Source: Candidatus Omnitrophota bacterium (lineage in GTDB: Bacteria > Omnitrophota > Gorgyraeia > 2-01-FULL-45-10). Taken from it: a DNA stretch of 54,813 nucleotides. The notes below the pieces were generated by a model that worked only from the letters and a program-made list of their open reading frames with translations, did not search any database and was not told the DNA's origin. A program made the position numbers and the translations under genes. Positions within the stretch are counted from its first letter, which is position 1. Every line of letters begins with the position of its first letter. Positions 1 to 54,813 of this stretch are shown piece by piece. Location of the stretch: assembly GCA_030695905.1 (NCBI GenBank), contig JAUYOL010000036.1, positions 1-54,813 of the forward strand, given 5' to 3'.

Positions 1-92
1 AGTATGTAAGATAGTCATGTATAGGTGGCAGGAAAAATGTTCCCCCGCCTTCGCAATCAACTATGTAGTAGACCAGATGCTACGGTGAGGTC
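1..92. other. Non-coding edge of the window
   Basis: No gene is recognised here. A short imperfect hairpin is visible at about 27-49, with arms GGC/GCC and GGAA/TTCC. It has no T-run on either side, so it is not a convincing terminator. The window edge prevents deciding whether this belongs to the structured element that follows. Confidence 0.3.
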
Positions 93-243
93 GGTCTTTT
101 GTTCTGTCGAAAAACGGGGGCCTGCGGAACTCGGCCCCTAAACGGGGCCTCATCCCGCCAAAAAGCGGCGGTATCGCCTAAGTTTAAAACGAAGGCGAAC
201 ATCCTCGGCCCTTTTTAACCGTTTTTCGTCATCACAAAAGACC
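93..243. ncRNA. Candidate structured RNA or folded DNA element, family unknown
   Basis: Two nested perfect 10-bp stems close this segment: GGTCTTTTGT (93-102) pairs with ACAAAAGACC (234-243), and after a symmetric 5/5 internal loop CGAAAAACGG (108-117) pairs with CCGTTTTTCG (219-228). GGGCC (118-122) can extend the stem with GGCCC (207-211). Inside lie three local hairpins: GGCCCC/GGGGCC (133-138, 144-149), CCGC/GCGG (155-158, 165-168) and CGCC/GGCG (175-178, 194-197). This makes a multibranched fold. The strand is undecided because inverted repeats look alike on both strands and no promoter or T-run is clear. I compared it by eye with tmRNA, 6S, SRP and RNase P RNA and found no diagnostic motif. 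It could also be a folded mobile-DNA end. Confidence 0.4.
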
Positions 244-300
244 TAACATTTTTATTGTGCTTCCCATAACCGTAGGCTTAGGTTTATGCATCCATGTCGC

Positions 301-324
301 AGGCGGAACCTTTGTGGCCCGCCT
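301..324. repeat. Short hairpin repeat, copy A
   Basis: A 6-bp stem, AGGCGG (301-306) with CCGCCT (319-324), encloses a 12-base loop containing ACCTTTGTG. The same stem and loop core occurs at 421-459 and at 21890-21925, which makes this a small dispersed family. Confidence 0.6.
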
Positions 325-336
325 GAAGCTGCCGTC

Positions 337-411
337 AAAAATTCTGACTCCTTGTGGCGATATAGTAAAGAATTTTTCCGGAGTAAATTGGTATGCCTAA
401 TACCAATTTAC
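337..411. repeat. Two AT-rich inverted repeats downstream of rodA
   Basis: AAAAATTCT (337-345) is inverted as AGAATTTTT (369-377). Next to it GTAAATTGGTAT (383-394) is inverted perfectly as ATACCAATTTAC (400-411) around a 5-base loop. The second is a 12-bp stem but lacks a T-run on either strand, so terminator function is not supported. Nothing else is seen in the surrounding intergenic sequence. Confidence 0.55.
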
Positions 412-420
412 GTCAGCAGA

Positions 421-459
421 AGGCGGACACAAAGGTAACCGCCTACATGCTGATGTGAA
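421..459. repeat. Short hairpin repeat, copy B (loop inverted)
   Basis: The stem AGGCGG (421-426) / CCGCCT (439-444) encloses ACACAAAGGTAA, the opposite orientation of the loop in copies A and C. The 21 bases at 439-459 are identical to 21905-21925 between oppB and oppA. The stem identity with a flipped loop is directly visible. Confidence 0.7.
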
Positions 460-467
460 GCACAGCC

Positions 468-489
468 CCGAGAGGGGACTGCCTCTCGG
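468..489 (-). terminator. Hairpin after rodA, possible transcription end
   Basis: CCGAGAGG (468-475) pairs with CCTCTCGG (482-489) around a 6-base loop, 13 bases after the rodA stop. It is well placed to end the mre-rodA transcript. No T-run follows on the minus strand, so it may instead stabilise the 3' end of the mRNA. Confidence 0.35.
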
Positions 490-502
490 AAGAGAAAATT
501 TT

Positions 503-1603
503 CTAAAACCTTGAGCGGCGCATGCCGATGTTAAGCAAGAGGCCCACGGCGATAAATGTTGTGAGCATGCTCGAGCCACCATAACTTATCAGCGGCAGCG
601 GAATACCGACAACCGGCATCATGCCTATCGTCATCGCTATGTTTATCGTAACCTGCAACGCCAACAGCACAACTATGCCTGTCGCGATAAGTTTGCCATG
701 CATATCATTGGTCGAGTAGGCTATGTCGAGTCCGCGCCTTACTATCATGAAGAACAGAAGTATCAGGATAAGCGCGCCAAAGAGTCCCCACTCTTCACCT
801 ATAACCGAGAATATGAAGTCTGTGTGGCGCTCCGGAAGAAAGTTCAGCTGGTTCTGCGTGCCGGCAAGCCAGCCCTTCCCTATGAGCCCGCCGGAACCGA
901 CAGCTATCTTCGACTGTATTATGGTGTAGCCCGCGCCCAACGGATCAACATTGGGATTCAAAAATACCATAAGCCGCTGCCTCTGGTAGTCTCTTAAGAA
1001 ATGCCAGAATATCGGCATCGAAACTAAACCCATAATGATGAGAGTAATTAAATATTTCGTGCGGGCGCCCGCCACAAACATCATAGATAGGAATATCGGA
1101 ATCAGTAAAAGCGCGGTACCAAGATCCGGCTGTATGACTACGAGCAAAAATGGTATGGCTAATAAGATAAGAGGGACGATAAAACCGCTAAAGCTTTCCA
1201 TCTTTCCTTTTTTAGACCCAAGGTAGCTAGCAAGCATCAGGATAAAATTTATCTTTATAAATTCTGACGGTTGAAGCGTAAAATTGCCTATTGTAAACCA
1301 GCGTTGCGCTCCGAGCCTCTCGCGACCTATTACCAATACGAGCATAAGCAAAACTATATTCAAACCATACAGTATGTATGAAATATCCACAAATTTCTGG
1401 TAGGAAATGTTTATTACCAACACAAGAAGTATCGCGCCAAAAGCTATCCAGTTGATCTGCTTAAATACAAAGCTCTCTACAAAAGACAGGTCCTTAACCT
1501 TTGTCGCGCTGTATAAAGTAAGCAGGCCTATCAAGCATAAAATAAAAACAACGGCAAGTATGGTCTTGTCAAAATCTTTTATGAGCCTCTTATCAAAAAT
1601 CAC
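503..1603 (-). CDS. rodA: RodA, SEDS peptidoglycan glycosyltransferase
   Basis: RodA polymerises lipid II into glycan strands in the inner membrane, working with the transpeptidase PBP2 in the MreB-guided elongasome. The 366-residue product is almost entirely hydrophobic, with about ten membrane segments. It carries SEDS signatures: QPSEFIKI and QPDLGTALL in the first half, LPERHTDFIFSVIGEE after the large loop, and IPLPLISYGGSS near the C-terminus. The start is GTG, preceded by AGAGGA, and it overlaps the mrdA stop as GTGA, so the two are translationally coupled. FtsW is the main alternative; the pairing with mrdA and mreBCD favours RodA. It is the last gene of the cell-shape operon. Confidence 0.96.
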   Translation of the reverse strand: MIFDKRLIKDFDKTILAVVFILCLIGLLTLYSATKVKDLSFVESFVFKQINWIAFGAILLVLVINISYQKFVDISYILYGLNIVLLMLVLVIGRERLGAQRWFTIGNFTLQPSEFIKINFILMLASYLGSKKGKMESFSGFIVPLILLAIPFLLVVIQPDLGTALLLIPIFLSMMFVAGARTKYLITLIIMGLVSMPIFWHFLRDYQRQRLMVFLNPNVDPLGAGYTIIQSKIAVGSGGLIGKGWLAGTQNQLNFLPERHTDFIFSVIGEEWGLFGALILILLFFMIVRRGLDIAYSTNDMHGKLIATGIVVLLALQVTINIAMTIGMMPVVGIPLPLISYGGSSMLTTFIAVGLLLNIGMRRSRF

Positions 1604-3369
1604 AAATATCCTCTATTCTTCGCTTCCTCAAATATATCCTTAGCTATTTCGCTCGGCTCCATGCCGCCCTTACCGCCATGCTCTAAAAAGACGACTACAC
1701 AGATCCTGGAATTATCAATGGTTCGACTACGCTCACCATTGACCCTGAGCGAAGTCGAAGGGTCAAAAGGCGCAAATCCGGTAAACCACGCGTGGGTCCT
1801 GCCCTGAGGATTTTGCGCGGTGCCCGTCTTACCGGCTATAGCCACGCCCTCTATCTTGGCACGCTTGCCCGTACCAAATTCAGCATTCACAACTTTGTAC
1901 ATGCCTTCACGGACAGTTTTGATAACACCGCTGTTCAGGCCCGCGGGTTTGCGTTCAGCCGGCATTAAATCTCTTGTATCTATGCGCTTGACTATATAGG
2001 GCTTAACGATGCTCCCTTTGTTGGCTATTATAGCCGTCATATCAAGTATCTGTACCGGCGTAACAAGCACATACCCCTGACCTATAGCATAATTTACGGT
2101 ATCACCTTCATACCATACATCTTTTTTATGCAATTTCTTCCACAGTCTGCCGGGCGCTACACCTTTTACTTCGTCCGGAAGGTCTATGCCGGTCTTTTTG
2201 CCAAATCCAAAAATATGGGCAAAGTTTTCTATATTATCCACGCCTACAGCCCTACCTATATTATAAAAAAATACGTTGCAGGAATTCATAATAGCGTTGA
2301 CAACATCCTGCGGGCCGTGGCCGAGCTCTTTCCAGCAGTCAAATCTGCCTCTACCTAAAATATAGGTTCCGGTGCAATTAAAATGTGTGCGCGTATTTAT
2401 CCTTTTAATCTGCAGGGCGGCCGATGCCACAACAATTTTAAAGATAGAACCCGGGGGATACGCTCCCGATATCGCCCTGTTTAATAACGGACGCCTCATC
2501 TTGTCTTTCAGCAATTTCAACCTTTCAGAGGATCCTTCCGGCTTTATGAATATATTGGGATCATATGAAGGGCTGCTGGACAACGCCAGCACCTCGCCAG
2601 TGCCCGGATCCATTACCATAATCGCTCCGGATTTATCTTCAAGAGCTTTATCGCAAACTTTCTGTAAGTTAAGGTCTATGGTTAAATACAGATCTTTTCC
2701 TTTTCGCGGCTCTTTGTACCCAAGGACACCTACCTGCCTGCCTCTATTATCGACCTGTATCTGTATTCCACCGTCCACTCCCGCAAGGTCTTTATCATAA
2801 TATTTTTCAAGGCCATCGCGGCCCACAAGATCTTTCATGCGATAGCCGTATTCTTTAAGGCTTTCCAACTCCCGCTCGCTTATTTCGCTTAAATAGCCGA
2901 ATATATGGCTGCCGACACTGCCATAACCATAATTACGCACAGACTTTGTCTCTATTACAAGCCCTCTTATGTCAAAACTTTCCTCCTCCAGTATAAATGC
3001 CTTATCTTTTTCTATGTCCTCAACGATAGTAACGGGCGCGTAAGGCTTCCTTGCCGATTTATCCACAGCGTCTTCCACCTTTTTACGCGGCACATCCAAT
3101 AGATTTGTAAGAAGCCTTATCAGTTTTTCCCTATTCCTTAATTCCTGATACACAACCGCCACATTAAAAGAGACCCTATCATTTACTAAGGGGACACCGT
3201 TTTTGTCAAATATGGTTCCGCGAGGCCCCTCAATGGGTATTATCCTTATAGCATTGTCCTTGGACAATCTGGAGTAATAAGGAAATCTCAAGACCTGGGT
3301 ATAGGCCAGCCCCAATACTAATAAGATAAAAAGGACCCGTATCGGCGCCTGCAGATATTTTTCTCTCAT
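1600..3369 (-). CDS. mrdA: Penicillin-binding protein 2 (elongation transpeptidase)
   Basis: PBP2 cross-links peptidoglycan during lateral wall growth, anchored by one N-terminal membrane helix (about residues 10-28). A dimerisation region follows, then the transpeptidase domain with SIFK (nucleophile S308, K311), SCN (363-365) and KTGT (514-517). The length of 589 residues is normal. Between FAPFD (to 536) and the conserved strand NSRICVVVFLEHG (from 553) lie 16 extra residues, PSTSLRVNGERSRTID. These are encoded by the palindromic repeat at 1716-1766. The frame is intact and all three catalytic motifs are present, so the protein is probably functional. It overlaps mreD and rodA by 4 bases each. 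Confidence 0.96.
   Translation of the reverse strand: MREKYLQAPIRVLFILLVLGLAYTQVLRFPYYSRLSKDNAIRIIPIEGPRGTIFDKNGVPLVNDRVSFNVAVVYQELRNREKLIRLLTNLLDVPRKKVEDAVDKSARKPYAPVTIVEDIEKDKAFILEEESFDIRGLVIETKSVRNYGYGSVGSHIFGYLSEISERELESLKEYGYRMKDLVGRDGLEKYYDKDLAGVDGGIQIQVDNRGRQVGVLGYKEPRKGKDLYLTIDLNLQKVCDKALEDKSGAIMVMDPGTGEVLALSSSPSYDPNIFIKPEGSSERLKLLKDKMRRPLLNRAISGAYPPGSIFKIVVASAALQIKRINTRTHFNCTGTYILGRGRFDCWKELGHGPQDVVNAIMNSCNVFFYNIGRAVGVDNIENFAHIFGFGKKTGIDLPDEVKGVAPGRLWKKLHKKDVWYEGDTVNYAIGQGYVLVTPVQILDMTAIIANKGSIVKPYIVKRIDTRDLMPAERKPAGLNSGVIKTVREGMYKVVNAEFGTGKRAKIEGVAIAGKTGTAQNPQGRTHAWFTGFAPFDPSTSLRVNGERSRTIDNSRICVVVFLEHGGKGGMEPSEIAKDIFEEAKNRGYL
1716..1766. repeat. Palindromic element in frame within mrdA
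   Basis: Two abutting hairpins are visible: CAATGG (1716-1721) with CCATTG (1736-1741), and TTGACCC (1739-1745) with GGGTCAA (1760-1766). Their loops are themselves inverted copies of each other with one mismatch: TCGACTACGCTCA (1723-1735) and TGAGCGAAGTCGA (1746-1758). The extra protein segment is 16 codons, a whole number, so the reading frame is kept. From memory, similar TTCGACTTCGCTCA palindromes are scattered through many bacterial genomes. Confidence 0.8.
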
Positions 3370-3881
3370 AAATATTCCGCGGTCTCTTCAAGACCAAATC
3401 TGCTTACAAAAAAAGGAAATATAAGGAATGCCAGGCAGGCTGTATACAAAGAGACCGGGATAAAAGAATGGATGATATATTCCGCAAGGCTTATGTAGGT
3501 AATATTAGAGATTGCCGATGAGATAAAATAGTGTATAAAAAAATAGAACAGTGTGAGTACAAATACTATGAGAGTCTGGATCGCCCTCGATTCCTTTAAA
3601 AATTTAGGGCTTAATAATCCGGCAATTAATCCGGTAATAGCGAGAGTGGCTGTATTGATGCCGAATATATCTACGGAATATATGTCTTTTAATAAACCAA
3701 ATACAAATCCGGCCTCTATGCCGGAGCTCCACCCAAAAAATATCGCGATAAATATCACGAATAAAGCGCCCAGGTCGGGCTTTGTGCCGGCTATCCTTAT
3801 AAAATCGAGAAGCGTTACCTGTAAAAAAAACGCGGTTAACAGAATAAGATACATCTGCATTCTATTTACTTTATTATGCAC
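3366..3881 (-). CDS. mreD: MreD, rod-shape membrane protein
   Basis: MreD is a small integral membrane component of the elongasome that binds MreC. The 171-residue product has four to six hydrophobic segments. The fold is typical of MreD, with GTKPDLGALFVIF and WSSGIEAGFVFGLLKDIYS in the second and third segments, where the family has its few conserved residues. The start is GTG inside the mreC end (16-base overlap), supported by AGAGG five bases upstream. An internal ATG at codon 8 lacks a comparable site. MreD sequences diverge widely, but the position between mreC and mrdA makes the call firm. Confidence 0.92.
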   Translation of the reverse strand: MHNKVNRMQMYLILLTAFFLQVTLLDFIRIAGTKPDLGALFVIFIAIFFGWSSGIEAGFVFGLLKDIYSVDIFGINTATLAITGLIAGLLSPKFLKESRAIQTLIVFVLTLFYFFIHYFISSAISNITYISLAEYIIHSFIPVSLYTACLAFLIFPFFVSRFGLEETAEYL

Positions 3882-4645
3882 AGTACCTCTTCCAGCTTCG
3901 ACAGATCCTGTGAAGGCCTTACTATCGCGTATTTATATAGGCGTCCCTGCTCCTTATCGACCTTTTCTATATCGCCTATGAGTATGCCTTTGGGAAATAC
4001 ACTGCCGAACCCAGCGGTTATTATTTTGTCACCGGCCTTCGCATCGGAATCCAGCGATATATATATCACCTTGCACCGTCCTCCGGGGCGGCCAACCATA
4101 ACGCCGCCTTGCCTGTTGCGGCGGATCATGATGCCTACTTTTAAATTGGGATCGGTAATTAATAGCACCTTGCTTAAATTTTTTCCGACTTCGACTATTC
4201 TGCCCACAAGTCCGCGAGTAGACATGACCGCCATGTTCTGTCTTATTCCGCTGGAAGAGCCTTTACCTATTATTATGGAATTCGACCAGTTGGACGAATC
4301 CCTGCCTATAACCTGGGCGGCGATACTTGTGTACGGTATTATCTTCTGGAAATTGAGCAGGTTTCTTAAGCGGGCATTCTCATCGTGTATGGCCTGGGTC
4401 TCTTCGGCCATCCTCGTTAATAAGTCCAGCCTGTCGTGTAATATTTTATTTTCTTCCCTTAAGGCGGCGAACGGGGCAATGTTATCCAGGAGGCCCAGGA
4501 AAGAATGGAAAGTTTTTAAAACAGGGCTTGTGGTATCCGTAATATTTATTCTTATAAGGCGCGCTGCTGAAGATGTTAATACTATGAGGGTGGCTATGGA
4601 TATTATTACGAGGGCTTTTACAATGCTTTTCTTTTGATTGCGCAC
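3866..4645 (-). CDS. mreC: MreC, cell-shape scaffold protein
   Basis: MreC spans the inner membrane once and its periplasmic part activates PBP2/RodA. In this 259-residue protein an N-terminal membrane helix (about residues 9-30) is followed by a coiled-coil stretch (about 58-95) beginning near the sequence AALREENKILHDRLD. Then comes the two-barrel beta domain with AQVIGRDSSNW and GLVGRIVEVG. The start appears to be GTG, 12 bases after the mreB stop, with no good ribosome-binding site, so translation probably depends on coupling to mreB. The length matches the family. Confidence 0.94.
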   Translation of the reverse strand: MRNQKKSIVKALVIISIATLIVLTSSAARLIRINITDTTSPVLKTFHSFLGLLDNIAPFAALREENKILHDRLDLLTRMAEETQAIHDENARLRNLLNFQKIIPYTSIAAQVIGRDSSNWSNSIIIGKGSSSGIRQNMAVMSTRGLVGRIVEVGKNLSKVLLITDPNLKVGIMIRRNRQGGVMVGRPGGRCKVIYISLDSDAKAGDKIITAGFGSVFPKGILIGDIEKVDKEQGRLYKYAIVRPSQDLSKLEEVLCIIK

Positions 4646-4657
4646 ATCTATTTTATT

Positions 4658-5728
4658 TTAACGCTTGCGCTTCTGCAGTTTAACGATTGCCTTTAATATC
4701 TTTTCCTCGCCAAGCACTTTTCCCGTGCCAAGCGCGACTGCGGTAAGCGGATCTTCCGCGAGATGAACCGGCAACCCGGTTTCTTCGGAAAGCAGCTTGT
4801 CTATGCCTTTTAAAAGAGAGCCTCCGCCCGCAAGCACTATACCTTTTTCTATCAGATCCGCGGAAAGTTCCGGAGGAATCCTTTCGAGCGTAATTCTCAC
4901 CGCTTCGACTATCTGGGACATCGGCTCGGACATCGCTTCGCGGATCTCTTCGCTGGTCACAGAGACCGTTTTCGGCAGTCCGGCAACGAGGTCTCTCCCC
5001 TTTACCTCCATCGTCAATTCTTCTTCGAGCGGATATACAGAACCTATCTTCATCTTTATATTTTCGGCCGTTCTCTCCCCTATCATCAGGTTGTAGTTTT
5101 TCTTAAGCGAATTTATTATTGCCTCATCCATCTCGTCCCCGCCGATCCTGACAGATTTAGAAAATACCATGCCCGTCAAGGATATAACGGCTATCTCGGT
5201 GGTGCCTCCGCCTATATCTATTATCATGTTTCCGGAGGGCTCGGATATGGGCAAGCCTACGCCTATGGCCGCTGCCATAGGCTCTTCTATAGTAATAACT
5301 TCGCGGGCGCCGGCGTGAAGCGCCGAATCTTCAACCGCGCGCTTTTCAACCTCAGTTATACCTGAAGGTATCGCAATGACTATGCGCGGACGGACAAACC
5401 TTTTGGATTTATTTACTTTTTGTATGAAGTAGCGGAGCATTGCTTCGGATATTTCGAAATCGGTAATTACGCCGTGCCTCATGGGCCTGATAGCGACTAT
5501 ATTGCCGGGGGTTCTGCCGAGCATCCTTTTAGCTTCTTCTCCCACGGCCAAAACATTTGAAGTGCCGGCTTCGACAGCAACTACTGACGGCTCGCACAGG
5601 ACTATACCCTGATTCTTAAGATAAACTAATGTTGTGGCGGTCCCTAAGTCTATACCGATATCGTTAGAAAAGAAACCGAAAAGTTTATTATATGCTCCGG
5701 TAAGTAAATCTAAAAACCTTGGCCTCAT
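4658..5728 (-). CDS. mreB: MreB, bacterial actin
   Basis: MreB forms membrane-bound filaments that orient wall synthesis. The actin-fold nucleotide motifs are clear: [13 protein letters not shown] near residue 25 (phosphate 1) and [12 protein letters not shown] near 172 (phosphate 2), with an adenosine-binding AGGGSLLKG near 301. The product has 356 residues. The N-terminus has about 15 residues before the usual [11 protein letters not shown] start. The chosen ATG has GGGAGA eight bases upstream, so the extension seems real and could act as a membrane-targeting helix. It is the first gene of the shape operon and has its own promoter within the aroA end, plus a palindrome touching its ribosome-binding site. 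Confidence 0.97.
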
Positions 5729-5739
5729 TACATTATCTC

Positions 5740-5759
5740 CCTGCCTGCCGGCAGGCAGG
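5740..5759. repeat. Perfect 20-bp palindrome at the mreB ribosome-binding site
   Basis: CCTGCCTGCCGGCAGGCAGG reads the same on both strands. On the minus strand its last G abuts GAGATAATGTA before the mreB ATG, so the hairpin shares bases with the GGGAG ribosome-binding site. It could mask that site or stabilise the mreB mRNA. On the plus strand it is followed by a small tandem, TTCAGTAGTTCAGT. Confidence 0.75.
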
Positions 5760-5779
5760 CTTAGTTCAGTAGTTCAGTG

Positions 5780-5808
5780 ATATTAACAAAAAATCATACT
5801 ATTGTCAA
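5780..5808 (-). promoter_or_regulatory. Promoter for mreBCD-mrdA-rodA
   Basis: On the minus strand TTGACA (5803-5808, inside the last codons of aroA) lies 17 bases before TAATAT (5780-5785). This is a perfect -35 box with a 4/6 match -10 box at ideal spacing. The predicted transcript would carry the 20-bp palindrome in its leader. Confidence 0.65.
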
Positions 5809-7074
5809 TTTAAATAAGGTATCGAAAAACCCCGGGAACGATTTGGAAACACTTTCCGCGCCTCTTATCACACTTTCACTATCCGCTGACAGCGCTGCCA
5901 CAGCCATCGACATACAAGTCCTGTGGTCCTGAAAGCTATTCAAGCGCGCGCCGTGTAATTTATCCACGCCGTCTATTATAATATCGTTGCCCCTTATATT
6001 AAATACGGCGCCCGCCTTCTTGAGATTATATTCCATAGAACTTACTCTATCGGTCTCTTTTACTCTTAACTCTTCCGAGCCCTTTATTACGGTCCTGCCC
6101 TTAGAAAGCGCCGCCAAAACAAATATTATGGGCAGTTCGTCTATGACAGAAGGTATCATCGATTTATCTATCGTTATACCGCGCGTCTTTGAATACTGGG
6201 CAATTATGTCTCCGACCGGCTCAAAGCCGTCTTTCTTGTTAACCACTTTAACTTTCGCGCCCATCTTTTTCAATATTTTAAGTATCCCGGCTCTCGTAGG
6301 ATTAATGGAAACATTCTTTACTTTTATACTGGACCCCTTAAGAATGATCGCTGCCGCAATAAAAAAGCTCGCGCTCGATATATCACCGGGTATTTCAAAA
6401 GACCTTGCCAACAGCTCCTTGCCTCCGCTTATAGACACGCTCCTACTGTTAAAACTGATATCGGCGCCGAAATACTTTAGCATCCTTTCGGTATGATCCC
6501 GTGATTTGAACTTTTCTATAACCCTCGTCGTGCCTTTCGCATAAAGCCCCGCGAAGAGAATCGCGCTCTTTATCTGCGCGCTGGGCACCGGCGTCTTGTA
6601 GATTATGGGCTTAACAATCCCGCCCTCTATGCGGATAGGAGGGTAATCACCTTTACGCGCGCTTATATCAACGCCCATCCTGGACAACGGCTCAACTATC
6701 CTTTTCATCGGCCTTCTTTGCAGGCCCTCATCACCGGTTAACGTTGTCTCAAAATTCTGGCCAGCCAATATACCGGCAAGAACTCTCATGGTGGTACCTG
6801 AATTTCCTACGTTTATTGCGTTGCTCGGCCTGGACAATCCCTTTAAGCCTTTGCCTTCTATTACCGTGGTATTGCCTTCACTGCTTATCCCTACCCCCAT
6901 CGCTTTAAAGGCATTTATAGTATAATTACAGTCGTCGGATTCGGCCATGCCCTTTACGGTGGTTATGCCGCGCGCGATAGAGCCGATCATGACAGCTCTG
7001 TGAGAAATCGACTTATCTCCAGGAACAGTTATCTGGCCCAAAACTTTCTTAGCTGGTTTTATTTTTATTTCCAT
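5794..7074 (-). CDS. aroA: 3-phosphoshikimate 1-carboxyvinyltransferase (EPSP synthase)
   Basis: AroA transfers the enolpyruvyl group of phosphoenolpyruvate to shikimate 3-phosphate, the sixth step of chorismate synthesis, in the cytosol. The 426 residues show the family landmarks in order: PGDKSISHRA near residue 18, GNSGTTMR near 90, the RDH(T)E loop region near 193, RVKETDR near 341 and SFQDHRTCM near 383. It stands alone among cell-shape and translation-related genes, with no other shikimate gene nearby. The region upstream holds a possible weak promoter. The final codons overlap the mreB -35 box. Confidence 0.97.
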   Translation of the reverse strand: MEIKIKPAKKVLGQITVPGDKSISHRAVMIGSIARGITTVKGMAESDDCNYTINAFKAMGVGISSEGNTTVIEGKGLKGLSRPSNAINVGNSGTTMRVLAGILAGQNFETTLTGDEGLQRRPMKRIVEPLSRMGVDISARKGDYPPIRIEGGIVKPIIYKTPVPSAQIKSAILFAGLYAKGTTRVIEKFKSRDHTERMLKYFGADISFNSRSVSISGGKELLARSFEIPGDISSASFFIAAAIILKGSSIKVKNVSINPTRAGILKILKKMGAKVKVVNKKDGFEPVGDIIAQYSKTRGITIDKSMIPSVIDELPIIFVLAALSKGRTVIKGSEELRVKETDRVSSMEYNLKKAGAVFNIRGNDIIIDGVDKLHGARLNSFQDHRTCMSMAVAALSADSESVIRGAESVSKSFPGFFDTLFKLTIV

Positions 7075-7115
7075 ACCCTATTGACCCTATGCTACTAAGA
7101 TCCTACAACCTTTCC

Positions 7116-7144
7116 ATTATACTACAGTTCACCGGTTTTTATAA
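7116..7144 (-). promoter_or_regulatory. Possible weak promoter of aroA
   Basis: A perfect TATAAT (7116-7121) lies 41 bases before the aroA ATG on the minus strand. The hexamer 17 bases upstream is TTATAA, only a 3/6 match to the -35 consensus. The -10 box may work alone or be chance. Confidence 0.3.
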
Positions 7145-8039
7145 CATCCGCCATCTCCCTGGGCGGCTCTTGGGAAAATTCCATAAACTTCTTAGTGATA
7201 GGATGAGTAAAACCTATCTTCGCGGCATGAAGCATTGGAAACTTGAATTTTCCCTTGCTTCCATATTTTTCATCGCCAAGTATCGGATGCCCTATGTAAG
7301 ATAAGTGCACCCTTATCTGATGAGTCCTGCCTGTGCCCAGAACACATTCTAAAATGGTAAAATCCCCGAACCTCTTTATCACCTTATAGTGTGTCGTAGC
7401 GGACTTGCTTCTCTCATCATCAAATTTCACAGCCATCTTCTTTCTGTCCCGCACGCTTCTTCCTATAGGAAGTTCTATCGTTCCATGATCAAGCTCTACA
7501 TTTCCCCTTACTATCGCGATATAAACTCTTTTGGTGGTCTTGTTCTTAAACTGTTTCGACAGCTTCCTGTGGACTTCGTCTGTCTTCGCCACAACCAGGA
7601 GGCCGGACGTCCCCTTATCGAGCCTATGCACGATACCCGGCTTGTGCACGCCACCTATGCCCGACAGGTCGCGGCAGCGTCCTAAAAGCGCGTTAACTAA
7701 AGTTCCTGTGTAATTTCCGGGAGCGGGATGCGTCACCATGCCCTGGGGCTTATTTACAACCAGAAGATATTTATCTTCATATACGATATCGAGAGGTATC
7801 TTTTCGGCTTTTATCACGGACTCTACCGGGGCGGGCACGATTATCTCCACGCGTTCGCCTGTGTCTATTATGTGGTGGCCTTTTGGAACACCGCCGTTTA
7901 ACAGCACCTTTCCTTCTTTTAATAATTTCTGCAGGTAGGAACGCGAGAATTCTTCGGAAAATTCTTCAGCTAAGAATTTATCCAGCCGCTTACCTTTGTG
8001 CGCCGCGTCTACGCGGATCTTGAGGAGTTTTTCTTCCAT
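7122..8039 (-). CDS. rluD: RluA-family 23S rRNA pseudouridine synthase (RluD-like)
   Basis: This family converts uridines of large-subunit rRNA to pseudouridine. An N-terminal S4 RNA-binding domain (about residues 5-65, with KRLDKFLAEEF) precedes the catalytic domain with HRLDKGTSGLLVVAKT, where D is the catalytic aspartate, and GRTHQIRVHL. With the chosen start the protein has 305 residues. An ATG 33 bases upstream would add 11 residues, but the internal ATG has AAGG eight bases upstream and begins the conserved S4 domain. It overlaps the lgt end by 31 bases. RluD is the likeliest member by length and S4 domain, but RluC is not excluded. Confidence 0.88.
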   Translation of the reverse strand: MEEKLLKIRVDAAHKGKRLDKFLAEEFSEEFSRSYLQKLLKEGKVLLNGGVPKGHHIIDTGERVEIIVPAPVESVIKAEKIPLDIVYEDKYLLVVNKPQGMVTHPAPGNYTGTLVNALLGRCRDLSGIGGVHKPGIVHRLDKGTSGLLVVAKTDEVHRKLSKQFKNKTTKRVYIAIVRGNVELDHGTIELPIGRSVRDRKKMAVKFDDERSKSATTHYKVIKRFGDFTILECVLGTGRTHQIRVHLSYIGHPILGDEKYGSKGKFKFPMLHAAKIGFTHPITKKFMEFSQEPPREMADVIKTGEL

Positions 8040-8773
8040 AACGAGAACCTTACTATTAGTATAATTGCGCAAACCGGTAATATCATAATACTTATGACCT
8101 GGGCTATCGTAAGGCCGATAAATATTTTGGGATTATCCCCTCTTAAAAATTCGATCAAAAATCTCGATAAGGAATAAAGCATCGCGTATCCTAAAAATAT
8201 CTCTCCTTTGAAATGGCGCGACTTCTGCCATCTCCTCAAGACCAGGAATACTATAAGCATAGTAATCGATTCATAAATTTGAGCCGGATGCCTTAATATA
8301 GGTTCCTGGGGAAAGATCACGCCAAGCGGATAATCTTTGTGCGCGGGAATCCCATAACAACAGCCGTTTAGAAAACAGCCTATCCTTCCTATGGATTGCG
8401 CCAGCGCCATAAAAGGCGCCAATAGGTCCGCGCCGTCCCAGAAATTTATATTATTCTTTTTTACGAATACTATCCCGACTAAGATACCTATCAAAAAACC
8501 TCCATACCAGACAAGCCCGCCTTTTGTAAGATTTATTATCTCGATCGGATTCGCTATATAATATCTAAAATTCATCAGCACAAAAAATAGTCTCGCGCCT
8601 ATAAGACCGCCGATCAGTATCACGATACCAAAGTCTACTATTTTGTCCTTGTCGATATTGAAGCGCGGCGCCTCTCTATATGAAAGCAGTATCGCCACCG
8701 CAAAGGCCAACGCGACCATCAGGCCGTATGAGTAAATATACAGTGGTCCTATCTTCGCTAATACAGGGTGCAT
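8009..8773 (-). CDS. lgt: Prolipoprotein diacylglyceryl transferase
   Basis: Lgt moves diacylglycerol from phosphatidylglycerol to the lipobox cysteine of prelipoproteins, the first step of lipoprotein maturation. The 254-residue protein has about seven membrane segments. The Lgt signature is present as GRIGCFLNGCCYG (near residue 130), followed by LRHPAQIYES and the conserved RFLIEFLRGDN. The first residues, MHPVLAKIGPLYIYSYG, match the usual Lgt start. It lies 5 bases after xerC in the same run of genes. Confidence 0.96.
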   Translation of the reverse strand: MHPVLAKIGPLYIYSYGLMVALAFAVAILLSYREAPRFNIDKDKIVDFGIVILIGGLIGARLFFVLMNFRYYIANPIEIINLTKGGLVWYGGFLIGILVGIVFVKKNNINFWDGADLLAPFMALAQSIGRIGCFLNGCCYGIPAHKDYPLGVIFPQEPILRHPAQIYESITMLIVFLVLRRWQKSRHFKGEIFLGYAMLYSLSRFLIEFLRGDNPKIFIGLTIAQVISIMILPVCAIILIVRFSLWKKNSSRSA

Positions 8774-8778
8774 AAAAT

Positions 8779-9648
8779 TTAAGCCCTCGGGTGAGCCTTA
8801 TCGTAAACCGTTTTAAGCCTATCCATTGTTACGTGTGTATATATCTGGGTCGTGGAAAGATTCATGTGGCCCAGCAGCTCCTGAACGCTTCTTAAGTCAG
8901 CGCCTCTATCCAATAGATGCGTAGCGAACGAATGGCGAAATGAATGCGGCGATATCTTCTCTTCTATCGAGCAGGCGTGTATATATTTGTCCAGCATCCT
9001 TCGCACGCTTCTATCCGTAAGCCTGCCGCCGCGGTTATTTAAAAATATCGTGTCTTTATCCTTGTCCTTTTTGCTCTTCTTATCATTATATCTTCTTATA
9101 GAACCCAGCGCTTCGTCGCCGATAGGCACCACTCTCTCTTTTGAGCCCTTGCCGAATACTTTTATTACACCGCTTATAAAATCTACGTCGCCCGAATCAA
9201 GGCCCACCAGCTCGCTTACTCGTATGCCCGTTGAATATAATGTCTCCAAAATGGCTCTGTCTCTTAAGCCGGGCAATGTGCTCGTATCAGGCTTGAGAAT
9301 AACTTTTGTAATCTTGTCTACATCGAGAAACTTAGGAAGTTTTTTATCTAATTTCGGAGAGCTTATAGACGTTATAGGATTTGATTTTATATATCCTTCC
9401 CTGTAGAGAAACCTGAAAAGACTGCGTAAGCTGGCAAGTTTGCGGGCGATAGTTCTCTTGGCGTAATTTTTGGCCCGCATCTCTGCCAAAAATCTTCTTA
9501 ACGCGAGGTGGTCTGTCTGGGCGATGTCCTTATCGGCCAAAAAATCGGCAAACGAGTCAAGGTCTATCGTGTAATTCTTTATTGTATGTTCGGATGCATT
9601 CTTCTCGACTTTTAAATAATTTATAAATTTGTCGATAAACCTTTGCAT
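8779..9648 (-). CDS. xerC: Tyrosine recombinase XerC/XerD
   Basis: Xer recombinases resolve chromosome dimers at dif sites. The 289 residues comprise an N-terminal SAM-like core-binding domain (about 1-85) and a catalytic domain with the expected residues: R in STGIRVSELVGLD, K in VFGKGSKER, HSFRHSFATHLL, GHMNLSTTQIYTHV with the nucleophilic tyrosine. The start shares one base with the topA stop. XerC and XerD are hard to separate by eye; the order dprA-topA-xer resembles the arrangement around xerC in Firmicutes, so xerC is preferred. No dif site was recognised here. Confidence 0.87.
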   Translation of the reverse strand: MQRFIDKFINYLKVEKNASEHTIKNYTIDLDSFADFLADKDIAQTDHLALRRFLAEMRAKNYAKRTIARKLASLRSLFRFLYREGYIKSNPITSISSPKLDKKLPKFLDVDKITKVILKPDTSTLPGLRDRAILETLYSTGIRVSELVGLDSGDVDFISGVIKVFGKGSKERVVPIGDEALGSIRRYNDKKSKKDKDKDTIFLNNRGGRLTDRSVRRMLDKYIHACSIEEKISPHSFRHSFATHLLDRGADLRSVQELLGHMNLSTTQIYTHVTMDRLKTVYDKAHPRA

Positions 9649-11702
9649 CAGACCTCTTCTACCGCTTCTTCTTTTGTCTCTTCCTTGCCGGGCAGCTTCC
9701 TTGCCGTATACCTGCAGGTAGGAAATTTTGTGCAGCCGTAGAATATACCCCGCGTTGAGCGCCTCTCAACAAGTTCCCCTTCGCAACCGGGCGAAGGACA
9801 TTTTACGCCGCTGGTTATCGACCTGGCGTGCTTGCATCTTGGATAGTCCGAACAGCTTAAAAACTTTCCGCGGCGGCCCCACTTTATTACCATAGGCTTG
9901 CCGCAGAGAGTGCATACTTCATTGGTCGGAATAACCTCTTTCTTCACATCCTGCATCGCCACCTTGGCCTTATCCACGGTATGCATGAACGGAGAGTAGA
10001 AACTCTTTAAAAGTATCTTCCAGTCAATTTCGCCTTCCTCTATACCGTCAAGCTCGTCTTCCATCTTCGCGGTAAACTCCACATCGAGAACTTTTGGGAA
10101 ATGCTCCATTAAAAGCCTCGTAACTATGGTTCCGAGTTCTGTCGGTTTTAGATAACCCGATTCGCGCCTTACATAATCGCGCATTACTATCGTCTGCATT
10201 GTCGGCGCGTATGTGGACGGCCTGCCGATACCCAGCTCTTCAAGGGCCTTTACCAAAGAACCGTCCGAATATCTTGGCGGCGGTTTGGTAAAATGCTGGC
10301 TTGGTATAAGCTCCAATAGATCAAGCGGTTCATCTACGGAAAGAAGAGGCATCTTGCCTTCAATCTTTTTTTCCTCTTCCTTTTCCGCGTCGATATCGTA
10401 AAGGACCATATATCCGTCAAAGGCAACCTTCGTAGTAGTCGTCCTGAATAGATATTCCCCTGCTTTTATATCCGCGGATGTCTGGGCGAGAATAGCCTCT
10501 GTCATCTGGCTTGAAATAAACCGGTTCCATATCAATGTGTATAATTTTAGCTGATCAGGCGTCAGATAATCTTTGATATCATTCGGCTCTCTTAGGGGGA
10601 GTGTCGGCCGTGTCGCTTCATGCGCCTCCTGGGCGCTCTTCTTGGATTTGTATACGTTGGGTATGTCAGGATAATATTTTTTGCCGTATTTTTCCAGCAC
10701 ATATTTCTTCGCGTCTTCCTGCGCTTCTTTCGATATCTTTACGGAGTCGGTCCTCATATAAGTGATAAGACCGATGCTGCCCTCGTCGCCTATCTCGACG
10801 CCTTCATAAAGCGTCTGCGCTACATGCATAGTCTTTACGCTGGAGAACCTTAATTTATTGAACGCTTCCTGCTGTAGCTTGCTTGTAGTAAACGGAGGAT
10901 AAGGCTTCTTCCTCTTCTTTGTCTCGCGGATATCACTTACTACGTAATGCTCTTTTTTAAGAATCGCCAGAACTTCTTCGGACTGCGCGTGCTTTTTAAC
11001 ATCTATTGGCTCGCCCTGATACTTTTCAAGCTTCGCTCTGAATTTTTCTTTCGGCGTGTCGCCTTTTCTCTTCAACTCGGCTTCTATATGCCAATACTCC
11101 TCGGGTTTAAATTTATTTATCTCATCCTCGCGTTCCACTATTATCCGCACAGCGACTGACTGAACACGGCCCGCGCTTAAGCCCCTGGAGACCTTTTTCC
11201 ATAATAGCGGGCTTAATGTATATCCTACGAGCCTATCCAAAATCCTTCGCGCCTGTTGGGCGTTAACAAGGTTCATGTCTATGTCGCGCGGATGCTTGAA
11301 GGCGTTGGTTACGGCTTCTTTTGTAATTTCATCGAATGTTACGCGGTAGAATTTGGGCTTAACTTCATCTTTGGACTTGGATTTAGACTTGGCCTTCTTA
11401 TCTTCGGAAAGGACGTTCCTTAAGTGCCAGCTTATAGCCTCACCTTCTCTATCAGGGTCCTGCGCGAGATATACGGCTTCTTTGGACTTGGTGGCTTTTT
11501 TCAGTACGGCAAGGTGTTTTCTTCTCTCTTGAATGACTATGTATTCCGGCTCGAAATTATTCTCTACATCGACACCGATCTTACTCTTGGGCAGGTCTAT
11601 TATGTGACCCATGCTCGCCTCTACCGTATAATCGGGACCCAGAAACTTTTTTATCGTCTTTGACTTTGCGGGAGATTCTACTATTACAAGCTTTTTAGAC
11701 AT
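9648..11702 (-). CDS. topA: DNA topoisomerase I
   Basis: TopA relaxes negative supercoils through a transient phosphotyrosine. The Toprim domain occupies about residues 3-140, with VESPAKSKTI and the metal-binding DPDREGEA (82-89). The active-site tyrosine is Y315 in LITYMRTDS. Two C-terminal zinc-finger modules follow (CTLCGKPMV...CSDYPRC and CPSPGCEG...CTKFPTC). At 684 residues it is shorter than the E. coli enzyme but normal for two fingers. A lysine/serine-rich insertion (about 100-117) within the Toprim region is unusual. It overlaps dprA by 8 bases. Confidence 0.97.
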   Translation of the reverse strand: MSKKLVIVESPAKSKTIKKFLGPDYTVEASMGHIIDLPKSKIGVDVENNFEPEYIVIQERRKHLAVLKKATKSKEAVYLAQDPDREGEAISWHLRNVLSEDKKAKSKSKSKDEVKPKFYRVTFDEITKEAVTNAFKHPRDIDMNLVNAQQARRILDRLVGYTLSPLLWKKVSRGLSAGRVQSVAVRIIVEREDEINKFKPEEYWHIEAELKRKGDTPKEKFRAKLEKYQGEPIDVKKHAQSEEVLAILKKEHYVVSDIRETKKRKKPYPPFTTSKLQQEAFNKLRFSSVKTMHVAQTLYEGVEIGDEGSIGLITYMRTDSVKISKEAQEDAKKYVLEKYGKKYYPDIPNVYKSKKSAQEAHEATRPTLPLREPNDIKDYLTPDQLKLYTLIWNRFISSQMTEAILAQTSADIKAGEYLFRTTTTKVAFDGYMVLYDIDAEKEEEKKIEGKMPLLSVDEPLDLLELIPSQHFTKPPPRYSDGSLVKALEELGIGRPSTYAPTMQTIVMRDYVRRESGYLKPTELGTIVTRLLMEHFPKVLDVEFTAKMEDELDGIEEGEIDWKILLKSFYSPFMHTVDKAKVAMQDVKKEVIPTNEVCTLCGKPMVIKWGRRGKFLSCSDYPRCKHARSITSGVKCPSPGCEGELVERRSTRGIFYGCTKFPTCRYTARKLPGKEETKEEAVEEV

Positions 11703-12606
11703 TGGCCGCCCTCACAAATTGTTTACCCGGTAACTGCTTAATAAGCCTCTTCATCTCCAGGCCGAGCACAACCTTTGATATTATATTCAAAGGCACTTTT
11801 GACTCTTTGACTAAATCGTCTATATACAACGGCTCATCGTTCAGTATCTTATAAACTTTTCTCTCATCATCCGTAAGAGAATTATAGATATAGGATTTTG
11901 TCTTCTTGGCTATCCTGTCATCCATAAGCTCTTTATCTTTACCGGTCACAGGCTCAATATCATGAAGCTGCAGCTCTTCAAATATATCATCCACCGACTG
12001 GATAAGTTTGGCGCCATCCTTTATCAGGTCATGAGTGCCGGCCGATGTAGCCGACGATATCTTTCCGGGCACCGCGAATACTTCGCGCCCCTGTTCAAGC
12101 GCTAAGCCTGCGGTTATCAACGCTCCGGAATTGCGCGCCGCCTCAACAACGACCAGGCCTAAAGACAGGCCGCTTATGATCCTGTTGCGTATCGGAAAGT
12201 TCCTTGGCAGCGGCGTCATGTCGTCTTCGAATTCTGTTATAACCGCGCCGAACTCGGCTATCTGGTCATACAATTTTTTGTTTTCAGGCGGATATATATG
12301 ACCATGCCCGCTTCCCATAACCGCTATGGTCCTGCCTTTAGCCTTCAGGGCTCCTTTATGGGCCGCCGAATCTATCCCGCGCGCCATACCGCTAACCACT
12401 GTAATACCGTGCGACGCAATATCAAAGGCTATTTTTTCAGCCATTTCTAAGCCGTATATCGTGGCGCGGCGTGATCCTACTATCGCTATGGCGTTCGAAT
12501 CATCTTTTTTTAAAGAACCGTTTACATAGAGCTGCGCGGGAGGCCTGTGAATATTTTTTAAATTTTCCGGATATTCAACGTCGTTTATCGAGATATTTAT
12601 AATCAC
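11695..12606 (-). CDS. dprA: DprA/Smf, DNA-processing protein
   Basis: DprA binds incoming single-stranded DNA and loads RecA during natural transformation; it is also kept in many bacteria not known to be competent. The Rossmann-like domain is clear: AIVGSRRATIYG, VVSGMARGIDSAAHKGAL, AVMGSGHGHIYPPEN, FPIRNRIISGLS and EAARNSGALITAGLALEQGR. A C-terminal winged-helix region (about 235-300) is seen in SLTDDERKVYKILND. The N-terminal SAM domain of longer homologues is absent, giving 303 residues. It overlaps asd by 4 bases and topA by 8. Confidence 0.96.
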   Translation of the reverse strand: MIINISINDVEYPENLKNIHRPPAQLYVNGSLKKDDSNAIAIVGSRRATIYGLEMAEKIAFDIASHGITVVSGMARGIDSAAHKGALKAKGRTIAVMGSGHGHIYPPENKKLYDQIAEFGAVITEFEDDMTPLPRNFPIRNRIISGLSLGLVVVEAARNSGALITAGLALEQGREVFAVPGKISSATSAGTHDLIKDGAKLIQSVDDIFEELQLHDIEPVTGKDKELMDDRIAKKTKSYIYNSLTDDERKVYKILNDEPLYIDDLVKESKVPLNIISKVVLGLEMKRLIKQLPGKQFVRAANV

Positions 12607-13607
12607 TTTGCCAAAATTTCCGCTATCTGGATAGCGTTCAATGCCGCGCCCTTGCGAATATTATCGCTGACGACCCACATAGAGATGCCGTTTTTAATCG
12701 ACTCATCCTGGCGTATCCTGCCCACAAAAGTATCATCCTTACCTTCCGCGTAAATAGGCATAGGATAAGATTTATTCTTAGGGTCATCGACCACAGATAC
12801 ACCGGGTGATTTTGACAGGATCTTTCTTACCTCATCGGCCGTGATATGCTTCTCGGTCTCTATATTTACGCTCTCCGAATGCGCGTAGAAGACAGGCACT
12901 CTTACACATGTGGCATTGACTTGTATTGAATCGTCTTCCATTATCTTCTTGGTCTCGTTGACCATCTTTATCTCTTCTTTTGTGTATCCATTATCGAGAA
13001 AGACGTCTATCTGAGGTATTAAATTGAACGCTATAGGATGCGAAAATTCTACGGGTTTTATTTTTTTGCCATCAAGGAAATCTTTCGTCTGGTCGCGAAG
13101 CTCCTGTATCTTCTTCTGGCCCGCCCCTGAGACAGACTGGTAAGTCGTTACGACTATCCTCTTTATCTTCGCTATCTTGTGTATTGGATACAAAGCTACC
13201 ACCATCTGTATGGTGGAACAATTGGGATTAGCTATTATTCCTTTATGCTCTTTTATACGGTGCGCGTTAACTTCCGGAACCACCAAAGGCACATCTTTAT
13301 CCATCCTGTACGCGCTTGTATTATCGACGCATACCGCGCCCGCTTTTACAGCGCTGGGCAAAAATTCCAAGCTCCTGGAAGCCCCGGCGCTCGATAGCAC
13401 TATATCTATATCTTTAAATGAATCGTGGCCAAGCACCTCAACAGGATATAGCTTGCCGTTAAATTTTAATTTCTTACCCTTTGAACGATCCGAGGCAAGA
13501 AGGCGCAAATTTTTTATCGGAAACTTCCGCTGCTGGAGTATATCCAAAAAACAGCTTCCGACCACTCCGGTCGCGCCCATTACCGCTACATTATAAAGCT
13601 TTCCCAT
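12603..13607 (-). CDS. asd: Aspartate-semialdehyde dehydrogenase
   Basis: Asd reduces aspartyl phosphate to aspartate semialdehyde, the branch point for lysine/diaminopimelate, threonine and methionine. The 334-residue protein starts with the NADP-binding VMGATGVVGSCFLDIL and carries the catalytic cysteine C130 in ANPNCSTIQM. SVSGAGQKKIQEL and VRVPVFYAHSE are further family motifs. It follows leuB by 12 bases and overlaps dprA by 4, so it is in the leucine operon. Its diaminopimelate product would also feed wall synthesis. Confidence 0.97.
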   Translation of the reverse strand: MGKLYNVAVMGATGVVGSCFLDILQQRKFPIKNLRLLASDRSKGKKLKFNGKLYPVEVLGHDSFKDIDIVLSSAGASRSLEFLPSAVKAGAVCVDNTSAYRMDKDVPLVVPEVNAHRIKEHKGIIANPNCSTIQMVVALYPIHKIAKIKRIVVTTYQSVSGAGQKKIQELRDQTKDFLDGKKIKPVEFSHPIAFNLIPQIDVFLDNGYTKEEIKMVNETKKIMEDDSIQVNATCVRVPVFYAHSESVNIETEKHITADEVRKILSKSPGVSVVDDPKNKSYPMPIYAEGKDDTFVGRIRQDESIKNGISMWVVSDNIRKGAALNAIQIAEILAK

Positions 13608-13619
13608 CTTCTCTTCCTC

Positions 13620-14681
13620 TTACAAAAACTTTACCACAAGGTCGCCGACTTCCTGAGTCGAATAACCCATCTTGCCAGCCGCGAGGCTTTTTAATTCCGT
13701 CCTGGTTATTTTTATTACGGAATCCTCAATGGCTTTAGCCGCCTCGGTCTGGCCGACATTCTCCAGAAGCATAGCAAGCGCGCATATAGCCGCGAGAGGA
13801 TTTATAACATTTTTGCCTGTATACTTAGGCGCCGAACCGCCTATAGGCTCAAACATCGAAACGCCTTTTGGGTTGACATTGCCGCCCGCCGCTATACCCA
13901 TGCCGCCCTGTATCATAGCGCCCAGGTCAGTAATGATATCCCCGAACATATTGTCAGTGACTATACAATCAAACCACTCCGGATTCTTCACAAACCACAT
14001 GGTAGTCGCGTCAACATGAGCATAATCTGTCTGTATATCAGGGTATTCTTCTTTAACCTCGTTGAAAGTCCTCTGCCAAAGGTCCCAGGCATACGTAAGA
14101 ACGTTCGTCTTACCGCATAACGTCAATTTTTTCCTCTTGTTACGCTTTCTGCAATAGTCGAAGGCATAGCGTACGCATCTCTCAACGCCTTTCCTGGTAT
14201 TGTGCGATATCTGTATCGCGACTTCATTCTTTGTGCCCTTCTTTATAAATTTGCCAAGACCTTTATAAAGGCCTTCGGAGTTTTCTCTTATGACAACAAA
14301 ATCTATATCCTCCGGTTTTTTGTCCTTTATGGGACAAAAGTCGGGGTTATATAATTTTATCGGCCTTAAATTTATATACTGATCAAGACCAAATCTTAAT
14401 TTCAGCAGAAGCCCCTGTTCCAATATGCCGGGTTTAACATCAGGATGGCCTATGGCCCCCAAATATATAGCGTCAAACTTTTTTAAATCTCTGATCTCTT
14501 TGTCGGAAATGATCTTGCCTGTCTTAAGATACCTCTCGCCGCCATAGCTAAACATCGTATTGGCGTATTTGAATCCGAATTTCTTCGACGCGGCCTCCAG
14601 GACTTTCAAGCCTTCCCTTATAACCTCTGGCCCTGTCCCGTCTCCGCCTATTACCGCAATTTTATAAGATCTATTACCCAT
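13620..14681 (-). CDS. leuB: 3-isopropylmalate dehydrogenase (beta-decarboxylating family)
   Basis: This family oxidises and decarboxylates 2R-hydroxyacids; the neighbouring leuC and leuD indicate 3-isopropylmalate as substrate. The 353 residues open with [11 protein letters not shown]. They include the substrate loop [20 protein letters not shown] with its conserved arginines, [11 protein letters not shown], the metal-binding aspartates in [13 protein letters not shown], and the NAD motif [14 protein letters not shown]. The REN(S/T)EG form also occurs in tartrate and homoisocitrate dehydrogenases, so another 2R-hydroxyacid cannot be excluded from sequence alone. Confidence 0.88.
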
Positions 14682-14701
14682 CGCTTCTATCCCAACCTCC
14701 T

Positions 14702-15190
14702 CTACTTTGCTTTTTTTATCTGTTCTATAAGTCCGCCCGCCTTTATTATCTTCTGCATAAAGGGCGGATACTTTTCAAACTTGTAATTCTCTTTTCTCGT
14801 TAAATTCCTTATTACGCCTTTCACGGTATCGACCGCAACGGTGTCGCCGGCCTTTATCTTCTTCGATGCCTCTTCGCACTCGACTATCGGAAGACCAATA
14901 TTGATGCTGTTCCTAAAAAATATCCTGGCAAAGTTTTGGGCAATAACACATGCCACACCGGCGGCCTTTATCGCCACGGGAGCGTGCTCTCTTGAAGAGC
15001 CGCAACCGAAATTCTTGCCCGCGACTATAATGTCGCTCGGCTTTACTTTGCCGGCGAAGTCCTTATCTATATGCTCCATGCAATGGCTGGCAAGTTCCTT
15101 TTTATCTGTCGTGTTTAAATATTTAGCCGCTATTATATCATCGGTATTTACGTCCTCGCCGAATTTAAACACTCTTCCCTTGTATGCCAT
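14702..15190 (-). CDS. leuD: 3-isopropylmalate dehydratase small subunit
   Basis: LeuD is the swivel subunit that, with LeuC, isomerises 2- to 3-isopropylmalate. The 162-residue protein starts [20 protein letters not shown], the normal N-terminus, and carries the substrate-binding GSSREHAP motif near residue 55 and [11 protein letters not shown]. An open frame continues 73 codons upstream, but it is antisense-like to the leuC coding region and has no family similarity. The chosen ATG comes one base after the leuC stop, with GGAAGAGG upstream. It is the short archaeal-type form, matching the type of LeuC. Confidence 0.95.
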
Positions 15191-15191
15191 T

Positions 15192-16484
15192 TTATAATAC
15201 CTCTTCCGGATGAGCGATCCGCCCCTTAATCGCGCTGGCGGCCGCAACAGCAGGATTAGAAAGGAACACCTGGCTCGTCGGGTCTCCCATCCTGCCGATA
15301 AAATTCCTGTTTGTCGTGGATATCGCCTTCTCGCCCGCAGCAAGAATCCCGACATGCCCGCCAAGACATGGCCCGCATGTGGGAGTCGAAAACACTCCGC
15401 CCGACTCAATAAATATCTTTGCCAGGCCTTCCCTGACAGCCTCCAAATATACGTGCTGGCTTCCCGGTATTACTATAAGCCTTATATTCGATTTTGCCTT
15501 CTTGCCGCGCAATATCTTTGCGGCGATCCTTAAATCGGAGATCCGGCCATTTGTGCACGAACCTATGACTACCTGATCTATGCCCACATCTTTTAACGCG
15601 CTTACCGGCTTTACGTTGCTTGGCAAGTTCGGGCAGGCCACTAAAGGCTCGAGTTTGCGCGCATCATATTCATATACGGTGGAATATTTGGCGTCAGGGT
15701 CACTGGAATAAAATCTACCCACGGTTTGCCTGGATATGCCATGTTTCTTACCGAGCGCGATGGAATTCTTAACAAATTTTTTAGTTATTTTATCGGGGGC
15801 TATTATACCGTTCTTGCCGCCCGCTTCTATCGCCATGTTGCACATCGACAGCCTGTCGTCCATGGGTAACTCTTCTATCACAGGCCCGCAGAACTCCATC
15901 GACTTATATAACGCGCCATCGACGCCTATCTTGCCTATAATGTGCAATATCAGATCCTTGCCGCCCACCCACTTGCTCAGCCTGCCTGAAAATACAAATT
16001 TTATCGATTCCGGAACTTTAAACCAGCACTCGCCCGTAGCAAACGCCGCCGCGAGATCCGTAGAGCCAATACCTGTAGAAAAAGCGCCAAGCGCGCCGTA
16101 AGTGCATGTATGGGAATCGGCTCCTATTACAAGGTCGCCCGGCAGAACAAGCCCCATCTCGGGAAGCAACACATGCTCTATGCCCATCTTCCCTATTTCA
16201 AAATAATTTTTTATCCCGTATTTTTTAGCAAAATTGGCCATGACCTTGCACTGGTTGGCGCTCTTCATATCTTTGGCGGGAGCAAAATGGTCCGGCACTA
16301 AAGCTATTCTCTTTTTGTCAAATACTTCCTTATACCCAAGGCGCTGGAACTCTTCTATGGCCAGAGGCGCCGTTATATCGTTACCGAGACAAAAATCTAT
16401 CTTGGCTTTTATAAACTCTCCCGGATGGATATCTTTCGCCTTTGTATGCTTTAATAGAATCTTTTCAGTTATTGTATAACCCAT
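15192..16484 (-). CDS. leuC: 3-isopropylmalate dehydratase large subunit
   Basis: LeuC is the aconitase-fold subunit holding a [4Fe-4S] cluster. Cluster cysteines are visible in GSCTNGR (near residue 300) and CGPCLGGH (near 360). Further aconitase motifs are [22 protein letters not shown] and [24 protein letters not shown]. The 430 residues correspond to the short LeuC2/HacA-like type, which can act on isopropylmalate or homoaconitate; leuB and leuD alongside favour leucine synthesis. No 2-isopropylmalate synthase gene lies in the window. Confidence 0.95.
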
Positions 16485-16487
16485 TTT

Positions 16488-16937
16488 TTATAGTTCCTTT
16501 GCCATCGCTATTTCTTTGCAGCCCGGAAAGTACATGCACCTTATGCACTCGCTCCATATCTTATGGGGCAATTCTTTTTTGTCGACTATGCTGAATCCGA
16601 ATTTTTCAAAAAATTCAGGAATGTATGTGAGGGCAAATACCTTGCGCACCTTAAGGCTTCTTGCGTCCCTAAGGCATTGGGCAAGAAGTTTCGCGCCTAT
16701 GCCTTTGCCAGACTTTGAGCTTGCCACGGCAAGGCTCTTGATTTCAGCGAGATCTTCCCAGTCTATGTGAAGCGCGCAGCATCCGTATATATTATTACCC
16801 TCGCAGTAAACGAAAAAGTCCCTTATGTTCTCATAAAGCTCATTGAGAGATCTGGGGAGCATTCGTTCGCGTTTAGCGTAATAATTAACCAGCTTTTGAA
16901 TCTTCTTTACGTCACTTACCGTAGCTTTTCTTATCAT
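16488..16937 (-). CDS. GNAT N-acetyltransferase, possibly a short N-acetylglutamate synthase
   Basis: A single GNAT domain fills this 149-residue protein. The acetyl-CoA pyrophosphate loop is SKSGKGIGAKLL, and the C-terminal half reads ALTYIPEFFEKFGFSIVDKKELPHKIW. The ending IRCMYFPGCKEIAM resembles stand-alone ArgA-type N-acetylglutamate synthases, which end in a similar cysteine-rich segment. That would make it the first enzyme of arginine synthesis, but no other arg gene is nearby. It is the first gene behind a strong promoter and lies 3 bases before leuC, so it is co-transcribed with the leucine genes. The substrate is inferred, not seen. Confidence 0.72.
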   Translation of the reverse strand: MIRKATVSDVKKIQKLVNYYAKRERMLPRSLNELYENIRDFFVYCEGNNIYGCCALHIDWEDLAEIKSLAVASSKSGKGIGAKLLAQCLRDARSLKVRKVFALTYIPEFFEKFGFSIVDKKELPHKIWSECIRCMYFPGCKEIAMAKEL

Positions 16938-16972
16938 TGTATATGCCCTATTTTTTGGTAATAGAGTGTAAC

Positions 16973-17001
16973 ATTATAGTCTAAAAGGCGGATATTGGCA
17001 A
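16973..17001 (-). promoter_or_regulatory. Strong promoter of the GNAT-leuCDB-asd-dprA-topA run
   Basis: On the minus strand TTGCCA (16996-17001) lies exactly 17 bases before a perfect TATAAT (16973-16978). The predicted start would give a leader of about 30 bases, too short for a leader-peptide attenuator. This is the only clear gap (80 bases) between the HD-GYP gene and the leucine genes. Confidence 0.75.
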
Positions 17002-17017
17002 GGGTATTTTTGTGGGC

Positions 17018-18535
17018 TTAATCGGAGGATTCGAAATGCTTCTTCGCTATGTCTTCTATGCTATTCCTGTACTTTAAAAATGCCCTGGCTATCTTAGGGT
17101 CAAACTGCGTCCCGGCGTGTTTCTCTACTTCATCCATAGCTTCGGCGAAGCTCATCTTGGGCTTATACGGCCTATCGCTTGTCATGGCGTCAAAAGCATC
17201 CGCCACAGACACTATCCTTGCTAAAGGCGGTATCTGGTCGCCTTTGAGCCCCTCCGGGTAGCCTTTTCCGTCATAGCGCTCCTGATGGTACAGCACCGCG
17301 GACTTGACTCCCTCAAGAAACTTTATGCCTTCTATTATTTTGGCGCCTCTTTCGGAATGTTTCTTTATCTCCTCCATATCACCGGCATCCAGCTTTATCT
17401 TCTTGTTAAGAAGTTCTGTTTCGATATAAATTTTGCCTACATCGTGGAGAAAACAGGCGTATTTCAATTCAATCATTTCGTCCTTACTAAGGCCGAGCTC
17501 TTTCGCTATCAACAGAGCGTATTTTACAACTCTACTAAGATGCTCTTTAGTGTAGGGGTCTCTCATCTCGATAGCGTTTGTAAGCGCGACCACAGACTCC
17601 AGATGCGCCCTCTTTTCGCGCACTATAGAAAGCTTCAATTCATCTATCTTCTCTCCGATGGATACCCTTAACTTCTCGAAAGTATCGGCCAGATGGCCAA
17701 CTTCATCATCACTTTTTACATCTATAGGAGTGTAGTAATTTTCATTCTCAAGTTCATGCGCGGCCTTATCAAGTTTTTGTATGGCCGATACCAGCGCGGT
17801 CACAAGTTTATATCCCATCAAAGCGGTTATTAAAAAACCTGCCAGGCAGATGAGGACTATTATGCCCAATTCCTTCCTTAATCTTGCTATATAAGAGTCT
17901 ATCTTGTAGTTTATTTCGACCAGTATCTTGTCCCGGACAGAATAGACGGAAGGAACGGGCGCGTACGCAGATATCCAGGTCCCGTCCTTATCGCGATAAA
18001 CGCCTGTCGATTGCGCGAAGTTTTCCGAAAGCGCTTTTTTAGATTCCGGCCTTAGATTATAAACGGCATTCGCCAATAATATATTTTCAGTCGTAAGTAT
18101 TAGGTTTAATTCCTGGTTGTCGGCAACGTATACATTTATAGGACTGTCTATTTTATTCATCTTCTTGATATTTGTAAGGAGATCTTTATATTTTATATAC
18201 GCGGCTATAGCGTCATTTAAACGATCCGGCGCCGACGGCTGCGCGGCCTCGCCCATCTTTTCATAAATATGGGAAAAAGTTACGGAACTTGTCGACATAT
18301 ACCGCTCTTTTATCTTGTCTGAATAAAGGCGGATCAGTAAAATGTCTTCTGGTTTTATGAAGCTCGCGGTTGTGGCCGCGATACCCTTTACCGAATCGGA
18401 CAACATTGAGTTAAGACGGGTTTTGCTGAAGGTAAATGAAAGATAGCCCAGTATGGCGGTGATGATAAAAACGGAAAGAAGGACTATGCTCAAGATCTCT
18501 GTCTTTATGCTTTTTTTATAAGCCTTATTTTCCAT
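17018..18535 (-). CDS. Membrane-bound HD-GYP phosphodiesterase-like protein
   Basis: HD-GYP domains hydrolyse cyclic dinucleotides, usually c-di-GMP. This 505-residue protein has an N-terminal membrane helix (about 12-35), a predicted periplasmic sensor (about 36-222), a second helix (about 223-245) and a HAMP-like linker (about 248-300). The HD-GYP domain follows, with FLHDVGK (H364, D365) and HQERYDGKGYP (417-427). The usual HHE of this motif reads HQE, a small deviation whose effect is unknown. Its ATG shares a base with the stop of the oppF-like gene, so peptide uptake and this signalling protein are in one transcript. Confidence 0.88.
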   Translation of the reverse strand: MENKAYKKSIKTEILSIVLLSVFIITAILGYLSFTFSKTRLNSMLSDSVKGIAATTASFIKPEDILLIRLYSDKIKERYMSTSSVTFSHIYEKMGEAAQPSAPDRLNDAIAAYIKYKDLLTNIKKMNKIDSPINVYVADNQELNLILTTENILLANAVYNLRPESKKALSENFAQSTGVYRDKDGTWISAYAPVPSVYSVRDKILVEINYKIDSYIARLRKELGIIVLICLAGFLITALMGYKLVTALVSAIQKLDKAAHELENENYYTPIDVKSDDEVGHLADTFEKLRVSIGEKIDELKLSIVREKRAHLESVVALTNAIEMRDPYTKEHLSRVVKYALLIAKELGLSKDEMIELKYACFLHDVGKIYIETELLNKKIKLDAGDMEEIKKHSERGAKIIEGIKFLEGVKSAVLYHQERYDGKGYPEGLKGDQIPPLARIVSVADAFDAMTSDRPYKPKMSFAEAMDEVEKHAGTQFDPKIARAFLKYRNSIEDIAKKHFESSD

Positions 18536-19251
18536 TACTTTTTTATGGTATCATAAAAAGCCGATGATAACAAGGTCTTAGTATAGCCTTGCGATGGATC
18601 GGCATACACATCTTTTACATTGCCGGATTCTATTATCTTGCCTGCGTACATTACGGCCAGTTTATTGCACATAAATTTTACCACTCTAAGGTCATGGCTT
18701 ATGAACAGATATGTGATATTGAATTTTTTCTGGACATCTTTAAGCAGGGTCAATATCTGAAATTGTATCGTAACATCGAGGCTCGAAACAGGCTCATCGC
18801 ATACTATAAACTCAGGATTGGTTAAGACGGCACGGCCTATGGCTATCCTCTGGCGTTCTCCTCCGGAAAATTGATGCGGGTATTTCTTTAGCGCATTCTC
18901 AGGCAGCTTTATAAGATCAAGGATTCTTTCCACGCGCTGCTTAATATTGTCTGATCTCCCAACTATCAGCCCCTCTGCCAGAATATCAAATATCTTCATC
19001 TTTGGATCAAGGCTATGATACGGATCCTGAAATATAACCTGCACATTGTCTGTCCCGAGAACAATATTGCCTGAATCCGGACTTAAAATCCCCAGCATCA
19101 TCTTACCCAAAGTGGTCTTGCCGCAACCGGATTCTCCCACGATACCGAACGTATCGCCCTTTTCTATCTCAAGAGAGACTCCGTCAACGGCCTTTATAAC
19201 GCCGGCCCTGCCCTTAAAATATTTTTTTACATCTTCACATCTTATCATCAT
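18535..19251 (-). CDS. oppF: Oligo/dipeptide ABC transporter ATPase, OppF type
   Basis: One of the two cytoplasmic ATPases of a peptide importer. Walker A GESGCGKTTLGK (near residue 40), Q-loop VIFQDPYHSLDPKM, signature FSGGERQRIAIGRA, Walker B EFIVCDEPVSSLDV and the H-loop FISHDLR are all present. At 238 residues it lacks much of the C-terminal Opp-specific extension, keeping only a short tail ending in QGYTKTLLSS. It overlaps oppD by 4 bases. Dipeptide (DppF) or nickel specificity cannot be told apart by sequence. Confidence 0.92.
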   Translation of the reverse strand: MMIRCEDVKKYFKGRAGVIKAVDGVSLEIEKGDTFGIVGESGCGKTTLGKMMLGILSPDSGNIVLGTDNVQVIFQDPYHSLDPKMKIFDILAEGLIVGRSDNIKQRVERILDLIKLPENALKKYPHQFSGGERQRIAIGRAVLTNPEFIVCDEPVSSLDVTIQFQILTLLKDVQKKFNITYLFISHDLRVVKFMCNKLAVMYAGKIIESGNVKDVYADPSQGYTKTLLSSAFYDTIKK

Positions 19252-20033
19252 GATAACGCCTTTACGGAACTCAACAGTGAAATTGTATATGCATCTTTAG
19301 GATTATTTAAAACCTCTCTCACGGGCCCTACCTCAACTATTTTACCCTTATGCATTACGCCCACATCGTCACACATCCTTGATATTACGCCAAAATCATG
19401 GCTTATGAATAAAATGGAGAGATTTTCTTTATGGATTATGCCATCGAGCATATCAAGGATCTGAGCTTGCGTGGTTACGTCAAGCGCGGTGGTAGGCTCA
19501 TCCAATATGACCAGCTCCGGAGAATTAACGAGCGCCATCGCTATCATGGCACGTTGCTTAGTCCCGCCGGATAGTTGGTGAGGATAGTCATTAAGCACTC
19601 TTTCGTAATCGGCTATTCGAGCTTTTTTCAAATATTCAAGCCCCCTGGCTTTAGCCTCTGCCTTACTCATACTTTTATGCGCAAGGATAGCTTCGATTAT
19701 CTGCTCGCCGATCGTAAATACGGGATTAAATGAACTCGATGGCTCCTGAAAAACGAAAGAGATCTTCGCTCCCCTTATACTCTTTAACGAACCTTCGTCA
19801 GTCTTCAATAAATCTATTCCATTAAATAGAGCTTGCCCATCGACAACTTTGCCCGGAAAAGAGACTAACTTTAGGATAGACAGGGCTGTCAGCGTCTTAC
19901 CCGAGCCGGATTCTCCCACAATGCCGAAGACCTTGCCCTTTTCTATATTGAAATTTACGCCATCTACCGCATTAAGTATGCCTTGCGATGTATAAAAGTA
20001 AGTTTTAAGATTCATGACTTCTAATATATTCAT
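19248..20033 (-). CDS. oppD: Oligo/dipeptide ABC transporter ATPase, OppD type
   Basis: Partner ATPase of OppF. Walker A is GESGSGKTLTAL (near residue 40), the Q-loop is FVFQEPSSSFNPVF, and Walker B LVILDEPTTALDV is followed by FISHDFGV. The signature is LSGGTKQRAMIAMAL, where the usual methionine or glutamate after LSGG is threonine; this variant is tolerated in the family. The protein has 261 residues, again a short version with a minimal C-terminal tail. It overlaps oppC and oppF by 4 bases each, a tightly coupled operon. Confidence 0.93.
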   Translation of the reverse strand: MNILEVMNLKTYFYTSQGILNAVDGVNFNIEKGKVFGIVGESGSGKTLTALSILKLVSFPGKVVDGQALFNGIDLLKTDEGSLKSIRGAKISFVFQEPSSSFNPVFTIGEQIIEAILAHKSMSKAEAKARGLEYLKKARIADYERVLNDYPHQLSGGTKQRAMIAMALVNSPELVILDEPTTALDVTTQAQILDMLDGIIHKENLSILFISHDFGVISRMCDDVGVMHKGKIVEVGPVREVLNNPKDAYTISLLSSVKALS

Positions 20034-20848
20034 CTCTTCAGCCTCGGCTCCAAATGATCCCGCAGCGCCTCTCCAAGAATATTATATGACAGCACGGTAA
20101 ATAATATGAATAGGCCCGGAAATACCGTAAGCCACCACGCCACACCAAGCGTAGAGCGGCCATCCATCAGTATATTCCCCCAGCTGGGAGTCGGCGGTTG
20201 CACCCCTATACCCAAAAAACTTAAAGCTGATTCGATAAGTATAGCGCCGCCCACACCGAGCGTCGCGCTGACTAAGACAGGCCCTATGGCATTGGGAATA
20301 AGATGTTTGAATATTATCCATGTATCATTCGCGCCCATAACTTTCGCGGCAGAAACAAAATCTCTTTCTTTCAGCGTTAATACCTGCGCCCGGACAAGCC
20401 GCGCTACGCCCATCCAACCAGTCGCGCCTATGATGACCATTATGTTAAATATGGACGGCTCAAGTAAGGCTATTACGGCAAGTATTAGAAATATTGTCGG
20501 GAAACAGAGCATGAGGTCCACAAGTCTCATCAGTATATTATCCAGCTTCCCTCCGTAATAACCGGCTACCGCTCCAAAGACCATACCTATCAGCACGGCG
20601 ATGCCGACCGCTACAAAGCCTATAGATAATGATATTCTCGAGCCATAAACAATCCGCGAAAATATATCGCGACCGAGCCGGTCGGTTCCGAATATATGCT
20701 CTTTAGACGGAGCAGTAAGGACCGATTTAGAATCTACCACTGTCGGGCTATGATTAGCTATGAATGGCGCAAACAAGGCTGAAACAACCATTAACAGAAT
20801 GAATGCCGCCGCGACAACCGCCAGTTTATTATTTATAAAGTCTCTCAT
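20030..20848 (-). CDS. oppC: Peptide ABC transporter permease, OppC type
   Basis: This inner-membrane permease of 272 residues has the N-terminal OppC segment [16 protein letters not shown] followed by [21 protein letters not shown], a hallmark of OppC/DppC. Five further membrane helices hold the EAA loop, seen as [23 protein letters not shown], which contacts the ATPase. It overlaps oppB by 20 bases and oppD by 4. It pairs with OppB to form the channel. Confidence 0.95.
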
Positions 20849-21833
20849 ACAAGCTTTCTTCCGGAGGAGCTTTTATCCTTGGGTCTGCGTAAGAATACGC
20901 GACATCAGCCAGAAAATTTCCTAATAATGTCAGGATAGCGCCTATCGAAAGCACGCCCATTATCACAGGGTAATCCCTTGCCATGACAGATTCATAAAAA
21001 AGTCTGCCCATACCCGGGATCGCGAATATAGATTCAAATATTACGCTGCCGCCTATAAGGCCCGGGACGGAAAGCCCGAGTATCGTTATTATAGGTAAGA
21101 GCGCGTTCTTCAAAGCGTGTTTATATATTACGGTTTTCTCGCTAAGCCCTTTGGCTCTGGCGGTCCTTATATAGTCTTGCCCCATTATTCCTATCATCTC
21201 TGTGCGCATATACCGCGAGATTGCGGCAAGGCCACCAAATGCCGATATCGCAACAGGCAGCGCAAGATGTCTCGCTACATCCAATATCCTGCCAAGCAGA
21301 CTGAAGTTCTCAAAATCCAGGGACACTATGCCAGATACAGGCAGCCATGCTAAACTTATGCAGAATAAGTTCATCGCAAGAAGAGCCAGCCAAAATTCGG
21401 GCGCGGAAAATCCTATAAATACGAATATGGTGGAGAGCTTATCGGACAACTTCCCTCTTCTTACGGCGGATAGAACACCTAATGGAACACCTATAGCTAA
21501 AGTCAGTGTAATCGCTGAAAAATTTATAAGCAGCGTTACCGGAATGCGCTCGGCGATCTTCTCGGATACGGGCCTATCATCCAGATATGAGCGGCCGAAG
21601 TCGAACGTCACGAACCGCTTGAGCCAATCAAAATATTGCACATGCAGCGGCTTGTCGAGCCCATAAAGCTTCTCGAGCCTCAAGCGCGCCTCATACGACA
21701 CCTTCGGATTCATACTCGTCTCGATATCCGTCGGCTTTCCCGGCGCAAGATGTATCACGAAGAACGAGATCAGCGTAATCCCAATCAGCGTCGGAATCAA
21801 TCCCAAAAGTTTCCGAATTACATGTTTCAGCAT
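20829..21833 (-). CDS. oppB: Peptide ABC transporter permease, OppB type
   Basis: The 334-residue permease starts with [25 protein letters not shown], the standard OppB/DppB N-terminus. A periplasmic loop holds the [17 protein letters not shown] motif. The EAA loop [24 protein letters not shown] sits in the last third. About six membrane segments are evident. AAGGGA lies just ahead of the ATG. A 101-base gap with a hairpin repeat separates it from oppA. Confidence 0.95.
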
Positions 21834-21889
21834 ACTTCCCTTATGATATAAAACTTTCCTGTCTCTCTAATATATTGATAGCGGGTCCT

Positions 21890-21925
21890 GCGGAACCTTT
21901 GTGTCCGCCTACATGCTGATGTGAA
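21890..21925. repeat. Short hairpin repeat, copy C, between oppA and oppB
   Basis: GCGGA (21890-21894) pairs with TCCGC (21904-21908) around ACCTTTGTG. Bases 21905-21925 match 439-459 exactly over 21 positions. It lies shortly after the oppA stop in transcript order and could stabilise the oppA message or lower expression of oppB, as intercistronic hairpins often do in binding-protein operons. The rest of the 101-base gap shows no clear promoter. Confidence 0.65.
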
Positions 21926-21934
21926 AATTTACCG

Positions 21935-23560
21935 CTATCTGTATCTTTGTTCACTTTTCGGCACGTACCACTCGATGAAATTGTAGCCGATACCGATGGG
22001 TGATGATTCTACATTTTTGAAACGTGAATTGACAATCGGTAATGTATCGGATGAAAATAAAAATAAGTACGGCTGATCCTCATATATGAGCCTGTGTATC
22101 TCGTGATAAATCTCGGCACGCTTTGCCTGATTAAACGTGCGTCTGCCCTCTTCCAATAATTTATCGACCCGCTCATTCTTGTACCCGATAAAATTGAACT
22201 CGCCCTCGCGCGTCTTTGACGAGTGCCATATGTCGTAGCAATCGGGATCCTGCGAGAGGAACCATCCCATGAGCACCGCCTCAAACCGCTTCTTGATGAT
22301 AAACTCATTTATCATGCTCGACCATTCAAGGACACGTATCTTCATTAAAATGCCGGCATCTTTAAGATACCCCTGCATAAGTTCTGCGCAGCGCAAGCGT
22401 TCGGCATTGCCCTGATTTACCAGGACCGTGAATTCGAATATATTTCCGTCTTTTTCCACTAATCCATCGCCATCCGAATCTACCCATCCCGCTTCTTTCA
22501 AAAGTACCCTTGCCCGCGCGGGATCGTATTCGGGAGATTTAACATCCCTATTATAGGCCCATGCATCGGGTATAAACGGCCCTGTTATCACTCTCGCGAG
22601 CCCAAAATATATGGTATCGATCATCTCTTTTTTGTTCACAGCGTAATTTATCGCTCTCCTGACTCTTATATCCTGAAATTTTGGCTCGGAGAGATTATAT
22701 CCCATATAGGTAAACCCAAAACTGGGATACTTAAATTTATTATAGTGGTCTTTGAAAAAATTATTATCTGTCTGGCGTATATATTGAAGCGGCGTAAGAT
22801 GCGACATGTCGACTCCTTGAGTTTGCAGCTCCAGAAATGTTGTCGCCTCATCAGGAATTATGCGCACTATATATCTATCTATGTAAGGCCGACCCTCAAA
22901 ATAGCTGTGATTTGATACTAATTCTATCTTCTCACCCGTTTTCCAGATCTTAAATTTATACGGGCCCGTACCTATGGGCGCGCGGGAAAATTTTGTTTTA
23001 TTGAGGTCTTCCTTTTCCAGAATATGTTTGGGCATTATCCACATGCCCCAGCTCGAAAGGGCCGGAGCGAACGGCTCTTTATATTCAATCTTTATTGTGT
23101 GATCATCTATAACAACAAAATCCTTTATCCGCTCAAAATCTCCGCTGTAAGGGGTTTTTACCGAAGGGTCGATAAGTTTTTTATACGTAAACTCTACATC
23201 GCGCGCGGTAAATGGAGCACCATCGTGCCAAAAGACGCCTTTTTTCAGATAAAATATTATTATTTTGCCTTCGTCCTCTATATCCCATTTCTCGGCAAGA
23301 CTACCGACAATATTCACATTTTTATCATATTTTACCAGGCCGTTAAATACCTTGCCGCATATGTCGCTTGAGGTTGAGTCGGAGGCGAGAATAGGCACGA
23401 GAGTACGCGCGTCACCGCTGGATGCGACGATTATCGCGTCACCGTACGCCGTACCGTTATCCGCACCGGGAGGGTAATTTTCCCCTCCCGGTGCGGAATG
23501 GGTTAAGAGTAAAAAAAATACCGCTGCGGTTAACAGCGGTATTTTTCTATAAATAGGCAT
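21935..23560 (-). CDS. oppA: Peptide-binding lipoprotein-like periplasmic protein, OppA family
   Basis: This solute-binding protein (family 5) captures peptides for OppBCDF. Residues 1-22 form a signal peptide with a basic start, MPIYRKIP, and a hydrophobic core; no lipobox cysteine is visible. The mature part shows the family motif region WHDGAPFTARDVEFTYKKL (about 112-130) and VRRAINYAVNKKEM. The total of 541 residues is normal. The codons for the signal peptide form a terminator-like hairpin, and those just after it form a second strong hairpin. The ATG is 12 bases after secG, with AGAAGG before it. Substrate could be dipeptides or other small molecules. Confidence 0.93.
   Translation of the reverse strand: MPIYRKIPLLTAAVFFLLLTHSAPGGENYPPGADNGTAYGDAIIVASSGDARTLVPILASDSTSSDICGKVFNGLVKYDKNVNIVGSLAEKWDIEDEGKIIIFYLKKGVFWHDGAPFTARDVEFTYKKLIDPSVKTPYSGDFERIKDFVVIDDHTIKIEYKEPFAPALSSWGMWIMPKHILEKEDLNKTKFSRAPIGTGPYKFKIWKTGEKIELVSNHSYFEGRPYIDRYIVRIIPDEATTFLELQTQGVDMSHLTPLQYIRQTDNNFFKDHYNKFKYPSFGFTYMGYNLSEPKFQDIRVRRAINYAVNKKEMIDTIYFGLARVITGPFIPDAWAYNRDVKSPEYDPARARVLLKEAGWVDSDGDGLVEKDGNIFEFTVLVNQGNAERLRCAELMQGYLKDAGILMKIRVLEWSSMINEFIIKKRFEAVLMGWFLSQDPDCYDIWHSSKTREGEFNFIGYKNERVDKLLEEGRRTFNQAKRAEIYHEIHRLIYEDQPYLFLFSSDTLPIVNSRFKNVESSPIGIGYNFIEWYVPKSEQRYR
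23461..23496. repeat. 14-bp-stem palindrome in the oppA coding region
   Basis: CCGCACCGGGAGGG (23461-23474) pairs with CCCTCCCGGTGCGG (23483-23496) around an 8-base loop. It encodes residues 22-33, SAPGGENYPPGA, in the flexible stretch right after the signal peptide, a place where extra residues are easily tolerated. Confidence 0.7.
23511..23546 (-). terminator. Intrinsic-terminator-like hairpin inside the oppA signal-peptide codons
   Basis: On the minus strand AAAAATACCGCTG (23534-23546) pairs with CAGCGGTATTTTT (23514-23526) around 7 bases, and the T-run reaches eight (23511-23518). This has the full shape of a rho-independent terminator. It encodes roughly residues 5-16 of OppA. If active when untranslated, it would attenuate transcription from tpiA-secG into opp. 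It may also simply be a palindromic insertion. Confidence 0.5.
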
Positions 23561-23572
23561 AGGCCTTCTTTT

Positions 23573-23908
23573 TTAATAATCCATCAGCGGCGAATCATCT
23601 GCAAGCGGTTGAGGATAAGACCCGCTCGTCGTGGCAGGCGGCATTAATCCTCCGCCTTTAGCTACCAATGACCTGCCCCTATGGCTCGTCATTACACCTA
23701 AAAGCAGGCATACCAGTATGTAGAGCACCGCGGAAACAGCTGTCGCTCGCTTTAAAAACACCGATGACTTCGTTCCGAGTATCGTCTGCGTCTGGCTTCC
23801 GCCAAAAGACTCGCTCAATCCTCCGCCGCGGCCTGCCTGCAGCAGTATTACGGCTATAAGAATAAGCGAAACTATTATATGTACCGTGATAATCAACCCG
23901 TAGAGCAT
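23573..23908 (-). CDS. secG: SecG, preprotein translocase subunit
   Basis: SecG is the small third component of the SecYEG channel. The 111-residue protein has two membrane helices (about 3-24 and 53-72) separated by a glycine-rich loop QAGRGGGLSESFGGSQTQTILG, the family signature. The hydrophilic tail after residue 75 is longer than in the E. coli protein but common elsewhere. It follows tpiA by 15 bases, a tpiA-secG order found in many bacteria. Confidence 0.95.
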   Translation of the reverse strand: MLYGLIITVHIIVSLILIAVILLQAGRGGGLSESFGGSQTQTILGTKSSVFLKRATAVSAVLYILVCLLLGVMTSHRGRSLVAKGGGLMPPATTSGSYPQPLADDSPLMDY

Positions 23909-23923
23909 CTTTCTACCTCTCTG

Positions 23924-24679
23924 TTATAAGCAATTTTTCACTAACTGAATGAACGAATCGGCTTTTAGGCTTGCTCCACCTACAAGCGCGCCGTCAACAT
24001 CTTCCTGCGATATCAACTCTTTTATATTATCCGGCTTTACGCTGCCGCCATACTGTATCCTCACGGCCTTCGCCACCTCTTCTCCAAAGATCTCTTTCAA
24101 TAACTTTCTTATATATTGATGGACTTCCTGCGCCTGCTCTTTAGTGGCATTCACACCAGTGCCTATAGCCCATACAGGCTCATAAGCGATTACGGTCTTT
24201 AGCATTTCATCTTTGGTAAGGCCTGTGAGAGAATTAGCTACGTGGTCTTTTATAACATCGAATGTCTTGCCGCTCTTTCTTTCTTCAAGCTTCTCTCCCA
24301 CGCAAACTATCGGTTTCAACCCTTCTTTTAAAAGAGCTTTTGCCTTTTTATTTACTGTCTCGTTCGTCTCGCCGAAGAATTGCCTGCGTTCCGAGTGGCC
24401 TATAATAACATATTCACAGCCCACATCTTTAAGCATCGGCGCCGAAACCTCACCCGTGAAAGCGCCTTCCCTTTCCCAGTAGCAATCCTGGGCGCCCAGT
24501 TTTATATTTGTATCCATCAGGACTTCCCTGACGTCGCTTAACGAAGTATAAGGCGGGCATACAACCATCTCCACCTCTTCTATATCATAGACAGAGCGTT
24601 TTATAGAATTGGCAAGATCTATCGACTCGCCTATATTCTTATTCATCTTCCAGTTGCCTGCTATTATTATCTTTCTCAT
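23924..24679 (-). CDS. tpiA: Triosephosphate isomerase
   Basis: TpiA interconverts dihydroxyacetone phosphate and glyceraldehyde 3-phosphate. All catalytic parts are present in the 251 residues: GNWKMNK (substrate lysine), GHSERR (histidine), AYEPVWAIGTG (general-base glutamate and mobile loop), and QYGGSVKPDN and GALVGGASL for phosphate binding. It lies one base after the pgk stop region and belongs to the gap-pgk-tpiA-secG glycolytic run. Confidence 0.98.
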   Translation of the reverse strand: MRKIIIAGNWKMNKNIGESIDLANSIKRSVYDIEEVEMVVCPPYTSLSDVREVLMDTNIKLGAQDCYWEREGAFTGEVSAPMLKDVGCEYVIIGHSERRQFFGETNETVNKKAKALLKEGLKPIVCVGEKLEERKSGKTFDVIKDHVANSLTGLTKDEMLKTVIAYEPVWAIGTGVNATKEQAQEVHQYIRKLLKEIFGEEVAKAVRIQYGGSVKPDNIKELISQEDVDGALVGGASLKADSFIQLVKNCL

Positions 24680-24680
24680 A

Positions 24681-25877
24681 TTACCTGCCTGACTGCCCGT
24701 CCTGTAATGCGTCTATTCCCGGCAGGCCGCGCCCTTCAAGATACTCCAATGAAGCTCCGCCGCCCGTGGAAATATGCGTCATCTTATCTTCAACTTTGAA
24801 TTTTGACATAGCGGCCGCTGTGTCTCCTCCGCCTATAACCGTTGTCGCGCCTTTTAGGCCGGCAAGGAATTTCGCTATCTCTTCCGTGCCTTTGGCAAAC
24901 TTATCCATCTCAAATACGCCCATAGGGCCGTTCCAAACAATGGTCTTCGCGTTCTTCAGGGTATCCTCAAACAATTTGATAGTCTTAGGGCCTATGTCCA
25001 GGCCCATCCACCCATCCGGGATATCCTCACCAACCAACTTGGTGTTGGCATTGGCGTCGAACTTGTCCGCGATAATATTGTCTATGGGAAGAAGGATGGG
25101 TATATTCTTCTTCACGGCCTTGCCTAAAGCAACTTTTGCTGTCTCGAAACCGTCTTTATCGAGTTTCGAGGTGCCTATAGTCTTGCCTTTGGCCTTCAGA
25201 AATGTATAAGCCATACCGCCGCCTATTATAAGCGCGTCTACTTTATTCAGAAGATTGTCTATAACCTTTATCTTGTCCTTAACTTTCGCGCCACCCAATA
25301 TAGCAACAAACGGCCTTTTCGGATTATCTACCGCGCCGCCCAAATATTCTATCTCTTTTCCAAGCAGAAATCCGGCAACGGAAGGCAGATACTTTGTCAC
25401 GCCTTCCGTAGACGCGTGCGCTCTGTGAGCCGTGCCAAAAGCATCGTTCACAAATATATCACCCATGCTCGCTAATTCTTTGGCAAACGCGGGATCGTCC
25501 TTCTCTTCCTCGGCATGAAACCTCAAGTTTTCCAGAAGAACCACATCGCCTGTCTTCATTGCGCCGACAGCCTTTTTGGCCGCATCGCCTATACAGTCGT
25601 CGGTCTTTACTATCCTTTTACCAAAAAGCTCTTCAAGCCTTTTGGCGACAGGCGTAAGGCGCATGGAATCGACTACCGAGCCCTCCGGCCTTCCGAGGTG
25701 ACTCATCAGAACCACCTTGGCGCCTTTCTCAAGAGCATATTTTATTGTCGGTAAGACCGCGCGTATCCTTATATCATCGGTTATATTTAACTTATCATCG
25801 AGAGGGACATTAAAATCCACCCTCATCAATACACGCTTACCTTTCAAGTCTACGTCTTTGATAGTCTTCTTCGCCAT
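24681..25877 (-). CDS. pgk: Phosphoglycerate kinase
   Basis: Pgk makes ATP from 1,3-bisphosphoglycerate. The 398-residue sequence starts with [16 protein letters not shown], then [20 protein letters not shown] and GGAKVKDKI. The C-terminal half has WNGPMGVFE and the nucleotide-binding GGGDTAAA, with [15 protein letters not shown]. The final nine residues, ALQDGQSGR, go slightly beyond the usual end. It is 5 bases after gap. Confidence 0.98.
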
Positions 25878-25882
25878 TTATC

Positions 25883-26935
25883 CTACAGCCCCTTCTTTAT
25901 CATGTACTCGATTAAATCAACCACTCTCGATGAGTAGCCCCACTCGTTATCGTACCACGCGACGACTTTCGCGAAATTACCGCCTATAACCTTGGTAAGC
26001 TTCGAATCAACTGTTGACGATGCGGGATAGTGGTTAAAATCTACTGATACGACATCTTCATCTGTATAATCAAGCACGCCTTTCATCTTGCCGTCAGCAT
26101 AAGACTTTAACATTTTGTTAATATCTTCCGCGGTTGCCTCTTTCTTTAAGACACACGTTAAGTCTACTACGGAAACGTTCGCTATCGGCACTCTTACCGC
26201 ATACCCGTCCAATTTGCCTTTTAATTCAGGGATTACAAGGCCTATAGCCTTTGCGGCTCCGGTTGAAGTCGGTATCATGGATACCGCCGCGGCTCTGGCG
26301 CGCCTCATATCAGAGTGAGGCAGATCCTGCACGCGCTGATCGTTTGTATAAGCATGTATGGTCGTCATCAAGCCTTTTTCGATACCCCAGTTGTCATTCA
26401 AAACTTTTGCCACAGGCCCAAGACAGTTGGTTGTACATGACGCGTTGGATATAACAACGTCTTTCTTCGGGTCGTATTTATCTTCATTTACGCCCATAAC
26501 TATAGTAATGTCCTCGCCTTCGGCCGGGGCAGAGATAATAACTTTCTTCGCACCGCCTTTTGCGACATGGTTTATAGCTCCCTTTACCTCTTTACCCTTT
26601 TTGTTTACACCGTCATTCTTCACTGTGAAAAGCCCGGTTGACTCAACTACTATTTCAACGCCAAGCTGCTTCCAGGGTAATTCCGCGGGATCTTTTTTTG
26701 CCAACACCTTTATCTCTTTGCCATTAACGATTATCGAATCCGTCCCCGCTTTTACATTACCACCCGGAAAACGGCCGTGCACAGAATCATATTTTAATAG
26801 ATGCGCCAGACTCTTCGCATCTGTGATATCGTTCACAGCTACAAGCTCTATATTCTTAGAGTTCCTCTCTAATATAGCTCTCCCAACCATCCTTCCTATT
26901 CTTCCAAAACCGTTGATGCCTATCTTTACCGCCAT
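25883..26935 (-). CDS. gap: Glyceraldehyde-3-phosphate dehydrogenase
   Basis: Gap oxidises glyceraldehyde 3-phosphate with NAD. The Rossmann motif [11 protein letters not shown] opens the protein, the catalytic cysteine lies in [16 protein letters not shown] (near residue 160), and [32 protein letters not shown] and [11 protein letters not shown] complete the set. The length of 350 residues is a little above the common 335, due to extra residues in the coenzyme domain. It is 17 bases after galT and leads the lower-glycolysis genes. Confidence 0.98.
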
Positions 26936-26952
26936 TTTGTGTCTCCTCCCTC

Positions 26953-27957
26953 TTATCCTTCGAGCTTCACACTCAGAAGATTCTGCGCAGCTATATCAGG
27001 TGGTACAGGATTAATATAAAATCCACTTCCCCATTCAAAGCCGGCAACCTTAACAAGTTTTGGCATAATCTCTATATGCCAATGGTAGTCCTCCCTCTCG
27101 TGGCCGTTTATAGGAGAGGTGTGGACTATAAAATTATAAGCTGGGTCACCCAGGTATTTTTTTATTCTTAATAAACAATCGCGAAGCGCCTTAGCTACGC
27201 TCGGAACGGTGTCTCTATCGAGCGTCGTAAGATCGGAAGCGTGGCGTTTGGGCATTATCCATACTTCGTAAGGAAATCTCGACACATAAGGACAGAATGC
27301 GATAACTTTAGCGTCTTCGTAAATTACGCGCTCTTTCTCGTCTTGCTCTTCGCGTATCATGTCACAGAATACGCAGCGCTCTTTATAATTGTAATATGTT
27401 TTGGCGCCGTCTAATTCCTCATGGACTCTTTTTGGCACTATAGGAAGAGCTATCAGCTGGCTGTGGCAATGCTCCAAAGACGCGCCCGCTATCTTGCCGT
27501 AATTTTTGAATATGAGTAAATATTTAAATCTTTTATCGCGCCTTAAATCTATCGAACGCGATACATATGCCCATATAACCTCTTCGGCCTCCTGATATGT
27601 AAGGTCCGCCGTATCTTTAAAATGGTCGGGCGTCTCTATTATAACTTCGTGCGCGCCGATACCGTTCATCTGGTCGAATACGCCGAAACCCTGTTTATTT
27701 AATTCCCCTTCTATGCGAAGCGCCGGGAATTTATTAGACACTACTCTCAATGTCCAGTTGGGGCTATTCGGCGGCCCGTATTTCCTGTGAACCAGGATTT
27801 CCGGAGGCGTCTCATTCTCTTTACCCCAGCAGAAAGGACACGTAGCCTGCCCCTTCTTCTCATTCGACTCTATCTTAAAATCACCGACGCTTGGGATCCT
27901 GTCTAAGAAGGTCACTATCCATCTACCCGTAACAGGTTCTCGCCTTAGTTCGTTCAT
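26953..27957 (-). CDS. galT: Galactose-1-phosphate uridylyltransferase family, intact active site
   Basis: GalT swaps UDP between glucose 1-phosphate and galactose 1-phosphate through a uridylyl-histidine. The 334-residue protein keeps the zinc ligands (C40, C43, H112, H163) and the nucleophile H165 in [14 protein letters not shown] and [10 protein letters not shown] are further family motifs. Extra cysteines occur in [10 protein letters not shown]. It overlaps its paralogue by 4 bases. The bacterial homologues often act on other hexose or ADP-sugar phosphates, so the exact sugar is uncertain. The gap-pgk-tpiA genes downstream point to sugar catabolism. Confidence 0.88.
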
Positions 27958-28988
27958 ATTTTCGCCTCCCTGACGCTCTTACATGCGTCCTCGGGCGGAA
28001 GCGGATTGATATAAAAACCGCTGCCCCATTCGAATCCCGCGACACGTGTCAGTATAGGCAGGACCTCGAAGTGCCAATGATAATCGTAATCTATGGTATC
28101 CCAATACCTTCTCCTGCCCACATCGCGTCTAAAAGGCGCTGTGTGCAGCACAACATTGTACGGGAAATCGCCTATGACTTTTCGCAGTTTAGCGAATGTC
28201 TGGCCGACGATGTCTCCGAAATCCTCGGCCCTGTCTTTAGGCGTCTTATAAAAATCACATGAGTGCTCTTTGGGGAGAAACCACGTTTCGAACGGAAAGC
28301 GCGACGCAAAAGGCATTATGGCTATAAAATGCTTCGTCTCCATAACGACTCTCTTCTCGGCTTCGACTTCCTGCTTTATAATATCGCAGAATATGCAGCG
28401 CTCTTTATAATCGTAATATTTTTTGGCTCCTTCAAGCTCGGTCTTAACTCTCTTTAAATTTACCGGGGTGCCTATAAGCTGAAGTCTCTGATGTTTCAAA
28501 TGCCCGCCGCCTGCCGCCCTGCCGTGGTTCTTAACCACAAGCACGTATTTAATACGGGGGTCTTTTTCAAGATCCTTAATTCTATCTATCATAACGCCAA
28601 AAACCTTGGCCATGTTCTCATTAGAAGGCGCCCCCTCGACTATATGATTAGGTGTTTCCACTATTATTTCGTGCGCGCCTATCGCATCCATAATATCGTA
28701 CATACCATGGCCGTGACGGTTTAAATCGCCACCCGGCATCAGAAGCGGGAACTTGTACGGAATCACGCGCACATCCCAACCCGGCGTATTAGGCTTTGTT
28801 CCTTGTTTCCTCAAAGCGCATATTTCCGGCGGCGTCATGCTTTCATTGCCTTCGCAGAACGGACACTTCTCTCCCTGCGCCATCTCTTCTTTTTCAACGC
28901 CCGAACTAAATTGGTCAGGCCGTCTCGCCCTTTCTGTTGCGATTATTACCCATCTACCCACAACAGGATCACGTCTTAATTCAGGCAT
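27954..28988 (-). CDS. GalT-family paralogue lacking the nucleophilic histidine
   Basis: The fold matches the adjacent GalT along its whole 344 residues: CPFCEGNESMTPPE (C42, C45), ETPNH (H115), CIFCDIIKQE and DYHWHFEVLP, ending in [12 protein letters not shown]. At the active site the family HxHxQ reads HQRLQ: H166 keeps the zinc position, but the nucleophile position is R168. This was checked against the bases, and the preceding GRAAGGGH is also unusual. It may be inactive, form a heterodimer with its neighbour, or catalyse a reaction without a uridylyl-enzyme. It overlaps the upstream CBS-like gene by 8 bases. Confidence 0.8.
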   Translation of the reverse strand: MPELRRDPVVGRWVIIATERARRPDQFSSGVEKEEMAQGEKCPFCEGNESMTPPEICALRKQGTKPNTPGWDVRVIPYKFPLLMPGGDLNRHGHGMYDIMDAIGAHEIIVETPNHIVEGAPSNENMAKVFGVMIDRIKDLEKDPRIKYVLVVKNHGRAAGGGHLKHQRLQLIGTPVNLKRVKTELEGAKKYYDYKERCIFCDIIKQEVEAEKRVVMETKHFIAIMPFASRFPFETWFLPKEHSCDFYKTPKDRAEDFGDIVGQTFAKLRKVIGDFPYNVVLHTAPFRRDVGRRRYWDTIDYDYHWHFEVLPILTRVAGFEWGSGFYINPLPPEDACKSVREAKI

Positions 28989-30291
28989 TACTCTCTCCTT
29001 TTAAGAAAACTAAAAAATCGCCGGGGTTAACTACTCCAAGGATATTACCGTTCTCATCCTTGACTATTATAAGTTCGCTCTTTCTCGCTTCCGCCTTCTG
29101 TAACGCCGTCTTTAACGACGTGTGAGGCCCTACCGTTATGAAGCGGCGCTGCATCACCTGCGTCACGGAGCTTTCCAGCTGCTTGCCCAACTCCGGGATC
29201 TTGAATACCACATCTTTTTTTATGCTTCTTAATTTTTCCTTTATAAATTCGTATAATTCTGTAACCGGTATGTGTTTATGGCTTATCGGTATCTGCTGTA
29301 TAGGCTTCCCTTCTATAAAATTTATATGCGTCTCAAGCGCCGACTGGCCGCTATCTTCGTCTATCGTAAGCAGGTACCTTAGCGAACTGTCGGGAACCCT
29401 GTCTATCTTATCCTTTGGTATTGCCGCCAGATACGAAAGCTCGCACGCGTCGCGCTCTTCACAATCCAGGAACGCATAATTATCTTTTATATACCTTGCC
29501 AGGTCATTGTCCTGATCGCGATAAACAGTAACATATTTCTCCAAGGTATCTATAGCATCCGCTAAAAATACGCCCAGAGCCACGTCTATATTATAGAGAA
29601 GTCCGCTTGCGACTATCGCGGTATCATCCGATTGACCCGGCCCGACATGGTGGCGTATATATAGATACTTTATGTGCTTGGAGTCCCGGTATTTTATCTT
29701 CTCTTCTTCGATTATCAGGCCGCACTCTTTGTACTCTTCGAGCCTGTCCTGATTCTCCTGATGCGCCAGCATTTCACCGTCGAGGCCCATCTCTTCCATT
29801 ATATCGGTATTGACCAAATAACACTGGCCGTAACCGATCTCTATTTTAAAGAGCTCTTCTGTCGCGTGCCTTATATCGGGGTCGTCCCTTAAGCCCCCCA
29901 GATACAGGCCTTTTAATATATCGTGGTAGTTTACTGTCTTTTCTTTAAAGAACGGAATGCCTAAAAACGGCTTACCGTTCCTCGTTACGAGCCTGTCCCT
30001 TGGGTCATCGCCCAGAGCACTATCAACGAACTCAACTATCTCATCGATAGCTTCTTGCCGCTTAGCCTTTGTCGCTTTAGGGGACCGCCCCAGCGCCCTT
30101 ACTATATCGTCAATAGTCGTATTTACATAGAAACGCTTATTGAAACTTCCCGCCCCATTATGAGCCCTTCCTTCGATGGATTGCATAAATATAAGATCTT
30201 CCACCCTGGGGCTTGTATAAAGACGTTCTGAAGACTTAAGATGCCGAAAATCCTCTTGAATCAGTTCCTTTGGCGCAACTTTTCTCTGCAT
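28981..30291 (-). CDS. Unrecognised protein with a C-terminal CBS-like half-domain
   Basis: I do not recognise residues 1-370 of this 436-residue soluble protein. They are charged and mixed alpha/beta, with no signal peptide or membrane helix. A histidine- and aspartate-containing stretch, YLYIRHHVGPGQSDDTA, lies near 220-235. Residues about 378-430 look like one CBS unit: VMQRRFITVGPHTSLKTAL, then SELIIVKDENGNILGVVNPGDF. One CBS unit normally pairs with another, so dimerisation is likely. It is the first gene after a good promoter and precedes the two GalT genes. It may regulate or take part in sugar-phosphate metabolism; this is inference from position. Confidence 0.7.
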   Translation of the reverse strand: MQRKVAPKELIQEDFRHLKSSERLYTSPRVEDLIFMQSIEGRAHNGAGSFNKRFYVNTTIDDIVRALGRSPKATKAKRQEAIDEIVEFVDSALGDDPRDRLVTRNGKPFLGIPFFKEKTVNYHDILKGLYLGGLRDDPDIRHATEELFKIEIGYGQCYLVNTDIMEEMGLDGEMLAHQENQDRLEEYKECGLIIEEEKIKYRDSKHIKYLYIRHHVGPGQSDDTAIVASGLLYNIDVALGVFLADAIDTLEKYVTVYRDQDNDLARYIKDNYAFLDCEERDACELSYLAAIPKDKIDRVPDSSLRYLLTIDEDSGQSALETHINFIEGKPIQQIPISHKHIPVTELYEFIKEKLRSIKKDVVFKIPELGKQLESSVTQVMQRRFITVGPHTSLKTALQKAEARKSELIIVKDENGNILGVVNPGDFLVFLKGESNA

Positions 30292-30303
30292 GGTAATTTC
30301 AAG

Positions 30304-30331
30304 ATTATAGCATAATCGGTCTAATATGCAA
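30304..30331 (-). promoter_or_regulatory. Promoter of the CBS-galT-gap-pgk-tpiA-secG-opp run
   Basis: On the minus strand TTGCAT (30326-30331) lies 16 bases before TATAAT (30304-30309), and the -10 box is extended (TGCTATAAT). It occupies the 48-base gap after fmt. The predicted start is only a few bases before the ATG, so the leader is very short. Confidence 0.65.
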
Positions 30332-30339
30332 TAAAAATT

Positions 30340-31278
30340 CTAGGAGTCGAATACGTAACCGGGCTGGATTTTATGGCCGCAGAGGAAGGCGTCCGTATCG
30401 AAGGGCTTCCTGCCTTCGATTTGAACATATTGTATCAACAGGCTTCCGGCGCCCGTCTTAACTACGATACCTTTGTGCTTTGGAATATCTATAACCTCGC
30501 CATTTTGGACATCTCTATTTCCTATATCAAGAACTTCCGTCTTCAAGATCTTCAGGATCTTTTTGCCAAAATGGGTATAGGCGCTGGGCCATGGGAGGAA
30601 CCCACGCACCTTATTATGGATATTTAAGGCCGGCTCACCCCAATCTATCAAGCCGTCATCCTTCTTTAACTTGGGCGCATAGGTCGCCTGGCCGGCATCT
30701 TGCGGCACCAATTTTGCCGTGCCCGCCCGTATCAGATCCATCGTTTCCAGCACCGCATCGGCACCAAGATCGGACAATTTTTCGCTTAGAGTAATATTCG
30801 TATCTTCTGTATCGATTACGGTCTCTTTCTTTAATATGATATCGCCCTCATCCATCTTCTCATTCATCTTTATGATCGTCACACCAGATTTTGTATCGCC
30901 GTTTATTATCGCCCAATTTGTTGGCGCGGCACCCCTGTATTTAGGCAATAACGAACTATGAATATTTATCGAATATATACTTGGGATCTTGAGCACTTCA
31001 TTTTTTAGTATCTGGCCAAATGCGACTACGACAAATAAGTCCGCGCCAAGAGTTTTGAGATAATTTAGCGACTCCTCACTAGACGCGTCGATTGGCTGAT
31101 AGACGGGAATATCTTTGGTTTCGGCAAGAACCTTGGTTGGGGGTGGAGAAATCTTTAGGGCCCTGCCCTTCTGTCTGTCAGGCTGTGTCACGACCGCGAG
31201 CACTTTGTGCTTCGAGTCTATAAGCCTATGCAGTATGCCAAGCGCAAAATCCGATGTCCCGAAAAACACTATGTTCAT
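30340..31278 (-). CDS. fmt: Methionyl-tRNA formyltransferase
   Basis: Fmt formylates initiator Met-tRNA using 10-formyltetrahydrofolate. The catalytic domain begins VFFGTSDFALGIL and carries the signature SLLPKYRGAAPTNWAIINGD (near residues 108-127) with the catalytic N, H and D region (NIHSSLLP and GVTIIKM). The C-terminal OB-like domain begins near 205 with LIDWGEPALNIHNKVRGFLPWP. The length of 312 residues is standard. It follows the toxin gene by 16 bases; a def gene, its common neighbour, is absent. Confidence 0.97.
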   Translation of the reverse strand: MNIVFFGTSDFALGILHRLIDSKHKVLAVVTQPDRQKGRALKISPPPTKVLAETKDIPVYQPIDASSEESLNYLKTLGADLFVVVAFGQILKNEVLKIPSIYSINIHSSLLPKYRGAAPTNWAIINGDTKSGVTIIKMNEKMDEGDIILKKETVIDTEDTNITLSEKLSDLGADAVLETMDLIRAGTAKLVPQDAGQATYAPKLKKDDGLIDWGEPALNIHNKVRGFLPWPSAYTHFGKKILKILKTEVLDIGNRDVQNGEVIDIPKHKGIVVKTGAGSLLIQYVQIEGRKPFDTDAFLCGHKIQPGYVFDS

Positions 31279-31294
31279 GAATATGTTCCGCTTC

Positions 31295-31639
31295 CTATGC
31301 CAGGCCTAAACTAACTTTGATCGCCTCGTCCACCATAAGGATTTCCTCTGCCGAAAGACTTCCAACCTTTCTTTCAATCCTATCCTTGTCTATAGTTCGG
31401 ATCTGGGACAGTAAAACAGTTGAATCCTCTTTGAGGCCGGCCGTACCTTTTTTAATTTGTACATTTGTGGGGTATTCTTTGGAAAACTTCTTTGTTGTAA
31501 GAGGCGCTATTATTACTGTCGGCGCGGCTTCATTGCCCACATTATTTTGTATCACGAGCACCGGCCTTCTACCCGCCTGCTCTGAACCCTTTGTCGGATT
31601 AAGATCGACATAAAATATGTCTCCCCGCTTAATTGACAT
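31295..31639 (-). CDS. mazF: MazF/PemK-type mRNA endoribonuclease toxin
   Basis: MazF toxins cleave cellular RNA at short sequences. The 114-residue protein has the family pattern in full: KRGDIFYVDLNPTKGSEQAGRRPVLVIQN at the N-terminus (the GxxRP basic catalytic region) and the second motif STVLLSQIRTIDKDRIERKVG in the second half. It overlaps the antitoxin gene by 11 bases and is transcribed with it. Target sequence and host effect cannot be predicted. Confidence 0.95.
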   Translation of the reverse strand: MSIKRGDIFYVDLNPTKGSEQAGRRPVLVIQNNVGNEAAPTVIIAPLTTKKFSKEYPTNVQIKKGTAGLKEDSTVLLSQIRTIDKDRIERKVGSLSAEEILMVDEAIKVSLGLA

Positions 31640-31880
31640 ATTTCATCGCCTCTTCGTCAAGACCTTCAAAGTCTTTCATTATCCTCAGCGATTCGCTGGC
31701 CATTTCAGCATAGCCCTCAGCAAGAAGTTTCTTCATCCTTTTGTTTTTTAAAAGCTCTAAATAAAAAGATAGCGCTTTTTGGATCAACGTACTTCTGCCT
31801 ATATGTTCACGCCTTGATTCTTCGTCTATGCGGACTTTTAAGCCTGCCGGGATGGTTATATTTATATGTTCAGCTCTCAT
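31629..31880 (-). CDS. Ribbon-helix-helix antitoxin of the MazF pair
   Basis: The 83-residue protein has a short N-terminal DNA-binding ribbon-helix-helix (about 5-45, NITIPAGLKVRIDEESRREH) followed by an acidic, helical tail that would bind and block the toxin. Such antitoxins repress their own promoter as dimers; inverted repeats overlap the -10 box upstream. It has a perfect AGGAGG ribosome-binding site six bases before ATG, which favours antitoxin excess. The fold differs from the AbrB-type MazE of E. coli, so mazE is not used as a symbol. Confidence 0.9.
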   Translation of the reverse strand: MRAEHINITIPAGLKVRIDEESRREHIGRSTLIQKALSFYLELLKNKRMKKLLAEGYAEMASESLRIMKDFEGLDEEAMKYVN

Positions 31881-31886
31881 ATCATG

Positions 31887-31939
31887 CCTCCTCTTCTAGT
31901 ATACACTAAAAGTATATATCATAAGTATCTACTTGTCAA
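31887..31939 (-). promoter_or_regulatory. Near-consensus promoter, operator and RBS of the toxin-antitoxin pair
   Basis: On the minus strand TTGACA (31934-31939) lies 17 bases before TATACT (31911-31916), and AGGAGG (31887-31892) precedes the antitoxin ATG. Overlapping the -10 box, TATAC and GTATA (31900-31904, 31912-31916) form an inverted repeat, and TAGT/ACTA flank ATAC at 31897-31908. These fit an antitoxin-bound operator. This is the best promoter in the window. Confidence 0.85.
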
Positions 31940-32036
31940 TCCTTTTTTTCCAAAATGGATCTTCAGATATAGATATATGCAAGCTGCGAGAAAGAGCATA
32001 GCTAGGACATACTTTATCTGCTATGTCATATCCTTT
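31940..32036. other. Gap between priA and the toxin-antitoxin promoter
   Basis: No gene is seen. GACATA and TATGTC form a small inverted repeat around 32008-32029, a possible weak 3' end for the priA transcript, but no T-run follows on the minus strand. A T-tract on the plus strand near 31942 could bend the DNA upstream of the -35 box. Confidence 0.3.
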
Positions 32037-34037
32037 CTACATCGCTATAGGGTCAACATCTACCGCTATTAAAACACCGTGTGGCTTGCGAAATGAGCCA
32101 AGAACCTTGCGTAAAAACGCGCACATTGCGGCTCGGTCGGAGCCCTTCAATAGTATATTATACCTGAAATATCCGCGCATTCTCGCTATCGGTGCAGGCG
32201 CCGGACCTGCAACCATCAAATCTTTGTCCGCACCCCTAATAGCTTCCGCAAGGTTTTGAGCCGATTTCAAAGTAAGCTCGTCGTTTCTTGCCCTGACAGT
32301 TATTTTAACAAGATTTACGAACGGAGGGAAGAGTAATTCTTTGCGTGACTTTATCTCTTCCTCATAAAATTTCTCATAATCATGCTTCGCGGCTGTGAGT
32401 ATGGAATAGTGACTTGGCGCGTATGTCTGTATTATCACCTCACCGGCATGCTCGCCACGGCCGGCCCTGCCCCCGACCTGCGTCAATAAATTAAATGTTC
32501 TTTCACTCGCCCTGAAGTCAGGCAGATTCAGGGTGACATCGGCAGACACGACGCCGACTAAAGTTACCTCTGGAAAATCGAGCCCCTTCGCTATCATCTG
32601 AGTGCCAACCAAAAGACTCGTATCCCCCGAATTAAAATCGCCTAATATTTTATCGTGCGAGCCTCTTTTTTGCGTTGTATCCGAATCCATTCTCGCGATA
32701 TGCGCGTTCGCGAACTGATGACTTATCTCCGATTCCACACGCTCCGTACCTAAGCCAAAATATTTTATGTATGAACTTTTACATTTGGGGCATATATCAG
32801 GGGCCGGCTGCTTATAATCACAGTAGTGGCATATCATCTTCTTCTCGTCAAAATGATAAACCATAACCGTATCACATCTTTTGCATTTTAATACAAGGCC
32901 GCATTTCTTACAGCTTACAAATGTCGAGAACCCGCGCCTGTTTAAGAATATTATCGCCTGCTTGCCTTTTTTCAGTGTGCTATCTATGGCATCCAGAAGG
33001 ACCTTGGAGAATATCGCTATTTTTTTGCGCGTCGCAAGCTCCATACGCATATCAACTATCTTAACCTTGGGCAGCAACCTCTCATCGATTCTCTTCGTCA
33101 GCCTGACAAGCTTATATTCTCCGCGCTTGGCTTTGTAGTAAGACTCGAGTGAGGGTGTCGCGCTTCCGAGTATAAGAGGGCAATTATTGATCCTGGCCCT
33201 CTCTTCCGCGACATCCCGCGCGTGATACCGCGGCACATCGTCCTGCTTGTAACTCGTTTCATGCTCTTCATCTATTATGATAACCCCCAGATTAGCCATA
33301 GGGCTGAATATTGCCGATCTCGGGCCAACGACTATACTGGCCAGGCCGTCTTTTATCCTTTTCCATTCAAGAAATCGATTCGCCGGAGTAAGTTTTGAAT
33401 GTATGACGGCCACCTTATCGCCAAATCTCGAGACGAACCTTTCAACAGTTTGAGGCGTCAAGGATATTTCTGGCACTAACATTATCGCGGACCTGCCTTT
33501 ATTCAAAGCATGGTCTATGGCCTGCAGATATACTTCTGTCTTGCCGCTTGAAGTTATACCGTGCAAAAGAAATGTCTCGTATTTTTTTGTATCTATAACA
33601 TCTATTACATGCTTTATTGCCTTGGACTGTTCTTCAGTGGCTTTATGCGGGCCCGTAATAGGAAAGTCATTGAAATTTATATGAGAATCCTTTAATCTCG
33701 TGCCCAATTCTCTCTTTCCCTGTTTTATTCCGGATGGAATGGCGGCAGCTATAGCCTCTCCCCATGAACAAAAATATGTCTCTTTTATCCAATGCGTAAG
33801 CTTTAACATCTCCTGGGAAAGAATCGGTTCTTTATCTATGACGCCTTCGATACTCTTGACATCTTTAACATCAGCCTCATCACTTAAGTCAACCACATAG
33901 CCGACGACCCTTCTATTAGTAAAAGGAATGAAGACACGTTTACCTATAGCTATTTTACTTGCAAGATTATCGGGAATGCCGTAATGGAAAAGCCTGTCGA
34001 TGGGCAGCGCTATCGCTATCTTTGCGAATTTTGACAT
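32037..34037 (-). CDS. priA: Primosomal protein N', replication restart helicase
   Basis: PriA recognises stalled forks and reloads the replisome. The N-terminal 3'-DNA-binding domain (about 1-105) precedes a superfamily 2 helicase: Walker A GITSSGKTEVYLQ (near 163), DEEH box in IIDEEHETSY, GSATPSLESY (motif III) and VGTQMIAKGLDFPEVTLVG/GRAGRGEH in the second lobe. Between the lobes eight cysteines bind two zinc ions, in CKKCGLVLKCKRC, CHYC and CPKC. The length of 666 residues is typical. It overlaps the uracil-DNA glycosylase gene by 22 bases, which links the two repair genes in translation. Confidence 0.97.
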   Translation of the reverse strand: MSKFAKIAIALPIDRLFHYGIPDNLASKIAIGKRVFIPFTNRRVVGYVVDLSDEADVKDVKSIEGVIDKEPILSQEMLKLTHWIKETYFCSWGEAIAAAIPSGIKQGKRELGTRLKDSHINFNDFPITGPHKATEEQSKAIKHVIDVIDTKKYETFLLHGITSSGKTEVYLQAIDHALNKGRSAIMLVPEISLTPQTVERFVSRFGDKVAVIHSKLTPANRFLEWKRIKDGLASIVVGPRSAIFSPMANLGVIIIDEEHETSYKQDDVPRYHARDVAEERARINNCPLILGSATPSLESYYKAKRGEYKLVRLTKRIDERLLPKVKIVDMRMELATRKKIAIFSKVLLDAIDSTLKKGKQAIIFLNRRGFSTFVSCKKCGLVLKCKRCDTVMVYHFDEKKMICHYCDYKQPAPDICPKCKSSYIKYFGLGTERVESEISHQFANAHIARMDSDTTQKRGSHDKILGDFNSGDTSLLVGTQMIAKGLDFPEVTLVGVVSADVTLNLPDFRASERTFNLLTQVGGRAGRGEHAGEVIIQTYAPSHYSILTAAKHDYEKFYEEEIKSRKELLFPPFVNLVKITVRARNDELTLKSAQNLAEAIRGADKDLMVAGPAPAPIARMRGYFRYNILLKGSDRAAMCAFLRKVLGSFRKPHGVLIAVDVDPIAM

Positions 34038-34714
34038 GCCAATTCCTTCATAATCTTCTTCATATCAGACCAAACCAGCTTCTTATCATTAGGATTGCGA
34101 AGAAGATATGCCGGATGAAAGGTAGGCATAACCTTGATGCCGTTATATTCCTGAAAATGGCCTCTTAATACACTTATGGTCGTCTGGGTCTTCAATAATG
34201 TTTGACTGGCAAATTTACCTAAGGTGCATATAACCTTGGGCTTTATTATCTGGGCTTGCTTTTTTACAATGTCTTCACATGCCGCTATCTCTTCAGGGGA
34301 CGGGATACGGTTGTTCGGCGGCCTGCATTTTAAGATATTAGCTATATATACATCTTCTCTTTTAAGACCCATGGCTTCGATTATTTTGGTCAAAAGCTTC
34401 CCTGCCCTACCGACAAATGGAAGGCCCTGGATATCTTCGTCTTGCCCGGGCGCTTCGCCTATAAACATAAGCTCTGCCTTCGGGTTGCCCGCGCCAAATA
34501 CAACATTGCGACGCGTCTTATGCAGACCACAGCATTTACATGTCAGCGCATTATTTCTTAAGGCTTCCAATTCATTCGAAACGCCTCCATCCTGACTTCC
34601 GGCCGGGCAACTTCGCGGCGCCGTAAATATTTCGTCGATACCCGATGCCTTATCGAGTTCGATATAAGACTTTATTGAAGCTACTATGTCTTTAAGTTCA
34701 GAACTATAACTCAT
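34016..34714 (-). CDS. udg: Uracil-DNA glycosylase, family 4 (Fe-S type)
   Basis: Family 4 glycosylases remove uracil from DNA and hold a [4Fe-4S] cluster. The catalytic domain (about residues 48-225) shows motif A GEAPGQDED, PFVGRAGKLL and motif B HPAYLLRN. Cysteines for the cluster occur in CKCCGL, LKCRPPNNR and the two following cysteines, including the one in VICTLG. The first 45 residues are a variable helical linker, as in relatives that were once called DNA polymerase-like. Total 232 residues. It overlaps both neighbours. Confidence 0.92.
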   Translation of the reverse strand: MSYSSELKDIVASIKSYIELDKASGIDEIFTAPRSCPAGSQDGGVSNELEALRNNALTCKCCGLHKTRRNVVFGAGNPKAELMFIGEAPGQDEDIQGLPFVGRAGKLLTKIIEAMGLKREDVYIANILKCRPPNNRIPSPEEIAACEDIVKKQAQIIKPKVICTLGKFASQTLLKTQTTISVLRGHFQEYNGIKVMPTFHPAYLLRNPNDKKLVWSDMKKIMKELACQNSQR

Positions 34715-35831
34715 ACGCTAACTTAGCCACATCGTAGGCGGCATTGGGTTTTCTTACGCGCCTTATCGACTCTTTCATGCTATCCAATTTCATCGGATTA
34801 CTTATTAACTCCTCGAGCGCGCCTTTTAAATCCTCTAACTTGTCAACTTTAACCGCCGCGTCATTTTTAATAAGGAAATTACAGTTTGCTGTTTCCTGCC
34901 CTATTATTGGCGATATTACTACCATAGGCACATCTTTTGCCAGGCTTTCGGAAACGGTTATCCCGCCCGATTTTGAAATGAGTATATCGGAGATCTCCAT
35001 ATACTCATACACATTATCAATAAAGCCAGTAACTTTTATGTTGAGTTTCAGATCTGCTTTTAACTGTTCTATCTTTTTCACCAGTTCCTCATTGCGGCCG
35101 CATACAACCACCGCCTGCAGATCTCTTTTTATCTGGGCTATAACTTTCACTATTCCTTCGATCGGCCCCACGCCAAATCCGCCGCCAATAACGAGGATAG
35201 TAAATAGGTCGTCTTTCAAACCGGTTGCCTTAAATATATTGGCCCTGTCCGAATGCCTCGAGAATACCGGCTCAACCGGAATACCCATTACTTTTATTAT
35301 CGAAGGATCGACTTTGCGAACTTCAAGCTCACGCCCCACATCATCGCTGGCAACAACATAGTAGTCGGTCCCCTCGGATATCCACCATGCATGAACCCGG
35401 TAATCGGTGATAACCGTAATGAGCTTTGTATGCGCAACACCCTTCCTTTTCATGTCCGCTATGACTTCACTTGCGAAAAAGTGTGTCGAAATTACCACAT
35501 CCGGCTTCATATCAAGGATAAGGCTCACCAGTTTTTTGGAACTTGCCCAATTATTGATGCGCCTCAAGCCCGACACAAAAAGATCCACAAAAGGGATGTC
35601 GGTAAGATAATAAGATAACCCCCAGAATGTCGGTAACTTATTCACCATCAATAGATACGCCTGCAGATACGACCATTTAAAGAAATTATTCGTATAATCG
35701 AGCGCGTCTATCAGCGTAACTTCTACGTCCGGCAGGTTCATCTCTTCATACGCCTTCTTTACCGCTATTGACGCCTTCTTGTGCCCTATCCCAGCAGTAG
35801 CGTAAACCACTAATATTTTTTTCTTGGCCAT
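34704..35831 (-). CDS. MGDG-synthase-like glycosyltransferase (GT28-type)
   Basis: The family adds hexoses to diacylglycerol or related lipid acceptors and is related to MurG. The 375 residues open with the N-lobe VVYATAGIGHKKASIAVKKA, in which GxGH is the acceptor-site signature. ITDYRVHAWW follows, then the sugar-nucleotide lobe with LVIGGGFGVG and ISKSGGITVSESLAKDVPMV. A membrane anchor is not obvious, so it is probably peripheral. The neighbours are glycan genes upstream and DNA-repair genes downstream; it shares 11 bases with the glycosylase gene and 1 with the epimerase gene. Product could be a glycolipid. Confidence 0.8.
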   Translation of the reverse strand: MAKKKILVVYATAGIGHKKASIAVKKAYEEMNLPDVEVTLIDALDYTNNFFKWSYLQAYLLMVNKLPTFWGLSYYLTDIPFVDLFVSGLRRINNWASSKKLVSLILDMKPDVVISTHFFASEVIADMKRKGVAHTKLITVITDYRVHAWWISEGTDYYVVASDDVGRELEVRKVDPSIIKVMGIPVEPVFSRHSDRANIFKATGLKDDLFTILVIGGGFGVGPIEGIVKVIAQIKRDLQAVVVCGRNEELVKKIEQLKADLKLNIKVTGFIDNVYEYMEISDILISKSGGITVSESLAKDVPMVVISPIIGQETANCNFLIKNDAAVKVDKLEDLKGALEELISNPMKLDSMKESIRRVRKPNAAYDVAKLAYEL

Positions 35832-36868
35832 TATTTAAATAGCTCCTTATTTTCTTTGACCCATTTTACCAGCATATCCACGCCATCGACCGGACCTGTC
35901 CTCGGACTCCAGCCTAATTCTTTTGAAGCTTTTGATATATCTGATATGTAAACTTTCTGATCGGACGGCCTCCAACCGGCGAATTTATACTTCATCTTGT
36001 TCCCGGTATTTGCCTCCAATATATCTATAAATTCAAGCAGCGACATAGTATTCCCCTGTCCGCCGCCTATATTGTATACACCGTGCTTTATGCCAGATCT
36101 GTAAAATTTATCATACGCCTCGACCAGGTCATCAACATACAATACGTCGCGGACTTGTTTGCCGTCACCATAAATAGTTATCGGCCTCTTCATTATATTC
36201 GATATGACAAAATGCGCCACCCAGCCCTGATCTTCGAACCCGAACTGTCTTGTACCGTAAATACAACTCATTCTGAATACCGCCGTCTTCATACCGTATG
36301 TATTGGCATATTCCTGAACGTATATATCACCCGTATACTTACTTGCGCCGTAAGGCGTGTGACCGGTCAAATCTATCGGCATATCCTCCCCGACGCCGGA
36401 TACACCATCATATACATATCTCTTCTCTTTCTCTATAAGGTTTATCACATCGATATTCTCGCCGAACACTTTATTGGTAGAGCAATATATAAAAGTCACT
36501 TTCTTCGATTTTAGCCTTAAGGCATCTAAAACATTTAGAGTGCCGAAAGCGTTTATGCTAAAATCTTCCATCGGCTCTTCGCATGATAAGCCGACTCCAG
36601 GCTGCCCCGCAGTATGTATACATAAGTCCACGCCCTTGCCTATGGCCATTAAAACATCTTTCTTGACCCTAACATCGCCTTTTATCCTTTTAATATTCTT
36701 GAAACCTTTTAGATAATTCCAGTTATACTCCACGCTCTTTTTATCACATTTAAACAGCTTCGATCTCATCAGGTTGTCCAGCACTACAACGTTATCGCCT
36801 TTTTTAGCGTAATATTCGGCAGCGTGGCTTCCCACCATTCCCGCTCCGCCTGTAACAAGAACTCTCAT
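35831..36868 (-). CDS. NAD-dependent nucleotide-sugar epimerase/dehydratase (CDP-paratose 2-epimerase-like)
   Basis: An extended short-chain dehydrogenase with GGAGMVG (7-13) for NAD, the catalytic triad region CSTNKVFGE and YGASK, and IYGTRQFGFEDQGWVAHF as the substrate loop. HTAGQPGVGLSCEEP resembles the CDP-paratose/CDP-tyvelose 2-epimerase branch rather than GalE or RmlB. The length is 345 residues. No CDP-sugar synthesis genes are in the window, so the nucleotide is uncertain. It overlaps gmhB-like by 4 bases and sits in the glycan operon. Confidence 0.82.
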   Translation of the reverse strand: MRVLVTGGAGMVGSHAAEYYAKKGDNVVVLDNLMRSKLFKCDKKSVEYNWNYLKGFKNIKRIKGDVRVKKDVLMAIGKGVDLCIHTAGQPGVGLSCEEPMEDFSINAFGTLNVLDALRLKSKKVTFIYCSTNKVFGENIDVINLIEKEKRYVYDGVSGVGEDMPIDLTGHTPYGASKYTGDIYVQEYANTYGMKTAVFRMSCIYGTRQFGFEDQGWVAHFVISNIMKRPITIYGDGKQVRDVLYVDDLVEAYDKFYRSGIKHGVYNIGGGQGNTMSLLEFIDILEANTGNKMKYKFAGWRPSDQKVYISDISKASKELGWSPRTGPVDGVDMLVKWVKENKELFK

Positions 36869-37443
36869 GATAATTCCCCCTTAACTAACCCGTTAACTGC
36901 CTCAAGAAGATCCTTAAATATATAATCAGGTTTATCCGGCCAGTCTTTTACATCTTCCCTTGAACTTTTACCGGACAAAACAAGCACTGTCTTACAGCCT
37001 GCGCTCTTTCCCGCTATAACGTCTCTTTTATCATCGCCGATAAAATATGTTTTTTTAAGATCGATGTTATGCTTCTTGGCCGCCATTTCGAACATACCGG
37101 GTTTTGGCTTTCTGCAATTACAATTATCTTCACTCCTATGGATGCAGTAAAAAGACTCTTTGACTTCACCACCGTTTTTTCTTATCTCTTTTTGCATAAG
37201 ACCGTTGATCTTGCCCAGCTTCTCCTGCGTGTAAAAACCTTTACTCACGCCGCCCTGATTCGAAACTATTATCACTTTGATACCCTTTTCCTTCAATAAC
37301 TTCAGCGCCTTAAACACTCCGGGCAAAAAGTGAAACTCGGTCCAGTCTGTCACATAGCTATGTTCTGTCCATCCGGACGGATCTTTATTAATAACACCAT
37401 CTCTATCTATGAAGATATAACTTATACTTGCACGCCGGCTCAT
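36865..37443 (-). CDS. gmhB: D-glycero-D-manno-heptose 1,7-bisphosphate phosphatase-like HAD enzyme
   Basis: GmhB removes the 1- or 7-phosphate of heptose bisphosphate on the way to ADP- or GDP-heptose. The HAD motifs are DRDGVIN near the N-terminus, VSNQGG, and GDDKRDV with the acidic pair. The zinc-binding loop CIHRSEDNCNCRKPKPG identifies the GmhB/HisB-N subgroup. With the ATG chosen (192 residues) the stop of the methyltransferase overlaps as ATGA and GCGAGG lies ahead; the longer TTG start lacks a site. It supports heptose-containing LPS and the several GT9 genes nearby. The anomer preference is not predicted. Confidence 0.88.
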   Translation of the reverse strand: MSRRASISYIFIDRDGVINKDPSGWTEHSYVTDWTEFHFLPGVFKALKLLKEKGIKVIIVSNQGGVSKGFYTQEKLGKINGLMQKEIRKNGGEVKESFYCIHRSEDNCNCRKPKPGMFEMAAKKHNIDLKKTYFIGDDKRDVIAGKSAGCKTVLVLSGKSSREDVKDWPDKPDYIFKDLLEAVNGLVKGELS

Positions 37444-38201
37444 CTCCAGGCCTCGCAATACATATTATCATTAAAAGACCATGCTGAAATATTTATTTTC
37501 CTAAAACCAGCCTTCTGCAATATGCTCTTTAAGTTTACGGGATCAAAATATATCATGTGGTCAGGCGGACGAAAACCCGTCCAACGCCCTTTTTTAATTT
37601 TCCTGTTTAAACAACCATAATTTACCGTCTTTAATAACAATACACCTCCGGCATTTAAGTGTTCGAAGCAAATTTTAAGCGCTGCCAGAGGATCATCCAG
37701 ATGCTCAAGAAGAGATATCATCGTTATGCCATTGTATTTTTCTTTACTGAAGTCGACGCTTATAAAATTACCTGTAATTACTTTTATCTCAGGATCCTTT
37801 CTGGCTAAAGAGGCCAGATGATCCGATATCTCTATGCCGGCGCATACAAAGTCTTTTTTTGCTAACTTTAGAAAACTGCCGTCTCCGCAACCTATATCGA
37901 GAATTTTAGACCCGGGCGCTAAATATCGGCGCAGCTTATTATAAAATATGGCGCTTTTATCACGCTTCGCTATTCTACCAAAAAACCTCTTCAGCATTCT
38001 TGATAATTTCTGAAAAATATTCTTCCGCTTAACATTCCTCTCGATTATCTTTGCTTCGGAATAACATTCCGCACGTGTTTCTCTTGCGGGCATGGGATCT
38101 ATCTTGGCAAAACAGCACAGAGCGCACTCTTGTATATTCCAATTCTTTATTCTATACCGATCAACCCATTTTGTAGAGCCGCAGGCCGGACAACTTAACA
38201 C
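37440..38201 (-). CDS. SAM-dependent methyltransferase with N-terminal zinc ribbon
   Basis: A class I methyltransferase of 253 residues. CPACGS and CALC near the N-terminus form a zinc-ribbon pair, as in many methyltransferases of surface-polysaccharide loci. The SAM site is ILDIGCGDGSFLKLAK (near residue 99), and ISLLEHLDDP is the post-III motif of the family. PPDHMIYFD near 218 fits the Methyltransf_23 type. The start is GTG with GGAG eight bases before it. The target is probably a sugar hydroxyl or a polyprenyl-linked intermediate, which is inference from location. Confidence 0.85.
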   Translation of the reverse strand: MLSCPACGSTKWVDRYRIKNWNIQECALCCFAKIDPMPARETRAECYSEAKIIERNVKRKNIFQKLSRMLKRFFGRIAKRDKSAIFYNKLRRYLAPGSKILDIGCGDGSFLKLAKKDFVCAGIEISDHLASLARKDPEIKVITGNFISVDFSKEKYNGITMISLLEHLDDPLAALKICFEHLNAGGVLLLKTVNYGCLNRKIKKGRWTGFRPPDHMIYFDPVNLKSILQKAGFRKINISAWSFNDNMYCEAWR

Positions 38202-38203
38202 TT

Positions 38204-39496
38204 CTATATCTCCAGTTTAAGTTTATTAAATAAAACGGCGAGGAATAATACCGCCACAGGCACAAAATGCATAAATAATCTGCTACCGGTGGTGCTAAGA
38301 TGCCACCCTATGCCCTGGGGCGCGGAAGAGAGTATATAAACCATCGAATATCCAAAGAGTATTAGCAATATACTAATGGCCAAAGGCAGGATATCCTTTG
38401 ATAGCACTTTTACACAAGCTCCCCATACTGTGGCCGCTATCAAGAGTATCCATATTATATTCCACTTCTTAGGGCCAAAAAATTGTATTTGATATTCGTA
38501 TAATATCTGCGGTATTCTTTCAAATCCGGATATTAATCTCGTCAAAAAAGAAGACTGTGAAGATGCAAAGTCGGAATTAACTGTAAGCCCCACTGACTCC
38601 CACGCAAACACATAAACTACAACCATAAGAACGGAAAAGACGGCGTAAGCATACCCTTTAACGTTAAAAGGCTTCCCCCTGGCCGTATAAATCACAGCGA
38701 TAACGGCATTTATGGATGCGAACATTATTCCTTCGGACTTGGTCCAAATAGCCAGCGCCGACAGTATAAAGGAAAGTATTAAAAATACACCTTTCTTTTC
38801 CCTGATCCAAAGATATAGGTAAAATATAGCCGATGAACAATAAAATGCGAATGGCAGGTCCGCGTATCCGTTAGTAGCAAAATCCGTTATTTGGGGAATG
38901 GTCGCAAGTAGAAATGTAAAAAATAATGATTGCCTTCTGCTTATGAACCTTCTGCAAGCGGAATAAAAAACTACCAGAAGCGCTACATAATACAAAGGGA
39001 AGATAATCTTCACCAAGAGATCATTTAGCGAACCAAAAAGCGTATAAAAAAATGTCTCCGCAAGAGGTATTAACAGCGGATACTCTATATGAGGAACGAA
39101 GTTTTTAAAAGAGCTGAAAAAATCATGCGGTATAGATTGGTTGATATAGAATACCTTGGCTTTTAACGCATATATCGCTATCGCGTCATATGACTCCATT
39201 GGCATTATAAGCGTCCTAAAGAAAGCGTACAATAGTTCGAAAGATATGCCTAATATAAAAAAATTTTCCAGGGCGGATAATGGATCTGTTCCATTATGGT
39301 TACATGATTTTCCTTTCCCCGGTTTAATTAATAAGGCCGCAACTATAAGCGGGATAATACAAACAGTTAAAGAAAGCATGCTAAATTTGATACCAATTAA
39401 TGAAAGCATGGCCATCTCTAAGGTTAAAAAACCGAGCCCTATGCAATAGAAGAGAGCTATTCTTTCAGCTAAAAAAAATACCGCCGAAACCATCAT
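38204..39496 (-). CDS. Polytopic membrane protein, probable GT-C glycosyltransferase
   Basis: The 430-residue protein has about eleven hydrophobic segments. In the first large loop the acidic pair in MPMESYDAIAIYALKAKVFY recalls the catalytic aspartate loop of GT-C (PMT/ArnT-like) enzymes that use polyprenyl-phosphate sugars; NGYADLPFAFY is another family-like loop. The adjacent DPM1-type gene would supply such a donor. I did not recognise a named family. It shares one base with the small membrane protein gene upstream. Confidence 0.65.
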   Translation of the reverse strand: MMVSAVFFLAERIALFYCIGLGFLTLEMAMLSLIGIKFSMLSLTVCIIPLIVAALLIKPGKGKSCNHNGTDPLSALENFFILGISFELLYAFFRTLIMPMESYDAIAIYALKAKVFYINQSIPHDFFSSFKNFVPHIEYPLLIPLAETFFYTLFGSLNDLLVKIIFPLYYVALLVVFYSACRRFISRRQSLFFTFLLATIPQITDFATNGYADLPFAFYCSSAIFYLYLWIREKKGVFLILSFILSALAIWTKSEGIMFASINAVIAVIYTARGKPFNVKGYAYAVFSVLMVVVYVFAWESVGLTVNSDFASSQSSFLTRLISGFERIPQILYEYQIQFFGPKKWNIIWILLIAATVWGACVKVLSKDILPLAISILLILFGYSMVYILSSAPQGIGWHLSTTGSRLFMHFVPVAVLFLAVLFNKLKLEI

Positions 39497-39909
39497 TAAC
39501 CCGTCTTTCTTAAAATGTATGTTTGGGTATCAAGCCTATTAAAAATTTTATACTTATCCCGAAAAAAACCTTTTGTTTTATAAACAAAGACGTACTCCGG
39601 ATCTTCTTTTTCGATATTCGGATAAAGATAATAACGCATCCTCCTGTGCTCGATGGAGTATTTCTCAATTCCTGCAATTTCGTATGTCGAAGGCTCTTTT
39701 ATGGAATCTTTACAAAAATTTATAAAAGCATAGAGCTCCGCGCCCGTTACATGGGCTCTCTTCTCTTCCGTGGAAAGCTTAATAAGGCTGGTATATTCGC
39801 TCAAAAGGCCCTTTTTAAAATACGGCCTTATTAAAAATACGGCCCAGATGATGACCCAGGCCGCTAATATGATCCTGACTACGGCTTTCTTGCCCATTCT
39901 AATCGACAA
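39496..39909 (-). CDS. Small protein with one membrane helix, function unknown
   Basis: The 137-residue product has an N-terminal membrane helix (about 8-28, VVRIILAAWVIIWAVFLIRPYF), and the rest is predicted to be periplasmic, rich in charged and aromatic residues (YYLYPNIEKEDPEYVFVY). No family is recognised. It lies between a DPM1-like glycosyltransferase and a probable GT-C protein and overlaps both genes, which suggests it works with the polyprenyl-linked sugar transfer step as an accessory. That role is inference. Confidence 0.65.
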   Translation of the reverse strand: MSIRMGKKAVVRIILAAWVIIWAVFLIRPYFKKGLLSEYTSLIKLSTEEKRAHVTGAELYAFINFCKDSIKEPSTYEIAGIEKYSIEHRRMRYYLYPNIEKEDPEYVFVYKTKGFFRDKYKIFNRLDTQTYILRKTG

Positions 39910-40594
39910 ACCTATATTTTAGCAACGCCCACAATGCACCGAATCCATGTGTCCAATTGATCTTTTTACCTTCGGCATAATTTCTACCATAATACGATAT
40001 CGGCATCTCATATATCCTAAGGTTCTTATTCTTTAATATTTTGGCTGTAAGTTCCGGCTCTACAGAAAAATCATTGGACTTTATAGAAATTGCAGCTATA
40101 ACATCTTTCTTAAACATCTTGTAACACGTTTCCATATCAGAGAGTGTTGTATTATATAAAAGGTTAGTCAAGAATGTGAGAAAATCATTGCCGACTCTGT
40201 GCCAGAATAGGTGCACCCTCTGCGGCTTACCTCCTGACAGCCTGGAGCCATACACAGCATCGGCTAAGCCCGCCTGAATAGGCTTTATCATTTCAGTGAA
40301 TTCATTAGGGTCGTACTCCAGGTCAGCGTCCTGTATAACGGCAACATCCGCGGTTATGTTTTTAAAACCCGTTCGTAAAGCCGCGCCCTTACCCATGTTC
40401 TTATCGTGAAATAATAGCTTAACTCGACTGTCTAATTTTGCACTTTTTAATAGCTCCCTGGTTCCATCAGTAGAATAATCGTCAACAACTATTATCTCTT
40501 TTACAATATTGAGCTTTAATACCTTATCGACAATCTTTAAAACTGTATTTTTTTCATTATATACGGGCATTACGACGGAAAGTGTAGCGCTCAC
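39899..40594 (-). CDS. GT2 glycosyltransferase, dolichol-phosphate mannosyltransferase-like
   Basis: GT-A fold enzyme that would transfer a hexose to a polyprenyl phosphate. It shows MPVYNEKNTV at the start, VVDDYSTDGT, the metal-binding QDADLEYDP, and GSRLSGGK. ETCYKMFKKDV in the last third is characteristic of DPM1/GtrB relatives. With 231 residues it ends after the catalytic domain and lacks the membrane helices found in GtrB, so it should be a soluble or peripheral protein. It overlaps its neighbours by 4 and 11 bases. The sugar is unknown. Confidence 0.87.
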   Translation of the reverse strand: MSATLSVVMPVYNEKNTVLKIVDKVLKLNIVKEIIVVDDYSTDGTRELLKSAKLDSRVKLLFHDKNMGKGAALRTGFKNITADVAVIQDADLEYDPNEFTEMIKPIQAGLADAVYGSRLSGGKPQRVHLFWHRVGNDFLTFLTNLLYNTTLSDMETCYKMFKKDVIAAISIKSNDFSVEPELTAKILKNKNLRIYEMPISYYGRNYAEGKKINWTHGFGALWALLKYRFVD

Positions 40595-41373
40595 TTGACC
40601 TTCCTTTCTTTTTCATTCTGCAGCATCTCCCAATATTTAACATACGACATTATTTGATAGAAGCCTCCACCCCAGGCTGCCATTAAACCCACCAGCCCAT
40701 CTCTAAATCCCTGCTCGAATAAATAATATCTTAAAAACCTCGATAAAAATTTACGATACGCCTTGAGAAATCCGATTTTTCTCTTCTCTTCAAACCATTT
40801 CTTTGCCTCGAGCGTAGTCTGGTTGTTGAGGCTCTGGAAGAAATCATGAAAATTATTATAAGAATAATGTATGATATCCCCCTTTAAGAAACGGCCGCAG
40901 CTGCCATGATATATTATCTTTGGATGCACACCCTTCTCTTCGTACCTGACAATGCGTTTGTCTATAAGCCTGTCTTTGCTGGCGGGGTACCATCCTCCGT
41001 ATCGGATCCATTTTTTTCCCAAATATGTTTTTATTGGTATGCAAAAAACTACGTCTTTTATGGGTTTTTTAAACAACTCCCGTAACTCACTCGCAAGCTC
41101 CTGGCTGACCCTCTCATCAGCATCAAGACTAAGCACCCAATCATTCTTCGCCAAACTATAAGCATAATTCCTATGAGCACCCTCAACATCCATTTTCCTA
41201 AAAAATACCCTTCCCGTAAATTGTTTTGCTATCTCTACTGTCTTATCGATACTATTATCATCCAACACGATTATTTCGTCAGCCCACGATACGCTTTTAA
41301 GGCAATCGGCTATATTGCCTTCTTCATTCTTTGTTATCACTACCACTGAAACTGGAACTGGAACTTTCTCCAT
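40591..41373 (-). CDS. GT2 glycosyltransferase, LPS core WaaE/KdtX-like
   Basis: This family adds a beta-1,4-glucose or similar sugar to heptose of the LPS core. The 260 residues start MEKVPVPVSVVVITKNEE, with VLDDNSIDKT and the DxD motif SLDADERVS. KRIVRYEEKGVHPKI and the C-terminal basic helices match the family. An upstream ATG would add 13 residues, but those are encoded by a palindromic repeat; the chosen ATG has AAAGGAG five bases before it. A similar domain occurs fused in the gene at 43502-45253. Confidence 0.87.
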   Translation of the reverse strand: MEKVPVPVSVVVITKNEEGNIADCLKSVSWADEIIVLDDNSIDKTVEIAKQFTGRVFFRKMDVEGAHRNYAYSLAKNDWVLSLDADERVSQELASELRELFKKPIKDVVFCIPIKTYLGKKWIRYGGWYPASKDRLIDKRIVRYEEKGVHPKIIYHGSCGRFLKGDIIHYSYNNFHDFFQSLNNQTTLEAKKWFEEKRKIGFLKAYRKFLSRFLRYYLFEQGFRDGLVGLMAAWGGGFYQIMSYVKYWEMLQNEKERKVK

Positions 41374-41384
41374 TGTAACTCCTT

Positions 41385-41438
41385 TTACACCGCCCCGGTG
41401 GAAGTGTAGCATGCTACTATGACACCGGGGCGGTGTAA
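41385..41438. repeat. Large palindromic element before the WaaE-like gene
   Basis: TTACACCGCCCCGGTG (41385-41400) is inverted perfectly as CACCGGGGCGGTGTAA (41423-41438). The 22-base centre contains the perfect 12-bp palindrome GTAGCATGCTAC (41406-41417). It fills most of the 69-base gap between two glycosyltransferase genes, just before a ribosome-binding site. A related element lies at 49574-49622. Confidence 0.85.
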
Positions 41439-41442
41439 TTCA

Positions 41443-42456
41443 TCAATAAGAGTAGACTTTTGCTTTGTGGATAAACGATAGCCCTTCTAAGACTTTTATC
41501 AATCTTTCATCCGCAACGTATATTTCACTGAATCTCTTTTTTTTGAATAAAATCTTAAAAAGCGTCTTCATGCAAAAGAATTTGCCGAATTCAGCTGCTA
41601 TTATATTGGAATGGCGCGGCAAATCCAAACGTTTTCTTGAAAACGCCCACACCCAAAAACCGTTCCTGGCCGTATTGAGCGCGTCTTTATTGAATTTGAC
41701 CAGCATATACTCATCTACCGGATCCAGGATATAGGCTATCCACCTGCGCTTGCCCCACCTGAATTCATAGATCTGCCTATTACGTTCAAAATTTTCATCA
41801 AAGACTTGATCGCGGCCGAATGACGTCCCTTCCCTGTGATAAACATAAGCGCCGCTTGCCCTCGCGCATAAAAATCCGGCTTTTATCGCGCGACGGGAAT
41901 AGTCAGTATCTTCAAAGTTCCCCATACCATATATTTCATCGAATACGCCTATCTTGTTAATGACATCTTTTTTAATGAGCATGCAAAAACCTATGGCGGA
42001 GCCTATCTCTTCCCATGTCCCGGGCTCTCTTCTCATACTCAAAGCATATTCCTCTATAGATGCCCCCTTATCGGGCTTCTGACCCATAGTATTACTCGAA
42101 GGATTTACAAGGCCTATTATAGACGAAGCTTCGGCAACTCTTATCATCTCGCCAAGCCAACCGTTTGCGGTTACGGCATCGTTATTCAGTAAGCAAACAT
42201 ATGAGGCATCCGACAACCTCACGCCCTGATTCGCCGCTTTGACAAACCCAAGATTATTTTCATTCCTTATAAGAAGCAGCTTCCTGCCCAGCGGTTGTCT
42301 CAAGCCCTCAAGATAGCTTTTGGTCTCTTCACCGCTCGCGTTATCTATTACAATTATCCTATAATCCACATCTCCGGTATTTTTTACTATTGAGTCTATA
42401 CAATCTTTCGTAAGCTCAAGTTGATTCCATACCGGAATGACTATGTCGCAGCGCAT
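41443..42456 (-). CDS. GT2 glycosyltransferase, rhamnosyltransferase-like
   Basis: A GT-A fold enzyme of 337 residues, starting CDIVIPVWNQLELTKDCIDSI. Donor-site motifs are IVIDNASGEET, NENNLGFVKAANQGV, CLLNNDAV and the acidic ED of GMGNFEDTDYSRRA, all standard for the rhamnosyltransferase-like group that decorates cell-wall and O-antigen chains. The C-terminal 90 residues have no recognised motif. It overlaps the GT9 gene by 16 bases. Sugar and acceptor are unknown. Confidence 0.87.
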   Translation of the reverse strand: MRCDIVIPVWNQLELTKDCIDSIVKNTGDVDYRIIVIDNASGEETKSYLEGLRQPLGRKLLLIRNENNLGFVKAANQGVRLSDASYVCLLNNDAVTANGWLGEMIRVAEASSIIGLVNPSSNTMGQKPDKGASIEEYALSMRREPGTWEEIGSAIGFCMLIKKDVINKIGVFDEIYGMGNFEDTDYSRRAIKAGFLCARASGAYVYHREGTSFGRDQVFDENFERNRQIYEFRWGKRRWIAYILDPVDEYMLVKFNKDALNTARNGFWVWAFSRKRLDLPRHSNIIAAEFGKFFCMKTLFKILFKKKRFSEIYVADERLIKVLEGLSFIHKAKVYSY

Positions 42457-43538
42457 AACATGTCTTTCACTTTTTGAAATACCTCATCAACGCTCACATC
42501 TTCGAGGCATCGCCTGTCGTTGTCGCATCCATTAAAACGAAAATCCTTATAACACGGCCTGCAGGATACATCCTTCTTTATCACCGCATGCTTTTGGCCG
42601 GGCGGATAAGGGCCATATACCTTTTCATCGACAGGGCCGAATATAGAAACCGTACTTACCCCCAACGCTACCGCCATGTGCAAAGGGCCGCCATCGTTGC
42701 AGACTAAAATACTTAATTCTTTTATAGCGGCCGCCAATTCTTCCAAGTCGAACTTTCCTGTAAGATCTGCTATATTTTTATTGCCGGCAATATCAATTAT
42801 TTTACCGGCAAGCAATTTTTCATCCGAACTACCCAATAAAACTATATGAGCACCCGCTTCTCTGGATATTTTCTGCGCCAACTGTCCGAAATTTTCTGCC
42901 GGCCATTGCTTATAAAAAGCATCTTTCCCCCAGCTGGCCCCTCCGCCCATCGCTATCCCTATTACGGGCCTGGATAGATCGACTCCTGATTGTGACAACC
43001 TTCTTCTTGCATTAGCCTTATTTTCATCCGACACATTTAGGTAAAGCGATTTATCTTTTGGGTAAACTTCTATAAGCTTTAAAAGGTCAGCGTAATATTC
43101 GACCACATGCTTGCCGGAGTAACCCGTTAAAACAATCCTATCGGTGAGAAACCGGCCTCTTGCCTTATAGTCAAAACCTATGCGTTTCTTTATTCCTGCC
43201 AGTTTTGACCATAAGCCGTATCTAGTATCAAGCGAAAAGTCAAAAGCCGCATCAAACCTTTCCCTTCTTATTCCCATTATCAAACCCGATAACGCCCCCA
43301 ACCCTTTTAACCCCTTATTAATCCCTTTTAGGCCCTTATAGATCCTTTTAATATCACCTCTTGATAGCGGGAAGACCTTACTAATATCGGGGTTACCTTT
43401 TAGCAACTCCCCCACTCTTTCATTGCACCAATAACCTATATAACTACCAGGATGCTTCTCTTTTATGGCTTTGATGACAGGCGTTGTAAACAATACATCG
43501 CCTATACCGAAAGGATTGATGATGAGGAATTTTTCCAC
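42441..43538 (-). CDS. GT9 heptosyltransferase-family protein
   Basis: GT9 enzymes use ADP-heptose in LPS core synthesis. The N-lobe begins IINPFGIGDVLFTTPVI with the family acceptor-binding DVLFTTP. The C-lobe shows GGGASWGKDAFYKQWP and CNDGGPLHMAVALGVSTVSIFGP, the donor-binding signature. The protein ends with a cysteine cluster, CRPCY...CDNDRRC, as in LPS heptosyltransferase II. At residues 67-81 a short repeat, KGLKGINKGLKGLG, reflects a tandem duplication. With 365 residues and a 37-base overlap with the fusion gene upstream, it is part of a coupled group. Confidence 0.87.
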   Translation of the reverse strand: MEKFLIINPFGIGDVLFTTPVIKAIKEKHPGSYIGYWCNERVGELLKGNPDISKVFPLSRGDIKRIYKGLKGINKGLKGLGALSGLIMGIRRERFDAAFDFSLDTRYGLWSKLAGIKKRIGFDYKARGRFLTDRIVLTGYSGKHVVEYYADLLKLIEVYPKDKSLYLNVSDENKANARRRLSQSGVDLSRPVIGIAMGGGASWGKDAFYKQWPAENFGQLAQKISREAGAHIVLLGSSDEKLLAGKIIDIAGNKNIADLTGKFDLEELAAAIKELSILVCNDGGPLHMAVALGVSTVSIFGPVDEKVYGPYPPGQKHAVIKKDVSCRPCYKDFRFNGCDNDRRCLEDVSVDEVFQKVKDMLCAAT

Positions 43539-45253
43539 TCTCTTACCTTATCTAAAACCTCTTCTACGCTGATATCGGAGAGGTTATTTTTTTCGATAAC
43601 TATATTTCCACTTCCCCACGGCCCCCATCTTTTAGGACCTTTACCCGGCATATCATTTCTAAATAACGCGATTACTGGCGTCCCTACGCTGCAGGCAAGA
43701 TGCACCGGACCCGAATCTCCGGAAATTAAAAGCCCTGACTTCTTTAATATAGCCGCCAGTTGCGGCAGCGTCGTCTTACCTGTTAGATTCAATATGCGGT
43801 CATTTATATAATTGAAGCTTGCGCTTTTTTCTATTTCATCCTTGCCGCCCACAATCACAACATCCAGGTTAAATTCTTTTACCAACTTTAGCGCCAATTC
43901 GCGAAACCGTTCCACGGGCCACTGTTTTATAGCGTCACTTGTCCAGGGGTGGATGACGATTAATCCCACCGCCGCGGTGAAATCCCGGCTAATTGGCATA
44001 GCGCCGCAGCAGCGTAATTCCGTTTCGTTAATTTTCAAAGAAAGGCTTTTATCTTTCGTATCGGCTCCGACTATTCTTACAAGATCGAGGTTATATTCAA
44101 TCTCGTGCTTTTGTGCAAGATATTTCCTGTCTTCTATCTTTTTCGTCAGAAGAAAATCCCACTTATGCGCATAACCAATACGCTCCGGGATACCGGCTAT
44201 CTTTACCGCTATATTGGAATCTTTCGAAGGATTCATTACAAATACAATATCTATACTCTTTTTCTTTAGCAGGCCGGAGAATTTAAGGATATCGACCATA
44301 GAATGCTTTCCACTCTTCCACACGATAACTTCATCAACATTAGGAATCTTCGCAGCAATTTCTTTTACATGATTATCCACAGCCAATATTATTTTTGAGG
44401 CTGGAAATTTTTCTTTTAACGCGCGTATTGCCGGGATATTGAGCAAGAATTCACCAAATCTGTCATTTCTCATAACGAGAATGTTTTTTCTATCTTTGAC
44501 TAACTCCCAAACCTTCGCCCACTTTAAGAAATGCACCCATGAAAAAAGGATAGCAAATACAAATCCATACAGTCCCTCTTTATAACCCTTGTTTTTAATA
44601 TACATCTTTTTAAATAGCTTGGCTGGTTTCGCTCTAAGATTATATTTTATGTTCCTAATGGAAAGATCTTTCTCCGTATCGATAATATCCCTGGCCTGCA
44701 AATCCGTATATCTATTCTGTCTATCGATAAACTCCGATATCGAATCAAACGGGGTATGCATAATATCGGCATCAAGGTGTCCCACATCCCCGTCAACTAT
44801 CATCTTTTCATGCACCCTTCCTTCATATCGAGCCTTATTTTTCCTAAAAAGATGCTGGGACCAGTGATACCATCCGCCATAAGTAAAAGCGTGGCCCAAA
44901 AATATATTCTTTCTCCTGAACTTAAAGGCGTTATAATTCGTGGCCGGCAAAATCAGGTCGCACTTTTGCTTAAAGTCATCCGTTATGACCTCGTCACTGT
45001 CAAGCTGCAGCACCCATTGGCTGGAGGCTTTGTCGCTACCAAAGTTTCTTTCGGCTGAAAACTCTCCGAGAAATTTATGTGGATAAACTTTTGCGTTAAA
45101 ACTTTCCACTATTTTGGCAGTATTGTCAGTGCTCTCGCCGTCAACAATAATAATTTCATCCGCCCAGCCGGTAAGCGATTTCAGGCAATCGCCTATCTTC
45201 TTTTCCGAATTTTTGGACAGAACCACTGCAGATATGGAATAATTCTTTGGCAT
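43502..45253 (-). CDS. Two-domain glycosyltransferase: GT2 fused to GT9
   Basis: The 583-residue protein joins two enzymes. Residues 1-250 are a WaaE/KdtX-like GT2 domain: SAVVLSKNSEKKIGDCL, IVDGESTDNT, LDSDEVIT and a basic C-terminal part. Residues about 258-583 are a GT9 heptosyltransferase-like domain: VMRNDRFGEFLLNIPAIRAL, VIHPWTSDAIKQWP and SGDSGPVHLACSVGTPVIALF. The junction lacks a stop and keeps a clear frame. Fusion suggests successive transfer of a heptose and a hexose to one acceptor. It follows the ligase gene by 2 bases. Confidence 0.87.
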   Translation of the reverse strand: MPKNYSISAVVLSKNSEKKIGDCLKSLTGWADEIIIVDGESTDNTAKIVESFNAKVYPHKFLGEFSAERNFGSDKASSQWVLQLDSDEVITDDFKQKCDLILPATNYNAFKFRRKNIFLGHAFTYGGWYHWSQHLFRKNKARYEGRVHEKMIVDGDVGHLDADIMHTPFDSISEFIDRQNRYTDLQARDIIDTEKDLSIRNIKYNLRAKPAKLFKKMYIKNKGYKEGLYGFVFAILFSWVHFLKWAKVWELVKDRKNILVMRNDRFGEFLLNIPAIRALKEKFPASKIILAVDNHVKEIAAKIPNVDEVIVWKSGKHSMVDILKFSGLLKKKSIDIVFVMNPSKDSNIAVKIAGIPERIGYAHKWDFLLTKKIEDRKYLAQKHEIEYNLDLVRIVGADTKDKSLSLKINETELRCCGAMPISRDFTAAVGLIVIHPWTSDAIKQWPVERFRELALKLVKEFNLDVVIVGGKDEIEKSASFNYINDRILNLTGKTTLPQLAAILKKSGLLISGDSGPVHLACSVGTPVIALFRNDMPGKGPKRWGPWGSGNIVIEKNNLSDISVEEVLDKVREWKNSSSSILSV

Positions 45254-45255
45254 AT

Positions 45256-46452
45256 TTAAATTTTTTCTTCCAAAAACTTATTTAACGACACTATGTATGC
45301 GGTCATCACCCAAAAAAGAGTGGTAAGCCTTAGAGAAAATAGATTGGTATCCAGCCCAGACTGTATAAGAAATGCCACATAGCCGGCCAGTGCACCTAAA
45401 AGTATAAATCCTTCGACGCCGCTTTTTATTTTCTTCCTTAGATCTCGCACTGTTTGTTTTACTACAATAAATATGGCTGAAAGGAAAGCGGCAAGCCCGA
45501 ATATTCCTATCTCAGACCACATCTGCAGATATGAGTTATGAGAGTACATAATACCCCAATATTCCGATGGCTTATAAATAGGAAAGTACCTGGAAAAAGT
45601 ATTGACACCAAAACCAAAAAAAGGATGCACTTTAATCATCTCCCATGTGCCCTTCCATAGCTGAGTCCTCTCCCATACCGTATTTTGTTCAAAAGCAAAA
45701 AGTCCCTTAATTCTGTCGAAGCCATGCGGGGACAACATAACAACCGATATTATTGCTAAAGGAATAATAACCGAAATTTTCTTATTATAAAAATAGAAGT
45801 AGACTATCATGCCTAACAGAAAAGCTACCCATGCCCCTCTGGACGAGGTCCTTATAAGACAGTAGGCTCCCAAGATACAGTTTATTGCAATAAAGGCCCT
45901 GTGGTTCTTTTTAAAGTAAGGACATAAAAAACAGAGCGATATAGGTAAAATGGCTATTATATATGCCGCAAAATCGTTGGGATGAGCAAATGAACCCGAT
46001 ATTCTGTGTAATTTGTCGGTAAGGGCGATCTCATTATGCCGCACCATATCGAAATTAAATACCGACTGAAATATCCCATTAAAAAAAGTAAAGCATGATA
46101 TACCCACAATCACCCAAAATGTTCTGCCGAGCAGTTTTTTGTTACCGCTAAAAAAGTCGGTAAGGGCGAAGAATAGGAATACAAATTTAATTATTCGCAA
46201 AAACCCTCGTATACTCTCGTTAAAGTAGGCACTCCTAAAAAATGTCACCAATATAACTGCACACAATATATATATTGGAAAATTAATAGGTGTTTTAGGC
46301 AGCTTGTAGCTTTTTAGGAATAACTTCTTTACGATGAAAAAGCATATTGTGGATATAGCAAATATCTCTGTTGCGGAATTTGAAAAAGTAATACCTAGTA
46401 AAAGGAGATATATAGAAGCTTCGGTCAAAATATTAAATGTATTAATAAGCAT
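45256..46452 (-). CDS. O-antigen ligase/polymerase family membrane protein
   Basis: The 398-residue protein has about eleven membrane segments and a large loop in the second half. The Wzy_C/WaaL family is indicated by HPNDFAAYIIAILPI, RTSSRGAWVAFLLGM and the loop GTWEMIKVHPFFGFGVNTF followed by MYSHNSYLQMWSEIGIFG, the periplasmic catalytic-histidine type region. It either ligates finished O-chains to lipid A core or polymerises repeat units. It overlaps the initiating transferase gene by 11 bases. Confidence 0.87.
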   Translation of the reverse strand: MLINTFNILTEASIYLLLLGITFSNSATEIFAISTICFFIVKKLFLKSYKLPKTPINFPIYILCAVILVTFFRSAYFNESIRGFLRIIKFVFLFFALTDFFSGNKKLLGRTFWVIVGISCFTFFNGIFQSVFNFDMVRHNEIALTDKLHRISGSFAHPNDFAAYIIAILPISLCFLCPYFKKNHRAFIAINCILGAYCLIRTSSRGAWVAFLLGMIVYFYFYNKKISVIIPLAIISVVMLSPHGFDRIKGLFAFEQNTVWERTQLWKGTWEMIKVHPFFGFGVNTFSRYFPIYKPSEYWGIMYSHNSYLQMWSEIGIFGLAAFLSAIFIVVKQTVRDLRKKIKSGVEGFILLGALAGYVAFLIQSGLDTNLFSLRLTTLFWVMTAYIVSLNKFLEEKI

Positions 46453-47845
46453 TTTTCAGCGCAAATAGCGACATAAGTATTATTTTAAGATCGAACCATA
46501 TCGACCAGTTTTCAGCATAATATAAATCATATTTGACCCTGGATTCTATCGGCGTTCCCTGCCTAAACCCATTCACCTGTGCCCATCCGGTCATACCGGC
46601 CTTTATATGGTGGCGGCTCATGTAGCGCGGTATGCCGTCTTTAAATTGATCTACAAAATAAGGTCTTTCCGGCCTGGGTCCAACAAGGCTCATATCGCCC
46701 TTGAGAACGTTGAATAGCTGCGGAAGCTCATCAATATTGTACATTCTTAGAAATCGTCCTATTCTTGTACATCGCTCATCATTTTCCTGCGCAAATACCG
46801 GACCTGTCTGAACCTCTGCCTCGGGACGCATCGTCCTGAACTTATATATTTTGAATATTCTGCCCCCTTCGGTCACTCTTTCCTGCAAGAATAAAACCAT
46901 CCCCCTTGAATCCAGTTTCACAATAATGGCTACGAGGGCTAAAAAAGGAGAAATAGCGACGATACCAATGCCTGAAGCTAAAAAATCCACAACTCTTTTC
47001 AGGAACCTATTATGCGCATAATTCAAGGGCGATTCTTTTATCCTGATCAGATTTAAACCATTTATATTCTCCACTTCGAATTGCTGAATAAGAACGTCAA
47101 ATAGGTCCGCTACTATCTTGAATGTTACCAGCCTTTTTTCCGATTCAAGTATCATGGCAATGATCTTCTTCCTGGGTAATTCAAGATCTGACAGTATTAC
47201 CTCATCCGGCTTTACTGCGTTAAGAACCTCTTCGAAATTCTCAATGGACCCTAAATTTTTCATCAGGATAGGATATTCCTGCGTAACTTTTCTGGAAGAT
47301 ACAACACCCACGATATCGCCATATTGCCTGAAATACCGCTCGTGAGATTTGATTATCTCCATGCTTTCAGGCTTGCCGACTATAATTATCCTCTTTCTTG
47401 TTTTGGGCAAAATTCTTCTTTTATAAAATATGCCCAACAGATACCTGGAAAACGCGAGCAATATGACCAGGTTTACCCATGTAATAAATATCAGGGACCT
47501 GGAGTAAGCCCTCTCTCTGTAAAAAAACGTGCCTGCGAGAACAAAGAGCATCGTTATTCCGACGCTTTTAAATATGGAAAAGAAATAATCGATAAATTTT
47601 TTTGTAGGATCCGGACGATAAAGACTTTGTGAGTTCATTACCAAAATAAGAAGGACCGCTATCCATAATACGGGTAAATAGTAATGGTCCAAGGATGGTA
47701 TGCCCAAAGGAGTTGAAAAAAAGTTGGAATGAAAACGTACTTCATACGAAAGAAATAGCGCGAAGAATATAACGAGAGAATCTCCCGCCATCAGGAGGCC
47801 GGAGAAGAACATGTTAAGCCTTTTTTTATTCAGAATGGATATCAT
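46442..47845 (-). CDS. Polyprenyl-phosphate sugar-1-phosphotransferase (initiating transferase)
   Basis: These enzymes start glycan synthesis by moving a sugar 1-phosphate to undecaprenyl phosphate. The 467 residues have four N-terminal membrane helices, a nucleotide-binding-like cytosolic domain (about 155-260) and the C-terminal catalytic domain. The latter shows [15 protein letters not shown], the KFRTM motif in [38 protein letters not shown] and [11 protein letters not shown]. WcaJ/WbaP-type is the best fit; whether it uses glucose, galactose or another sugar is not visible. It overlaps the GT4 gene upstream by 4 bases. Confidence 0.93.
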
Positions 47846-48975
47846 ACAATAACCCTTCCCGCCCTCTCCTTTACAAAATTTTTTATGCCGCTAACAAATT
47901 TATCTTCAGAAAATCTTTCAGCATTGTGCCTGCAATCTGTGGGATTAAACTCACCCTCTCTCTTTTCGAATTCATTTATAGCTTCTATGAGTGAATCCGC
48001 AGTCTGTTCAAAAAAGAATAACCCTGTGGGATTAGTATTTTTTGAAGCGCCATTTATAGGGATAACCGTCTCTGTCATGCCACCCAAGCCAAACGCTATT
48101 ACCGGAAGCCCTAGGGCTTGCGCCTCTACGGGCGCTATGCCGAAGTCCTCGAAAGCCGCAAATAAAAAAGCTTTTGCCCCTTCACAAATCTTAACAACCT
48201 CGTCGTGATTAACCCATCCGGTAAATTTGATATTGGGAGAGCTTTTCTTGGCTTCCCATTCCTTCCGGACATTGCCATCTCCCACAATGACCAATTTTTT
48301 ATCCGGCATCCTGTTAAAAGCTTCTATCATTATATCAACTCTCTTATACGGCACAAGGGCCGATACACACACATAGTAATCACCTTTTTTGCGTAATGGA
48401 TTAAATCTGAACTTGTCAATTTCAACCGGAGGATATATTACTGTCGAATCTCGATTATATACATCCCTTATTCTGTCTTTTATGGTATTTGAAATCGCGA
48501 CAAATTCATCTACCCTTGGCAATGTGTTCAAATCCCATTTCTTCAGATATTCACCAAATAATCGTACAAGCGATCTTTTCCATGGAGGGTATGAACCAAA
48601 ATACTGATCAAATAGCACCCACATATAGCGCATAGGGCTGTAACAGTAACAAAAATGGAAGGATCCTTCGGGCTTTTTAACCCCCTTTGCCACACAATGC
48701 GAAGAGCTTATGACAAGATCGTACCCTTTTAGGTTAAAACTTTCCACCGCTAATGGGAAAAGAGGTAAATAATTTCTGTATTTTGTCTTGATGCCGGGGA
48801 AATTCTGTAAAAAAGATGTATGGATGGGCCGCTCTTCAAGAATAGAATCTACGGAACCCTTATCATGAATAAGCGTGAATAGTTCAGCTTGGGGGAATAT
48901 TTTGCAGAAAACATTGAGGATTCTTTCTCCTCCGCGCATCCCCAGAAGCCAATCGTGAACTATCGCCACCCTCAT
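47842..48975 (-). CDS. GT4 glycosyltransferase
   Basis: A GT-B retaining enzyme of 377 residues. The N-lobe has VAIVHDWLLGMRGGERIL, typical of a subgroup near exopolysaccharide initiating transferases, and SPMRYMWVLFDQYF. The donor-binding lobe has YVCVSALVPYKRVDIMIEAF, VGDGNVRKEW and FEDFGIAPVEAQALGLPVIAF with the paired acidic residues. Its first 31 codons overlap the end of the preceding GT4 gene in another frame. The donor sugar is not predicted. Confidence 0.87.
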   Translation of the reverse strand: MRVAIVHDWLLGMRGGERILNVFCKIFPQAELFTLIHDKGSVDSILEERPIHTSFLQNFPGIKTKYRNYLPLFPLAVESFNLKGYDLVISSSHCVAKGVKKPEGSFHFCYCYSPMRYMWVLFDQYFGSYPPWKRSLVRLFGEYLKKWDLNTLPRVDEFVAISNTIKDRIRDVYNRDSTVIYPPVEIDKFRFNPLRKKGDYYVCVSALVPYKRVDIMIEAFNRMPDKKLVIVGDGNVRKEWEAKKSSPNIKFTGWVNHDEVVKICEGAKAFLFAAFEDFGIAPVEAQALGLPVIAFGLGGMTETVIPINGASKNTNPTGLFFFEQTADSLIEAINEFEKREGEFNPTDCRHNAERFSEDKFVSGIKNFVKERAGRVIV

Positions 48976-50074
48976 TATAGATCTTTCTATATAATTCTAC
49001 AGTTCTATCGGCAGTATCCTGCCAATTAAATCGCTTGGTATTTTCCAAGCCTTTGGCTATAAGCGCTTTTCTTATATCATTATTAGACAGTACATTATAC
49101 AGATTTTCGTATATTTGGTCAATATAAGACGGGTTGACCGGTAAAATGCCATCGTGACCTATCTCTCTATGAACGGGTATGTCACTGCAGACCACGGGCA
49201 ACCCACAGGATTGAGCTTCCAATATAGTGAGCCCAAACCCCTCGTACAATGACAGGTTAAATAAACAAGAAGCGAGATTATATATTACAGCCAGCTCTTT
49301 ATCGCTTTCCACTTCACCTAAATACAGAACCCCATCTTTCTTTATATCAATATCCTGGCTTAGCCTGCCCACCATAACAAGATGCGCTTCGGGAACTCTT
49401 TGTTTGAGGTTACTAAAGGCATCTAAAAGAGTTTTTATATTCTTGTGTCTCCTGATGCTTCCGACATATAATAAGAATTTATCCGGCAGATTGTATTTTT
49501 CTTTTACACTTTGCAGGTATGCCGAATCAGTGATTTTTTTGAAAACATCATCGACTCCTTCGTAAATAACCGCCACACCGCGGCGGTGGGAACACATAAA
49601 ACTACTTGCACACCGCGGCGGTAAAAACCTCTTCGACAACTCATCCTTCGTCGCCTGCGAAACACATATCACTGCTTTAGCAGACTTTAATATCCTATTC
49701 ATCATAAACCTCATATACACCGGAGCTAATCTTCCGCTGGCCCCTTCCGGATAAATAATATGTATGAGATCATGGACAGTCGCAATAAGACTAAACTTTG
49801 CCAGAACAGGGATATTATAGTGAGGCACGTGAAGAATATCGTCCTTAATAATACTCTTTAGTTTTAAGAAACTGATCTGCTCCTGAATTGAATATATAGG
49901 ATAGTCAAAATCTATGACATTCTTCTCTATACCTAAAAGCTTTTTTATTTTTTTCTTATTGCCAAGAAGATACAGGTCAACCGACCCAGCTTCTCCAATA
50001 AGAGACAAAAGACACCTTATATACCTGCCTATTCCTGGATGGTCTATCATTCGAGCATCGAAATACACCTTCAT
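48884..50074 (-). CDS. GT4 glycosyltransferase with a palindrome-encoded insertion
   Basis: A mannosyltransferase-like GT4 of 396 residues: DARMIDHPGIGRYIRCLL at the start, TVHDLIHIIYPEG, then LYVGSIRRHKNIKTLLDAF and SLYEGFGLTILEAQSCGLPVVCSD. Between KRF (to 150) and VIYEGVDDVF (from 169) are 18 extra residues, LPPRCASSFMCSHRRGVA, encoded by the repeat at 49574-49622. Relatives join these segments with a short link. The last 30 residues are encoded over the start of the next gene (92-base overlap) and carry no family motif, so the ancestral stop may have been lost. The frame is otherwise intact. Confidence 0.85.
   Translation of the reverse strand: MKVYFDARMIDHPGIGRYIRCLLSLIGEAGSVDLYLLGNKKKIKKLLGIEKNVIDFDYPIYSIQEQISFLKLKSIIKDDILHVPHYNIPVLAKFSLIATVHDLIHIIYPEGASGRLAPVYMRFMMNRILKSAKAVICVSQATKDELSKRFLPPRCASSFMCSHRRGVAVIYEGVDDVFKKITDSAYLQSVKEKYNLPDKFLLYVGSIRRHKNIKTLLDAFSNLKQRVPEAHLVMVGRLSQDIDIKKDGVLYLGEVESDKELAVIYNLASCLFNLSLYEGFGLTILEAQSCGLPVVCSDIPVHREIGHDGILPVNPSYIDQIYENLYNVLSNNDIRKALIAKGLENTKRFNWQDTADRTVELYRKIYNEGGDSSRLASGDARRRKNPQCFLQNIPPS
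49574..49622. repeat. Palindromic element in frame within a GT4 gene
   Basis: CACACCGCGGCGGT occurs twice (49574-49587 and 49609-49622), 21 bases apart. ACCGCGGCGGT is a palindrome with an unpaired centre, so the copies are both direct and inverted repeats. The arms and the spacer motif CTACT resemble the intergenic element at 41385-41438, so they appear to be one family. Confidence 0.75.
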
Positions 50075-51189
50075 CGTTCAAGCCCTTTCACCGCATCTAT
50101 TACCTCTTCGACAGATATCGATGTCATGCATTCATTAGTTTTTGCTTCGGGACAGATCTTGTTTTCACATGGCTTGCATTTCGTATCTTTATACACAAAT
50201 TTTACATTCGGACTATTCTGAATCCACAATTGGGGTATATTGGTCCCGGAACATATTATTACCGACGAAACATTCAATGCCGCCGCTATATTGGCAGGCC
50301 CTGAATCAAGCCCGATAAAAAATCCTGCATCTTTGATCAAGTACGCCAATTGAGGCAAGTTAATACCCCCTCTCAGATCAATAACATCGTTAAAAATACC
50401 GGCATCTTCTTTGGAGCCTACGAGAAAAACATTATAGCCATTTTCTTTTAACCAATTAATTATCTTTTGAAAATTACCAATCGGCCACTCTTTGGCCTTT
50501 GCTCCGGCAAACGGATGCAATACAACGGATTTCTTGCTGCCTGGGCCGAACTCCTTTTTAATCTCGTTAACAACACTTATATCTTTATCGTTAAAATAAA
50601 CTTCCGGCAGCCTGCTTTCTACCTGAATATTTATCTTTTCCAACAAAGATAAATTTCTATCAATTATATGGCTATCTCTATCATACCTGCCCTCTGCATG
50701 CAGAAGAAAACCGCCGCCGGTAATTGGGTAACCAACTCTATATCTTACACCTCCCAGCCACATCAATAATATCGACAAGAGATCGCCGCGGGAGTCTATC
50801 CCTATGTCAAAGGACAAGGCCTTTATGTCTTTTATTACACGGCTCAATCCCTTCAGCATAGATGACCTATCGTTACGCGCAAGATAAAAAGGCGAAAATG
50901 TTATTACTTTGTCTATATACGGATTTCTATACGCCAACTCTTTTGATACCGAGTTTATCAAAACTGTGATTTTTGCATCCGGAAATTTATTTTTAAGGTT
51001 TTTGAATAACGGGGTTGTGCATATAAAATCGCCTATGTGATCAAGGCGAACTACAAGTATTTTTTTTGGGCTTAACGGAACGGGCGGCTTTAAAAGCTTC
51101 GCGGGAAAAAAAATGACGCTCCCTATAATATCAAGGAGCGGGATAAAGAGCTTGTATCTATTTTTCTTAAATGTATATTTCATAGGCAC
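50071..51189 (-). CDS. GT9 heptosyltransferase-family protein
   Basis: The second stand-alone GT9 protein, 372 residues. After a basic, partly hydrophobic N-terminal 40 residues comes the GT9 N-lobe, VVRLDHIGDFICTTPLFKNL, with its conserved aspartate. The C-lobe holds VLHPFAGAKAKEWP and GLDSGPANIAAALNVSSVIICSG. Near the end CKPCENKICPEAKTNECM gives the cysteine cluster also seen in the other GT9. It overlaps GT4 genes by 4 and 1 bases. Heptose is the likeliest donor but is not proven. Confidence 0.87.
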   Translation of the reverse strand: MPMKYTFKKNRYKLFIPLLDIIGSVIFFPAKLLKPPVPLSPKKILVVRLDHIGDFICTTPLFKNLKNKFPDAKITVLINSVSKELAYRNPYIDKVITFSPFYLARNDRSSMLKGLSRVIKDIKALSFDIGIDSRGDLLSILLMWLGGVRYRVGYPITGGGFLLHAEGRYDRDSHIIDRNLSLLEKINIQVESRLPEVYFNDKDISVVNEIKKEFGPGSKKSVVLHPFAGAKAKEWPIGNFQKIINWLKENGYNVFLVGSKEDAGIFNDVIDLRGGINLPQLAYLIKDAGFFIGLDSGPANIAAALNVSSVIICSGTNIPQLWIQNSPNVKFVYKDTKCKPCENKICPEAKTNECMTSISVEEVIDAVKGLER

Positions 51190-52241
51190 TATATTTTCAG
51201 GATGCCCTTATATACTTCTATGTTTTTCCGTGCGGCAACTTCCCACAAAAATTCTTTCTTTATATGGTTTCTCAGATTATCATTCTTATCCTGGCGTAAA
51301 ACTTTTTCCACGGCGCGCCTTATATCTGCCGGATTGGCAGGATTAAAATATTCCGCAAATCCGTGAAAATACTCTTTTGTACAGCCTTTATCCGTTGTCG
51401 CGATCTTTGCGCCGGCCAGGCCTGCCTCCAGCGCAGCCAAACCCGGTGTCTCAAACCACCCTTGCGAGACGAAACAAGCGCAAGTATTGTAAGCGGATTT
51501 TAAAAGAGGGTCTTCGTGCCCTAACCTTTCGATAAATACGACGTTGCCGCCGCCCTGGGATTTACACTTATCATAATAATCTTTATAATCAGAGACTGGG
51601 CTACCAATTATAACCAATGGCACCTCAAAACCCTTCAGGGCCCTTATCAGATTCAGCTGATTCTTTCTCGGTTCTATCCTCCCTACGGATAAAACAAATT
51701 TTTTTATCCCGTATTTCGATATGAAAATATTTCTATCACCTTCGGCGAAACTTTTGTCTACGCAGTTAGGTATTACATGCATCTTCTTCCCGTCTATCAG
51801 GAAGAGCCTTTCAAGCTGCCTTTTTTCGATATATGAATTGGGTACCAAGGCGTCTGCCAGAAGGAGCATCCTGCGCCTGCCAGAAGGAAAATACGGGAAT
51901 AGAACTTTCGTAAGATGGCGGACACATGAGATCATTTTGCTCTTCATGCTCCCCTGTTCGTAGAGCGCCCTTTGGAAGGTTGAAAAGAATACGGGGTCCA
52001 GGACTATCTTTACGCCCTTATTTTTCGCGGTCTTCATCAATCCGAGGCAATCCTTTACGGCACCGATGACATGAAGGATATCGAAATCATCCAGTTTGTC
52101 ATTCCACATATCAAAAAGCTTACAATAGATACCCTCTTTTTCCAGATACTCCCTTGTCTTAAGAAGCAGAATTTCGCCGCCGCCTATATTCTGGAACGCA
52201 GAAGGATATACGAAGAATGCGACCCTTATCTGTTTTGGCAT
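51189..52241 (-). CDS. GT4 glycosyltransferase
   Basis: GT-B enzyme of 350 residues starting MPKQIRVAFFVYPSAFQNIGGG. A 25-residue upstream extension lies over the wecB end and has no family similarity; the chosen ATG has AAGGTG four bases before it and sits 2 bases after the wecB stop. The C-lobe contains VLSVGRIEPRKNQLNLIRAL and FVSQGWFETPGLAALEAGLAGAKI, where the conserved EX7E pair is recognisable. The sugar is unknown. Confidence 0.85.
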   Translation of the reverse strand: MPKQIRVAFFVYPSAFQNIGGGEILLLKTREYLEKEGIYCKLFDMWNDKLDDFDILHVIGAVKDCLGLMKTAKNKGVKIVLDPVFFSTFQRALYEQGSMKSKMISCVRHLTKVLFPYFPSGRRRMLLLADALVPNSYIEKRQLERLFLIDGKKMHVIPNCVDKSFAEGDRNIFISKYGIKKFVLSVGRIEPRKNQLNLIRALKGFEVPLVIIGSPVSDYKDYYDKCKSQGGGNVVFIERLGHEDPLLKSAYNTCACFVSQGWFETPGLAALEAGLAGAKIATTDKGCTKEYFHGFAEYFNPANPADIRRAVEKVLRQDKNDNLRNHIKKEFLWEVAARKNIEVYKGILKI

Positions 52242-52243
52242 AT

Positions 52244-53374
52244 TCACCTTAAATTTTTTAACAATACAGAGAGCATCTTCTCTGCCGCGTGACCGTCGCC
52301 GAACGGGTTCGCCCAACCCCCTCTTTTATCAGCCATCTTTAAAGATGCCTTCAGGATGGTACCCGGTTTTATCCCGCCGAGCATATTTGAACCTACTTTC
52401 ACTGTTTCCGGCCGCTCCGTGTTTTCGCGCAACGTAACACACGGCACTTTTAGTATACAGGCCTCTTCCTGAACCCCGCCTGAATCGGTCAGTATCAAAG
52501 AGGCACATGCCTCAAGATTCAGGAATGATAGAAAATCTACGGGTGCCAATACGCTGACATTGCGGCCGAATCTCAATTTAAACCTCTCCATCTTTTTTAC
52601 TGTTCGCGGATGCGCCGGGAATATCACAGGCATCCTGAGAGTTTCCGCTACCAGCTTAATACCGCGCACAATCGATGAAAACCTCTCCTTCGAATCGACA
52701 TTCTCCTGCCTATGCAAAGTCAGCAATATGTAATTATTCTTTTTTATTTTATGCACATTGAGAATGTTATTTTTTTGGCGGGCCAGCTTCAGATTTGCAG
52801 ACACGGCATCGACTATAGTGTTGCCGGTTATATAAATATTTCCTTCAGGCACGCCTTCCTTTAAAACCAGACATTTTTCTACGGCGGTGGGTACAAACAG
52901 AAAGTCCGATATGTGATCCACTATGAACCTGTTTATCTCCTCCGGCATCGTCCTGTCAAAACTCCTCAAACCGGCCTCTACATGAGCGACTTTAATATCG
53001 AACCCCGTGTAACTTTTTGTGGTCGAGATCTTTTCTGCTGTCATTGCACCCGCAAGGACCGTGTTAGTATCGCCCTGGACTATGACCGCCCTGGGCATAT
53101 CTTTCAAAAGTATCCGTTCGATCTCTATGAGCATTCTCCCGGTATGCTCGCCCTGCAGGTAAGGCGCTCTCGATCTTATATCCAGGCGATAATCCGGTTT
53201 AGGCAGGCCGAGTTCCTTAAAAAATACCCTGTCCATATCATAAGAATAGTGTTGGCCCGAGTGGATTATATTAAAAGGGATGCGCCTTTTCTGGCACAAC
53301 CTTATTAGCGGAGAAAGTTTTATTATCTCGGGCCTTGTCCCCAGTATAAAAGTAAGAAGTATTTTTTTCCTCAT
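52244..53374 (-). CDS. wecB: UDP-N-acetylglucosamine 2-epimerase (non-hydrolysing)
   Basis: WecB interconverts UDP-GlcNAc and UDP-ManNAc, supplying N-acetylmannosamine for surface polysaccharide. The 376 residues carry LGTRPEIIKLSPLI, the catalytic HVEAGLRSFDRTMPEEINR (near 131-150), TGNTIVDAV, TLHRQENVD, and the donor lobe LTDSGGVQEEACILKVP with RENTERPETV. It overlaps the toroid gene by 4 bases. No wecC is present in the window. Confidence 0.94.
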   Translation of the reverse strand: MRKKILLTFILGTRPEIIKLSPLIRLCQKRRIPFNIIHSGQHYSYDMDRVFFKELGLPKPDYRLDIRSRAPYLQGEHTGRMLIEIERILLKDMPRAVIVQGDTNTVLAGAMTAEKISTTKSYTGFDIKVAHVEAGLRSFDRTMPEEINRFIVDHISDFLFVPTAVEKCLVLKEGVPEGNIYITGNTIVDAVSANLKLARQKNNILNVHKIKKNNYILLTLHRQENVDSKERFSSIVRGIKLVAETLRMPVIFPAHPRTVKKMERFKLRFGRNVSVLAPVDFLSFLNLEACASLILTDSGGVQEEACILKVPCVTLRENTERPETVKVGSNMLGGIKPGTILKASLKMADKRGGWANPFGDGHAAEKMLSVLLKNLR

Positions 53375-54504
53375 ATGATATATTCCAATACCATAGAATT
53401 ATTTATCTTACCGACTGCAAGATAAAGTGCCTGTAATGCAAACATACTGCACCACGAGTTGCTATGATTCTGCCTGGCGCCATCCTGGTCGCTGCCATAA
53501 ATAAAACCACCCCTGCTGCCCTGCTCAACATTCTGAAAAGATAAAAGTCTTTCAAGGAGTTTATTATTATCGGAACCGGATCTTATAAAATGAGAAAGCC
53601 TCAGTACCTGCGCCTGTATATCGCAGCGCTGATGCGCGATATCTATAGCTCCGCTGCCGGATATTCGCGTCGGAAATCCGCCGTTTTCCTGCTGAAACCT
53701 GGCTAACCACCCGAAGGCATCCCGCATGACATCTTTATACTTGTCGGTTTTAAGTTTATATGAATAATAAAGCATGCCTTCCAGGGTGTAGCTATAAGGA
53801 TGAAGGTGCGACGTCCCTTCAGGCATGCCTGTTATGAACCTTTTATCTTTATAGAAATTTTTTATCGACGAATCTATCAGCTTCGCGGCCATCTCATTAT
53901 AGGTATTGTCCTTTTTTACCGATGCCAATTCACACAGGCACAGCGCAAGCTTAGAGTGGAAACTTCCTGATTGGGTCGACCATTTCTCCGGAGATTCATA
54001 TGCGTTATCTTTTTTGGTATCAAATACAGGATAGTACAGACCGATGTCTTTCGCCATCCTATTATTCAAAAATTTTATTGTCTTTTCCGCGCACGCCAGA
54101 TAATCCTTTTCCCCAGTTATCTTATGCAGTTTCAGCATCCCGAAAGCCACCATTGCACAATCAAACGAATATATATTACCTCTTTCGAAAGAGTAATGTT
54201 CCACCACGTCTTTTAAATACTTCCGCGTCAGGACAGCTCCGCTTGCGTCAAGCGCGTCCTGCAATATCCACTGCGCCGCATGCCTGGCCTTCTTTATGAA
54301 TAGCTCATTCTTTGTAACCGTGTACAAGAAACTCATGAGAGTTAAGGCGTAGCCTGTGATCTCTGAATATATATAAGGATGACTCTTATCTTTCAGGTCC
54401 TGCCAGGCATAGAAACCGCCTTCTTCGGATTGGATCCCTGAATTCAGGAACCAGCCTGCGGCAAGATCTATTCTATCTTCTAATCTCAATTCTGCTACCT
54501 TCAT
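53371..54504 (-). CDS. Alpha/alpha-toroid protein of unknown activity in the glycan locus
   Basis: The 377 residues repeat a helix-hairpin pattern typical of six-hairpin glycosidase-like folds: GGFYAWQD, ITGYALTLMSFLYTVTKNELFIKKARHAAQWI, then FDCAMVAFGMLKLHKITGEKDYLACAEKTI, and later EGMLYYSYKLK and GGFPTRISGSGAIDIAHQRCDIQAQ. No signal peptide is seen, so it should be cytosolic. It may be a glycan-modifying lyase, hydrolase or epimerase, but I do not recognise the family. It overlaps wecB and the acyltransferase gene by 4 bases each. Confidence 0.7.
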   Translation of the reverse strand: MKVAELRLEDRIDLAAGWFLNSGIQSEEGGFYAWQDLKDKSHPYIYSEITGYALTLMSFLYTVTKNELFIKKARHAAQWILQDALDASGAVLTRKYLKDVVEHYSFERGNIYSFDCAMVAFGMLKLHKITGEKDYLACAEKTIKFLNNRMAKDIGLYYPVFDTKKDNAYESPEKWSTQSGSFHSKLALCLCELASVKKDNTYNEMAAKLIDSSIKNFYKDKRFITGMPEGTSHLHPYSYTLEGMLYYSYKLKTDKYKDVMRDAFGWLARFQQENGGFPTRISGSGAIDIAHQRCDIQAQVLRLSHFIRSGSDNNKLLERLLSFQNVEQGSRGGFIYGSDQDGARQNHSNSWCSMFALQALYLAVGKINNSMVLEYII

Positions 54505-54813
54505 ATAAGTACGGCCTTTTTACAACTCTTGCAATAATGATCCCCGGAACGCTTCTCTAATTTCTCCCCACAAAAACACACATGCCCTATTAAGCGGGCC
54601 GGGTTACCGGCAACTATGCCATGAGGCTCAACGTCTTTAGTCACGACAGCGCCTGCCCCGACTAAAGAATACTTACCTATGTTGATATCACAGAGTATCA
54701 GGGCTCCCGCTCCTATAGAAGCGCCTTTGCCCATGACCCATTCAGGAGAGCTTATATCCCGCGTTTTACAGTTTCTGGGGTTTTTATCATTGATAAAGCA
54801 TGCTGCCGGTCCG
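54501..54813 (-). CDS. Hexapeptide-repeat sugar N-acyltransferase, 5' part missing
   Basis: The open frame continues to the window edge; residues upstream of the first internal ATG read GPAACFINDKNPRNCKTRDI and match the loop of WlbB/WbpD-like acetyltransferases, so the start lies outside. The left-handed beta-helix repeats are seen in MGKGASIGAGALILCDINIGKYSLVG, with the C-terminal HGIVAGNPARLIG motif. The final 28 residues add a zinc ribbon, CFCGEKL...YCKSC, as in relatives that acetylate UDP-amino sugars. It is coupled by a 4-base overlap to the toroid gene. Confidence 0.88.
   Translation of the reverse strand, partial: GPAACFINDKNPRNCKTRDISSPEWVMGKGASIGAGALILCDINIGKYSLVGAGAVVTKDVEPHGIVAGNPARLIGHVCFCGEKLEKRSGDHYCKSCKKAVLI

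Follow-up and report, generated by a model that had tools for sequence, protein, structure and literature searches.

The repeat pair found in a GT4-family glycosyltransferase gene of the window (the whole stretch of 54,813 nucleotides analysed, from a Candidatus Omnitrophota bacterium) very probably belongs to a dispersed, non-autonomous palindromic repeat, a copy of which was inserted at a permissive surface loop of the enzyme and is translated with it. It most likely represents a new untagged, gene-invading family of palindromic elements in Omnitrophota. The most interesting aspect is that the permissive loop is common to relatives, where it is occupied by unrelated repeats that the initial annotation of this DNA could not see.

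An in-frame palindromic element in a GT4 glycosyltransferase gene

The sequence CACACCGCGGCGGT is present twice in the gene, as direct repeats with starts 35 bases apart (Table 1). No other 14-base repeat within 100 bases exists in the window, and 30 first-order shuffles yielded none. Each copy is built around the perfect palindrome ACCGC-G-GCGGT, which extends to CACCGC-G-GCGGTG in the left copy, and the arms are able to pair across the spacer in a fold. The initial annotation had placed the pair in coding sequence between KRF and VIYEGVDD, and the ORF indeed reads ...ATKDELSKRF LPPRCASSFMCSHRRGV A VIYEGVDD... without interruption; its translation contains the two cysteines and the basic residues (several of them) attributed to the insert. 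The window harbours another full copy of the repeat, whose fold is far more stable than those of shuffled sequences (z -7.6), as well as a partial match that may be due to chance. Elsewhere in the window, a perfect 15-bp inverted repeat (TCCGCACCGGGAGGG...CCCTCCCGGTGCGGA, positions 23460-23497) was observed near the start of a substrate-binding-protein-like ORF (21935-23560).

Table 1. Location of the palindromic element, its parts and related copies in the window.
Feature	Position	Strand	Remarks
GT4-family glycosyltransferase gene	48884..50074	-	396 aa, element in frame
Whole element	49574..49624	-	Encodes residues 151-167, LPPRCASSFMCSHRRGV; family-model match and sequence
Arm copy 1	49574..49587	-	CACACCGCGGCGGT, palindromic; minus-strand reading ends ...HRRGV
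Spacer between arms	49588..49608	-	21 bases; degenerate version of the GTAG-NNNN-CTAC centre of other copies
Arm copy 2	49609..49622	-	CACACCGCGGCGGT; minus-strand reading LPPRC...
Second full family copy	41386..41437	.	Intergenic; near-perfect long inverted repeat TTACACCGCCCCGGTG...CACCGGGGCGGTGTAA
Weak, partial family match	43966..44010	.	Single ACCGCCGCGGT arm, E 0.003; in another glycosyltransferase-like gene

The GT4 protein contains a Glyco_transf_4 domain at residues 70-153 and a Glycos_transf_1 domain at residues 192-342. Its structural model has a mean pLDDT of 90.7, with low values restricted to the insert (below 50 at residues 158-164) and to the C-terminal tail, and the insert is predicted to lie between a helix (140-150) and a strand (166-169). 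Such a low-confidence segment inside an otherwise confident model agrees with the loop location put forward in the initial annotation. A fold search with this model retrieved only the expected GT4-type enzymes (MshA, BshA, PimA), and the fold around the insert is predicted to be intact.

The loop segment, measured from KAVICVS to VIYEGVDDVF, was compared in 51 sequences, namely the window's GT4 and 50 homologues from named genomes; about 20 of these homologues belong to other phyla. It is 36-37 residues long in 47 of the 51. The only exceptions are the window's GT4, with 46 residues, and its three closest orthologues (63-67% identical over the best segment), and repeats are found in all four. 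No conserved 18-residue loop, the outcome that the initial annotation had opposed to an insertion, emerged from this comparison. The extra residues are real, but the gain of 18 residues that had been proposed is reduced to a net gain of about 9-10 over the homologues. The element codes for 17 residues, and roughly 7-8 residues of the ancestral loop are missing. Their absence is compatible with replacement or with an insertion accompanied by loss, and would likewise be expected had an earlier repeat occupied the loop. We found no target-site duplication at the GT4 copy and, among the homologues, no near-identical empty site that would give a clean empty/filled pair; with 7-8 residues lost as well, a simple insertion event is not demonstrated.

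A dispersed family of genic and intergenic copies

Genome-wide searches, of the kind suggested in the initial annotation, reveal a dispersed family of about 50 bp, referred to below as the ACCGC-arm family. Copy numbers were obtained from pattern searches and from searches with a family profile built from seven dimers. The 11-mer ACCGCGGCGGT has 21 matches in the 1.82-Mb genome, versus one for the reversed control, and a strict two-arm pattern gives six genomic sites and no control match. The profile detects ten full dimers, with E values from 1e-13 to 1e-5, and a roughly equal number of single or short forms. The family unit consists of two palindromic arms of 11-19 bp, of the type (TTA)CACCGCNGCGGTG(TAA), around a centre of about 21 nt. 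A typical copy reads (TTA)CACCGCCGCGGTG, about 21 nt that often include GTAG-NNNN-CTAC, and CACCGCGGCGGTG(TAA). The bases at the arm centres vary from copy to copy (CCGCGG, CCCCGG, GGGGCG), with the palindromy of the arms being kept.

Five of the ten full dimers are internal to genes and in frame, one is C-terminal and four are intergenic. For genic copies, the reading frames were followed across each element and compared with solved relatives or family models. The five internal copies are located in conserved enzymes: GT4, RecG (SHRRGGIAENNMAPRRCT, a gap in the alignment with 1gm5), MnmE (IHRRGVVVENHMTPPRCT), CysS (LHRPGDKLLSKTTPGRCK) and RfbD (LHRRDDKLFSLTTPQRW), the latter four inserts being judged against PDB relatives that do not have them. 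One full dimer provides the last residues and the stop codon of a HIT-domain protein, and one intergenic copy lies upstream of a gene that is argB-like by sequence. Short forms occur in frame in MtaB, RsmE and an antiporter subunit (a Proton_antipo_M protein). In-frame palindrome insertion has thus happened more than once in this genome, as had been claimed, with at least five internal gene sites for the ACCGC-arm family alone. The element previously noted in mrdA (PBP2) does belong to another family: the in-frame insert, at about positions 1686-1776 of the window (FDPSTSLRVNGERSRTID), differs in sequence and is derived from an unrelated repeat, CCTTCGACTTCGCTCAGGGTCAATGGTGAGCGTAGTCGAACC.

Part of the six frames is closed in most copies, and wherever the element is in frame its arms are read as HRRG/PPRC. 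Because the frame used is an open one, the common HRRG/PPRC peptide is largely explained by stops in the other frames. Products acting on tRNA or rRNA are encoded by six of the 11 distinct genes that carry the family (MnmE, CysS, PheT, Tgt, MtaB, RsmE), with a binomial tail of about 1e-4 in a post hoc calculation assuming a background share of 8%.

The search was extended to 97 genomes; every sequence compared comes from a draft metagenome-assembled genome (MAG), that of the window being in 43 contigs. The ACCGC-arm family was found in three of the 97, the window's genome (G000) and two genomes of a second genus from the same taxonomic family. In one of these (G017), copies are located in Tgt, in PheT and upstream of an ispG-like gene; the other (G023, LacPavin_0920_SED3_MAG_48_12) has a single copy, in mnmE. 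Over the three genomes, the 14 full dimers comprise eight internal in-frame copies, one C-terminal copy and five intergenic copies.

Repeats in the same loops of relatives

In the three closest GT4 orthologues, the loop carries repeats that do not belong to the ACCGC-arm family, namely CGTC-type REPs and a CCCGCC hairpin. G023 possesses two GT4 copies, with loop segments of 44 and 67 residues. A GT4 loop of this genome carries ATTCCCGCTTTCGCGGGAAT with TGTC and CCA on either side, like CGTC-1 REPs (dRS3/RPE-6 type), and its layout, TGTC-ATTCCCGC-4 nt-GCGGGAAT-CCA, fits that class; it is unrelated in sequence to the window's element. The corresponding ATTCCCGCNNNNGCGGGAAT pattern has 35 copies in G023 versus none in the control. 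The second G023 copy contains a dimer of CGTC-type units in the loop, and a further in-frame hairpin, CCCCGAACC-CTTGT-GGTTCGGGG, is present at residue ~77 of the LacPavin GT4. In the case of G008 (RIFCSPHIGHO2_02_FULL_46_20), the 66-residue segment includes TCCCGCCAAAAAGCGGCGGGA, of the CCCGCC hairpin family, plus a second element; this repeat has several copies in G008, is found in LacPavin, and its 24-bp core occurs in the window's genome. By a strict count, the same GT4 loop is the site of at least three unrelated repeat families across three genera.

Other genes of these genomes also contain such repeats. In G008, a heptosyltransferase-like gene near gt4 (L145, about 1501-1560; G008:C31:18733) has the CCCGCC hairpin in frame as well, giving two genic copies of this repeat at the locus. 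In G023, CGTC-type repeats are in frame in a MEMO1/AmmeMemoRadiSam gene (L195, about 1491) and, twice, in murF (L201, 1456 and 1535).

The RecG and MnmE loops vary as the GT4 loop does, less cleanly. The RecG segment is 36-44 residues long in most outside genomes; within the family, lengths of 43 to 64 are found and the sequences are unrelated. The MnmE segment ranges from 26 to 67. RecG proteins of G023 and G020 (L157, L175) have more inserts at other places (RGTESFDKSSGFRPELS; ISSGKMGQSPPFCFAKRSAGIVPIF), which resemble translated repeats.

The MnmE element is found at the same codon in G000 and G023, which belong to separate genera (L088 1303-1353 vs L038). Third codon positions of the two genes are 94% identical within the element (17 codons), versus 46% in the rest of the gene. 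MnmE proteins of G017, G020 and G005, from the genus of G023, do not have the insert common to G000 and G023 and correspond to empty sites. Old inheritance would need constraint at the DNA level or conversion between copies; otherwise, the same codon was hit twice.

Origin of the element and its relation to known palindromic repeats

In-frame palindromic inserts were at first a rickettsial curiosity and were later found in some REP-rich genomes. Elements of the Rickettsia type (RPE; Ogata 2000; review, PMC2229807) are 105-146 bp long and are tolerated by the host protein, the gmk product having been shown to be active. Like RPE, the ACCGC-arm repeat is short and palindromic, has genic and intergenic copies and lies in frame in conserved enzymes, so that both dispersal and in-frame insertion with homologues lacking the element, which characterize this protein-coding kind, were found here; unlike RPE, it is only about 50 bp long and resides in Omnitrophota. 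RPE-4 and RPE-6 are CGTC-tagged (PMC3733652), whereas by inspection the ACCGC-arm family has no tag, the families being compared by description only. Intragenic GTAG/CGTC REP dimers have a conserved, partly complementary spacer and code for ~20-30 residues; they are biased to repair, tRNA-related and RNA-binding genes, with which the ACCGC-arm gene set agrees, and two Xanthomonas species have different REPs at nearly the same position of recB (PMC3733652). The ACCGC-arm repeats likewise are small palindromes paired around a conserved spacer and coding inside genes. As opposed to REPs, which are mostly intergenic, the majority of full dimers are genic (8 internal of 14). Moreover, their arms end in TTA/TAA or in varied bases, and GTAG is located in the centre, 3' of the left stem, which does not correspond to GTAG/CGTC REPs. 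As to MITEs, some copies have long inverted repeats, and we saw no autonomous partner.

Six Y1_Tnp genes above the Pfam cut-off are present in the genome. The ACCGC-arm repeat was absent within 1.5 kb of all six when their flanks were scanned, as opposed to the REPIN/RAYT arrangement; action in trans is possible. One Y1 gene (L034 1131-1169, 2941-2957; G000:C32) is flanked by a palindrome of its own, TACCCACCGGGTGGGTA, with its core present three times in 3.2 kb. This layout is the typical RAYT arrangement, for a repeat family other than the ACCGC-arm one.

We propose that a repeat of ~50 bp was inserted into the GT4 gene at a permissive surface loop, where it would be translated as a disordered segment of 17 residues. 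Copies may have spread by a replicative process based on single strands or hairpins, possibly with a Y1/RAYT-type transposase acting in trans as the hairpin-recognising enzyme that copied the element into the gene. Genic insertions would persist only with an open frame and a loop that tolerates extra residues, those breaking the frame being lost, and a loop having once held a repeat could stay a landing or replacement site for others. A narrower form of this explanation, in which a REP/REPIN-type repeat is moved specifically by one of the Y1 (RAYT) transposases of the genome, is possible and appears rather doubtful to us. The six Y1 genes, the resemblance of the palindrome dimer and its conserved centre to the REP dimers of PMC3733652, and the RAYT with its own palindrome speak for it. 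None of the six genes is flanked by the ACCGC-arm family, however, and the arm ends have no 5'-GTAG/CGTC tag, GTAG being found only inside the centre, on the opposite side of the stem.

The palindromes might instead be selected binding sites or RNA regulatory hairpins (operators, processing sites) whose coding of 17 residues is incidental. The MnmE third positions look like conservation of DNA rather than of protein, and several copies lie directly upstream of genes, as would be expected for such sites; recent independent insertion or copy-to-copy conversion explains the MnmE pattern as well. The genic positions, moreover, are scattered, mostly in mid-gene loops where other genera hold unrelated repeats, a search of Rfam (E up to 1, window 41000-50200) was null, and restriction to three of the 97 genomes also makes this reading unlikely. 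It is still less probable that the repeats were wrongly spliced into genes during assembly. Repeats are classic misassembly sites, and the genome is a draft; the copies are, however, only ~50 bp long, they are away from contig ends, the frame is kept in all five internal genes, and an independent MAG of another genus has the MnmE copy at an identical site, which led us to reject misassembly. Least credible of all is an ordinary variable loop with coincidental, low-complexity likeness to a repeat. The RecG and MnmE loops do differ widely in length across the family, but a nucleotide family with E values down to 1e-13, genic and intergenic copies and reversed controls near zero is not accounted for in this way, and for the GT4 copy the genome-wide family search refutes it.

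Within the preferred explanation, a dispersed repeat inserted and translated, we tentatively consider a stronger version in which the loops are true landing sites. Unrelated palindromes would insert, stack and replace one another at the same codons (in GT4, probably also in RecG and MnmE), and turnover of mobile palindromes would drive the evolution of protein loops. In MnmE, the element would be maintained as DNA, which would imply that copies are converted, that one codon was hit repeatedly or that the DNA or RNA has a function within coding sequence.

We found no earlier report of palindromic elements in Omnitrophota in the open literature, and in the main text of the RepRanger REP survey Omnitrophota are not mentioned, nor are REPs that are intragenic or in frame. 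The kind of element is known; the family, the phylum and the colonisation of the same loop by unrelated repeats appear to be new. The family is untagged, lies mostly inside genes and hits core enzymes of DNA repair and tRNA metabolism. For annotators, it is a warning that a loop rich in cysteine and arginine in a MAG protein can be a translated DNA repeat. GT4 provides an unusually clean natural experiment: the loop is constant in length in 47 of 51 sequences, and the four from one family-level clade all bear repeats there, those of the other three being unrelated to the window's. It makes testable whether repeats just find tolerant loops or prefer sites opened by an earlier repeat.
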